A stretch of 46,998 bases of DNA from Syntrophomonadaceae bacterium (GTDB lineage: Bacteria > Bacillota > Dethiobacteria > DTU022). The stretch's first letter is position 1; every line of letters starts with the position of its first letter. The position numbers and the translations under genes were made by a program. The notes under the pieces are model-generated. The model was not told the origin of the DNA. It saw only the letters and a list, made by a program, of their open reading frames with translations, and made no database searches. The stretch is taken from contig PWYU01000016.1 of the NCBI GenBank assembly GCA_003567725.1, positions 1 through 46,998 of the forward strand, in the 5' to 3' direction. Positions 1-46,998 of the stretch are shown one piece after another.

Positions 1-2087
1 GCATCGGATTCTTCTTCTTCCTTTTCTTCTGAAGTTTCAAGAAAGGCGCTGCTTTCTTCCTGTTCCACCAGGCCCTGCTCTTTAATAAAATCGGTAACTT
101 TTTTAACTTTATCATCACTGATAAAAGCGCCCTGGACCCGAAAGGGTTTGACCGCTCCAACCGGGTAGAAAAGCATGTCTCCTCTGCCAAGCAGCTTTTC
201 CGCTCCGCTCATGTCTAAAATCGTGCGTGAATCAAATTGGGAAGAAACGGTAAAAGCAATCCGGGAAGTAATATTGGCCTTGATAATCCCGGTCAAAACA
301 TCTACTGAAGGCCTCTGGGTGGCCACAACCAGGTGAATACCCGCTGCTCTGGACATTTGAGCCAGGCGGGCAATAGCGTCTTCCACCTCTCCGGGTGATA
401 CATGCATAAGATCGGCCAGTTCATCTATGATCACTACAATATAGGGCAGGTTTTCCAAATCGCTATCTTTAGCTGCCATCTGATTATATGTATTAATGTC
501 ACGTACTTCCAGGCGGGCAAATAATTCATACCTGCGGCCCATTTCACGAACCATGTTCCTCAAGGCCAGGGAAGCTTTGCGTGGATCCGTTATAACCGGC
601 ATTAACAGGTGCGGGATACCGTTATAGGTACTTAATTCAACAACCTTGGGATCAATCATCATAAAGCGCAACCGTTCAGGATGAGCTTTATAAAGAATAC
701 TGGTAATCAGCGTATTCAAACAGACGCTTTTCCCGGCCCCGGTGGCGCCGGCAATTAAAAGATGAGGCATTTTAGCCAGATCGGCAATTACCGGCACTCC
801 GGTAATATCTTTGCCCAGGCCAATGGTCAGGGGAGAGAAATTATTGATGAAACTGCCTTCTTCGATCACTTCCCGTAAATGGACCAGGGAAATAACAGTG
901 TTTGGAACCTCTATACCCAGGGCTGCTTTTCCGGGAATGGGAGCTTCAATTCTTACCAGGGGCGCAGCCAGGTTTAAAGCCAGATCGTCTGACAGGCCGA
1001 TAATTTTGCTAACCTTAACTCCTGCTTCAGGTTGAACTTCAAACCGGGTCACTGTTGGGCCGGCTTGAACATGCGTTACTTTGGCCTGCACACCAAAGCT
1101 GTGCAAAGTTTGCTCCAATTTACGGGCCCGTTCTCTGCTGTTTTTTAAATGCTGCTCACCGTTTGAGCGGGGCAGTGAAAGCAAATCCGGGATCGGAAAG
1201 ATATAATCTGCGAAGGATTTGCCTTTTGAGACCATTACGGAAGGCAACCCGTTTTGCTGATCATTATTTTTCGGAAGGTCGTTAATCATTAACTGCCTTT
1301 CCTGTTGATAACTCCCTGTGTCCACAGGCACTTCTGTCCTGGCCGTTTCGTTCCAAACCTGCACCGGAAGTTCAGGCTCTTTTCCCAGCTCCTGGTTCGG
1401 CTCAGAATCTGGATTATTCAATTCTGCTGTTTTTTTTCGCTTTTCAGCGGCTTCTTTAAGCCTGTGTTTAGAGTTCACTACTCCCTTTCCGGTAAGCTTA
1501 AAGAAACTGCGGAACAATTTTATAAAACCCTGATAAAGCTTTTCCAGGGCTTTCAGTAAAATATCTAAAAAGCGATTTAAAGAATAATTAATTACCAGCA
1601 GGATAGATATCAAAGCCAGGGCTACAAGTAATATCCGGCTGCCGGTGAATCCGATGGAAAAATAGAAAGCAACGGCAAAAACCGCTCCGATCACTCCACC
1701 ACCTTCTCCCTGCAAGCCTGGCATAAAACTGCCCAAAACCAGGTTATCCGGGGGCAGATAAGGCATGGTGCCGATCATAAACTGCAAATGCATCCATATC
1801 ATGGCCAACACTGCAAATATGCCCAAACCCAGCAGGCGTGTTTTTAAGTTGAATTTTTCCCCGGGGATGATTAAGCGCAGGCCCATAATCCCGATCAGGA
1901 CAGGAACCACTAATGCAGCTTCTCCGGCCAGGGTCTTTAAAACATTATTCATGATCAGCCCCAGGCCGCCGGTTTGATCTGTTTGCACCAGGCCGACATA
2001 ACTAAAAATAGCCAGGGCAATCAAAAGGATCCCTTTGATTTGTCCCTGCATATCTATAGTGGAACGTTTTTTTCTTTTTCTGGCCAT
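1..2087 (-). CDS. ftsK: DNA translocase FtsK/SpoIIIE (partial, runs off the left edge)
   Basis: DNA-pumping ATPase that moves chromosome ends through the division or sporulation septum. The minus-strand frame opens at ATG 2087 and stays open to base 1, about 695 codons. It begins with a basic stretch (ARKRKKKR), followed by several hydrophobic segments (about 2040-1570) that form the membrane domain, then a Pro/Glu-rich linker. The motor has a Walker A motif GATGAGKSVCLNT near 755-717. The last codons seen are Glu/Ser-rich (TSEEKEEEESD), so the C-terminal gamma (KOPS/SRS-reading) winged helix should lie outside the window. Family membership is clear. FtsK and SpoIIIE cannot be told apart without the rest of the gene and the genome context. 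A sigma-A-like promoter lies about 50 bp upstream of the start. Confidence 0.95.
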   Translation of the reverse strand, partial: MARKRKKRSTIDMQGQIKGILLIALAIFSYVGLVQTDQTGGLGLIMNNVLKTLAGEAALVVPVLIGIMGLRLIIPGEKFNLKTRLLGLGIFAVLAMIWMHLQFMIGTMPYLPPDNLVLGSFMPGLQGEGGGVIGAVFAVAFYFSIGFTGSRILLVALALISILLVINYSLNRFLDILLKALEKLYQGFIKLFRSFFKLTGKGVVNSKHRLKEAAEKRKKTAELNNPDSEPNQELGKEPELPVQVWNETARTEVPVDTGSYQQERQLMINDLPKNNDQQNGLPSVMVSKGKSFADYIFPIPDLLSLPRSNGEQHLKNSRERARKLEQTLHSFGVQAKVTHVQAGPTVTRFEVQPEAGVKVSKIIGLSDDLALNLAAPLVRIEAPIPGKAALGIEVPNTVISLVHLREVIEEGSFINNFSPLTIGLGKDITGVPVIADLAKMPHLLIAGATGAGKSVCLNTLITSILYKAHPERLRFMMIDPKVVELSTYNGIPHLLMPVITDPRKASLALRNMVREMGRRYELFARLEVRDINTYNQMAAKDSDLENLPYIVVIIDELADLMHVSPGEVEDAIARLAQMSRAAGIHLVVATQRPSVDVLTGIIKANITSRIAFTVSSQFDSRTILDMSGAEKLLGRGDMLFYPVGAVKPFRVQGAFISDDKVKKVTDFIKEQGLVEQEESSAFLETSEEKEEEESD

Positions 2088-2136
2088 ATAACCTCAACCA
2101 CCCTGTTGTACATTAACACTAAATCAGTTACAGTGC

Positions 2137-2165
2137 ATTATAAAACATCTGTTCGGCAAAGTAAA
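2137..2165 (-). promoter_or_regulatory. Candidate sigma-A promoter of ftsK
   Basis: On the minus strand TTTACT (2165-2160, 4 of 6 to consensus) is followed after 17 bp by a perfect TATAAT (2142-2137). It sits in the 145-bp gap between the diacylglycerol-kinase-like gene and ftsK, with the start codon about 50 bp downstream. This is a sequence match only; the start site is untested. Confidence 0.55.
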
Positions 2166-2232
2166 GCCCTGCCTGGATATATTTAGCAATAGCATCTCCC
2201 CGGCAACCAGCGAGCTGATGATCAAACTAAAA

Positions 2233-3126
2233 CTACACCGGTTCGCCTGCACCGGTCAAAACAGTCATACCCAGCGGTTGGATAGTAAAATGCATTTTAT
2301 CGCCAAAAAATATTTCTCCTTCCATGTGCAAATATCTCGGTTCACTAAGAGAAATAGTTATTTCTGATGCCCGGTACATCTGCGCCTGCTTAACATTTTT
2401 CAGTTTGCCGGAAAACACTTTTGGAAAATGATAAGCCAGGGCCAAACGGGGTAAGCTGTCATCAAAAACACAGATGTCAAAAAGGCCGTCATCCTGGATG
2501 GCATCGGGGACAATTTTCATTCCCCCTCCATAGGCCTGCCCAATTCCTACCGCAATCAAAAGGGGTTTAGTTTTTTGGGGGCCATTTCCTAAGTCTATCA
2601 CGGCCTCAACTGAGCGATATGAAAATAGTTTTTCTAAAAAAGCATAAGTATAGGCGGATGGGCCTTTCATAAATTTTATGCCCTTATTAACCCGGTTAGC
2701 TATCTCGGCATCAAAGCCGATCCCAACAGAATTGATAAAATAGCGATCCATCACTTTGCCCAGATCTATCGACCTTGTTTTTCCCTTCAAGAGTACCTGG
2801 CAGGCAGTTTCAATATCAGAAGGCATGCTCACAGCTGTTGCAAAATCATTGCCTTTCCCACCATGAACCGTTGCCAGGATAGCCCCTGTGCCGACAATAC
2901 CGTTTAAAACTTCATTTACCGTTCCATCTCCTCCAACAGCAACAATACATTTAAAACCTTCCCTGGCTGCTTTTTCAGCCGCTTCAATCCCGTCTTTACG
3001 CCCTTTAGTCCAATATATATCAAATTCTATACCGTGTTCTTTAAAAATCCTTTCAATAACCGGCACTAATGAATCAGCTTTTCCTCCTCCAGCTATAGGG
3101 TTCACTATGAATTTGTAGTTGTTCAC
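2233..3126 (-). CDS. Diacylglycerol kinase / lipid kinase family protein (YegS/DgkB-like)
   Basis: A 297-aa cytosolic lipid kinase of the DAGK catalytic family, which phosphorylates diacylglycerol or related lipids with ATP and so recycles them into phospholipid synthesis. Visible motifs are the N-terminal nucleotide-binding NPIAGGGKA (about residues 9-17), VGGDGTVNEVLNG (about 84-96) and GGKGNDFA (about 109-116). Length is normal for the family. The start is GTG at 3126, preceded by a purine-rich AAGGAAGCAG; no better start is seen. It lies between the FBP aldolase/phosphatase and ftsK, all on one strand, but a hairpin and a 121-bp gap upstream suggest a separate transcript. Substrate specificity (diacylglycerol, undecaprenol or sphingoid base) cannot be read from the sequence. 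Confidence 0.88.
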   Translation of the reverse strand: MNNYKFIVNPIAGGGKADSLVPVIERIFKEHGIEFDIYWTKGRKDGIEAAEKAAREGFKCIVAVGGDGTVNEVLNGIVGTGAILATVHGGKGNDFATAVSMPSDIETACQVLLKGKTRSIDLGKVMDRYFINSVGIGFDAEIANRVNKGIKFMKGPSAYTYAFLEKLFSYRSVEAVIDLGNGPQKTKPLLIAVGIGQAYGGGMKIVPDAIQDDGLFDICVFDDSLPRLALAYHFPKVFSGKLKNVKQAQMYRASEITISLSEPRYLHMEGEIFFGDKMHFTIQPLGMTVLTGAGEPV

Positions 3127-3190
3127 CTGCTTCCTTCCTTCTTTCCATTTTATTAAATTTTAACCTGTTTTAAAGAGGTTTTTTACCCAA

Positions 3191-3217
3191 CTGGGCTGCC
3201 CGGTCAAGGCAGCCCAG
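3191..3217 (-). terminator. Terminator-like hairpin after the FBP aldolase/phosphatase gene
   Basis: A perfect 10-bp stem (CTGGGCTGCC / GGCAGCCCAG) with a 7-nt loop lies 30 bp past the stop codon of the gene ending at 3248. The sequence after it is TTGGGT, not a T-run, so it is either a weak terminator or an mRNA-stabilising stem. Confidence 0.5.
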
Positions 3218-3247
3218 CGCGATATAAAATGGTTTATCATATTTTTA

Positions 3248-4342
3248 TTAACAGGAAAACTTGTTTTCCAGTTTTTTCATCGTTTCTACAATACCTCCGT
3301 ATTCTAGCTCGGAATAATGAAGCATGGCCGGTCCGGAAAAACCTTGTTCTCTCATATCGAAAGCTTTTCTGGATACTTTATCTCTGATATAGTCCCAGTA
3401 AGGATGATCAAAACAGTCTACTGGTTCTGTTAATTTGCCGTTATGGACACAAAATCCGATGGCACTTACTACAGGAGGGCCATCAAAATATGAAATAGTA
3501 CAGCCCATCCTGGCTGGCATGAGCGGCCCCGTATGGCTGCCGCGCATAAAACCGGCCACATAATGACCAATGCTATAAGGAGATAGGATCTCACCGGTGG
3601 CTGGAAAATCTCCCTGACAGCGTATCAGCATAACCGGATCATCTTTGCCGGTATAAGTACCGGCGATATTGTGCAGGCGGGTAGTGCTGGCCGCGGTGGC
3701 CTGTTCACCAGTTGCCCGGGAATAAATAGCAGAAACAACAAAGCGTTCATTATCCCGCAGTAATGCTGCAATATCATAAGTATCTTCAGGCGTAAACAGC
3801 TCTATAACCCGATCTTCTGCGGTATGTTCTACATCAAGGATAACAAACTTAAAGCCCTGGCTGATTTTCGGGGAAAGAATCAGCCCCGAACAGTGCATAG
3901 GATCGGCAAAGCTTAAGTATAGAGGTAAATTATAAGCCCCGGGATCAGTTTTATCAGCTGTAAACAACAAGAAAGGTTCCGCCTTACGTTCCTCAAATTC
4001 CATCTCTGCCACAGCGGGTCCCAGGCCTTTAACATTACCGGAAAACGCATCGGACAACAGATCCTGTCCGGCTCCGTATAGCCCCTGTTCCTTAGCTTTT
4101 TCAGTCCCGCAAATAAAAGCATCCCAGGCCAGTTGATGTAGTTCAGTGCAGCCTTCGCCATGGGTGTGGCAAAAAAGTAGCGCCACATCATCTCCCGTAT
4201 TGCCTACATAATAATCTGTAATCAGCTTCCCCATTTCTCTCTCTATACAATCCTTTACCGATTCAATCAGGGCCTGGCTCGGCTTAATATGGCCGGCAAT
4301 ACTGCCGATATCTGCTTTAATCACACTTAAAGTTGCTTTCAT
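3248..4342 (-). CDS. fbp: Fructose-1,6-bisphosphate aldolase/phosphatase (archaeal-type, class V FBPase)
   Basis: Bifunctional gluconeogenic enzyme. It condenses glyceraldehyde-3-phosphate with DHAP to fructose-1,6-bisphosphate and then dephosphorylates it to fructose-6-phosphate. The 364-aa length fits the family. Residues matching the studied archaeal enzyme are visible: Asp11 and His18 in the N-terminal metal site (KADIGS..GH), Tyr230 and Lys233 in GTYTGKDDP (Schiff-base lysine) and Tyr348 in ELEYGG. The start is ATG 4342 because GGGAGGG lies 7 nt upstream; an in-frame codon at 4372 has no such site. The gene is followed by a hairpin and preceded by the RNase J terminator, so it is probably transcribed alone. 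The family is typical of archaea and deep-branching or autotrophic anaerobes. A classical FBPase and aldolase may still exist elsewhere in the genome. Confidence 0.93.
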   Translation of the reverse strand: MKATLSVIKADIGSIAGHIKPSQALIESVKDCIEREMGKLITDYYVGNTGDDVALLFCHTHGEGCTELHQLAWDAFICGTEKAKEQGLYGAGQDLLSDAFSGNVKGLGPAVAEMEFEERKAEPFLLFTADKTDPGAYNLPLYLSFADPMHCSGLILSPKISQGFKFVILDVEHTAEDRVIELFTPEDTYDIAALLRDNERFVVSAIYSRATGEQATAASTTRLHNIAGTYTGKDDPVMLIRCQGDFPATGEILSPYSIGHYVAGFMRGSHTGPLMPARMGCTISYFDGPPVVSAIGFCVHNGKLTEPVDCFDHPYWDYIRDKVSRKAFDMREQGFSGPAMLHYSELEYGGIVETMKKLENKFSC

Positions 4343-4473
4343 TTCCGCACCCTCCCTATTAATAAAAACCATTAAATTTTGATTCGGGACATGATCTTTT
4401 GTATGCTTATATTTCCTGATAGTTTCCCTGGTTATTTATTTTCTACTTCTTCTGAGATAATCCTTCATCTTTA

Positions 4474-4506
4474 TAAAAAAACGGGAAGCACATCATCTGC
4501 TTCCCG
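4474..4506 (-). terminator. Rho-independent terminator of RNase J
   Basis: Minus-strand stem CGGGAAGCA / TGCTTCCCG (9 bp, perfect) with a 7-nt loop, followed by seven T residues, 27 bp past the rnj stop codon. A textbook intrinsic terminator. Confidence 0.92.
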
Positions 4507-4532
4507 CCTTTATCACCACTAATGCCTGTTAT

Positions 4533-6230
4533 TTATTTTGTTTTACCGTTACCAGTGACTTCCATAATAATTGGTAAGATCATCGGTTTACGGCCGGTCT
4601 GATTATAGAAATAATTGGCTGCTGAGTCTCTAATTCTCGATTTAATTTTATTTCGTTCTAGTATTTTCTGCCGGCCAATTCTTTCTATCGTTTTATTAAC
4701 TTCCTTTTTAGCTCCTTCCAGCATATCTTCCGACTCTCGCACATAAACAAAACCGCGGGTTATAATTTCCGGCCCGGATAAGATCTTTTGATTATTCGAG
4801 TTCATGGCCAGAATTATAATCACAATACCATCTTCGGAAAGCATTTGCCGATCGCGAATTACCACTTCGCCCACATCTCCAACTCCAAAACCGTCAACTA
4901 AAACCCTTCCTGCAGATACTGTACCGGTCATCCGGCCCCAGTTTGAAGAGAATTCCATCACGTTACCAGGTTTGGCTAAAAAAACATTTTCTTCCGGGAT
5001 GCCAAGCTTCCTGGCAATTTTCGAACACTGAGCTTGCTGGCGGTATTCCCCGTGTACGGGGATGACATATTTAGGCGATAGCAAATTGAGCATCATTTTA
5101 ATTTCCTCTTCACTGCCATGGCCGGAAACATGAACACCGGAAATCGGTTTGTAAATTACTTCTGCTTTGAGCTGGAAAAGATTATTAACCGTTCTGGACA
5201 CCAGTTTTTCATTACCCGGAATTGGATTGGCGGCGATAATCACCGTATCACCGGGTTGAATATGAACCTGGCGATGCTCTGATTGAGAAATCCTGGTCAG
5301 GGCTGACATCGGTTCACCCTGGCTGCCGGTAGTGATCAGGGCTACCTTTTCAAATGGATAATCCCTGACTTGATCAGCATCGATAAGCATCCCTTCAGGA
5401 ATTTTTAAATAACCTAACTCAGTCGATATATTGACCGAGTTAACAATACTGCGGCCCACAACACATACTTTACGGTCATATCGCACTGCTGCATCAATTA
5501 CCTGTTGTATACGGTGAATATTGGACGCAAAGGTAGCCAGGATAATTCTGCTTCGGGAAAGGCGAAATATCTCATTAATACTATCGCCTACTTCTTTTTC
5601 AGAAAGAGTGTATCCAGGCCGATCCGCATTGGTAGAGTCGATTAAAGCAGCGATAACCCCTTTTTGGCCTAATTCCGCCAGTTTATGGTATTCGGTAATT
5701 TTTCCATCTACCGGGGTTTGATCAAACTTAAAATCACTGGTATAAACCACTGTTCCCACCGGAGTTTCAATTGCAACTCCTACAGAGTCAGGAATACTGT
5801 GGTTGGTTCTAAAAAAGCTTAGCTTGAAATTCTCAGAAAGTACCAGGTCTTGATCAGGACAAATCTCATTCATTTCAATGTTATTAACCGGATTTTCCAT
5901 AAATTTAGCCTCAAGCAGGCCCAGGGTTAAACGAGTCCCGTAAATAGGAGCCCTTAACTCCTCAATAATATATGGTATTGCGCCAATGTGATCTTCATGG
6001 CCGTGGGTCAAGATGATCCCTTTTAGATCAAGATTCTGCTCCAAAAGGTAGGAAGTGTCAGGTATCACTATATCGACCCCAAGCATTGCTTCATCCGGAA
6101 ATTTTAAACCGGCATCCATCAGGATGCATTCCTTGCCGTACTGTAGGAGAAACATATTTTTTCCTATTTCACCTACCCCGCCCAGGGGTATCAATTGCAA
6201 ATTTTTAGATTTTTTATTATTTTTTGCCAA
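4533..6230 (-). CDS. rnj: Ribonuclease J
   Basis: Metallo-beta-lactamase-fold RNase with 5'-3' exonuclease and endonuclease activity, central to mRNA decay and rRNA maturation in Bacillota. The protein is 565 aa, close to the usual 555. The zinc-binding motif HGHEDHIG is at residues 76-83, a second histidine region (HSIPDSVG) follows, and HVSGHGSEEE marks the beta-CASP domain. PVHGEYRQ comes later, then the C-terminal domain. The start is TTG 6230, chosen because GGAGG lies 7 nt upstream. The first ten residues are Lys/Asn-rich (MAKNNKKSKN). It lies downstream of dut with a 31-bp gap, so the two may be co-transcribed, and a strong terminator follows. Only one paralogue (J1 or J2 undetermined) is in the window. 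Confidence 0.96.
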   Translation of the reverse strand: MAKNNKKSKNLQLIPLGGVGEIGKNMFLLQYGKECILMDAGLKFPDEAMLGVDIVIPDTSYLLEQNLDLKGIILTHGHEDHIGAIPYIIEELRAPIYGTRLTLGLLEAKFMENPVNNIEMNEICPDQDLVLSENFKLSFFRTNHSIPDSVGVAIETPVGTVVYTSDFKFDQTPVDGKITEYHKLAELGQKGVIAALIDSTNADRPGYTLSEKEVGDSINEIFRLSRSRIILATFASNIHRIQQVIDAAVRYDRKVCVVGRSIVNSVNISTELGYLKIPEGMLIDADQVRDYPFEKVALITTGSQGEPMSALTRISQSEHRQVHIQPGDTVIIAANPIPGNEKLVSRTVNNLFQLKAEVIYKPISGVHVSGHGSEEEIKMMLNLLSPKYVIPVHGEYRQQAQCSKIARKLGIPEENVFLAKPGNVMEFSSNWGRMTGTVSAGRVLVDGFGVGDVGEVVIRDRQMLSEDGIVIIILAMNSNNQKILSGPEIITRGFVYVRESEDMLEGAKKEVNKTIERIGRQKILERNKIKSRIRDSAANYFYNQTGRKPMILPIIMEVTGNGKTK

Positions 6231-6261
6231 AATTAACCTCCAAACTCTTATTCAAACTAAA

Positions 6262-6720
6262 TTAAGCTTTTCCGGTGTGACCAAATCCTCCATTGTTTCT
6301 GGGGCTGGCCGGCAGTTCAGAAACCACTTCAATTTCAGCTCTAAATACCGGACACAAAACCATTTGGGCAATCCGTTCTCCCCGCTTAATGGTAAATGGA
6401 TCAGGGCCAAGGTTGATCATGATAATCTTGATCTCACCACGATAATCAGAGTCAATGGTGCCAGGAGAGTTTAGGATACCAAGGCCATGTTTTGCGGCCA
6501 GCCCGCTGCGGGGCCTGATTTGAAGTTCATAACCGGAAGGCACTGCCGCCATAAGCCCTGAAGGGATCAGGATAATCTCGCCCGGCCTGATTTCTTGAGG
6601 TTTATCTACAGCAGCATGAAGATCCAGACCTGAAGCTCCATCTGTCATATAGCAAGGCATAGGTAAATCCTCTGCATGATCAGCCCGTTTAAGGGGCAGA
6701 GTAACTGTTTTTTGATGCAA
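6262..6720 (-). CDS. dut: dUTP diphosphatase (trimeric dUTPase)
   Basis: Hydrolyses dUTP to dUMP and pyrophosphate, keeping uracil out of DNA and feeding thymidylate synthesis. The protein is 152 aa. All five trimeric dUTPase motifs can be followed: GASGLDLHA (about 28-36), RPRSGLA (about 69-75), GTIDSDYRGEI (about 87-97), RIAQMVL (about 115-121) and the C-terminal P-loop-like NNGGFGHTG. The start is TTG 6720 with GGGAG 10 nt upstream. It is separated from pnp by a strong terminator and lies immediately ahead of rnj on the same strand. Confidence 0.95.
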   Translation of the reverse strand: MHQKTVTLPLKRADHAEDLPMPCYMTDGASGLDLHAAVDKPQEIRPGEIILIPSGLMAAVPSGYELQIRPRSGLAAKHGLGILNSPGTIDSDYRGEIKIIMINLGPDPFTIKRGERIAQMVLCPVFRAEIEVVSELPASPRNNGGFGHTGKA

Positions 6721-6794
6721 TGCTTTCTTTCTCCCTTTCCGTTTTCTCTTTGACCGGTAATGCGCTATTTGCTATCACCATGATTACTTCTGGA

Positions 6795-6827
6795 ATTAAA
6801 ACACCCTAGCAGCTAGGGTGTTTTAAT
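6795..6827 (-). terminator. Intrinsic terminator of pnp
   Basis: A near-perfect 33-bp palindrome (ATTAAAACACCCTAGC, a single central base, then its complement) starts 9 bp past the pnp stop codon. The minus-strand arm ends in GTGTTTTAATT. Because the arms are symmetric it could terminate in either direction. Confidence 0.88.
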
Positions 6828-6835
6828 CCATGATG

Positions 6836-9004
6836 CTATCTTCGGTTAGATCTTGGCTTGCCTCCCCCGCCATCACGCGGCGGCTTCCCACCGCCCCGGG
6901 GAGGTTTCCCTTCTCCACTAATGCCGGGGGGTTTTTGCAACAAAGCTTTCCTCGATAGATCAATTCTACCCCTGTCATCAATATCAAGCACTTTAACTTC
7001 AATTTCATCTCCCAGGTTGACCACGTCTTCTGTTTTATCAACCCTGTGGTGGTCAAGGTGCGAGATATGCAAAAGGCCTTCTTTTCCAGGTAAGATTTCC
7101 ACGAAAGCGCCGTATCGCTCTATCCGGGTAACTTTACCAGTGTAAATTTCACCCGGTTCTACTTCTTTAACCAGGGTCTCGATGATCTCTTTTGCTTTTT
7201 CGCCGCCTTCGGGGTCAACTGCAGCAATAAAAACCCTTCCGTCAGGTTCTATGTTAATATCAACCCCGGTTTCGTTAATAATTTTGTTAATCATCCTTCC
7301 ACCGGGACCGATTACATCCCGTATCTTATCCACCGGAATTTGAAGCTTGATCATCCGCGGTGCATTTGGTGATAATTCCGGGCGGGGTTCGCCAATCACT
7401 TCATTCATTTTGCCAAGAATAAATTTATAGCCAACATCGGCCTGCTCTAAAGCTTTTTCCAAAATTTCTCTGGAAAGCCCTTTTATTTTAATATCCATCT
7501 GTAAGGCGGTTATCCCTTTTTCAGTGCCTGCTACTTTAAAGTCCATGTCGCCAAGGAAATCTTCCACTCCCTGGATATCAGACAAAATGACCACATTGTC
7601 ATCTTCTTTTATTAAGCCCATGGCAATGCCTCCTACCGGTCTTTTAACGGGAACGCCGGTATCCATCATGGCCAAAGAAGAAGAACACACACTGCCCATA
7701 GAAGTTGAACCGTTGGATTCAAGCACTTCAGAAACCAACCGCACGGTATAAGGAAACTCGTCTTCGGAAGGAATTACAGGATCCAGGGCCCTTTCAGCCA
7801 GGGCTCCATGGCCTATTTCCCTGCGTCCCGGGCCACGCATAAAGCCAACCTCTCCCACGCTGTAAGGCGGGAAGTTGTAGTGGTGCATGAACCGCTTGGA
7901 TTCTTCTAACCCCAGGCCATCTATAATCTGAACGTCCCTCAAGGCCGATAAGGTGCATATGCTTAAAACCTGGGTTTGACCACGGGTAAAAATAGCGGAA
8001 CCATGGGTACGCGGCAGAGCCGATATTTCACAGCTAATGGGCCTGATTTCTTCAGGTTTCCGGCCATCGGCTCGAAGCTTCTGATTTATAACCAGGCTGC
8101 GCAAAGTTTTCTTTAAGACATTTTCAAATATCTTTGCCAGTTCTGGTTGGTTTTCCGGGTATTCTTCTATAAATCTTTCCATAATATCTTTTTTAAAAGC
8201 GGCAAGCCTTTCTTCGCGCTCCTGCTTATCTTTAATCTGCAAAGCAGCGCTAATTCCGCTTTCTATAATCGGGTCCACTTCAGCTACAAGATCCGGCGGC
8301 AGTTCCATTTCCACAACTGCGATTTTTTCTGTACCGCAATCATTAACCATTTGTTCTTCAATGGCTACAATTTCTTTAATCGCCTCATGACCGGCTTCAA
8401 TACAACTTAAAACCTCTTCTTTGCTGATTTCATGTGACCCTGCTTCTACCATCATAACCGCATCTTTTGTTCCGGCCAGCATCAAATGTAAATCACTTTC
8501 CTGCAGCTGCGCCTGGGTGGGATTAACCACTGGTTGTCCGTCTATCAGGCCAACTATCACCGCTGCCACCGGGCCTTCGAAGGGAATTTTCGACATTGAC
8601 AGGGCTGCAGAAGCTCCGGTAATGGAGAGCGGTTCCGGCGGGCAGTCCTGATCCATCGATAAAACAGTGCTTACGATATGAACTGAATTGCGAAAACCTT
8701 TTGGAAAAAGCGGCCGAAGGGACCGGTCTGTAAGGCGGCAACCCAGGATCGCCCTCTCTGTCGGGCGTCCTTCTCTTTTAATAAAGCCGCCAGGAATTCT
8801 ACCCACAGCGTAAAGTCTTTCTTCGTAATCAACAGTTAAAGGGAAAAAATCTATACCTTCACGGGGTTCATCTGATACAGTTGCCGTAACCAAAACCACT
8901 GTATCGCCATAACGGACCAATACGGCACCGCTGGCCTGCTTGGCCAACCTGCCTGTTTCCATGGTCAAGGTTCTTCCCTGTAATTCCACGGCGTATGATT
9001 GCAT
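6836..9004 (-). CDS. pnp: Polyribonucleotide nucleotidyltransferase (PNPase)
   Basis: Phosphorolytic 3'-5' exoribonuclease, trimeric, acting in mRNA turnover. The 722-aa protein has the expected order: first RNase PH-like domain (about 10-230), helical linker, second RNase PH-like domain (about 310-545, with [14 protein letters not shown]), KH domain with VIGPGGRMI (about 563-571) and S1 domain ([16 protein letters not shown], about 620-690). The C-terminus is a short Gly/Arg/Pro/Lys-rich tail with repeated KPPRGGG and GGGGKPR units, probably a disordered RNA-binding extension. Start ATG 9004. It follows rpsO in the classic rpsO-pnp arrangement, separated by a GC-rich hairpin. Confidence 0.97.
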
Positions 9005-9041
9005 ATACTGATACTCCTCTCAACTACTTAAGTTTTTCAAT

Positions 9042-9066
9042 AAAAACACGGGGACAAGCCCCCGTG
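9042..9066 (-). terminator. Hairpin between rpsO and pnp (terminator/attenuator)
   Basis: Minus strand CACGGGG-GCTTGT-CCCCGTG followed by TTTTTATT, starting 12 bp past the rpsO stop codon. It has the form of an intrinsic terminator, but pnp begins about 40 bp further on with no convincing separate promoter. Partial readthrough or RNase processing, as in other rpsO-pnp pairs, is likely. Confidence 0.78.
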
Positions 9067-9078
9067 AGTAACATGCCG

Positions 9079-9345
9079 CTATTTCCTTAAATTCAGCCCT
9101 TTGATAAGATCCTGATAACGTTCAGGTGCGCAATCACGTAAATAGTTAAGCAATCCTCTTCTTCGCCCTACCATCTTTAACAGGCCGCGCTGGGAATGGT
9201 AATCTTTTTTATGGGTTTTCAGGTGCTTTGTGAGATAATTGATCCTCTCTGTCAGTAAAGCAATCTGTACTTCCGGTGAACCGGTATCCCCTTCATGCCT
9301 TTTGTACTGTTCAATAATTGCCTGTTTTTTTTCCTGCTCAAGCAT
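9079..9345 (-). CDS. rpsO: 30S ribosomal protein S15
   Basis: 88-aa primary 16S rRNA-binding protein of the small-subunit platform. The sequence is a full-length match to the family, with the conserved [19 protein letters not shown] (about 17-35), [15 protein letters not shown] (about 41-55) and a basic [13 protein letters not shown]. Start ATG 9345 with GGAGG 8 nt upstream. It is preceded by a structured leader and followed by a terminator-like hairpin ahead of pnp. Confidence 0.98.
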
Positions 9346-9370
9346 AACAATATCCTCCCTTTTATTAATC

Positions 9371-9420
9371 GCCGCTTGCCAAGTTCAGCGTCGGGATAGC
9401 GCAGCACCTAGCCAGCGGTT
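9371..9420 (-). promoter_or_regulatory. Candidate S15-responsive leader of rpsO
   Basis: The 90-bp gap upstream of rpsO carries, on the minus strand, AACCGCT near 9420-9414 pairing with AGCGGC near 9376-9371. The enclosed GC-rich segment (GGTGCTGCGC and CGACGCTGAACTTGG) can form further stems. The position matches the S15 autoregulatory leaders known upstream of rpsO in Bacillota. I assign it by position and pairing, not by a covariance model. Confidence 0.5.
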
Positions 9421-9435
9421 CTAACTAAAGCAATC

Positions 9436-10419
9436 TTAGCATACCGGACCCTGCTTGTAAAGCAAGGCTTCATCTGTTCTTACCCGGCTTAGCTCTTCAA
9501 TGATCTTTCTCCCTTTTTCTATATCCAGCTTGATTTGTTCTTTCAGCTCGCGCGGCGAAGTAAAGGTTTTTGTATTTCTTAATTTTTGTAAAAATCTGAC
9601 TCTAATATCATAATTATAGATAGTCTTGTTAAAATCAAGAATATGGGTTTCCACTGAGGTGCCGTAATCAGAAAAAGTAGGCCTGGAGCCAATATTGGTC
9701 ACACCATAATACATACCTTCATTTAATTTATCTACCGAGGTTAAATATACTCCCTTTCCAGGCCATAACAGGCGGGTCGAAGCAGCGATATTTGCAGTTG
9801 GATAAACCATTTGCCTGCCAATACCGTAACCTTTAATTACTTTACCCTGACGATAAAAATAATAATTAAGAAGCTCGGCTGCTTCCTTGACAGCGCCGGA
9901 TAAAAGCATAGAGCGAATTTTAGAACTGCTTATTTCCTGGCCTTTGAAGCGCAGCATGGAAATGATATGGTTTTCAAAGCCCAATTCTTTACCCCAGTAA
10001 TCCAGGGTATTAGCACTTCCGGTCCCCTTATATCCAAATGAATAGTTTTCGCCGACAAAAACGCCTTTAACTCCCAGCTTACCAACCAAAAAACGGCGCA
10101 CAAATTGCTCAGGAGTAAACGCTGCCAGTTCAGGGCTAAAGGGTTCGACAATAAAATAATCCAGACCTAACCCGGCCATTATTTCAGCCCGATCAGCAAT
10201 ATCAGTTAGAAGCGTCATCGCTTTTTCCGGCCTTAGAGCTATTATCGGATGGGGATCAAAAATCAATGCAGCGCTCGCACCGCCATTATGGCGTGCTTTT
10301 TTGACAGTTGATTCGATAATAGATTGATGACCTCTGTGAACACCGTCAAAATTACCCAGGGCAATATAAAGAGGACCATCCTGATGGGGGAGTCGGTCAG
10401 CGCCGTTAATCAATTCCAT
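9436..10419 (-). CDS. ribF: Bifunctional riboflavin kinase / FAD synthetase
   Basis: Makes FMN from riboflavin and ATP, then FAD from FMN and ATP. 327 aa. The N-terminal nucleotidyltransferase domain shows ALGNFDGVHRGHQ (about 21-33) and SSSKIRSML (about 164-172). The C-terminal flavokinase domain shows GYGIGRQMVYPTANI (about 198-212) and the GVYLTSV strand. Start ATG 10419, with AAGGTG about 9 nt upstream. It sits between truB and rpsO, a common place for ribF in Bacillota. A 95-bp AT-rich gap separates it from truB. Confidence 0.96.
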   Translation of the reverse strand: MELINGADRLPHQDGPLYIALGNFDGVHRGHQSIIESTVKKARHNGGASAALIFDPHPIIALRPEKAMTLLTDIADRAEIMAGLGLDYFIVEPFSPELAAFTPEQFVRRFLVGKLGVKGVFVGENYSFGYKGTGSANTLDYWGKELGFENHIISMLRFKGQEISSSKIRSMLLSGAVKEAAELLNYYFYRQGKVIKGYGIGRQMVYPTANIAASTRLLWPGKGVYLTSVDKLNEGMYYGVTNIGSRPTFSDYGTSVETHILDFNKTIYNYDIRVRFLQKLRNTKTFTSPRELKEQIKLDIEKGRKIIEELSRVRTDEALLYKQGPVC

Positions 10420-10514
10420 AACCAGATCACCTTTCTACCATATCTATCCCTTTTTATTGATTATAATAATCACTGGATCGTTTTTTTAGACGGGGCTGAT
10501 TAAGCTAAAAAAGC

Positions 10515-11465
10515 TTATGAAGATAAGAATTTAAGAGTTTTTACCCTAAACCCTTCTTCATAATGATCTAACTGGCCAATTGCCTTAAAATAATTTAGAC
10601 AATCATAAATCCTTACCTTTAACCCCTTATTTTCTTCATCTTGCGCTTGATCCCTTATTATAATGTCTGAAAACCCTTGCCCTGCTAAATCTTTTAAATA
10701 AACTAACTGTCCATTTTTTAAAGCGTTAATCTTTTCCTCACCAAGAACCAGGGCCGGCATCATCGCTAAGGCTGAATCCATTGGCCATATTGAGTCTTCA
10801 ATGTGCCCTCTGTTCATCATTTCTGTTAATTGCTCTGGTGAATAAGAATTTTCAATAATAAAAGGTCCTACTGCCAGCCTGGATAAAGAAAACAGGTGGC
10901 CTCCGCACCCTATAACCTGCCCCATATCATAAGCCAAAGTACGAATATAAGTCCCCTTGGAACATTTTACATCAAATACCAGCTGTGGCTCACGTTCGGG
11001 ATTATATTCCAGTAGTTTAATCTCATAAATCTTAGCCTGCCTGATTTTCCTGGGCACTTCTTTTCCGTTACGCGCCCAGCGATAAAGCGGTTTCCCCTTG
11101 TATTTTACCGCAGAATAACGTGGTGGCAGCTGTTCGATATCGCCCTGAAACTTAGACAAGATTTCTTTAACCTGGTTTACCTGCAGGATGGGCGGAGCAG
11201 AAATATTAATCACCTGGCCGGCTGAGTCATCGGTATCTGTAGTTTTTCCCAAAGTAAGTGCAGCCCGATAAGATTTAGGATGTTCAATTATATACTCAAC
11301 CAGGCGCGTGGCCCGGCCCAGGCAAACCGGTAAAACCCCGGTTGCAATCGGATCAAGGGTTCCGGAATGGCCTGCTTTCGAACCGGCAAAAAGCCTGCGA
11401 ACAGACTGCACCGCCTGATGAGAGGTAATTCCATAGGGCTTATTAATTACTACAATCCCGTCCAC
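10515..11465 (-). CDS. truB: tRNA pseudouridine(55) synthase TruB
   Basis: Converts U55 of the tRNA T-loop to pseudouridine. 316 aa. The N-terminal signature INKPYGITSH (about 7-16) and the catalytic loop GHSGTLDPIATG with nucleophile Asp38 are present, followed by RYSAVKYKGKPLYRWAR and CSKGTYIRTLAYDMG. A PUA-like C-terminal domain completes the protein. The start is GTG 11465 with AAGGAG 7 nt upstream. It lies 12 bp downstream of nrnA and is part of the rimP-nusA-infB operon. Confidence 0.96.
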   Translation of the reverse strand: MDGIVVINKPYGITSHQAVQSVRRLFAGSKAGHSGTLDPIATGVLPVCLGRATRLVEYIIEHPKSYRAALTLGKTTDTDDSAGQVINISAPPILQVNQVKEILSKFQGDIEQLPPRYSAVKYKGKPLYRWARNGKEVPRKIRQAKIYEIKLLEYNPEREPQLVFDVKCSKGTYIRTLAYDMGQVIGCGGHLFSLSRLAVGPFIIENSYSPEQLTEMMNRGHIEDSIWPMDSALAMMPALVLGEEKINALKNGQLVYLKDLAGQGFSDIIIRDQAQDEENKGLKVRIYDCLNYFKAIGQLDHYEEGFRVKTLKFLSS

Positions 11466-11477
11466 AGTTTTGCTCCT

Positions 11478-12461
11478 TCAGGCCGGCTGGTTGGTTAATG
11501 CTTGCAAAGCTTCAGCAAGAACTTTTCTTTTTACTGTTTGATAATCTTCGTACAAACGGCAACCGGCTGCCCTGGCATGGCCGCCTCCGTTTAATCTTCC
11601 GGCTAAAGCACTTACATCAACGCTTCTGGAACGAAAGCCTACCTTAACCTCTTTATCACTTTCAACATAAAACAGGATGCCAAGTTCTACTCCTTCGATA
11701 TTCCGGGTATAATTAACTATACCTTCCAGATCACCTGGAGAAGCCCCGCAGCGCTGCCTTATATCTCGGCTTAAAGTCATTACCGCTATCCTGCGGTGGG
11801 CATACATTTCAAGGCCGGATATGGCTTCTTTAAGCAAAATGTAAAAAGGAAGCGGCCTTTCATCGAAAATTTTCTGGGATAACGATCCGGGGCTCAGGCC
11901 AAAAGCTAAAAGCTCGGCTATCACGCGGTGGGTTGCCGGTGTAGTGTTTTCATACTTGAAAGAGCCTGTATCTGTCGAAATAGCTACATACAGGGCTTCG
12001 GCAATAGCAGTATTGATTGTAACCCCTAATTCTTTTAAAAGCTGATAAATAATCTCACCGGTAGCAGACGCATTTGAAGTGACCAGGTTAAAAGTCCCAA
12101 AGAGCTGATTGGTCACATGATGATCTATATTAATGATGGTCTGGCACTGCATAAAAGCATCCTTAAGCAAACCCAGCCTCTCCGGATCGCTGCTATCTAA
12201 AACAATGGCTGTTGTTGAGGGATCACAATCAACCAGATCATGCTCCACCTGATCGGCTCCTTTAAGAAAGCTGTACTTTCCAGGAACGGAGCCCGGTGTA
12301 AAAGTCCTGACCTGTTTTCCAATGTTTCTTAAACCTTCGCCCATAGCCAGGAGCGAGCCGATACTGTCACCGTCTGGCTGCATATGGGATATAAGGTAAA
12401 ATTTACCCGAATCTTTTATCGTTTTAATGATCTTGCTCCGGTCCTCCGCCATGGCCATCAT
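11478..12461 (-). CDS. nrnA: Bifunctional oligoribonuclease / PAP phosphatase NrnA (DHH family)
   Basis: Degrades 2-5 nt RNA oligomers and dephosphorylates pAp. 327 aa. The DHH domain shows SHMQPDGDSIGS (about 25-36), VLDSSDP and the family motif NIDHHVTNQLFG. The C-terminal DHHA1 domain shows VGFRSRSVDVSALA and GGGHARAAGC. The 5' end overlaps rbfA by 38 bp. Three ATG codons (12461, 12458, 12452) lie close together with only a weak purine-rich site, so the exact start is uncertain by three codons. The nusA-infB-rbfA-nrnA-truB order is standard for Bacillota. Confidence 0.93.
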   Translation of the reverse strand: MMAMAEDRSKIIKTIKDSGKFYLISHMQPDGDSIGSLLAMGEGLRNIGKQVRTFTPGSVPGKYSFLKGADQVEHDLVDCDPSTTAIVLDSSDPERLGLLKDAFMQCQTIINIDHHVTNQLFGTFNLVTSNASATGEIIYQLLKELGVTINTAIAEALYVAISTDTGSFKYENTTPATHRVIAELLAFGLSPGSLSQKIFDERPLPFYILLKEAISGLEMYAHRRIAVMTLSRDIRQRCGASPGDLEGIVNYTRNIEGVELGILFYVESDKEVKVGFRSRSVDVSALAGRLNGGGHARAAGCRLYEDYQTVKRKVLAEALQALTNQPA

Positions 12462-12810
12462 TCTCTTCTTCTTTCAGTGATTTGATTACGCTTTCTATGT
12501 ATGCTCCATATTCAATCGAATTATCCAGGTGAAATTTAATTTCCGGAGTATACCTTAACCTGATTCTTTTGCCAATTTCACTGCGGATAAAGCCTACAGC
12601 CCTGTTTAAAGCCTGCAATGTCTTTTCTTTTTCGGAATCGCTCCCGTAGATACTGATATAAACCGCAGCATAGCGTAAATCTTTTGATAAATCAACATCA
12701 GTGACACTGGTAATCCCGGCTACCCCGGGATCTTTTATTTCATAATTAATAATCCCGCCAATGTCTTTTTTAATTTGCTCAGCAACCCGCCGTACCCTGT
12801 TATCCGTCAT
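12424..12810 (-). CDS. rbfA: 30S ribosome-binding factor RbfA
   Basis: Small KH-fold assembly factor that binds immature 30S subunits and helps 16S 5'-end maturation. The 128-aa protein starts at ATG 12810, selected because GGGGAGG lies 8 nt upstream. Conserved features are RVAEQIKKDIG near the N-terminus, VTDVDLSKDLRYAAVYISI (about 37-55) and RYTPEIKFHLDNSIEYG (about 88-104). The C-terminal tail is Glu/Asp/Gly/His-rich (KEEENDGHGGG), and its end overlaps the nrnA start. Confidence 0.95.
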   Translation of the reverse strand: MTDNRVRRVAEQIKKDIGGIINYEIKDPGVAGITSVTDVDLSKDLRYAAVYISIYGSDSEKEKTLQALNRAVGFIRSEIGKRIRLRYTPEIKFHLDNSIEYGAYIESVIKSLKEEENDGHGGGPEQDH

Positions 12811-12855
12811 AACTAAAACCTCCCCAAGGTACAATATAAGGCAGATGATTAAAGC

Positions 12856-14970
12856 CTAGCGAGCAACTTGCTCCATAATATAAGCTTCAATTATATCTCC
12901 TTCTTGCAGATCATTATAATTCTCTAATAAAATACCGCATTCATAACCGGAGGAAACCTCCCGCACATCATCCTTAAAGCGCTTTAAAGAAGCGATTTTC
13001 CCTGAATCATGAACTACTGTGCCATCTCTGATCACCCTGACCTGTGAATTACGGGTAATTTTACCTTCAAGAACATATGAGCCGGCAATATTACCCAGCT
13101 TTGAAGCTTTAAAAACCTGTCTAATATCAACCTGGCCCTGGATGACTTCTTTCAGCTCCGGTTTTAACATACCCTTAACCGCAGCCTGAATATCCTCTAT
13201 GGCTTCATATATAATGCGGTACAGCCTAACATCAACCTGGTTTTTCTCAGCCAGCTTGCGGACATTGCTATCCGGACGGACACTAAAACCAATAACAATA
13301 GCATTAGATGCAGAAGCAAGCATAACATCAGATTCAGTAATAGCGCCCACCCCGGTATGAATAATCTTGATCTGAACCTCTTCTAAGCTTAGTTTGGTTA
13401 AAGCATCTTTCAGCGCTTCCACCGAACCTTGAACATCGCCCTTAAGAATCAGGTTTAGGTCTTTCACTTCTCCTTCCTGAATTTGTTTAAAGAGATCGTC
13501 AAGGGTTACCCGCTGTACCTTTCTGCTGGCTTCTTTTAATTTTTCCGATCGCCTTGAAGCAACATCACGAGCTACTTTTTCGCTGCTAACTGCCTGGAAA
13601 CTGTCGCCGGCCATGGGAACATCGTTTAGGCCTAAAATCTCTACCGGAGTTGCCGGGCCTGCAGATTGCACCCGTTCACCATGCTCGTTTATCATGGCCC
13701 TGATCTTGCCGGCATTAGAACCGCAAATGATCGGTTCGCCCACATGCAAAGTTCCATCCTGCACTAAAACTGTAGCCACCGGACCCCGGCCCTTATCAAG
13801 ATTAGCTTCGATTACCGTGCCCCTGGCAACCCGATCGGTAGAAGCTTTCAATTCGCAAACTTCAGCCAGCAAGGCCACCATTTCCAGGAGTTCATCCAGG
13901 CCTTCCCTTTTGATGGCGCTGACCGGAACCATAATCGTATCGCCTCCCCATTCTTCCGGGACAAGCTCGTGTTCCGCCAGCTGCTGCTTAACCCGATCCG
14001 GGTTGGCTTCAGGTTTATCCATTTTATTGATAGCAACCATAACTGGAACCCCGGCAGCTTTGGCGTGGTTAATAGCTTCCACCGTTTGAGGCATTACGCC
14101 GTCATCGGCAGCTACCACCAGTATAGCGATATCAGTTACCTGCGCGCCCCGGGCCCTCATGGCTGTAAAAGCCTCATGCCCCGGTGTATCTAAAAATACA
14201 ATCATCTTATCATCTATATTAACCTGGTAGGCACCGATATGCTGTGTAATACCGCCAACTTCTCCGGATATCACATTAGCACTCCTGATGGCATCCAACA
14301 GTAACGTTTTACCATGATCGACGTGCCCCAGGACGGTAACTACCGGTTTTCGCGGCTGCTCTTTTTTCCCAGCATCATGATCTGCTTCACGGACGGCCAG
14401 CAATTCTTCTTCCAGTTCATCTTCAGTATAATCAACTTCATAGCCATGCTCATCTGCTATCAGCTCAACAGTTTCAGGAGTTAAGGGTTGATTGATACTG
14501 GCCATAACCCCCATTTCCATCAGTTCCGTGATCAGCTGCGCAGGTTGAAGATCCAGGTGGGACGCTACTTCGGCAACTGTAACCTGCCCCTCCAGCTTTA
14601 TTTTCGGCTTTTTAGCTTTGAGCATTGCTGCCCTTTTCTCTTCCTGGATCATTTTTCTGGCTTTACGGCCGATGGGTTTTTGTTCCTGTTCTTCTTTGGC
14701 TTTAAGTCCGGCTTTGGCTGGCTTTTTTTCTGCCGGCTTTTCAGATAATCCGGTCTCAGCTTCAGTTATCTTAGCAGTTTTTTTTGCTACTTCCGGTTTT
14801 TTTTCATCTGATTTGCCAGTTAAAATGGACATCACCTGTTTAGCCTCTTCGTCGCTCAGAGTGCTCATATGGTTGTTAACGGTTATGTCCATACCTTCCA
14901 TAACCTCAATTAATTTCTTACTGGTTGTCCCCAGCTCTTTAGCCAGTTGATAAACTCTCATCTTACTCAC
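12856..14970 (-). CDS. infB: Translation initiation factor IF-2
   Basis: GTPase that places initiator tRNA on the 30S subunit. 704 aa, on the short side because the Lys/Ala/Glu-rich N-terminal linker (about 50-130) is compact. Order: IF2_N ([10 protein letters not shown], about 5-14), linker, second IF2_N-like segment ([10 protein letters not shown]), G domain with [16 protein letters not shown] (about 211-226), DTPGHEAF and NKMD, then the beta-barrel and initiator-tRNA-binding domains. The start is GTG 14970 with GGAGG 8 nt upstream. It lies only 34 bp downstream of ylxR, so the small L7Ae-like ylxQ gene often found here is absent. Confidence 0.97.
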
Positions 14971-15004
14971 TTATAACACCTCCATAAAATAAGCCCTCCC
15001 TGTA

Positions 15005-15283
15005 TCATTCGCTTTCTTTATTCTTTATAACTTGGGCTAGATCGGCAGTCAAACGTGAAGATATCGGTTGCTGTAAATTTCTTTCCAGCCTTTTGCCTTT
15101 AACCGCTTTCTTAAAACACTCTTCCCGGGGGCAAAGATATGCTCCCCTGCCCGGTTTTTTCCCGGTCATGTCAAGGACTACCTCATTATCAGGTGTCCGA
15201 ACCAGGCGCACTAAATCTTTTTTAGGTATTTTTTCCCGGCAACCAAGGCAGATCCGCAGGGGGATCTTTTTATGCTTACTCAT
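15005..15283 (-). CDS. ylxR: YlxR/RnpM family RNA-binding protein
   Basis: Small basic protein of the DUF448/YlxR family, reported elsewhere to bind RNA and modulate RNase P. The 92-aa product starts at ATG 15283 and overlaps the end of nusA by 8 bp. Two upstream in-frame ATGs (15313, 15355) would push it far into nusA and have poor ribosome-binding sites. Signature residues are [22 protein letters not shown], and GRGAYLCP with CFKKA. Position between nusA and infB is typical. Confidence 0.92.
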
Positions 15284-16523
15284 CTTTCCTGGGCCTCTCT
15301 TCGGTTTGCTCATCTTTAGAATTTCCCGCAGAGCCTTCCAGGTCATCTTCAGCAACCAGCGTCGATTCTACAGCTTGCTCCTCTTTTGATGGTTCTGCTT
15401 CTTCATCTTCCCAGTCCAGGTCGGCAACTAATGGAGTTTCTTCTTCACCTGTCGAATCATCAGCCAGGCCGATGGCAGAAAAGCTCTGTTCTGCATACTG
15501 GGTATCGCTGCAAATATCCACTTTCCAGCCGGTTATTTTAGCTGCCAGACGGGCATTTTGCCCTTCCTTACCGATAGCCAGGGAAAGCTGGTTATCGGGA
15601 ACAATCACGGTGGCCTCTTTTATTTCAGATTTAATATTTACTGAAGAAACCTTGGCCGGGCTTAAAGCGTTGGCTATATACTCTTCGTTTTCTTCACTGT
15701 ACTTGATGATATCAATCTTTTCGCCTTTCAGCTCATTACTGATCGCCTGAACCCGACTGCCTTTTGGCCCAACACAGGCCCCCACAGGATCTATATCGCT
15801 ATTACCCGAGTAAACAGACAGCTTGGAGCGGTAGCCAGCCTCACGGGCCACAGCTTTTATCTCGACGATGCCTTCATAGATTTCAGGAACTTCCATTTCA
15901 AACAACCTTTTTAAAAAGCCGATATGAGTGCGGGATACTATAATTTGAGGGCCCTTGGTGGTTTTTTTTACCTCTACAATAAAAGTTTTAACCCGCTCAC
16001 CTTGCCGGTAGCGCTCATGCGGCAGCTGTTCTTCCACAGGCAGAATCGCTTCCGTTCTGCCCAGATCGATAATAACGTTTTTATGCTCAAAACGGCGTAC
16101 CAGGCCGGTAATAACTTCTTCGGTCCGGTCGGTGAAGTTTTCATAAATCAATTCTCGCTCCGCTTCTCTAATTCTTTGGATTACTACCTGTTTGGCAGTT
16201 TGGGCAGCGATTCTGCCAAATTCCTTGGGGGTTATTTCCATTTCAATATAATCACCCAACTGGCAGCGCGGTTCATAAACCCGGGCTTCATACATACCGA
16301 CTTCCTCATCTTCGGATTCTACTTCTTCCACTACTTTTAATTGAGAAAATACTTTAATACCTCCGGTTTCCCGATCTATGTTAACACGTACCGCGGGAGA
16401 AGATTGGAAATTTCTTTTGTAAGCCGATACGAGGGCTACTTCAAGGGCTTCAAAAAGGACTTCTTTGCTAATACCTTTTTCCTTTTCCAGCGAAGATATT
16501 GCTGCAAACAGATCGTTATTCAA
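15276..16523 (-). CDS. nusA: Transcription termination/antitermination factor NusA
   Basis: RNA polymerase-binding factor affecting pausing, termination and antitermination. 415 aa. Order: N-terminal RNAP-binding domain (about 1-125), S1 domain ([16 protein letters not shown], about 139-154), and two KH domains with [12 protein letters not shown] and [20 protein letters not shown]. The last roughly 70 residues are acidic and low-complexity ([14 protein letters not shown] and similar). This replaces the structured C-terminal repeats of proteobacterial NusA and is longer than the B. subtilis tail. The start is TTG 16523 with GGAGG about 9 nt upstream; no ATG gives a full N-terminal domain. Confidence 0.96.
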
Positions 16524-16556
16524 TTTTCAAAACCTCCTTTCCGGTATAACTTATAT

Positions 16557-17048
16557 TTATTTGTCTTTTAACAAGTCATCTTTTTCTTGTTTAGGATAAC
16601 AAAGATTAGCCCTGGCAATCAACGATAAAGGTATTTCCACAAGATTTCCATCTTCAAGTTCAATTTTTACCCAGTTATCTTTGGTGCCGGCCAGGACCCC
16701 GCTGAAATTTTTACGCCCTCCGATATTCTCGGTGGTCGTTAGCTTAATCTTCTCACCTTGAAACCGCTCAAAATGCTTTTTCTTGGTTAGCGGACGCTCT
16801 ATACCGGGTGAAGAAACTTCTAAGGTGTAAGCGTATTCAATAGGATCGTGATAGTCTAAGAGATCAGATACGGCATTACTAATTAGTTCACAATGATCGA
16901 TCGTAATTCCGCCTTCCCGGTCTATATAAAGGTTAAGCTTGCCCTGTTTACCGAAAGTGTAATCCAGCTTAACCAGCTCAAAACCTTTGCTTTCCACTAA
17001 AGGTTCTATCAACTCAATTAATTTTTCTCTCAAATCTTGCCTTTTCAT
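16557..17048 (-). CDS. rimP: Ribosome maturation factor RimP
   Basis: 30S assembly factor, two-domain alpha/beta plus SH3-like fold. The 163-aa protein starts at ATG 17048, where CCGGAG and GGAGG precede the codon. An in-frame upstream extension to 17216 covers the leader hairpin and is not family-like. Conserved segments are GFELVKLDY, LNLYIDREGGITIDHCE (about 48-64), YTLEVSSPGIERPL (about 88-101), RFQGEKI and the C-terminal VEIPLSLIARANL. It begins the rimP-nusA-ylxR-infB operon. Confidence 0.95.
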   Translation of the reverse strand: MKRQDLREKLIELIEPLVESKGFELVKLDYTFGKQGKLNLYIDREGGITIDHCELISNAVSDLLDYHDPIEYAYTLEVSSPGIERPLTKKKHFERFQGEKIKLTTTENIGGRKNFSGVLAGTKDNWVKIELEDGNLVEIPLSLIARANLCYPKQEKDDLLKDK

Positions 17049-17123
17049 AACACTCCGGGCCTCCAGACCTGTTCTTAATCTGATACCGCTAAAAGGGCAG
17101 TTAAAGAAACCCTTATTAATATG

Positions 17124-17146
17124 AAAGAGTGGGAAAACCCACCCTT
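17124..17146 (-). promoter_or_regulatory. Leader hairpin upstream of rimP
   Basis: Minus strand AAGGGTGGG-TTTT-CCCACTCTTT: a 9-bp stem with one G-T pair, a TTTT tetraloop and a short T-rich 3' flank, about 75 bp upstream of the rimP ATG. A compact stem ending in ACTCTTT in front of the rimP-nusA operon could act as an attenuator or as the terminator of the preceding glycosyltransferase transcript. The choice between these is inference. Confidence 0.55.
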
Positions 17147-17234
17147 GACAAGAAATTCCTATCATCTTTTCTAATTTATCATAAATAAATAGCTTGCGCA
17201 ACTCCAGGAAAACCACTGCCAGCTATTATGAAAT

Positions 17235-17891
17235 TTAGAGCTTTTCCCTGGGATCAGCTCCTATTCTGGCCACATATTTAAAAATTTCCCAGTACATTTT
17301 AACTCTGGCCAAAACTCCTTTCCAAAAGCCCAGTTTTTCTTCTTTCATAACGTGAGACAAATCAGGAAGCTGAACTATTGCCGCTTCAATATCGTTATCT
17401 TCAACATGTTGATGAAGCGCCACTTCTATACCAAAACGAGAAAGATCAAGATCCGAGATGTCTTCCAGTAAATCTCTTTTTAAAGCTCTTTGGCCAGACA
17501 GGAAAGGGGCCATTTTTTGAGCAATATCAGTAGCCATGCGTCCTTTTTGAAATATCCCTACCGACATCAAGACGCTTCCTTCTCTGACCGGTTTTAACAG
17601 GGCTTCCACATGTTTAACGCTGAGGCCAATTAAATCAGCATCCAGGATTAAGATGATTTCCGAATCGCATCGATCAAGACCGGCTTTAATCGCCCCCCCT
17701 TTGCCTCTATTATCCAGTAATTCGATCACTTCTAATCCATCATGTTGCAAAGCCGAATTAACTGTTCCGTCTTCTGAGCCATCACTTACCACAATAATCC
17801 GGTGGACATCTTTCGATTGTTTCAATGTTTTTATCACACTGCCAATGGTTTTTTCTTCATTGAAAGCAGGGATAATTGCTGCTACTTCCAT
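17235..17891 (-). CDS. Family 2 glycosyltransferase
   Basis: A 218-aa soluble GT-A fold transferase. The start of the fold, VAAIIPAFNEEKTIG (about 3-17), is followed by VVSDGSEDGT (about 34-43), the acceptor-side LLDNRGKGGAIKAG and the metal-binding LILDADLIGL (Asp84, Asp86). There are no membrane segments, only a weakly hydrophobic C-terminus. The nearest general resemblance is to single-domain GT2 enzymes related to glucosyl-3-phosphoglycerate synthase or dolichyl-phosphate transferases. Donor and acceptor cannot be assigned. The start is ATG 17891, with GGAGGGGGAATAAG upstream. Its start codon lies one base beyond the ispG stop codon, so it is probably co-transcribed with ispG. This is not a standard gene between ispG and rimP. 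Confidence 0.85.
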   Translation of the reverse strand: MEVAAIIPAFNEEKTIGSVIKTLKQSKDVHRIIVVSDGSEDGTVNSALQHDGLEVIELLDNRGKGGAIKAGLDRCDSEIILILDADLIGLSVKHVEALLKPVREGSVLMSVGIFQKGRMATDIAQKMAPFLSGQRALKRDLLEDISDLDLSRFGIEVALHQHVEDNDIEAAIVQLPDLSHVMKEEKLGFWKGVLARVKMYWEIFKYVARIGADPREKL

Positions 17892-17892
17892 C

Positions 17893-18984
17893 TTATTCCC
17901 CCTCCTCCGGACCGTGATCATGGGTCACCCGGAAATCAAGCTCTTCTTTCAAGGCATCCAGCAGGCGGTCCAACCCTACAGTTCGAGTTACTTTACCGTG
18001 ACTGAAAACAATCCCCTGTTTTTTACCTGCACAGACACCAATATCAGCCTCTCTGGCTTCTCCCGGGCCATTAACGGCACAGCCCATCACCGCAACTTTC
18101 AAAGGCAGACGATAATTTTTGAGAAGATCTTCAGCTTGCTCAACCAGGGCTACCAGGTCTACCGAGCAGCGCCCGCAGGTAGGGCAGGAAATCAACTCTG
18201 GCACAGGCCGGCCCATGCCAAGGGAGTGCAGGATTTGCTGTGCAACCCGGACCTCTTCGACAGGATGGGCGGTTAACGATACTCTGATCGTATCTCCCAG
18301 CCCTTCCGCGAGAAGTGTTCCTATCCCCACAGCCCCTTTGATTAAACCAGTTCTTAAGGGGCCTGCTGCGGTAACACCAAGATGCAGGGGGTATGGTTTT
18401 TGCTCAGAAAACAGCCGGTAAGCCTTTATGGTGGTTAGTACCTCAGAAGCCTTTAAAGAAACCACCACCCTGGAAAAACCAATATCTTCTAAGGCATCTA
18501 AGTAACCCAGTACTGACTCTACTAAAGCTTCAGCAGTAGGGCCGCCATGTTTAACCATGATATTTTTTTCCAAAGATCCGGCGTTTACTCCAATCCGGAT
18601 CGGTACTTTTAACTGATCTGCCCTGCGGGCCAGCCCGAGCAGCTTTTCTTTCCCCCCAATGTTTCCTGGATTAATCCTGATCTTGGATGCACCGCTTTCC
18701 AGGGCTTCATGAGCAAGCCGGGCATCAAAATGAATATCGGCGATTAAAGGAACGGGACTTTTTAAAACCAGTTCGGCAAAAGGCTTAATTGCTTCCCTGT
18801 TTGGAATGGCCAGTCGAACCAAATCACAGCCGGCTTCGGCAAGCTGATTGATCTGATCCAGGGTGGCTGCTGAATCGGTAGTCCTGGTGTTGGTCATTGA
18901 CTGAACAACCACCGGGGCAGCTCCACCAATTGTAACCCCACCAACCCGGACAGGCCTGGTTTCTTTGCGTTTAATTGTCTCCAT
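17893..18984 (-). CDS. ispG: 4-hydroxy-3-methylbut-2-en-1-yl diphosphate synthase IspG
   Basis: MEP-pathway [4Fe-4S] enzyme converting MEcPP to HMBPP with reduced ferredoxin or flavodoxin. 363 aa. The TIM-barrel part shows RPVRVGGVTIGG, VVQSMTNTRTTD, CDLVRLAIPN and RINPGNIGG. The cluster ligands are in SCPTCGRCSVD (two Cys) and MGCAVNGPGEA (third Cys). Start ATG 18984; the ribosome-binding site is weak. It is the last MEP gene of the dxr-rseP-ispG run, a usual Bacillota arrangement. Confidence 0.96.
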   Translation of the reverse strand: METIKRKETRPVRVGGVTIGGAAPVVVQSMTNTRTTDSAATLDQINQLAEAGCDLVRLAIPNREAIKPFAELVLKSPVPLIADIHFDARLAHEALESGASKIRINPGNIGGKEKLLGLARRADQLKVPIRIGVNAGSLEKNIMVKHGGPTAEALVESVLGYLDALEDIGFSRVVVSLKASEVLTTIKAYRLFSEQKPYPLHLGVTAAGPLRTGLIKGAVGIGTLLAEGLGDTIRVSLTAHPVEEVRVAQQILHSLGMGRPVPELISCPTCGRCSVDLVALVEQAEDLLKNYRLPLKVAVMGCAVNGPGEAREADIGVCAGKKQGIVFSHGKVTRTVGLDRLLDALKEELDFRVTHDHGPEEGE

Positions 18985-19075
18985 TATGCAACACCATCAT
19001 TATGTATTTCTATAGCAGCCCTTTATCAGTAACTTTTGCTACAAAGCCTCACTTAAGTAATACCATTGCTTTGCT

Positions 19076-20092
19076 TTAATTGTCAGGCGCAAAAAAGAGG
19101 CGCAGCACATCCTGATAAGTAATAAACAGGATTAAAGTAATCAACAAAGCAAATCCTATGAAATGAATAAAGCCCTCTTTCTCCGGCTCGATGGGGCGGC
19201 CCCGCACTGCTTCAATAATCAGGAACAAAATTCTCCCACCATCTAAAGCCGGTATGGGGAGTAAATTAATGATCCCCAAATTAATGCTAATCAAGGCTGT
19301 AAGCATAAGCAGGTTTACAAATCCAGTCTGGGCTACCTCACCAATAACATGAACTATTCCCACTGGACCGGCTACATCCATTGGAGCCTGTCCCGACAAC
19401 ACGTAATAAAATGAAGTCAGGATCATGGCAAATTGCCTGAAGCTTTGCTGTATTGAAAGGAAAAAATTGTACTTGTCCAGCATCTGCCCGATTCCGATAA
19501 TACCCCGCCCGGTTTCCGGTTCCTCTGTGGCGGTAACCGTATAACTGAGTTCCTGGCCATTTCTTTCAGCTGTAATTTCAAATTGCTCATTGGGCCGTTC
19601 TGATACAATCACCACTAAATCCCTAAAAGTATCTACAGCTTCTCCGTCAACACTGGTTATTACATCTCCTGCTTCCAAACCTATTTCTTCTGCAGGCGAA
19701 TCTTCCACCACATGGCCAACCCTGGCATTCTCAGCCGGTGTGCCCACAATAAAGAAAAATATCAAGAAGAAAACCAGCAGGGCCAGGATAAGGTTCATAC
19801 CGGAACCGGCCAACAGGACCGCCATTCGGCTGATGATTGGTTTTTGGGGGAAACTATCCGGATCATCTGCTTCTTCCGGATTTTCACCCATTAAACGGCA
19901 AAAACCACCCAGCGGTACTGCCCGCAGGGAGTAATCAATCCCTTTTTTACTCCAGCTAACTAATTTGGGTCCAAAACCTATTGCCAGTTCTAAAACCCGG
20001 ATCCCTGTCAGGCGAGCAATAAAATAATGGCCTAATTCGTGAGCCAGGATTAATAAGCCAAATACAAATATGGCAGCAATAATCGTTTGCAT
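19076..20092 (-). CDS. rseP: Site-2 protease RseP (M50 zinc metalloprotease)
   Basis: Intramembrane protease that cleaves membrane-bound anti-sigma factors or signal peptides. 338 aa. The first transmembrane helix contains HELGH (His18, Glu19, His22). A PDZ domain lies at about 118-190 (EIGLEAGDVITSVDGEAV). The distal NLLPIPALDGGRI segment supplies the third metal ligand Asp, and three to four membrane helices are visible. Start ATG 20092, five bases from the dxr stop codon. The targeted anti-sigma factor is not in the window. Confidence 0.95.
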   Translation of the reverse strand: MQTIIAAIFVFGLLILAHELGHYFIARLTGIRVLELAIGFGPKLVSWSKKGIDYSLRAVPLGGFCRLMGENPEEADDPDSFPQKPIISRMAVLLAGSGMNLILALLVFFLIFFFIVGTPAENARVGHVVEDSPAEEIGLEAGDVITSVDGEAVDTFRDLVVIVSERPNEQFEITAERNGQELSYTVTATEEPETGRGIIGIGQMLDKYNFFLSIQQSFRQFAMILTSFYYVLSGQAPMDVAGPVGIVHVIGEVAQTGFVNLLMLTALISINLGIINLLPIPALDGGRILFLIIEAVRGRPIEPEKEGFIHFIGFALLITLILFITYQDVLRLFFAPDN

Positions 20093-20097
20093 CTAAA

Positions 20098-21261
20098 TCA
20101 TCCTTCCCTATTCTCATCTATTACCTCTGCCGCTCTGCGGCGAGACCATTTATCGGCACTAATTACCTCTTCAATGCCGGGTTTATCAATTTTATCATGA
20201 CTGTCCATAACTTGCTCAATCACTTCTGGTATGGCGGTAAAGCTAAGCGTTTTTTCGATAAATCTGGCTACAGCAATCTCATTAGCGCCATTCAGGACAG
20301 CAGGCATGGTTCCTCCCTGTTTCGCCGCCCGGTAAGCCAGCGCTAAACATGGAAAATTATCCAGGTCCGGAGGATAAAAGTCAAGTTGTTTTCCAAATGG
20401 GTTATAACGTTCAACCCGCCTTTTTTCACGTTCCGGATAAGTCAAGGCATACTGAATAGGCAGGCGCATATCCGGCACCCCCAGTTGAGCTATCACCGAT
20501 CCGTCTATATATTCTACCATAGAGTGAATGATGCTCTGGCGATGAACTATCACTTCAATCTGCTCCAGCTCAAGATCAAACAACCATTTTGCTTCTATTA
20601 CTTCGAGCCCTTTATTCATCATGGTTGCCGAATCAATGGTAATTTTATTACCCATCTGCCAGTTGGGATGTTTCAAGGCTTGCGCTGGTGTAACCTTGTT
20701 TAGTTCATTTTTTTCCCAGCCATAAAAAGGCCCCCCGGAAGCAGTTAGAAAAATCCTGGCGATATCCTCTTTAGCAGCACCGCCCAAACATTGCCAGATA
20801 GCCGAATGCTCACTGTCCACAGGGAGAATTCTTTCCCGGTCAAGCAATCCCTCCTGCTTTAAAATTGATCCGCCAATGACCAGCGATTCTTTGTTGGCAA
20901 GAGCAATCACTTTACCTTCATTTAAGGCGGCAACTAGGGGTCCGAAGCCACTAAAGCCGACCTGAGCCATTACTACCAGATCAGCTTCCGGCCAGGTAGC
21001 AGCCTGCAGCTGGCCGGATTCTCCGGCAGCAATAGTACAGCCAGTACCATGCACTGCCTGTTTTAACCTTTCTGCGGCCTGGGGATCATTTAATACAGCC
21101 AGTTCAGGCCTAAATTGCCTTACTTGCTCAGCCATTAAACAATCATTGCTCCCGGCAGTTAAAGCCACAATGCGGTAATTAGACCCCAGGGATTCTACTA
21201 CATCCAGGGTTTGTCTGCCGATTGAGCCTGTAGAACCTAAAACAGCTATTTTTTTCTCCAT
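20098..21261 (-). CDS. dxr: 1-deoxy-D-xylulose 5-phosphate reductoisomerase
   Basis: NADPH-dependent first committed step of the MEP isoprenoid pathway, DXP to MEP. 387 aa. The dinucleotide-binding start is VLGSTGSIGRQTLDV (about 7-21). The NKESLV motif, DSEHSAIWQ metal-site region, TASGGPF, HPNWQMGNKITIDSATMMNKGLE and ANEIAVA are all present. Start ATG 21261. It lies between cdsA and rseP. The pathway genes dxr, ispG and uppS share this cluster. Confidence 0.97.
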   Translation of the reverse strand: MEKKIAVLGSTGSIGRQTLDVVESLGSNYRIVALTAGSNDCLMAEQVRQFRPELAVLNDPQAAERLKQAVHGTGCTIAAGESGQLQAATWPEADLVVMAQVGFSGFGPLVAALNEGKVIALANKESLVIGGSILKQEGLLDRERILPVDSEHSAIWQCLGGAAKEDIARIFLTASGGPFYGWEKNELNKVTPAQALKHPNWQMGNKITIDSATMMNKGLEVIEAKWLFDLELEQIEVIVHRQSIIHSMVEYIDGSVIAQLGVPDMRLPIQYALTYPEREKRRVERYNPFGKQLDFYPPDLDNFPCLALAYRAAKQGGTMPAVLNGANEIAVARFIEKTLSFTAIPEVIEQVMDSHDKIDKPGIEEVISADKWSRRRAAEVIDENREG

Positions 21262-21329
21262 TTATTTTGATCCCATCTTTATATAATCAACAAATTATTA
21301 CAGCTGAAACGATTAGCCCTGAATCTATT

Positions 21330-22139
21330 TTAAAGCATATCTGTTAGTAAAAAAAAGTAGTAAGCAAATGGCGATGCCAGCATGATGCTGTCAAAACGAT
21401 CTAATATCCCCCCGTGGCCCGGAATAATTGCTCCGGAATCTTTAGTCTGCATTTGCCTCTTTAAGGCGGATTCCATTAGATCGCCCAGCTGGGCAAATAC
21501 TGAAATACCGAGGGCCAGGATAAGCGCAGCCAGGGGAGGAAAACCAAATAGATCGGGGAACAATATGGCTATTGAAAAAAAGATGATCATTGTTCCGCAC
21601 AGGCCGGCCAGGGAACCTTCTACTGATTTTTTTGGGCTAATTTGCGGGGCAAATTTGCGCAAACCCCATTTCACCCCGATAAAATAAGCCAGGGTATCGT
21701 GAACCCAGATCCCGCCAAAAATAGTATAAGCATATAAAGCCCCTTCAGGCTGCATCCGCAGCATCAATAAGTAACCGCATAATACTCCAATATAAATAAT
21801 CCCCCAGAGAGTCATAGCTGAATCGGTAATGCTTGATTTAATTTCTGCTTCCATGTTAAAGATAGCGGCAACAAATAACACAAAGAGCAAGAATAAAAGC
21901 AGCGGCACAAGCATTACAACCTGATCCAAAAATATAATAAGCAAATAAAAGCTTACACCCAGGTGAGCGACCACGGCCATAAAGCTTAGATTGCCGATCT
22001 TTGTAATCCGGTTATACTCATAAATACCTGCATTAACAATTATTAATAAAAACAGGGCAAACCAGGGGCCACCATAATAAACAGCCGCAATAACTACCGG
22101 TATCCCAATCAAAGCAGAAATAATTCTTAATATAAGCAT
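21330..22139 (-). CDS. cdsA: Phosphatidate cytidylyltransferase CdsA
   Basis: Integral membrane enzyme making CDP-diacylglycerol from phosphatidate and CTP, the branch point of phospholipid synthesis. 269 aa with about eight hydrophobic segments. The family signature near the C-terminus is SALKRQMQTKDSGAIIPGHG followed by GILDRFDSIM; the Lys-Asp and His-Gly-Gly-x-x-Asp-Arg-x-Asp residues are intact. Start ATG 22139, 19 bp downstream of uppS. Confidence 0.95.
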   Translation of the reverse strand: MLILRIISALIGIPVVIAAVYYGGPWFALFLLIIVNAGIYEYNRITKIGNLSFMAVVAHLGVSFYLLIIFLDQVVMLVPLLLFLLFVLFVAAIFNMEAEIKSSITDSAMTLWGIIYIGVLCGYLLMLRMQPEGALYAYTIFGGIWVHDTLAYFIGVKWGLRKFAPQISPKKSVEGSLAGLCGTMIIFFSIAILFPDLFGFPPLAALILALGISVFAQLGDLMESALKRQMQTKDSGAIIPGHGGILDRFDSIMLASPFAYYFFLLTDML

Positions 22140-22158
22140 TTATGACCACCTTACCAGG

Positions 22159-22914
22159 CTAGAGTTTCCCGAACCGCCTTTTGCGCTGCTGGTAATCGTA
22201 CACAGCTTCCATCAGCAGCGCTCTTGAGAAATCGGGCCAGTAAACACTGGTAAACCACAGCTCGCTGTAGGCCAGCTGCCAGAGTAAAAAATTGCTGATT
22301 CTTTTTTCGCCGCTGGTCCTGATTAATAGATCCGGATCAGGTAACCCGGCAGTATAAAGGTATTCTGAAAAAGTTTTTTCGTCAACTTCACCCTTGATTA
22401 CCCCTTTTGCTTTAGCATTGATCAGGTTGTTTACGGCTCTTAATATTTCCGTTCTTGATCCGTAGTTTAAGGCAAAATTAAGGATCATGCCCGTATTATC
22501 CCGGGTAGCTTCTCTACCGTCTTCAACCGCTTTTCTTACTTTACGGGGCAGCCTGGCGGCATCTCCTGTCAACCTGACTTGAACGTTTTTGCGAATCAAT
22601 TCGGGCAGTTCAGAATGAAAATATTTCTCCGGAAGGCTCATTAAGTAATTTACCTCCCAGGCCGGGCGCTGCCAGTTCTCTGTAGAAAATGCAAACAAGG
22701 TCAGGGTGTTTACGCCTAGTTTATCAGCACACCGAACCGTTTCACGAACTGTTTCCACTCCCTGCCGATGACCTTCCTGTCTGGGCAGCCCTTTTTCCAC
22801 AGCCCAGCGACCGTTGCCATCCATGATTATGGCAATATGGCCGGGAATCTTTGCCCTGTCAATTAATTGTAATAGCTCTTTTTCTCTTTCGGTACAATGC
22901 AAGTCAAACCCCAC
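22159..22914 (-). CDS. uppS: Undecaprenyl diphosphate synthase (isoprenyl transferase)
   Basis: Cis-prenyltransferase that builds the undecaprenyl carrier for peptidoglycan. 251 aa. Conserved regions are HIAIIMDGNGRWA (catalytic Asp at about 32), GHRQGVETVR, LTLFAFSTENWQRP, LNFALNYGSR and LIRTSGEKRISNFLLWQ with the final SELWFT...WPDF. The start is uncertain: GTG 22914 gives the full frame but has no good ribosome-binding site, and a TTG four codons in (22902) sits 6 nt after GGTGGGG. A terminator-like hairpin separates it from frr. Confidence 0.95.
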   Translation of the reverse strand: MGFDLHCTEREKELLQLIDRAKIPGHIAIIMDGNGRWAVEKGLPRQEGHRQGVETVRETVRCADKLGVNTLTLFAFSTENWQRPAWEVNYLMSLPEKYFHSELPELIRKNVQVRLTGDAARLPRKVRKAVEDGREATRDNTGMILNFALNYGSRTEILRAVNNLINAKAKGVIKGEVDEKTFSEYLYTAGLPDPDLLIRTSGEKRISNFLLWQLAYSELWFTSVYWPDFSRALLMEAVYDYQQRKRRFGKL

Positions 22915-22928
22915 CGTTCAAAAATAAC

Positions 22929-22958
22929 GGCTCCCCCTTTCGATGCTAAGAGAGAGCC
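22929..22958 (-). terminator. Terminator-like hairpin between frr and uppS
   Basis: Minus strand GGCTCTCTC / GGGGGAGCC forms a 9-bp stem with two G-T pairs and a 12-nt loop, followed by GTTATTTTTG. It may end the pyrH-frr transcript, at least partly, before uppS. Confidence 0.5.
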
Positions 22959-23052
22959 GCCTCTGTTGACCTTTACTATGATCGTTAGTCCTGTTTAAAG
23001 AAGCGGGTCTATCAGGCGCAGCTTATGACGATGAGTAACAAACTGCGGCCCG

Positions 23053-23610
23053 TTATACTTCCATCATTTCTTTTTCTTTAGCTTCCAAAAATTTATCAAT
23101 TTCCTCAATTTTTTCATTGGTCAATTCCTGGATGCTATCTTGAGAACGCCTGCTTTCATCTTCCGAAATATCGCTGTCTTTTTCCAATTTTTTGATTTCG
23201 TCATTGGCATCACGTCGGATGTTACGCACAGATACCCTGCCCTCTTCTGCCTTTTTTCGCACATACTTGACAAGATCTTTGCGCCTCTCTTCGGTTAACT
23301 CTGGAATGGTCAACCTGATCACATTACCATCATTGCTCGGGGTCAGGCCAAGATCGGATTTCATGATCGCCTTTTCGATCTCCGGCATTGCCTGCTTATC
23401 CCAGGGCTGAACTACCAGTAATCGTGATTCAGGGGCGCTAACACCGGCCAGCTGGTTCAAGGGGGTCGAGGCCCCGTAGTAATCAACCTCAATTCGATCC
23501 AGCAGGGAAGGTATAGCCCTTCCGGCCCTTAAGGTCGAAAGATCACGCTGAAAAGCGGCGATTGCCTTATCCATTTTTACTTCGGCATCAGCATAAATAT
23601 CCTCTGTCAT
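23053..23610 (-). CDS. frr: Ribosome recycling factor
   Basis: Splits the post-termination ribosome together with EF-G. 185 aa, the usual length. The two-domain pattern is clear: the N-terminal helix ending in [23 protein letters not shown] (about 24-46, shown in part), then [39 protein letters not shown] and [12 protein letters not shown]. Start ATG 23610 with AGGGGTGG upstream, 3 bp from the pyrH stop codon. Confidence 0.97.
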
Positions 23611-23613
23611 CAG

Positions 23614-24381
<768 letters not shown>

Positions 24382-24436
24382 TCAACATCTAAAGTTCAAA
24401 CTAATTTTTTTATCGACTGTATGATCAGCCATGCTA

Positions 24437-24466
24437 AAAAAAAGAACACTTTACAGTGTTCTTTTT
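24437..24466 (-). terminator. Intrinsic terminator of the rpsB-tsf operon
   Basis: Perfect stem AAAAAGAACACT / AGTGTTCTTTTT with a 4-nt loop, followed on the minus strand by an uninterrupted T-run, 6 bp past the tsf stop codon. The plus-strand reading also ends in T residues, so it is potentially bidirectional. Confidence 0.93.
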
Positions 24467-24472
24467 GCCTTT

Positions 24473-25102
24473 TTAACCTGTACAACCTTCCGAGCTTTCA
24501 GCTTCAAGCCCTTCTCCGAGCTCAAAGCGGCTGTACCGCCTGATTACCATATTCTCGCCAATTTTAGCAATCAAATCCGTCAAGAGCTGGCTTACGGTAA
24601 TTTCTTCATCTTTTACATAAGCCTGTTCCATCAGGCAATTTTCCTTATAAAACTTCTCAATCCGCCCCTCAACGATTTTTTCGATTACTTTTTCGGGCTT
24701 GCCTTCATGTAAAGCCTGGGCCTTGATAATCTGGCGTTCGTTATCAAGGATGGCTTCCGGAACATCAGTTTTGTTTAAATAAGCCGGGTTTGTCGCCGCA
24801 ACCTGGAGGCAAATGTTACGGACAAATTCACGAAATTCATCATTGCGGGCTACAAAATCGGTTTCACAGTTTACTTCAACCAGGACGCCGATTTTACCTC
24901 CTAAATGGATATAAGAGTCAATCATTCCCTGGTTAGTCGCTTTACCTGCTCGTTTGGCTGCTTGCGCCAGGCCCTTTTCACGCAGGGCATTAACCGCTTT
25001 TTCTTCATCTCCGCCGGCTTCAACAAGGGCTTTTTTGCAATCCATCATACCGGCACCTGTTTTTTCACGCAAAGCTTTGACTACCTGAGCATCTATATGC
25101 AT
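24473..25102 (-). CDS. tsf: Elongation factor Ts (short form)
   Basis: Nucleotide exchange factor for EF-Tu. The 209-aa product is shorter than the roughly 290-aa enterobacterial/Bacillus form. It has the N-terminal UBA-like domain (VKALREKTGAGMMDCKKAL, about 8-26), the TDFVARNDEF core motif (about 80-89) and a single, reduced C-terminal core subdomain. Comparable short forms are known in thermophiles and cyanobacteria. Start ATG 25102. It follows rpsB by 57 bp and ends at a strong terminator. Confidence 0.95.
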   Translation of the reverse strand: MHIDAQVVKALREKTGAGMMDCKKALVEAGGDEEKAVNALREKGLAQAAKRAGKATNQGMIDSYIHLGGKIGVLVEVNCETDFVARNDEFREFVRNICLQVAATNPAYLNKTDVPEAILDNERQIIKAQALHEGKPEKVIEKIVEGRIEKFYKENCLMEQAYVKDEEITVSQLLTDLIAKIGENMVIRRYSRFELGEGLEAESSEGCTG

Positions 25103-25159
25103 TAATCCACGCTCCTCTATTAAATCATGGTCGGCACTTCAAACCTTATCAGCTATTAA

Positions 25160-26146
25160 TTACTTTTCTTCCTCTTGGCCGGATTCTTCTGTTTCAATGC
25201 TTTCTACTGCAGCTTCTTCTTTGCTACCATCTACTGCAGCTTCTTCTTTGCTACCATCTGCTGCACCTTCTACTTTGCTAACATCTGCTGCACCTTCTAC
25301 AACCTGGGCCACTGGAAGGTTTGAAATATCATCATCAGCCACGGATAAATCAGAGGCTTCACTAACTTCTTCCGGCTTTGCTTCTTCATAACCTTTTTCC
25401 TCACCAGCTGCTGCTTCCACTTTTTCACCTTCGGCGGCCTCATCTTCTGCATCCGGTTGTTCACTAATTTGCTTGCCCTCAAGAACTGCATCGGCCATAA
25501 CTGAAGTGATCAGCTTCACCGCCCTGATAGCATCATCATTTCCGGGAATCAGGAAGTCGATTTCATCGGGATCGCAATTGGTATCTACTATGGCTATAAC
25601 CGGAATATCGAGTTTCCTCGCTTCAGCTACAGCAATTTTTTCTTTTCTCGGGTCGGCAACGTAGATAGCATCGGGCACCTTTTTCATGTTGCGGATACCG
25701 CTTAAAAATTTATGAAGCCTTTGTTTTTCATTCTGCAGGGTTAACACTTCTTTTTTGGTCAGGCGTTCAAAAGTACCGTCTGTTTCCATTTCTTCCAGCT
25801 TGATCATGCGGTCGATTCTTTTGCGGATAGTTTTAAAATTAGTCAACATCCCGCCCAGCCAGCGGTGATTGACATAATGAGCCCCGCATCTTTCCGCTTC
25901 AACGCGAATCGATTCCTGAGCCTGTTTTTTGGTTCCAACAAAAATAACGCTTCCGCCGTCAGCAATCAGATCACGCACATAATTGTAAGCCGTATCCAGC
26001 AGCTTAACTGTTTTTTGAAGATCGATAATGTAGATTCCGTTCCGTTCGGTGAAGATGTAGTTTTTCATCTTCGGGTTCCAGCGGCGGGTCTGATGTCCGA
26101 AATGGACTCCCGCTTCCAGTAGCTGTTTCATACTTACTTTTGCCAA
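25160..26146 (-). CDS. rpsB: 30S ribosomal protein S2 with a long acidic C-terminal extension
   Basis: Small-subunit protein S2. Residues 1-225 are a normal S2: [22 protein letters not shown] (in part), [39 protein letters not shown] and [13 protein letters not shown]. Residues about 226-328 are an additional Glu/Ala/Asp/Ser-rich tail that ends in four 9-residue repeats ([36 protein letters not shown]). S2 is usually about 230-260 aa, so the tail is unusually long and probably disordered. The start is TTG 26146 with GGAGG upstream; there is no ATG alternative without losing conserved residues. It is transcribed from an extended -10 promoter at 26258-26286 and followed by tsf. Confidence 0.96.
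25193..25300 (-). repeat. Four 27-bp tandem repeat units in the 3' end of rpsB
   Basis: The coding strand repeats a unit encoding (V/E)E(G/A)A(A/V)(D/E)xxx four times in a row, residues 283-318 of S2. The second and third junctions share GATGGTAGCAAAGAAGAAGC, so the nucleotide sequence is repeated as well as the protein. This suggests recent slippage expansion. Confidence 0.85.
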
Positions 26147-26164
26147 TCTAAATTCCTCCTTTTG

Positions 26165-26250
26165 TTTTTTCCACCGCTCGCGTCATAGCCGCAGACCAAG
26201 CAAAATGCCAACCGGACCCGGCTTCGGCGAACGTGCGTATTTAAAAATTC
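26165..26250 (-). promoter_or_regulatory. Structured 5' leader of rpsB
   Basis: About 100 nt lie between the predicted transcription start and the rpsB TTG. The minus strand contains GC-rich self-complementary pieces (GCCGAAGCCGGGTCCGGTTGGC region, given in part as GCCGGGTCCGGTTGGC) in an otherwise AT-rich interval. This could be an S2-responsive leader. The assignment is by position and local pairing only. Confidence 0.35.
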
Positions 26251-26257
26251 CAGAGGT

Positions 26258-26286
26258 AGTATAGCATAGTTCCCTGTTAATAGCAA
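26258..26286 (-). promoter_or_regulatory. Extended -10 promoter of rpsB-tsf
   Basis: Minus strand TTGCTA (26286-26281), 17-bp spacer ending in TGC, then TATACT (26263-26258). The TGn extension and exact spacing make this one of the better promoter candidates in the window. It is back to back with the promoter proposed for the plus-strand gene. Confidence 0.7.
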
Positions 26287-26302
26287 TGAAAAATCGCCTT
26301 AG

Positions 26303-26331
26303 TTGCAAAAGCGGGGTGCTTGTTATAGAAT
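26303..26331 (+). promoter_or_regulatory. Candidate promoter of the DUF1015 gene
   Basis: TTGCAA (26303-26308), 17-bp spacer, TAGAAT (26326-26331), ending about 60 bp before the ATG. The -35 matches 4 of 6 positions and the -10 matches 5 of 6. Confidence 0.5.
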
Positions 26332-26392
26332 TCTAACAACCACTAAGGAAGAATAAAACAAACCGGCTAAGAAAGTAAGCGAGGTGAAGAAG

Positions 26393-27730
26393 ATGCCCCA
26401 TATCATGCCTTTTAAAGGCATCCGCTATAATCTGGATTTAATCTCTGCCCCGGGTTCAGTTATCACCCCGCCTTATGACGTAATCAGCCCTGAAGATCAA
26501 GACATGCTATATAATCAAAACCCTTATAATATTATCCGTCTGGAATATGGAAAAAGCTTTTCAGAAGACAGTTCAGAAGACAATCGTTACACCAGGACAG
26601 CCAAAGCTTTTAATAACTGGCTGGACCAGGGTATCCTGCAAGTTGACAAAGATAGCTTTTACTACTGCCACGAGCAGACTTTCAAGTGGCAGGACCAGAT
26701 TTTTCAACGCCTTGGAATACTGGCAGCTCTCAAGCTGGAACCCTATTCTTCCGGCGTGGTTTTACCTCATGAAAAAACCATGGCCGGGCCGAAAGAAGAT
26801 CGCTTTAAACTTCTCAAACACACCGGAGCCAACTTTAGCCCAATTATGACCCTTTTCCCCGACCAGGAACAGCTGATGGCAGCTTGCCGGGAAAAAGTAT
26901 GCGTTAAAGAACCGGTATTGGATGCTTATGATTATAGCGGAAACAGGCACCGGCTGTGGCCGGTTGATGATCGTGATCTGAGTGTTAAATTAACTGCCTG
27001 TTTAAAAGATCGTCCTGCATTGATTGCCGACGGACACCACCGTTATGAAACGGCACTGCACTATAGTCAAAAAGTAAACCTGAACCGCCTGCCCGGAGCA
27101 GGATATATCTTGACTACCCTGATCGCGGCTGAAGATCCCGGCTTGTTAATGCTGCCTGCTCACCGCCTGGTTTCTACCCAAAACAATGCTCAACAAACCT
27201 GGCTAAAAACATTAATCGAAAAAGAGTTTACTTTTATTAGCCGGGGCCTTCCTGGAGAGCTCAAAACACAAGCATTCAATCAGGAGCTGGAATCTCTGGC
27301 CGCAAAAAAAAGAGCCATTGGCTTTATCACCGAAGGCAGAGCAGGATTTTTGATCCCCCAAAGAAATATTGCAAGCACAGATCTTCCTTTAACCATACTT
27401 CATGAGCGCCTTTTGGAACCGGTCCTTACAGCTGAGAAGAATAACGATGATCATCCTCAAGCCGGCAGTTCACAACAAAAAATACAGCTTACCTTTACAC
27501 CCGATCTTGCGGAAGCAATTACAGCTGTTTTGGAAAGAAAAGCAGACAATGCCTTTATAATTGCGCCCATGCCGGTTGCAAAGGTCCTCGAACGGTCCCG
27601 CAAGGGTTTGATCATGCCCCGTAAATCCACCTACTTTTACCCCAAACTGCCGGTAGGCCTGGTGCTTTACCACTGTGAACTAAGCCAGGGTGATTGGGTC
27701 GATGGAGATTCGACGGGCTTTAATAAGTAA
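26393..27730 (+). CDS. DUF1015 family protein
   Basis: A 445-aa soluble protein of the DUF1015 family, whose function is not established. Recognisable conserved blocks are the N-terminal MPFKGIRYN and VITPPYDVISPEDQ (about 22-35), NPYNIIRLEYG (about 43-53), and the central IADGHHRYETAL (about 210-221) with charged residues that look like an active or binding site. The start is ATG 26393 because GAGGTG ends 6 nt upstream; a GTG at 26384 is nine bases earlier without a site. It is one of only two plus-strand genes, divergent from rpsB, with its own promoter and a terminator-like structure behind it. No signal peptide or membrane segment is seen. I do not assign a reaction. Confidence 0.88.
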   Translation: MPHIMPFKGIRYNLDLISAPGSVITPPYDVISPEDQDMLYNQNPYNIIRLEYGKSFSEDSSEDNRYTRTAKAFNNWLDQGILQVDKDSFYYCHEQTFKWQDQIFQRLGILAALKLEPYSSGVVLPHEKTMAGPKEDRFKLLKHTGANFSPIMTLFPDQEQLMAACREKVCVKEPVLDAYDYSGNRHRLWPVDDRDLSVKLTACLKDRPALIADGHHRYETALHYSQKVNLNRLPGAGYILTTLIAAEDPGLLMLPAHRLVSTQNNAQQTWLKTLIEKEFTFISRGLPGELKTQAFNQELESLAAKKRAIGFITEGRAGFLIPQRNIASTDLPLTILHERLLEPVLTAEKNNDDHPQAGSSQQKIQLTFTPDLAEAITAVLERKADNAFIIAPMPVAKVLERSRKGLIMPRKSTYFYPKLPVGLVLYHCELSQGDWVDGDSTGFNK

Positions 27731-27779
27731 AGGTAACAACTACCAGATTAACGGGCAGTCGGCCATAGCCATATCCAGT

Positions 27780-27838
27780 TCAAGGGTTATAAATTCCTGC
27801 AGCGAAAATCTTTGCAGGATAGCTCCCTTGATATTTTT
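27780..27838 (+). terminator. Nested-hairpin terminator candidate after the DUF1015 gene
   Basis: On the plus strand an outer stem TCAAGGG (27780-27786) / CCCTTGA (27825-27831) encloses an inner stem CCTGCA (27796-27801) / TGCAGG (27813-27818), and TATTTTTAG follows. It sits in the convergent gap between the DUF1015 gene and the deacetylase-family gene. Confidence 0.5.
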
Positions 27839-27841
27839 AGT

Positions 27842-28903
27842 TTATAGATCCCAGAAAGTTTTTTGAATCTGAATAACCTGTTCCAGGCGGTTCATAATAT
27901 GACCGGCTGGCTCCCCGTCCTGATTCTGCCCTGGTTTTTCCAGTCCCCATTTCCCCAGGGTATTTAAAACTTGTACTATTATTCCGGCCTGGCCCTGCAG
28001 ATGATAGCCGCCTTCCAGACAGAGCAGCAATTTCCCCTTACACCATCTTCCAGCCGCTTCAGCCAGTTGCTCGGCCATGTAACTGTAACCTGCTTCGGTC
28101 ATGGCCATACCGGCCAGCGGGTCACGATGATAGGCATCTTGACCTGCCGATATCAACAAAAGCTCCGGTTTATACTGATCCAGGATGGGTATAATAATCC
28201 TCTCAAAAGCCTGTTTGTATTCACTATCCCCGGTTCCCGGCGGAAGAGGGATGTTAACATTAAACCCCTGGCCCCGGCCCCTGCCGGTATCTTCTACTCG
28301 TCCTGTTCCCGGAAAAGCAGGGCTCTGGTGGGTGGAAATAAAAAGTACTTCGGGATCTTCTTCAAAGCTATGCTGCGTTCCATTGCCATGGTGCACATCC
28401 CAGTCAACAATAGCAATCTTTTTGAAACCATAATCACGTTTCGCCGCAGCAGCGGCAACGGCAATATTGTTAAAAAGACAAAATCCCATGGCCCGGTTAT
28501 TTTCAGCATGATGCCCCGGGGGGCGGTTAAAAACAAACACTTTGTTCAGGTTTTCTTTGCCCTGATCCAGTATTACCTTCAGGCCGGTCAACGCTCCCCC
28601 CACCGAAAGCAGAGCTACCCGGTATGAATCAGGTACTATATAAGTATCCATGTCAAGAAATCCCCGGCCGGACTGGCAGGCATCTTCAATAGATTTAATG
28701 TAGTTTCGATCATGGACTAAGGTCAGATCTTCAACTGCTGCCGGAAAAGGGTCGATCCTCACCACTTTTTCCAGGATAATGTTTTCTTGCAAGGCAGCAT
28801 TTATATATTCAAGCCTTTCTTTTCGTTCCGGATGCTGCACATGAGAATGGATTAGATAATCGGGATGGTAGATTATACCTATTTTTTCTTCCTGCCGGGT
28901 CAT
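27842..28903 (-). CDS. Histone deacetylase-superfamily amidohydrolase (AcuC/APAH-like)
   Basis: Zinc-dependent deacetylase of the arginase/deacetylase fold. In bacteria such enzymes act on acetylated proteins (AcuC on acetyl-CoA synthetase), polyamines or other acetylated small molecules. 353 aa. Active-site features are NRPPGHHAENNRAMGFCLFN (His131, His132), IVDWDVHHGNGTQ (Asp167, Asp169, His171) and SAGQDAYHRDPLAG for the remaining zinc ligand Asp. GGYHL near the C-terminus holds the likely catalytic tyrosine. Start ATG 28903, with GGAGG 7 nt upstream. It stands apart from the upstream thioesterase by a 291-bp gap. No acetyltransferase or acetyl-CoA synthetase is nearby, so the substrate stays open. 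Confidence 0.9.
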   Translation of the reverse strand: MTRQEEKIGIIYHPDYLIHSHVQHPERKERLEYINAALQENIILEKVVRIDPFPAAVEDLTLVHDRNYIKSIEDACQSGRGFLDMDTYIVPDSYRVALLSVGGALTGLKVILDQGKENLNKVFVFNRPPGHHAENNRAMGFCLFNNIAVAAAAAKRDYGFKKIAIVDWDVHHGNGTQHSFEEDPEVLFISTHQSPAFPGTGRVEDTGRGRGQGFNVNIPLPPGTGDSEYKQAFERIIIPILDQYKPELLLISAGQDAYHRDPLAGMAMTEAGYSYMAEQLAEAAGRWCKGKLLLCLEGGYHLQGQAGIIVQVLNTLGKWGLEKPGQNQDGEPAGHIMNRLEQVIQIQKTFWDL

Positions 28904-29194
28904 CCTCAGACCTCCTCTTTATGATCTTTTTAGGACTTGCGCAGTTTGGTAAGGCTTGGATTGCAGCGGTTTAGCCTCGGTTCTTCGCCCGGGCTTCCCT
29001 AGCGATAAGCTCATCTTTTATTCCCGCTCAATGGCCGCCAACCTGCCGGCCATCAAGCTTCAGAGCCCACTTTGCCGGCACTTTCAAACTTTCGATTGAT
29101 GCTCACCGGTTTTTTCAGATCGGGCTGGCCGGGTTAATGAAAACAGGCTATACCGGCACTCCATCTTTTATCCTATTGTCGTTGCCTCTCCAGG
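28904..29194. other. 291-bp interval without an assigned gene
   Basis: No family-like reading frame was found on either strand. It contains the ribosome-binding site of the deacetylase gene at its left end and a small 7-bp inverted repeat ATGGCCG / CGGCCAT (29031-29053). It has no clear promoter or T-rich terminator. GC content is not lower than in the neighbouring genes, unlike the other gaps, so a decayed gene is possible but unproven. Confidence 0.5.
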
Positions 29195-29614
29195 TTATTG
29201 ATGCTTCTCCAGGGCCTGACAGAGGCGGTTCCATAAAAAGGGGCTGAATTTCTTCAGTATCACGGGACGGCCGCTGTCGTTAACAAAAGCGTGTTCGGTA
29301 TAGCCGCTGGCCAAAAACTCTTCTGCCTTTGTTATTTCATAGTTAAATACCAGGCGAACATTATTAAGGCTTTCCAGGCGGGTAGTAATCTTTAGCTCGT
29401 CGTCGTATCTAGCCGGCTGCTTATATTCACAATAAGCTTTTAAGACTGGCAGGAAAATGTCGCTTTTTTCAAATTCCCGGTAAGGAAGCTCCAGGTTGCG
29501 CATCAACTCCGTTCTACCCACCTCAAACCAGATCAGGTAATTGGCGTAATAGGCCACTCCCATTTGATCAGTTTCCTGATAGCGTACCCGGACCAAGGTT
29601 TCATCTTTTTTCAA
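29195..29614 (-). CDS. Acyl-CoA thioesterase, YbgC/4-hydroxybenzoyl-CoA thioesterase family
   Basis: Hot-dog-fold hydrolase that cleaves acyl-CoA thioesters. About 139 aa. The N-terminal VRVRYQETDQMGVAYYANYLIWFE carries the family's catalytic Asp in YQETDQMG (Tyr/His-Asp motif). Also present are GRTELMRNL and the ARYDDELKITTRLESL strand pair. The start is uncertain: GTG 29623 is only one base from AGGAG, whereas TTG 29614 lies 10 nt from it and is preferred. It is 30 bp downstream of pyk, so it is likely co-transcribed with dnaE-pfkA-pyk. The natural substrate is unknown. Confidence 0.88.
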   Translation of the reverse strand: MKKDETLVRVRYQETDQMGVAYYANYLIWFEVGRTELMRNLELPYREFEKSDIFLPVLKAYCEYKQPARYDDELKITTRLESLNNVRLVFNYEITKAEEFLASGYTEHAFVNDSGRPVILKKFSPFLWNRLCQALEKHQ

Positions 29615-29644
29615 CGAGACCACTCTCCTTTAACTGCCGTCTTG

Positions 29645-31393
29645 CTAAAGCACATTTGCTTTACCGCGGTAGATTAATCCCCTGATCGCATCAACGGTTA
29701 TCACGTCGCCTGTTTTAATCTGATCCATGGCATTATCTACACCGACCACAGCCGGTATGCCGTAATTAATAGCCACAATGGCGCCGTGTGAAGTAAGCCC
29801 GCCTTCTTCTGTCACCAGGGCGGCCGCATTTTTAATTGACGGCAGATATTCGCTGCTGGTATAGCGGGCAATTAAAATCTGGCCTTCCTTAAAGTTAACC
29901 AGATCGGTTTCATCCCTGGCTACAAAAGCCGTCCCGCTGGCTGCTTGTTTGCCTACACCGGTTCCTCTCACTATAACCTCACCTACAGTCTCTACTCTTA
30001 ATAAATTTGTTGTTCCGGAAACCCCTACCGGCACTCCGGCCGTAATAACCACCAGATTACCGTTTGTTATTAAACCTTCTTCTAAAGATGTCCGAATAGC
30101 GTTATTAAACATTTCATCAGTTGAATTGACGGGAGGGCAAATTATCGAAGTCACTCCCCGGGTAAGAGTAAGCTGAGAGGCAACCCGCCGGCGAGATGAT
30201 ACGGCCACTATGGGAGCCCGGGGCCTGTATTTGGCAACCATGCGGGCAGTATGGCCCGATTGAGTGGAAGTGATTATAGCATCGGCATTGAGTTCTTGAG
30301 CGACATTGCAGGTGGAAAAGCTGATTGCATCAGTGACTGTCTTTTTAACGGTAACGCTAAGCTCATCAAGGATTTTTCTATAATCCAGGCCATTTTCGGT
30401 ATGCCTGGCGATGCGGTCCATGGTTTCCACAGCTTCTACTGGAAAGCGTCCCACTGCCGTCTCACCAGACAGCATGACTGCATCGGTCCCATCGATAATA
30501 GCATTAGCAACATCGCTGGCCTCAGCCCTGGTCGGATGCGGGTTGCGGATCATGCTGTCAAGCATCTGGGTCGCTGTAATAACCGGCTTACCCAGACGGT
30601 TGCATTTAAGTATAAATTCTTTTTGTAAAAGAGGCACTTCCTCCGGTGGGATCTCCACACCCAGATCTCCCCTGGCCACCATGATCCCATCAGCCACCTC
30701 CAGGATGGAGTCAAAATTAGTGACACCTTCTTCGCTTTCAATTTTTGCCAGGATCATAATATGCCCGCCCTGCTTTTCGATCAGTTTTCTAATCTCCAGG
30801 ACATCTTCAGCACTGCGGGTAAAAGATGCAGCTAAAAATTCAATTTCATTTTCCAGGGCCATCTTAATATCTTCTTCGTCCTTTTCGTTAAGGGCAGGCA
30901 GGTTTATTCTCGTCCCAGGCGTGTTTAAACCCTTATAACTGCGCAGCTCTCCGCCGTGCTGAACGCGGCATTTAATATCCATTCCGGAAATGGTAAGAAC
31001 ATCAAGCACGATCAAACCGTCGTCAATCAAAACCCTGCTCCCGGGTTTTAAATCCTTATGTAATTGCCTGTAAGTTACAGAAGCTCTGCTGTTGTCCCCG
31101 CTTATCTCTTCGCCAGTAAGAGTGAAATCCTGGCCATCTTTTAGATAAACCACTTCTTCTTTAAGATCGCCCGTCCTTACCTCGGGGCCCCTTGTATCTA
31201 CCAGGAAACCTACTGTCTTGTGCCTGGCCGCTGCTGCCTCCCTGATTAAATCATGGCGGCGGTAGTGATCTTCACTGCTGCCGTGCGACAGGTTGAGCCT
31301 GGCTACATTCATTCCGGCCTCAATCATTTTTCCCATTTGATCCGCGCTATCTATACTGGGCCCGATGGTGCATACTATTTTTGTCCGGCGCAT
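29645..31393 (-). CDS. pyk: Pyruvate kinase with C-terminal PEP-utilising domain
   Basis: Last step of glycolysis, PEP + ADP to pyruvate + ATP. 582 aa, longer than the 470-residue minimum because of an extra C-terminal domain. The barrel begins RRTKIVCTIGPSI, with NVARLNLSHG, then IEFLAASFTRS, LAKIESEEG, MVARGDLGVEIPPEEVP and TATQMLDSMI. The added domain (about 480-582) has EEGGLTSHGAI, the same His-containing loop as PEP synthases. This layout is known in Bacillus and Geobacillus. The start is ATG 31393, preceded by AGGAGG and 8 nt. It directly follows pfkA. Confidence 0.97.
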   Translation of the reverse strand: MRRTKIVCTIGPSIDSADQMGKMIEAGMNVARLNLSHGSSEDHYRRHDLIREAAAARHKTVGFLVDTRGPEVRTGDLKEEVVYLKDGQDFTLTGEEISGDNSRASVTYRQLHKDLKPGSRVLIDDGLIVLDVLTISGMDIKCRVQHGGELRSYKGLNTPGTRINLPALNEKDEEDIKMALENEIEFLAASFTRSAEDVLEIRKLIEKQGGHIMILAKIESEEGVTNFDSILEVADGIMVARGDLGVEIPPEEVPLLQKEFILKCNRLGKPVITATQMLDSMIRNPHPTRAEASDVANAIIDGTDAVMLSGETAVGRFPVEAVETMDRIARHTENGLDYRKILDELSVTVKKTVTDAISFSTCNVAQELNADAIITSTQSGHTARMVAKYRPRAPIVAVSSRRRVASQLTLTRGVTSIICPPVNSTDEMFNNAIRTSLEEGLITNGNLVVITAGVPVGVSGTTNLLRVETVGEVIVRGTGVGKQAASGTAFVARDETDLVNFKEGQILIARYTSSEYLPSIKNAAALVTEEGGLTSHGAIVAINYGIPAVVGVDNAMDQIKTGDVITVDAIRGLIYRGKANVL

Positions 31394-31417
31394 TGCTTTA
31401 TCCTCCTGCCTTATCAT

Positions 31418-32380
31418 TTACCTGGACAGATCCAGGATCAATTCATACAGCTCTTTAGGAAAAGGTTTATTATTTTTAAAAGACTCTTCTAAGGGAATCG
31501 CTTCGATCCGTTCTCCTTTAACCGCTGTAAAAAGCCCGCTTTTCCCGTCAATAAGCAAATCTGCAGCCGCTGCACCCATCCGGCTGCCCAGCAACCGATC
31601 TACTGCGCTGGGGCTTCCGCCGCGCTGAATATGGCCCAAAACAGTAACCCTGGTCTCAACGGCAATCCTGCGGCGGATCTCTTTATTAATTTCAAAAACA
31701 TCGGCTGTTCCCTCCGCCACCACGATAATACTGTGCGTTTTTTGGCGTTCAATACCCTGCAGCAGACGACGGCAAATATCGTCTAAATCCCATTTTATTT
31801 CCGGAACCAAGATCGATTCTGCTCCCCCGGCCAAACCGGCAGCTAAAGCCAGATAACCGGTATGGCGTCCCATTACTTCTAATAAAAAGATCCGTTCATG
31901 AGAAGTAGCAGTATCACGGAGACGGTTTATAGCATCAAGAATAGTATTGACTGCTGTATCAAAACCGATTGAAGAATCAGTTTCGTTAATATCATTATCG
32001 ATGGTGCCGGGAATACAGATCGTTTTAACTCCTCTGTCCTGCAAGGCCAGCGCTCCGTGAAAAGAACCTTCACCACCGATAACTACCAAGCCGTCGACTC
32101 CTTCAGAAAAAAGCCTTTTTGCAGCTCTATCCGGCCCCTCAGGCTGAAGCATTTCTTCAGCCCTGGCTGTCAGCAGCATCGTTCCGCCCCGGTGGATAAT
32201 TCCCGCCACCGAACCCAGGTTAAAATCCAAGAACTCACTGCCATTAAAAAGGCCGGCAAACCCCCTTTGAATTCCTTTTATTTCATATCCTTTACTTAAG
32301 CCTCTTCTCACAACTGCCCGCACTGCTGCATTCATACCGGGAGCATCTCCCCCGCTGGTTAAAACTGCAAACCTGCTCAA
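31418..32380 (-). CDS. pfkA: 6-phosphofructokinase with GGEGS nucleotide loop
   Basis: Phosphorylates fructose-6-phosphate to fructose-1,6-bisphosphate. 320 aa, the standard bacterial length. The N-terminal LTSGGDAPGMNAAVRA, catalytic PGTIDNDI, substrate-binding MGRHTGYLAL and VTVLGHIQRGGSPSA are intact. The Mg-ATP loop, normally GGDGS, reads GGEGS with Glu104 (codon GAA) in place of the metal-coordinating Asp; the next Gly predicts ATP, not pyrophosphate, as donor. The start is TTG 32380, overlapping the dnaE stop codon by 4 bp, with GGAGG 10 nt upstream. The dnaE-pfkA-pyk run suggests one transcript. Confidence 0.95.
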   Translation of the reverse strand: MSRFAVLTSGGDAPGMNAAVRAVVRRGLSKGYEIKGIQRGFAGLFNGSEFLDFNLGSVAGIIHRGGTMLLTARAEEMLQPEGPDRAAKRLFSEGVDGLVVIGGEGSFHGALALQDRGVKTICIPGTIDNDINETDSSIGFDTAVNTILDAINRLRDTATSHERIFLLEVMGRHTGYLALAAGLAGGAESILVPEIKWDLDDICRRLLQGIERQKTHSIIVVAEGTADVFEINKEIRRRIAVETRVTVLGHIQRGGSPSAVDRLLGSRMGAAAADLLIDGKSGLFTAVKGERIEAIPLEESFKNNKPFPKELYELILDLSR

Positions 32381-35300
32381 CTGGATTGTTCCTCCTTAAC
32401 CATAAAATGAGGTTTCCGGTCTTGATACTGTTCACTGACCATCCCAGCACCGAGCAGGTTTTCCAGCTGTTTTCGGCATTGTGGATGATCACGTACCCAG
32501 TAATCTTCTTTTAACATCAGCATCTTATGATCTTTTTTGAAGTAAAGGCAAACCGGCACATCACCGTTTTCTGCAAGGAGAGTATTCTTTAAATCTTCCA
32601 GCATAGATCGGTCATGCCTTTCATCAATGCTTAAGCGAAGGTACATTTTTTGCCTGCTTAGAGGGCTTATATTTTCGGCCAGGATCTTAACATCTTCCTC
32701 TTCTTTTAGGTCTGTTCTGCCTTCAACTAAGAGCAGGTTATCTTCCTGCAGCAGCTCTTTATGCTTATCAAACAGGTCGGGGAAAACCACCAGCTCTACG
32801 CTGCCGGTCAAATCTTCCAGCTTGACAAAAGCCATCTCCTTGTTTTTTTTGGTATAAAAATTGCGAACAGCTACTATAATGCCCCCCACTCTTACATGGC
32901 GATTATCCCCGGCTTCTGTGAGTTCAACACAGCGAACCAGGTTTTTCATCCCTTCTAAGATCGGCCGGTACGGTTCCAGGGGATGACCTGAAATGTAAAG
33001 GCCGAGCATTTCTTTTTCCAAGGCAAGCCGTTCTTTATCCGAAAAAGGTTCTATTTCGGCCAGGCTATCGGTGAGCATCTCTTCCTGGACGCTTTCATCC
33101 ATTAAGGAGAACATAGAAATCTGGCCATTTTCCCTTTCCCTCTGCATACACTGACCCTGAGCCAAAACATCTTCCAGGGCAGAAAGGTACTGGGCCCGGT
33201 GACCGCCGATGGAATCAAACACACCGCATTTAATTAAGCTTTCCAGGGCTTTTCTATTACAAAGTCTCAAATCAACCCGGGAAGCAAAATCACGCATAGA
33301 AACAAAAGGCTTATCCTTTCTGGCGGCGATAATCGAATCAATCGCCCCCAATCCTACATTTTTAACCGCAGCGAGGCCAAAGCGAATCCGCTCATCGCCT
33401 ACTACAGTAAAATGGGTTTCGCTTTCGTTAATATCAGGTGGAAGCACTTCTATCCCCATGCGCCGGCAATCGGCAATATAAAGGGCCACCTTATCGCTGT
33501 TAGAATAATAAACCGTCATCAAAGCCGCCATAAATTCTACCGGGTAATTGGCCTTGAGATAGGCGGTTTGATAAGCAATCAAGGCATAGGCTGCGGCGTG
33601 GGATTTATTAAAACCATATGAGGCAAATTTTAAAATCAAGTCATAAATCTCTTTTCCCAGTTCACGGGTATAGCCTTTGTTGTAACATCCTTCTATGAAG
33701 AGTTCTCGCTGCTCATCCAGAATTTCTTTTTTCTTTTTGCCAATGGCCCTCCGCAATAGGTCGGCCTGCCCCAGTGAAAAACCGGCGATCCGGGCGGCAA
33801 TTTCCATCACCTGCTCCTGGTAAACCATAACCCCGTAAGTTTCTTTCAAAACAGGTTCCAGATCGGGATGGGCATATTTGATTTTTTCCCGGCCGTGTTT
33901 ACTGTTAATAAAAGTGGGAATTTGTTCCATAGGACCGGGGCGATAGAGAGCTACTACGGCAATAATATCTTCGAATTTGTTGGGCATCAAATCCCTGAGT
34001 ACCGAACGCATCCCTGTGCTTTCCAGCTGAAATATTCCCGTTGTCTCCCCGCGGGAAAGCATTTCGTAAGTAGCCTGCTCTTCTAATGTTATTTCTTCAA
34101 TATCAATTCTTTTACCATGCCTTTTTTCAATTATATCCAGTGCTTCTCCAATTATAGTCAGGGTTTTTAACCCCAGAAAATCCATTTTCAACAAGCCAAG
34201 ATCTTCTAAGGTTCCCATCGGAAACTGGGTAACAACAGCGCTGTCAGCCATTTTATAGAGAGGCACATAATTAACCAGCGGCTCTTTGGCAATAACCACC
34301 CCGGCAGCATGAGTTGAAGCATGACGCGGCATTCCCTCTACAGCCATTGAAACATCCAGCAATCGGCGATACTGATCATCTTCTCTGTACAAAGCCTGCA
34401 GCTCCCTATTTTGTTCCAGGGCCCGGGAAATAGTCATTTTGATTTCCATAGGGATCATTTTTGCGATTTTATCCACTTCAGCATAAGGGATCGCCATAGC
34501 CCTGCCCACATCACGCACCGCTGCCCGGGCCGCCATGGTTCCAAAAGTGATGATCTGAGCAACCCGGTCCTGGCCGTATTTTTCAAAAACATAGTTCAGG
34601 ATCCGGTCACGCTTATCATCGCAAAAATCGATATCAATATCAGGCATGGAGATTCTCTCCGGATTGAGAAAACGTTCAAATAGCAGGCCGTGCTGTAAGG
34701 GTTCAATGTTGGTAATCCCCAGGCAGTAAGCAACCAGGCTGCCGGCTGCTGAACCGCGTCCCGGCCCGACTATCACCTTTTGCCCTTTGGCATAACGGAC
34801 AAAATCCCAGACAATCAAAAAATAGTCTGAATAATCCATCTGTCGAATAACGCTTAATTCATACTGCAGCCTTTCTTCAATACCCGCAGTTATCTCAGGA
34901 TAGCGGGAATGCAGGCCTTCATAGCATTTTTCCTCCAGGTAAGTATCGGCATCAGTTCCATCGGGTACGCTGTATGCCGGTAAATGGCGCCGGGAAAAGT
35001 CTTTCTCCACATTACAGCGTTCAGCTATGCGCAGCGAATTAGTCAAAGCTTCGGGAACATCGCTAAATATTTCGGCCATTTCAGCGGGAGTTTTAAAGTA
35101 AAACTCCTGGGTTTCAAAAGACATCCGATCGGTATCATCTACGGCTTTGCCAGTTTGGATGCAGAGTAAAACATCATGCACCCCGGCATCCTGACGTGAC
35201 AGGTAATGGACATCATTGGCTGCAACCAGTGGGATACCTTCTTCTTTTGATATAGTTTTTAAGGCTTCGTTAACTTTTTTTTGTTCAGGGATGCTGTGAT

Positions 35301-35829
35301 CATGCAGTTCCAGAAAAAAATTGTCGGGTCCAAAAAGATCCCGGTAATAGCGGGCCGTATCCCGGGCCTTTTCCAGGTGCCCCTCCAGGATCCGGGTCGA
35401 TATTTCTCCAGCCAGGCAAGCGCTCATAGCAATCAAGCCTTCGCTGTGCTCTTGAAGCAGTTCCCGGTCAATGCGCGGTTTATAATAAAATCCTTCTAAA
35501 TATCCGGCAGAAACCAGATGCATCAAATTCTGGTAGCCGGTTTCATTTTCAGCCAGTAAAACCAGGTGATACTGCATATCGTCTTTGCGGGGCTCTTTGT
35601 CAAAGCGGGACCGCGGGGCGACATATAGTTCACAGCCCAAAATCGGCTTAACACCGGCCGCTTTAGCCGCCCTGTAAAAATCGACTACTCCGAACATCGT
35701 GCCGTGATCGGTAATGGCTACCGCGGGCATGTTGAGCTCCACGGCGCGCTTAACAATGTCATTAATCCTGGCTGCACCGTCCAGCAAACTGTACTCGCTG
35801 TGGCAGTGCAGGTGGACAAAATCAGCCAT
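32377..35829 (-). CDS. dnaE: DNA polymerase III subunit alpha DnaE
   Basis: C-family replicative polymerase. In Bacillota DnaE typically extends primers before PolC takes over. 1150 aa. The N-terminal PHP domain begins VHLHCHSEYSLLDGA (about 5-19). The palm domain contains PGRGSAAGS (about 356-364) and the catalytic PDIDIDF (396-402). A beta-clamp/finger region follows, and a C-terminal OB fold occupies about 970-1060 (VRVGGIIVAVR). No proofreading exonuclease insertion is seen, so this is DnaE and not PolC. Start ATG 35829 with GGAGGG 9 nt upstream. Whether polC exists elsewhere cannot be judged here. Confidence 0.97.
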   Translation of the reverse strand: MADFVHLHCHSEYSLLDGAARINDIVKRAVELNMPAVAITDHGTMFGVVDFYRAAKAAGVKPILGCELYVAPRSRFDKEPRKDDMQYHLVLLAENETGYQNLMHLVSAGYLEGFYYKPRIDRELLQEHSEGLIAMSACLAGEISTRILEGHLEKARDTARYYRDLFGPDNFFLELHDHSIPEQKKVNEALKTISKEEGIPLVAANDVHYLSRQDAGVHDVLLCIQTGKAVDDTDRMSFETQEFYFKTPAEMAEIFSDVPEALTNSLRIAERCNVEKDFSRRHLPAYSVPDGTDADTYLEEKCYEGLHSRYPEITAGIEERLQYELSVIRQMDYSDYFLIVWDFVRYAKGQKVIVGPGRGSAAGSLVAYCLGITNIEPLQHGLLFERFLNPERISMPDIDIDFCDDKRDRILNYVFEKYGQDRVAQIITFGTMAARAAVRDVGRAMAIPYAEVDKIAKMIPMEIKMTISRALEQNRELQALYREDDQYRRLLDVSMAVEGMPRHASTHAAGVVIAKEPLVNYVPLYKMADSAVVTQFPMGTLEDLGLLKMDFLGLKTLTIIGEALDIIEKRHGKRIDIEEITLEEQATYEMLSRGETTGIFQLESTGMRSVLRDLMPNKFEDIIAVVALYRPGPMEQIPTFINSKHGREKIKYAHPDLEPVLKETYGVMVYQEQVMEIAARIAGFSLGQADLLRRAIGKKKKEILDEQRELFIEGCYNKGYTRELGKEIYDLILKFASYGFNKSHAAAYALIAYQTAYLKANYPVEFMAALMTVYYSNSDKVALYIADCRRMGIEVLPPDINESETHFTVVGDERIRFGLAAVKNVGLGAIDSIIAARKDKPFVSMRDFASRVDLRLCNRKALESLIKCGVFDSIGGHRAQYLSALEDVLAQGQCMQRERENGQISMFSLMDESVQEEMLTDSLAEIEPFSDKERLALEKEMLGLYISGHPLEPYRPILEGMKNLVRCVELTEAGDNRHVRVGGIIVAVRNFYTKKNKEMAFVKLEDLTGSVELVVFPDLFDKHKELLQEDNLLLVEGRTDLKEEEDVKILAENISPLSRQKMYLRLSIDERHDRSMLEDLKNTLLAENGDVPVCLYFKKDHKMLMLKEDYWVRDHPQCRKQLENLLGAGMVSEQYQDRKPHFMVKEEQSS

Positions 35830-36063
35830 AGAAAAACCCTCCGAGCATTGATGCTTTAATATGATTATTTTTCGACTTAACCGCTCAAATACCTTTACAT
35901 TTTAGAAAAAAGCATTCTCCTGATTTTGCTTTTTTATAATCCTGCTTTATGGTACAATATAACAGTAATTGATGGCAAACCTTTGCATTAACCCTTGCCG
36001 CCCGTTAATCATTAACAGGTGCTAAGAACTATCATGACATAATAATGAGATAGGAGTCATATT

Positions 36064-37191
36064 TTGTTTAATGATCGGGAAACCCGCCTGGCTTTAAAAA
36101 TTGTCCTTATCGCCACTGCTGTATTTCTCATTCTCTGGCTTTTGATCCAGCTTGCTCCTGTTATCTCCATTATCGTCATTGCCCTTTTTATTGTTTATTT
36201 TATTACACCTCTTGTTAACTTTTTGATCAGCATCAAAATAAGGCCGATCCTGGCCGCCATGCTCTCTTCGATTTTGATCCTGGTTGCTTTATTTTTGCTT
36301 TTTTATCTATTGATACCCGGTTTAATCGTAGAAGTGCGGGAACTGGTCATCTTTTTCAGCACTGAATTTATCAGGGATCTGCCGGAACTGATTTCCTATT
36401 TTGAAGACCTCGATGAAAGATTCAACCTGCAGCTGACTGAAATTTTTATTGAATATACCGATCAATTTATCAGGCAGGCCCCAGGCAATGTGCAGCAGGT
36501 TTTGCGTTACCTGACCGCAGTATCCATGGGCCTGGTCACCCGGATATGGGTTGGGCTGGCTATGGTTTTTGTAGTTTTCTACCTGGTGCAGGAACTTGTT
36601 CATGTCAGGCAAAACCTTACCCTCCTGTTTCCACAAATTTATAAAGAGAACATTAAGCATGTCTTAAGCACTATCGATGAAAAAGTAGGGGCCTATATCA
36701 GGGGAACGCTTTTAAAATGCCTTTTTGTTGGTTTCTTAACCTGGGTCGGCCTCACCCTTTTGGAAATGCCCTTCGCCCTCATGCTGGGTATCCTGGCCGG
36801 GGCCCTGAATATCATTTTATATATCGGTCCGGTAACCGCTACCATCCCGGCCCTGCTTTTAAGCATCATGCCGGGCACGCCCAGTATTTTTCTGATTCTT
36901 ATACTTTATATCGGGGTCCAAATCCTCGATGCTTTTGTTTTTACGCCCTTCTTTTTGGGCAAAGCCACCGATTTAAGCCCTCTGACGGTAATCGTGATTG
37001 TTCTGATCGGCGGCCAGCTGATGGGGTTACTGGGCATCGTTTTAGCTATTCCCATTACCGCCACCTTAAAAGTTTTGCTGGTGCACTACTATCTTGATCG
37101 GCGCCGGGAAGAAGAAGCAAAACACAAGCTACAAAAAGATGAAAAAGAAAAACAGGATCAAACGGATGAAAAAACAGAACATCAGAATTAA
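36064..37191 (+). CDS. AI-2E family transporter (YtvI/PerM-like membrane protein)
   Basis: A 375-aa polytopic membrane protein of the AI-2E/PerM superfamily, members of which export varied small solutes or sodium. About seven to eight hydrophobic helices are visible: three at about 10-90, and the rest at about 150-330 with GILAGALNIILYIGPVTATIP and ILIGGQLMGLLGIVLAIPI (in part). The long amphipathic loop at about 90-150 is typical. The C-terminus is a charged Lys/Glu/Asp tail (about 345-375). The start is TTG 36064 with AGGAG 8 nt upstream. It is divergent from dnaE across 234 bp. Transport substrate unknown. Confidence 0.88.
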   Translation: MFNDRETRLALKIVLIATAVFLILWLLIQLAPVISIIVIALFIVYFITPLVNFLISIKIRPILAAMLSSILILVALFLLFYLLIPGLIVEVRELVIFFSTEFIRDLPELISYFEDLDERFNLQLTEIFIEYTDQFIRQAPGNVQQVLRYLTAVSMGLVTRIWVGLAMVFVVFYLVQELVHVRQNLTLLFPQIYKENIKHVLSTIDEKVGAYIRGTLLKCLFVGFLTWVGLTLLEMPFALMLGILAGALNIILYIGPVTATIPALLLSIMPGTPSIFLILILYIGVQILDAFVFTPFFLGKATDLSPLTVIVIVLIGGQLMGLLGIVLAIPITATLKVLLVHYYLDRRREEEAKHKLQKDEKEKQDQTDEKTEHQN

Positions 37192-37234
37192 AACAACCTC
37201 ATAAAAAGGCTTTTTTAGGAATAACCGCTAACTC

Positions 37235-37693
37235 TTATTTCATACCTGGAAACCCCTGCTGCCTCAGGGCTTCATATAAAACCAGGGCTGCAGTATTGCC
37301 CAGGTTTAGAGAACGGGGAATCTGATCGATCATTGGCACGCGCAAGGCAACTGCAGCCTGGTTTATAATTATTTGATCAAGGCCCTTGGTTTCGCTGCCG
37401 AAAATCAGAAAATCATTATTCCTGTATGCATACTGATGGTAATATTCACCGCCCCTGGTAGTAAAATAGATCTTCCGGGCCGCCTGATATTTTTGCTTAA
37501 AAGCTTCAAAGCTGCTGTGCACTTCTAAATCGAGATATTGCCAGTAATCGAGACCAGAGCGGCGCACTTCTTTCTCGGAAAGCGAAAACCCAAGCGGTTC
37601 CACCAGGTGTAACCTGGTTCCGGTCATGACACAGGTCCTGGCCACGTTGCCTGTATTTTGCGGTATTTCCGGTTTCACCAGTACCAGGTGCAT
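37235..37693 (-). CDS. trmL: tRNA (cytidine(34)-2'-O)-methyltransferase TrmL
   Basis: SPOUT-fold methyltransferase that 2'-O-methylates the wobble base of leucine tRNAs using SAM. The 152-aa protein is a single minimal SPOUT domain. The knot-forming segments are PEIPQNTGNVARTC (about 8-21), LIFGSETKGL (about 100-109) and PMIDQIPRSLNLGNTAALVLYEAL (in part, IPRSLNLGNTAALVLYEAL). Start ATG 37693. It lies downstream of the Lon-like gene and converges with the AI-2E gene over a 43-bp gap. Confidence 0.93.
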   Translation of the reverse strand: MHLVLVKPEIPQNTGNVARTCVMTGTRLHLVEPLGFSLSEKEVRRSGLDYWQYLDLEVHSSFEAFKQKYQAARKIYFTTRGGEYYHQYAYRNNDFLIFGSETKGLDQIIINQAAVALRVPMIDQIPRSLNLGNTAALVLYEALRQQGFPGMK

Positions 37694-37770
37694 TAAATCC
37701 CATCCAAAAAGCCTGATCAGCTGTTAAACTTGTTTGGTGGTTCAGCTAAAACCAGTGATCGGCTAAAAAT

Positions 37771-40200
37771 TTATTTACTGCTACCCCGTTTATTTCCATC
37801 AGCAGGCTCAGAACCTTTTTCTTTAAGCATGATTTCATTAAAATGCTGTACTTTGCTAAGAACTTTTTGATTAAAGCTACCTTTGCTAAAAGTCCCTTTT
37901 TTAGTAAGCCTTCCAGGCTTCAAACCGCTAAGCAACTCCATCCCATCGTCCACACTATCAATACAGTAAATATTGAAAAGCCCCTTTTTAACTGCTTCCA
38001 CCACTTCTTTTTTAAGCATAAGTGATTTTTTATTTTTACCGGGGATAATCACGCCCTGCTTACCGGTGAGACCTTTGGATTTACAGGCCATGAAAAACCC
38101 TTCAATTTTGGCGCTTACCCCCCCGACAGGCTGAATTTCTCCTTTTTGATTGATGGAACCGGTAACAGCCAGGTCCTGACGAAGCGGCACTTCAGCCAGG
38201 CTTGATAAAAGGGCGTAGAGTTCAGCGGCTGAAGCGCTGTCACCGTCAACACCACCGTAGGACTGTTCAAAACAAAGGCTGGCAGTCAAGTTCAAGGGAA
38301 CAAGCGTGCCGTATTTTGAGCCAAGATAACCATTTAGAATCATAATGCCCTTGCTGTGCAACCGTCCGCTCAGCTCACTCTCACGTTCAATGTTGATAAT
38401 ACCTTTGCGCCCCAGGTAAGTTGAAGCAGTAATCCGTGAAGGGCGGCCAAATCGGTAATCGCCCTGATCAATGACAGACAGGGCATTGATCTGTCCTACC
38501 TTTTCACCTTCTAGATCCAAAAGGATTTCGCCTTCTTTGATAGAATCAACAATCCTCTGCTCGTATTTGTTGGAGCGGTAAACCATTTCTTCCAGCGCTT
38601 TTTCAACATGCTCCCGGCCAATTAAATCAGCTCCTTCAATTTCAGCCCAGGCATCGGCTTCAAAAAGCAGATCAACAATTTCATTGAACCTGGTGCTCAA
38701 TTTATCCTGTTTCTCGGCCAACCGGGTACTATATTCAACAATTTCTGCCACCGCGGCCCGGTTAAAATGGCGCAGGTTTTGGCTGTTGCAGTGGAAAGAA
38801 ATAAAGCTGGCCATCTTGGTAACATGGTTGTCCTGGCGCTCCATTTCAATATCGAAATCCGCTTTAATTTTAAAAAGCTTGCGAAAATCCTCATCGTAAT
38901 GATAAAGCAAAAAATAAATGAAGGGGTTACCGATCATCACAACTTTAACGTCAATGGGAATCGGCTGCGGCCTGAGCGTTGACATGGCTACCAGTCCAAA
39001 ATGCTCGCTAATATTTTCTATCCTGATCTCACTGGTGCGAAGCACCCTTTTTAAAACTTCCCATGATTGGATGGAAGTTAAAACATCGCGGGCCTGCAGG
39101 ATTAAATAACCTCCGTTGGCCCGGTGTAAAGCTCCTGCTTTAATCATACTAAAATCGGTAGTTACTGTGCCAAAGCGGTTTTCATACTCCACTCGTCCCA
39201 GTAAATTGTAATATGAGGGATTGGTTTCATAGACCATTGGAGCACCGTCGGTTTCCCGGTTATCTACCAGCAAATTAACCGTATAGCGCCGTTCGGATTG
39301 CTCATGGCCCTGCTGTCGCAGCCAGGACATGGGGTTCTGCTGATCTTCTTCATCACTTCTAAAATCGGAAAGGTTGGATAAAACATCTTCCTGGAAAGCT
39401 TCCAGGTATTTTTTTACTTCAGGGTACTGGTAGTAATCATCCAGCAATTCATTAAAGAGATGGCCAACCGCGGCCATACCGAACTCCTGGTCCAGTTCTT
39501 TAAGCTTTTCCTTGAGCTCTTTTTCCAGCTTCTGAACTTTACGCATGATTTCCATGGCTTTAATCTGGACATCGTTAGAGTTTTTTTCCAATTCATCTTT
39601 TGTCTCCTGGTCCAGCTTATCATAATCTTCTTCGCCGATCTGCTCACCGTCCTTGAGAGGGATGGTAACAAACCCGGAACTGGTCCTTTTCAGGGCAAAC
39701 CCTTTATCCTGGGCCACTTTGTTTAGCTCTTCTAATAGTTCAGAGCGGGCATCCTGGAATTCCTTGACATGAACTGATTTTTGGCTCTCATAGTCTTCTC
39801 CGTCAAACGCCTTAGGAATAATTTCCTTTAAATCTTCCACCAGGTCTTCAACCTGATGACAAAAATCAGCACCTATGCCGGCTGGCAAGTTCAGGGCCAG
39901 CGGTTCTCCCGGGTGTTCAAAGTTATAGACATACATCCAATCATCGGGAGCCGGTTCATCGGCTGAAATTTTTTCCACGATCGATTGAGCATAACTCAAT
40001 TTTCCGGTTCCGGTTAACCCGGTCATAAATATATTATAGCCGGGGCGTTTTATTCTCAGCCCAAAATCAGTTGCTCGAACCGCTCGCTCCTGCCCGATCA
40101 TCCCTTCAAGTGGAGGAACATCGGCGGTTGTTTCAAAATTTGCATCATCCAGGTTGCAGCTAAGCCGAATTTCCATACTGCTTAAGTGTTCTATTGTCAC
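37771..40200 (-). CDS. Lon-related AAA+ ATP-dependent protease (YcbZ/LonC-like)
   Basis: ATP-dependent serine protease of the Lon superfamily with an unusual ATPase architecture. 809 aa. The Walker A motif GLTGTGKLSY is at 61-70. A coiled-coil-rich insertion occupies about 130-290, with many Lys/Glu heptads. The ATPase resumes at about 320-480 (GAGL-type ANGGYLILQARDVL), and a Lon protease domain covers about 570-770. The catalytic dyad is Ser655 (VDGDSASAAEL) and Lys698 (GVSAKIEG), 43 residues apart as in classical Lon. No N-terminal LAN domain is present. The start is GTG 40200, whose GTGA overlaps the nth stop codon, with GGGAG upstream. Substrates are unknown; related proteins are often annotated as putative Lon. 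Confidence 0.9.
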   Translation of the reverse strand: MTIEHLSSMEIRLSCNLDDANFETTADVPPLEGMIGQERAVRATDFGLRIKRPGYNIFMTGLTGTGKLSYAQSIVEKISADEPAPDDWMYVYNFEHPGEPLALNLPAGIGADFCHQVEDLVEDLKEIIPKAFDGEDYESQKSVHVKEFQDARSELLEELNKVAQDKGFALKRTSSGFVTIPLKDGEQIGEEDYDKLDQETKDELEKNSNDVQIKAMEIMRKVQKLEKELKEKLKELDQEFGMAAVGHLFNELLDDYYQYPEVKKYLEAFQEDVLSNLSDFRSDEEDQQNPMSWLRQQGHEQSERRYTVNLLVDNRETDGAPMVYETNPSYYNLLGRVEYENRFGTVTTDFSMIKAGALHRANGGYLILQARDVLTSIQSWEVLKRVLRTSEIRIENISEHFGLVAMSTLRPQPIPIDVKVVMIGNPFIYFLLYHYDEDFRKLFKIKADFDIEMERQDNHVTKMASFISFHCNSQNLRHFNRAAVAEIVEYSTRLAEKQDKLSTRFNEIVDLLFEADAWAEIEGADLIGREHVEKALEEMVYRSNKYEQRIVDSIKEGEILLDLEGEKVGQINALSVIDQGDYRFGRPSRITASTYLGRKGIINIERESELSGRLHSKGIMILNGYLGSKYGTLVPLNLTASLCFEQSYGGVDGDSASAAELYALLSSLAEVPLRQDLAVTGSINQKGEIQPVGGVSAKIEGFFMACKSKGLTGKQGVIIPGKNKKSLMLKKEVVEAVKKGLFNIYCIDSVDDGMELLSGLKPGRLTKKGTFSKGSFNQKVLSKVQHFNEIMLKEKGSEPADGNKRGSSK

Positions 40201-40856
40201 TGGGTTTCTCCCCTTTCTCTAACGTACATACATAAATCTGCTAAAAAACAGTTGCCGCATTGTGGGCTGCGGGCCTTACAAAAAGATCGTCCATGGCCGA
40301 TCAGGCGGTGGTGAGTAGCGCTCCATTCAGCAACCGGAATAACATTTTCCAGCTGTTTTTCAACTAGATCAACATTACTGCCATCTGCCAGCCCCAGCCG
40401 CTTAGAAACCCTGAACACATGGGTATCCACGGCAATGGCCGGCTTGCCATATGCGCTGCTAATAATAATATTTGCCGTTTTCCTTCCCACTCCGGGCAAT
40501 TTTATAAGCTCATCAAGTTCATCGGGAACACGGCCACTGTGTCGATGCACAAGTATTCTGGCTGTCTCTATCAGGTAGCGGCTTTTATGGTGGTACAAAC
40601 CGCACTGTTTTATGAAGGGTTCCAGTTCGGAAGGTTTCATCCGGGATAATACATCAACGGAAGGAACAGCCTTAAATAAGCCAGCAGTAATCTTGTTGAC
40701 CTGTTCATCTGTAGTCTGGGCAGAAAGTACAGTAGCCACCAGCAGCTGAAAGGGATTATCATAATTTAAACCCGTCTTAGCCTCTGGGTAATATTCGGCC
40801 AGTCTCTTTAAAACCAGCCTGGTTCGCTCCTTTTCTTCCATCCTGCAAATTGACAT
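40197..40856 (-). CDS. nth: Endonuclease III
   Basis: Base-excision-repair DNA glycosylase/AP lyase for oxidised pyrimidines. 219 aa. The helix-hairpin-helix LPGVGRKTANII carries the catalytic Lys and AVDTHVFRVSKRLG the catalytic Asp. The C-terminal [4Fe-4S] loop has four cysteines in the C-x6-C-x2-C-x5-C pattern (CKARSPQCGNCFLADLC). Two ATG candidates (40856, 40841) both lack a convincing ribosome-binding site. Its end overlaps the Lon-like gene by 4 bp. Confidence 0.96.
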   Translation of the reverse strand: MSICRMEEKERTRLVLKRLAEYYPEAKTGLNYDNPFQLLVATVLSAQTTDEQVNKITAGLFKAVPSVDVLSRMKPSELEPFIKQCGLYHHKSRYLIETARILVHRHSGRVPDELDELIKLPGVGRKTANIIISSAYGKPAIAVDTHVFRVSKRLGLADGSNVDLVEKQLENVIPVAEWSATHHRLIGHGRSFCKARSPQCGNCFLADLCMYVRERGETQ

Positions 40857-40922
40857 ATAATATTATAGATCGCCCGCCCTCTTCGGTAAAGGCTGCAACC
40901 TAAAAAAAATCAAAAACCATTT

Positions 40923-41001
40923 TGGGACACGGGGACAGGTCCCTTGTCCCAGTTATTGCATTTTTCTGATTCTGGGACAAGGGACCTGTCCCCGTGTCCC
41001 A
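40923..41001. repeat. Perfect 30-bp inverted repeat (REP/MITE-like or terminator)
   Basis: Left arm 40923-40952 and right arm 40972-41001 are exact reverse complements, with a 19-bp T-rich spacer. The arms are built from GGGACA/TGTCCC-type words (for example GGGACAAGGGACCTGTCCC), so each arm is itself partly self-complementary. It starts 7 bp past the stop codon of the fumarate reductase-like gene and ends about 65 bp before nth transcription would begin. Such GGGACA-rich repeats recur in the genomes of many anaerobes. No second copy is in this window. Confidence 0.95.
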
Positions 41002-41008
41002 GGATTTG

Positions 41009-42613
41009 TTACCGGTGGGTGTAGTGCGGCAGAAGGACCGGTCCAATCCGGCCGTCGCCCACGCCGGCTTCTTCCAATTCCCGGTGATATGAAGACACGT
41101 GGTCAAGATTAAGCCCTTCAGGGGCCGGGAGATCCTTGCTCCTGGCTGCAGCGCTGGTACCGGCTCGCCGGCCGAAGACCAAAATATCGAGCAGTGAATT
41201 GCCCATTAAACGGTTGGTACCATGAATACCGCCGGCCGCTTCCCCTGCTACATAGAGATTCTCTACACTGGTGCGAGCTTGATCATCAATTAAAAGGCCC
41301 CCGTTTTGGTAATGCAGGGTCGGATAAATCAACATCGGCTCTTTACGGATATCAACATCAAAGCGCTGGAACTGGCGCAGCATAGCCGGCAGCTGTCGCT
41401 CAATAGTTCCTTCCCCGTGGATCATATCAATCATAGGCGAATCAAGCCAGACTGCGGTAAGACCCGTCGGTAAGGGCACACCCAGCCCTCTTTCCTCACA
41501 TTCGCGGATAATGGCTGAAGATTCTACATCCCTGGTTTCCAGGTGATAGACAAATTGATCGCCATTGATATTAAGCGGCTGGGCGCCCAGACCGCGGGTT
41601 TTTTCAGTGACCAAAAGCCCCAGGAGCTGCGGCGGGAAGGCGCCGCCAGTAGGGTGGTACTGGATAGAATCAGTATAAAGCGTTTTTGCCCCGGCCCGGT
41701 AGCCCATAATCAACCCGTCAGCCGTAGCTCCGTGGTGATTACTGGTCGGAAATCCGCGGTAATGCAACCTGCCCGATCCTCCGGTGGCGATGATCACCGT
41801 TTTGGCCCTGGCGATTAAATAATGTTCAGTTTCCAGGTTATAAAGAACCGCTCCGCCGGCACGGCCATCTTTATCGAGTAATATTTCCACCGCCGGGCTA
41901 AACTCAATCAAGTTTATACCCCTGTTATGAACTTCATCTCGTAAGGTCCGCATGATCTCGGCCCCGGTATAGTCGCGCGCGGCATGCATCCTTTTACGGG
42001 AAGTCCCCCCGCCGTGGCTGGTTATCATTGTACCTTCTTCATTTTTATCAAACATGGTCCCCAGTTTTTCCAGCCATTTAATAACCAGCGGTGCATCCAT
42101 CACCAAAGCGCGGGCCAGTTCGGGGACATTTTCCAACCGGCCGCCGCCTAATAGATCCAGGTAATGGATGGTTGGAGAATCATTTTCCTTGTCGGCAGCC
42201 TGAATGCCGCCTTGAGCCATCATGGTGTTAGCATCGCCAAAGCGCAGTTTCGTAGCTAAAAGAATCTTCGCCCCAGTTTCATGGGCTTTAAGAGCAGCCG
42301 AAGCCCCGGCCCCGCCTCCCCCAATAATTAAAACATCAACATCATAATCAGGGTCGGTTGTTAAATCTAGCTCCACTTCCCGGAGACGGCTGTAGGATTC
42401 GAAAACATCAGCCATCTCGCTGGGCATGCGAATTCCTTTATCCACCCCCACTTCTATATTACGGAAACCGTCTTCAATATAATCGGGATGAAAATTTTGC
42501 AAGACTTCCCGCCGTTCTTCCGGGGTCATCCGCGGATAATCAACGCCCACCCGGGAGGCTCTGCTAGCTTCCACTTTTTTCATCAATTCTTGTAACTGCG
42601 GTGTATAGGCCAA
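41009..42613 (-). CDS. Fumarate reductase/succinate dehydrogenase-like flavoprotein subunit
   Basis: FAD-dependent oxidoreductase expected to interconvert fumarate and succinate. About 534 aa. The first 90 residues are a family-specific extension without an FrdA counterpart. Then come the FAD-binding VDVLIIGGGGAGASAA (about 93-108) and NTMMAQGGIQAA. Substrate-site residues of FrdA are conserved: IQYHPTG, TEKTRGLGA, THR/Arg in ETRDVES, LHYQNGG and GTNRLMGNSLL. The histidine that covalently carries FAD in FrdA/SdhA is replaced by Asn129 (GDANTMMAQGG), so FAD should be non-covalent, as in L-aspartate oxidase. The start is TTG 42613, 10 nt from GGAGG; TTG 42622 is too close to it. It lies 24 bp after its Fe-S partner, and no membrane anchor gene follows. 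Confidence 0.88.
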   Translation of the reverse strand: MAYTPQLQELMKKVEASRASRVGVDYPRMTPEERREVLQNFHPDYIEDGFRNIEVGVDKGIRMPSEMADVFESYSRLREVELDLTTDPDYDVDVLIIGGGGAGASAALKAHETGAKILLATKLRFGDANTMMAQGGIQAADKENDSPTIHYLDLLGGGRLENVPELARALVMDAPLVIKWLEKLGTMFDKNEEGTMITSHGGGTSRKRMHAARDYTGAEIMRTLRDEVHNRGINLIEFSPAVEILLDKDGRAGGAVLYNLETEHYLIARAKTVIIATGGSGRLHYRGFPTSNHHGATADGLIMGYRAGAKTLYTDSIQYHPTGGAFPPQLLGLLVTEKTRGLGAQPLNINGDQFVYHLETRDVESSAIIRECEERGLGVPLPTGLTAVWLDSPMIDMIHGEGTIERQLPAMLRQFQRFDVDIRKEPMLIYPTLHYQNGGLLIDDQARTSVENLYVAGEAAGGIHGTNRLMGNSLLDILVFGRRAGTSAAARSKDLPAPEGLNLDHVSSYHRELEEAGVGDGRIGPVLLPHYTHR

Positions 42614-42637
42614 ACTTCTCAATCCTCCCTTTTGGAT

Positions 42638-43333
42638 TTACTGTTCAATATCCCGGTTATCATATAGTTCCTGCAGCTTTTCTTTATCGGCATTTACCAG
42701 CTCATCGATCTCTGTGTCCAGCTCGCCCGCTTTTATGGCCTCAGCCCGACTGGCAAGAAAAGCATCCGGTTTGGCCAGGTAGCGGCTGTAAAGTCGGCGG
42801 CCGGCTAAAGCGGCATTGTAATGTACGATATTGACCGGGCAGCGGGAAACACAAAGTCCGCACATCAGGCAGTCGAAAGATATATCGGCAGCCCTGGCAA
42901 AATCACCGCGCTGCAGGTAGGCAATATACTGCATAACATCAATATCCTGCGGACAGACTTTGGTACAGGAATTGCAGCCCAGGCAGCGGAACACTTCGGG
43001 GTAAAGTTGAGCAAAATGGGCCGTATCAGGTTTAATATCTTCCAGATCATATATAGCCTTTCTGGCCGGGAAAAAGGGAATCTGGGCCAGATACATCCCA
43101 TCTTCCACCTTGGTCTGACAGGCCAGACCCACTTTCAATTCAAAATCACCAGCTATACGGTAAACTGTAGCGCAGGCTCCGCAAAAACCGGCCCGGCAGC
43201 CCACACCGCGTTTTAGCTGATACCCGGCATACTCCATGGCATCCATGATGGTAAGGGTTTCCGGGACATGATATTTTTTGCCCATAATGAAAATATCAAT
43301 CATCTTGATGGTATCTTCTGCAGTATCGCTCAT
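42638..43333 (-). CDS. Iron-sulfur subunit of the fumarate reductase-like enzyme
   Basis: A 231-aa electron-transfer subunit. N-terminal plant-type [2Fe-2S] ligands: Cys46, Cys51, Cys54 and Cys72. Two [4Fe-4S] ferredoxin motifs follow: CLGCNSCTKVCP (Cys117-127) and CLMCGLCVSRCP (Cys155-165). Classical FrdB/SdhB has [2Fe-2S], [4Fe-4S] and [3Fe-4S]; here the last motif keeps a fourth cysteine, so a [4Fe-4S] is predicted. The CCG domains found in thiol:fumarate reductase TfrB are missing, as the protein ends after about 65 charged residues. Start ATG 43333 with GGAGGAGCTC upstream. It is upstream of the flavoprotein in the same operon. The electron donor is not evident. Confidence 0.88.
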   Translation of the reverse strand: MSDTAEDTIKMIDIFIMGKKYHVPETLTIMDAMEYAGYQLKRGVGCRAGFCGACATVYRIAGDFELKVGLACQTKVEDGMYLAQIPFFPARKAIYDLEDIKPDTAHFAQLYPEVFRCLGCNSCTKVCPQDIDVMQYIAYLQRGDFARAADISFDCLMCGLCVSRCPVNIVHYNAALAGRRLYSRYLAKPDAFLASRAEAIKAGELDTEIDELVNADKEKLQELYDNRDIEQ

Positions 43334-43360
43334 GAGCTCCTCCTTTTGTCTTAATTAGTG

Positions 43361-44704
43361 CTATTTATTTTCCGGCGGTTCGGCTATAAAACCCATTTCC
43401 ATGGCCATCCTGGTCTGGTCTTGAGCTCTTTTAATGAAAGATTTCGCTTTATCGTAACATTCCTCGCGGCTAATCGAAATTCGGGCCAAGCCTTGCTCAA
43501 TCCCTTTCATCGCAGTAACTGTAGCCACCCTGGGAAAGACTTCCCACATATCCATAGACGGCAAAATCATTTCCGGGTTCAAACCCCCATCAGGAGCACA
43601 GGCAGCCAGCTCTTCAGCGGCGGCAATACACATCTTGTCAGAAATACGAATGGCATGGATATCTAAAACCCCGCGAAATATGGCCGGAAACCCCAGGGAG
43701 TTGTTCACCTGGTTCGGGAAGTCGGATCGTCCCGTGGAAACAATTCTTGCCCCGGCTTCCTTGGCCTCCCAGGGCCAGATTTCAGGGACGGGATTAGCGC
43801 AGGCAAAAACGATGGCCTCTTTAGCCATACTCTCCACCCATGCTTTTTTAATTGTTTTAGGACCCGGCTTGGAAAGCCCGATTAACACATCGGCATCTTT
43901 GCAGGCCTCAGCTGCACCGCCGGCAACCTGGCTGCCGTTAGTAGTCTGGGCCAGTTCCCACTTGATGGGATGCTGTTCAATAAGCTCGGTGCGCCCTTTG
44001 TGCAAAGTCCCTCTACTATCAACTAAAATGATTTTTTCAGGATCCATACCGGCAGCAATAAAAAGCCTGACCGTACAAATATTGGCCGCCCCGGCCCCGA
44101 TTAGAACCGTTTTTACCTGGTCGATTTTCTTATCAACAATTTTTAAGGCATTGAAAAGGCCGGCCAGTGTAACCAGGGCTGTTCCCTGTTGATCATCATG
44201 CCAGACCGGAATTTCGCATTCTTTTTTAAGTCTATCCAAAACATAGAAACACTTCGGGCTGGAGATATCCTCAAGGTTTATCGCTCCAAAACTGGGTTGA
44301 AGCATCTTAACAAATTCAATCAGTTCATCGGCATCCTTTGTATCAACACAAATGGGAAAGGCATCAACTCCACCTAAATACTTAAACAACAGGGCCTTTC
44401 CTTCCATCACCGGCATGCTTGCCTCCGGTCCAATATCGCCTAAACCTAAAACCCTGGTCCCATCAGAAACCACGGCACAAAGATTAGCTTTATTGGTATA
44501 CTTGTAGACATCCTCTTTATTTTCTGCGATTTTTTTACAGGGTTCTGCCACCCCTGGGCTGTACCAGAGAGCAAAATCATTGAAATCGCGAACACAGCTT
44601 TTTAAGTTAACTTCAATTTTACCCCTGTAAAAAGAATGCAAACGCAAAGCTTCTTTAGCAGCTTCTTTACTTTTAACCAGGTAATCATCTCTGTCCATGT
44701 ACAT
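43361..44704 (-). CDS. Malate dehydrogenase (oxaloacetate-decarboxylating), malic enzyme
   Basis: Converts malate and NAD(P)+ to pyruvate and CO2, or the reverse. 447 aa. Conserved: YSPGVAEPC (about 48-56), GLGDIGPEASMPVMEGKALLF, catalytic Lys/Asp in VDTKDAD, INLEDISSPKCF, WHDDQQGTALVTLAG and the nucleotide fold IGAGAANICTVRL followed by LVDSRG. The acidic Asp after the second beta strand points to NAD preference. The start is ATG 44704, about 8 nt after CAGGG; a TTG at 44725 is possible but unsupported. It sits between fumarase and the fumarate reductase-like pair, which supports a malate-pyruvate link. Confidence 0.94.
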   Translation of the reverse strand: MYMDRDDYLVKSKEAAKEALRLHSFYRGKIEVNLKSCVRDFNDFALWYSPGVAEPCKKIAENKEDVYKYTNKANLCAVVSDGTRVLGLGDIGPEASMPVMEGKALLFKYLGGVDAFPICVDTKDADELIEFVKMLQPSFGAINLEDISSPKCFYVLDRLKKECEIPVWHDDQQGTALVTLAGLFNALKIVDKKIDQVKTVLIGAGAANICTVRLFIAAGMDPEKIILVDSRGTLHKGRTELIEQHPIKWELAQTTNGSQVAGGAAEACKDADVLIGLSKPGPKTIKKAWVESMAKEAIVFACANPVPEIWPWEAKEAGARIVSTGRSDFPNQVNNSLGFPAIFRGVLDIHAIRISDKMCIAAAEELAACAPDGGLNPEMILPSMDMWEVFPRVATVTAMKGIEQGLARISISREECYDKAKSFIKRAQDQTRMAMEMGFIAEPPENK

Positions 44705-44782
44705 AAGCACATCCCTGCCTTTCAAAGACTATAATCACTGCAGCAGTTAATTTTTAAAATACTGGTATACGTCAGGCTGGTC

Positions 44783-45334
44783 TCAGCGGGCATAAGACCT
44801 GGCCCCTTCAGAATAAAGATCGTTCCCGTAAGCGTCGTTAATGACAGTGGCCGGAAATTCTTCCACTTCCAGGCGATGAATGGCTTCAGCGCCTAGTTCG
44901 GGATAAGCCACTACTTCACATTTTTTAATCTTTTTGGAAAGCAAGGCTCCGGCCCCACCTACTGCAGCCAAATAAACACCTTTATACTTTTGTAATGCCT
45001 CTATGACGGCCTGGCTGCGCAGGCCTTTACCGATACAGGCCTTCATCCCATGCTCAAGCATTTTAGGGGTATAGGCGTCCATCCTGCCACTGGTAGTAGG
45101 ACCGGCCGAACCAATCACCTGTCCCGGCTTAGCCGGAGTCGGTCCGACATAATAGATAATTTGGCCTTTGAGCTCAATGGGTAAAGGTGCACCGCTATCA
45201 ATTAATGCAACTAATTTTTTATGAGCGGCGTCACGGGCAGTGTAAACAACACCGTTGACCAAAACATTATCTCCCGCTTTCAAAGAAAGCACATCTTGAT
45301 CATTAAGGGGTGCGTTAATAGTCTTTATATTCAT
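44783..45334 (-). CDS. fumB: Fumarate hydratase class I, beta subunit
   Basis: C-terminal half of the two-subunit oxygen-sensitive [4Fe-4S] fumarase, which interconverts fumarate and malate. 183 aa. Seen: NGVVYTARDAAHKKL (about 27-41), YYVGPTPAKPGQVIGSAGPTTSGRMDAY (in part, GPTPAKPGQVIGSAGPTTS), MIGKG-like ACIGKGLRSQ and a C-terminal EEFPATVINDAYGNDLY. Start ATG 45334, with AAGGAG 8 nt upstream, 38 bp after the alpha subunit. Confidence 0.94.
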   Translation of the reverse strand: MNIKTINAPLNDQDVLSLKAGDNVLVNGVVYTARDAAHKKLVALIDSGAPLPIELKGQIIYYVGPTPAKPGQVIGSAGPTTSGRMDAYTPKMLEHGMKACIGKGLRSQAVIEALQKYKGVYLAAVGGAGALLSKKIKKCEVVAYPELGAEAIHRLEVEEFPATVINDAYGNDLYSEGARSYAR

Positions 45335-45372
45335 AAAAAGAGCTCCTTTCCGGTAACAAGCTTTAAACCTGC

Positions 45373-46218
45373 TTAAATTGTTTTTTCCAGGTGACGGCAG
45401 GCATGACAGTTTATATTTACTGCTGCAGCCATACTGGCGATATGTGAGGGGTAAGTTTCAATATGAACAGCCAGGGCAAAAACCCTTCCTCCAAAACCCT
45501 GCGGTCCCACACCGAGATCATTAATTTTATCAAGGATCTTCTTTTCCAACCCGGCATACTTTTGATCAGGGTTCGGTTGGCCAACCGGCCGGAACAAGGC
45601 TTTCTTAGAATTTACCGCCACCTTATCAAAAGTTCCTCCAATCCCCACTCCCACTACAATTGGCGGACAGGGATTGGGACCGGCTGCTTTAACATGGTTA
45701 ACGACAAAGTCAATTAACCCTTCTTCTCCATCAGCAGGTTTAAGCATTTTAACAGCACTCATATTCTCACTTCCGCCCCCTTTAGGTGCAAAAGCGATCT
45801 TCACCTTATCACCGGGAACCAGATCCGTATATATAACGGCCGGGGTATTATCACCGGTGTTTTTTCGGTCATATAATGGATCTTTGACTATTGATTTGCG
45901 CAGGTATCCATCGGTATAGCCTTTTTTGACCCCGGCATTAATAGCTTCTTCCAGTGTGCCCCCCGTTAAGTGTACATCCTGGCCAATCTCAACAAAGAAC
46001 ACGGCAAATCCTGTATCCTGGCAAATGGGGATCTGCTCGTTTTTAGCAATTTCCAGGTTATCGATTAATTGTTTCAATACTTCTTTACCGGTCGGTGATT
46101 CTTCTACTTCAAGGGACTGTTTTAAAGCAGTAGAAACATCATCACCGAGATAAATATTAGCTTCCTCGCACATCCCAGCAACAGTGTCAGTAATAACCGA
46201 CACAGATAGTTCACGCAA
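45373..46218 (-). CDS. fumA: Fumarate hydratase class I, alpha subunit
   Basis: Fe-S-binding half of the class I fumarase. 281 aa. The three cluster cysteines are visible in IPICQDTGFAV (about 63), GPNPCPPIVVG (about 186) and INCHACRH near the C-terminus. The block KGGGSENMSAVKML is also typical. The family is close to L-tartrate dehydratase, but association with malic enzyme favours fumarase. The start is TTG 46218 with GGAGG 10 nt upstream, and a promoter candidate lies about 25 bp before it. It is the first gene of the fumarase-malic enzyme-fumarate reductase-like operon. Confidence 0.94.
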   Translation of the reverse strand: MRELSVSVITDTVAGMCEEANIYLGDDVSTALKQSLEVEESPTGKEVLKQLIDNLEIAKNEQIPICQDTGFAVFFVEIGQDVHLTGGTLEEAINAGVKKGYTDGYLRKSIVKDPLYDRKNTGDNTPAVIYTDLVPGDKVKIAFAPKGGGSENMSAVKMLKPADGEEGLIDFVVNHVKAAGPNPCPPIVVGVGIGGTFDKVAVNSKKALFRPVGQPNPDQKYAGLEKKILDKINDLGVGPQGFGGRVFALAVHIETYPSHIASMAAAVNINCHACRHLEKTI

Positions 46219-46241
46219 GACTTAAGCACCTCCCTAAAGTC

Positions 46242-46269
46242 ATTATAACCGCAACAACTGCAAACTCAA
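46242..46269 (-). promoter_or_regulatory. Candidate promoter of the fumarase operon
   Basis: Minus strand TTGAGT (46269-46264), 16-bp spacer, TATAAT (46247-46242). The start codon is only 23 bp past the -10, so the leader would be about 15 nt and would hold little beyond GGGAGG. A second TATAAT-like box lies near 46380 without a good -35. Confidence 0.5.
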
Positions 46270-46443
46270 AGAAAAGTAGTGCTAATTAAATTTCTGCGTA
46301 CAGGTAGAAACTCCTGCCGCCAGAGATAAGATTTATTCTAGCCGCAGGTTATTTGCAGATCAATGCACTTCTAATTATACTGGCTTAGTGGAGAGGATTT
46401 TATAGCAAAGGGTATAATCCTTTAAAAACCAACATCAAACAAA

Positions 46444-46998
46444 TCACTGATCCAAGCCGGTTATTCTCTTCATCAAATCATCCCAATCCCGGTCTATTTC
46501 TTCCTGCAAGGCTTTAATCGTCGGATCATCAACCTGCCTGAAGCGACGTTGTGCGCTTAAATACTCTTTTAAGGGCGTTCGCTTTTTTTCCGGGTAGTAA
46601 GTCATTTTCCACTGGTTGCCATCTATTATTTCGTAGAGGGGGAAAAAATTAGTTGAAACAGCCAGCCTGGAAAGATGAATGGTATCAGAGGAATCAGTTC
46701 CCCAGCCTGGCGGGCAGGGAGAAAGAATATGCATGAACCTGAACCCCTTGATCTGCTGTGCCTTTTTAAGCTTAGAATCCATATCCTGTGGAAAGGCAAG
46801 GGAAGCAGTGGCGGCATAAGGTATACCGTGTGCAGCCATAATCCGCATAATATCTTTTTTCTGGCCATGCTTAAACAGCGGATAGGGCCGGGTGCTGGTC
46901 CTTGCTCCGAAAGGTGTGGCGGAGCTGGTTTGCATACCGGTATTCATATATGCTTCATTATCATAACAGATAAAAATAAAATCCTCGTTACGCTGGGC
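46444..46998 (-). CDS. porB: Pyruvate/2-oxoacid:ferredoxin oxidoreductase beta subunit (partial, runs off the right edge)
   Basis: Thiamine-diphosphate-binding beta subunit of an anaerobic 2-oxoacid oxidoreductase that makes acetyl-CoA, CO2 and reduced ferredoxin. The frame is open to base 46998, so about 184 C-terminal codons are seen. The N-terminal edge reads RNEDFIFICYDNEAYMNTGM, the characteristic PorB segment, followed by SSATPFGA, AHGIPYAATASLAFPQD and ILSPCPPGWG. The N-terminal cysteine motif and the TPP GDG motif are outside the window. The CPPGW and MNTG segments favour pyruvate over 2-oxoglutarate as substrate. It is not in the fumarase operon; 225 bp and a promoter separate them. 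Confidence 0.9.
   Translation of the reverse strand, partial: AQRNEDFIFICYDNEAYMNTGMQTSSATPFGARTSTRPYPLFKHGQKKDIMRIMAAHGIPYAATASLAFPQDMDSKLKKAQQIKGFRFMHILSPCPPGWGTDSSDTIHLSRLAVSTNFFPLYEIIDGNQWKMTYYPEKKRTPLKEYLSAQRRFRQVDDPTIKALQEEIDRDWDDLMKRITGLDQ

Follow-up and report, generated by a model that had tools for sequence, protein, structure and literature searches.

Which electron donor serves a fumarate reductase-like protein pair that is encoded without a membrane anchor? The window, by which we mean the whole 46,998-nucleotide stretch of DNA analyzed here (contig PWYU01000016.1), derives from an uncultured soda-lake-type anaerobe of the Syntrophomonadaceae whose genome (2.39 Mb, 127 contigs) is 96% complete. 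The reduction of fumarate by NADH spans a large drop in energy, for which coupling to quinones is the classical arrangement. The original prediction assigned the pair to neither the quinone-linked Frd/Sdh enzymes nor the thiol:fumarate reductases (TfrAB), called its donor unexplained, and offered a soluble partner or a separately encoded module as options.

The pair closes an operon (Table 1) whose predicted order, fumA-fumB-malic enzyme-Fe-S-flavoprotein, was borne out by the open reading frames and their NCBIfam/Pfam domains. No CCG or anchor gene occurs in the window from porB to nth, again as predicted. The gaps between malic enzyme and Fe-S gene and between Fe-S and flavoprotein genes are 27 nt and 15 nt, respectively. 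The TTG start called by the program for the malic enzyme lacks a ribosome site, and an internal ATG is the likelier start. The nth gene directly follows the flavoprotein, and the CoA transferase found in relatives is absent there. In a member of the same genus (G009), the operon reads porG-GltD/PadH-like-porA-porB-fumA-fumB-malic-Fe-S-flavoprotein and is followed by a class III CoA transferase (L119). The PorB remnant in the window resembles PadI of the NADH-dependent phenylglyoxylate dehydrogenase, with a score below the PadI cut-off.

Table 1. Genes of the operon in the window and the Flx-type module on contig 36 of the same genome.
Feature	Location	Strand	Description
FrdA-like flavoprotein	41009..42622	-	537 aa; TTG start preceded by a GGGAGG-type ribosome site
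Fe-S subunit	42638..43333	-	231 aa; Fer2 + Fer4 (NCBIfam/Pfam)
Malic enzyme	43361..44725	-	NCBIfam/Pfam match
Class I fumarase beta subunit (fumB)	44783..45334	-	NF005310 above cut-off
Class I fumarase alpha subunit (fumA)	45373..46218	-	NF004885 above cut-off
2-oxoacid oxidoreductase beta subunit (porB), C-terminal part	46444..46947	-	Truncated by contig end
hdrCB-etfB-etfA-hdrA-flxD-flxC-flxB-flxA	L111:4401-12711, contig 36		Beside selA/selB/selD-like genes

The flavoprotein core is a FAD_binding_2 domain. Its predicted structure (pLDDT 81) has FrdA (1kf6) as top Foldseek match (E 8e-29), and VIA alignments with flavocytochrome c fumarate reductases and FrdA reach Z 33-36 over ~380-430 residues, scarcely touching residues 1-74. 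A conserved, family-specific N-terminal extension of ~90 aa (~92 aa in the window protein) is filled in 68/68 flavoproteins, and the C-terminal helical domain of FrdA/SdhA has no aligned counterpart. All FrdA substrate residues (mature E. coli numbering H232, E245, R248, R287, H355 and R390) are shared without exception by 68/68 family members, upholding the claim that they are retained. As the same six also occur in E. coli NadB and SdhA, they do not on their own single out a fumarate reductase: they would form a fumarate-reductase-type site, which does not by itself define the physiological substrate. Where FrdA/SdhA have the histidine to which FAD is covalently attached, 68/68 homologues, including the window protein, have Asn. 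In E. coli FrdA, loss of this histidine largely abolishes succinate oxidation and spares fumarate reduction. Its replacement thus supports the reductive direction.

The shared active-site residues leave some room for another substrate, either L-aspartate, as in an L-aspartate oxidase, or a substituted fumarate. A paralogous pair within a CaiB-HpcH-MmgE/PrpD cluster, described below, points the same way. We nonetheless regard this reading as very doubtful, as fumarase genes share the operon with the pair, the NadB model scores 254 bits against a cut-off of 452.75, and no NadA was found in the window genome. On the latter two grounds, a NadB role was rejected.

The Fe-S subunit carries a plant-type [2Fe-2S] motif (C46, C51, C54, C72) and two CxxCxxCxxxC motifs (C117-C127 and C155-C165). 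This composition, foreseen in the original prediction, recurs with both four-cysteine motifs complete in 72/72 homologues; E. coli FrdB has one complete. Because the second motif is complete, it is expected to hold a [4Fe-4S] rather than a [3Fe-4S] cluster. In Frd/Sdh, the [3Fe-4S] cluster adjoins the quinone site. The Asn at the FAD-histidine position and the two full four-cysteine motifs together favor the reductive direction and speak against an electron relay of the quinone type. The AlphaFold model of this subunit was poor (pTM 0.47), and fold matches from it were left out.

TfrA is the top NCBIfam match of the flavoprotein, at 321 bits against a curated cut-off of 718. The TfrB model scores 48 bits against the Fe-S subunit (cut-off 385), which matches TfrB positions 19-98 and, with 231 aa, has no CCG domain. 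The pair is thus not TfrAB as such, in keeping with the original prediction.

In a phylogenetic tree, all 20 members sampled from the family share a single clade (100/100) that excludes E. coli FrdA and SdhA, and the window protein is nested there among Hdr-linked branches. The original prediction had called for a phylogeny of the flavoprotein; in ours, the pair falls outside the E. coli Frd/Sdh clade. The tree also took 10 of the best-scoring Bacillota matches to the TfrA model, all below its cut-off, seven of which group with E. coli Frd/Sdh; its branching order holds relative to these matches and E. coli Frd/Sdh, not to methanogen TfrA.

These data bear on whether the pair could be a quinone-linked enzyme with a membrane anchor encoded elsewhere, which we find scarcely credible. 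The window genome has no match to Sdh_cyt (PF01127; PF02300 and PF02313 lie outside this search), a model that was positive in 11 of 14 control genomes, so the genome-wide anchor search suggested in the original prediction returned no Sdh_cyt homologue. No anchor was recognized beside the pair in the relatives' loci examined, the intact second four-cysteine motif predicts no [3Fe-4S] site, and the family clade stands apart from E. coli Frd/Sdh. The 4% of the genome that is missing could in principle contain an anchor gene. We rejected the quinone link on the strength of the Sdh_cyt result, the separate clade and the two complete motifs; these results accord with the earlier view that the enzyme is soluble and not quinone-linked.

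Relatives of the pair point to a different kind of partner. A scan with an aligned pair of Fe-S paralogues yielded at least 454 tblastn-confirmed stretches, substantiating the impression that similar pairs occur in other anaerobes. Eighty loci were retained; an Fe-S gene was recognized in 72 and a flavoprotein in 72, counts that include the window and a locus of its own genome. In most relatives examined, the pair shares one operon with hdrB (CCG)-hdrC-hdrA-flxDCBA. About 50 loci follow the order class II fumarase-hdrB (CCG)-hdrC-hdrA-flxD-FlxC-like-FlxB-FlxA with the pair last, and an AspT-type permease often lies 3' of this operon. HMMs named HdrA, CCG, an AsrA/ShyB-like FlxB and a NAD-binding AsrB-like FlxA. 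The fumarase/aspartase-hdrBCA-flxDCBA-pair order extends across gut Clostridia, Treponema, Halanaerobiales, Sporomusaceae and the cultured Ilyobacter polytropus. In I. polytropus DSM 2926, the operon lies on plasmid pILYOP01 (ILYOP_RS13115-13070) and comprises aspartate ammonia-lyase, hdrBCA and flxDCBA followed by the pair (ILYOP_RS13075/13070), whose flavoprotein shows 65.5% identity.

In other lineages (WOR-3, Aerophobetes, Stahlbacteria and Neomarinimicrobiota), hdr genes also surround the pair, but their arrangement differs. In window-type loci of soda-lake Syntrophomonadaceae and Dethiobacter, hdr/flx genes lie outside the pair's operon. One locus closely homologous to the window operon (L030) has fumAB-malic-pair with hdrB-hdrC directly after it. 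Linkage to hdr/flx within the operon is thus typical, not universal, for the family, and is absent from the window operon. A separately encoded CCG subunit, which the original prediction had named as evidence against itself, occurs in relatives but not in the window genome itself. As the relatives' pair lies beside Hdr-Flx, the missing donor is probably an Hdr-Flx complex encoded elsewhere.

Several loci deviate from these patterns. Three WOR-3-type loci (L033, L035 and L038) have the order hdrC-hdrB-hdrA-pair-second hdrA-flpD-FrhB-like and no recognized FlxA, which suggests a different electron donor. In a Neomarinimicrobiota locus (L089:10391-12974), genes behind the pair resemble, by their sequences, those for small and large NiFe hydrogenase subunits, which suggests H2 as a possible donor in this lineage. 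Another locus (L044:10477-15583) has, after the pair, UbiX-like and UbiD-like genes and two putative CaiB CoA transferases, which sets it apart from the other loci. In G012 and G023, long open frames hinted at an Fe-S/flavoprotein fusion; this was rejected, since both loci show two separate genes.

CCG domains in the window genome are confined to two HdrCB-type proteins, on contigs 36 and 79; stand-alone HdrB/HdrC and dedicated HdrA/Flx proteins were not found, absences that are not certain in a 96% complete assembly of 127 contigs. The contig 36 cluster (Table 1) is the sole intact Flx-type module found, and Rnf is encoded on contig 90. The contig 36 HdrCB matches TfrB positions 120-486; together with the Fe-S subunit, it spans the TfrB domains.

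The second HdrCB, on contig 79 (L112:1590-12357), is found with aldehyde ferredoxin oxidoreductase-like, Fe-S protein, HdrA, FlpD and NuoE/NuoF/NuoG-like genes. HdrA and FlpD each contain an in-frame TGA, likely encoding selenocysteine. From its gene content, the cluster looks like a putative bifurcating AOR-Hdr-NADH complex.

Contig 95 carries a further copy of the pair (L009:6712-12501; also L131 in G009), which shares 56%/51% identity with the first. It follows genes for a CaiB CoA transferase, an HpcH/CitE-like lyase and an MmgE/PrpD-family protein, and a 2-oxoacid oxidoreductase and an Old-Yellow-type enzyme are encoded nearby. This gene order would fit a methyl-branched route from methylsuccinate via mesaconate and citramalate to pyruvate and acetyl-CoA, in which the flavoprotein may act on a methylated substrate.

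Our survey of the window's family covered 43 genomes, 32 of which have the Fe-S gene (G007 with the contig 95 type only). The contig 36 module occurs in nearly all members, with or without the pair, and its FlxA was matched in 42 of 43 genomes, a few of these matches being weak or to the second type only. Since genomes without the pair also retain this module, it probably has a different core function. Most other pair-bearing genera of the family have a second module, hdrB-hdrC-hdrA-flxDCBA, as an operon of its own, whose HdrA is 64-67% identical to versions in gut fumarate operons versus 53-54% to the contig 36 type. When either this full module or a two-gene hdrB-hdrC form is counted, dedicated hdrBC(A)/flx genes are present in 24 of the 31 genomes that carry the window-type Fe-S gene and in 1 of the 12 that do not (Fisher p 5e-5), and in 17/19 versus 0/5 of the genomes that are at least 90% complete (p 5e-4); both p-values are optimistic, as the tests treat related genomes as independent. 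The option of a separately encoded module thus gained support at the level of the family.

A search for the dedicated hdrA-flx module found it in none of the 12 genomes of the window's genus and not in genus g10. A two-gene hdrB-hdrC operon remains in G009, G010 and G011, which are three of the five best-covered members of the window's genus, and in both g10 genomes, and was not found in the window genome or G005. The dedicated partner was probably lost in the window's genus and replaced.

The replacement could be another soluble donor, namely reduced ferredoxin, or NAD(P)H via the GltD/PadH-like subunit. The lack of dedicated hdrA/flx in the genus, the porG-gltD/PadH-porA-porB genes directly upstream in the G009 operon and the sub-threshold resemblance of the PorB remnant to PadI are all compatible with such a switch. 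However, por-PadH genes also precede the pair where a dedicated hdrBCA-flx exists (G036 L129 and G038 L120), so they are not a replacement for hdrBCA-flx, and G009, G010 and G011 keep hdrB-hdrC. We therefore consider this switch unlikely.

Our preferred interpretation, held with restrained confidence, is that the pair forms the catalytic half of a soluble, cytoplasmic Hdr-Flx-linked fumarate reductase, with the contig 36 module as donor in the window organism. Following the scheme for the Hdr-Flx family, NADH would be oxidized at FlxA and its electrons passed through FlxABCD to HdrA, where a flavin would split the electron pair. One electron would go to ferredoxin, feeding Rnf, and the other would pass through HdrC/HdrB (or HdrCB) to the Fe-S subunit. 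This subunit would relay it via one [2Fe-2S] and two [4Fe-4S] clusters to the flavoprotein, where fumarate would be reduced at non-covalently bound FAD. Malic enzyme and fumarase could supply the fumarate from pyruvate. In the window organism, the contig 36 hdrCB-etfBA-hdrA-flxDCBA module may have taken over as donor, with or without an hdrBC pair of the relatives' type. The potentials of fumarate/succinate (+33 mV) and NAD (-320 mV) (PMC5861303) allow a bifurcating mechanism. We tentatively speculate that this lineage kept a bifurcation-linked reductase, lost HdrA-Flx and rewired to the Etf-containing Hdr-Flx, making the latter a mix-and-match hub with interchangeable acceptors.

The pair could also run in the opposite direction, as a succinate dehydrogenase on a path from succinate through fumarate and malate to pyruvate and acetyl-CoA. 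The relatives' order por-fumAB-malic-pair-CaiB suits such an oxidative route with entry at succinyl-CoA/succinate. Yet the Asn at the FAD site in 68/68 homologues speaks against it, and NAD+-linked succinate oxidation is strongly uphill unless driven by confurcation, making this direction improbable in our judgment.

If the family couples fumarate to ferredoxin reduction, extra energy per succinate would be gained through Rnf, and many gut Clostridia, Treponema and sediment anaerobes would benefit. I. polytropus DSM 2926 is a cultured type strain with the complete operon on a plasmid. The window's genus is a natural experiment in which the reductase persists without its dedicated partner, and bears on what the minimal partner is.

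The donor is not unexplained, since Hdr-Flx lies beside the pair in relatives and comparable couplings have been proposed. The 'succinate operon' of Pseudoclostridium thermosuccinogenes contains a fumarate hydratase, seven Flx-Hdr locus tags, two fumarate reductase genes and a putative transporter (PMC7282089). NADH/ferredoxin-bifurcating fumarate reduction was already proposed for this organism (PMC7282089 and the 2019 preprint that it cites, 10.20944/preprints201912.0288.v1), and CRISPRi is reported for it (title of PMC9044749). This operon (CDQ83_RS03325/20) resembles the relatives' operons as judged by gene order, whereas the window pair belongs to a fumAB-malic operon without hdr/flx. In tubeworm symbionts, tfrAB is interspersed with flxABCD-hdrABC in rTCA clusters, and coupling was proposed from gene order (PMC6315080). 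The idea of Frd-Flx-Hdr coupling is the same, with the genes annotated as TfrAB there; we liken the systems by their description. A homologous module is the FlxABCD-HdrABC (Hdr-Flox) of Desulfovibrio, counterparts of which accompany the pair in relatives and occur on separate contigs in members of the window's family. The Desulfovibrio module is proposed to deliver electrons to a disulfide carrier such as DsrC, and in 2014 Hdr/flox had never yet been studied biochemically (PMC4215793); the relatives' module would instead serve fumarate directly. We found no biochemical proof for the pair's family in the openly accessible literature, and no pair-type enzyme in the rumen fumarate paper that we examined.

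With the methanogen TfrAB, the pair shares TfrA as best NCBIfam match and an Fe-S subunit resembling the N-terminal part of TfrB, while the organism's own HdrCB resembles the rest. It differs in scores far below the cut-offs and in lacking the CCG half of TfrB. With quinone-linked FrdABCD/SdhABCD, it shares the flavoprotein fold, as judged from the predicted structure, and the substrate residues, but has no anchor, covalent-FAD histidine or [3Fe-4S] motif pattern, and has an extra N-terminal region. The original prediction located the novelty in the donor; that question had been raised and an answer proposed earlier (PMC7282089, PMC6315080). To this we add that the pair is separated from its module, that the window's genus lacks the dedicated one and that pair and module co-occur across the family, together with the evidence from the clusters and the FAD site and a cultured carrier, I. 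polytropus.
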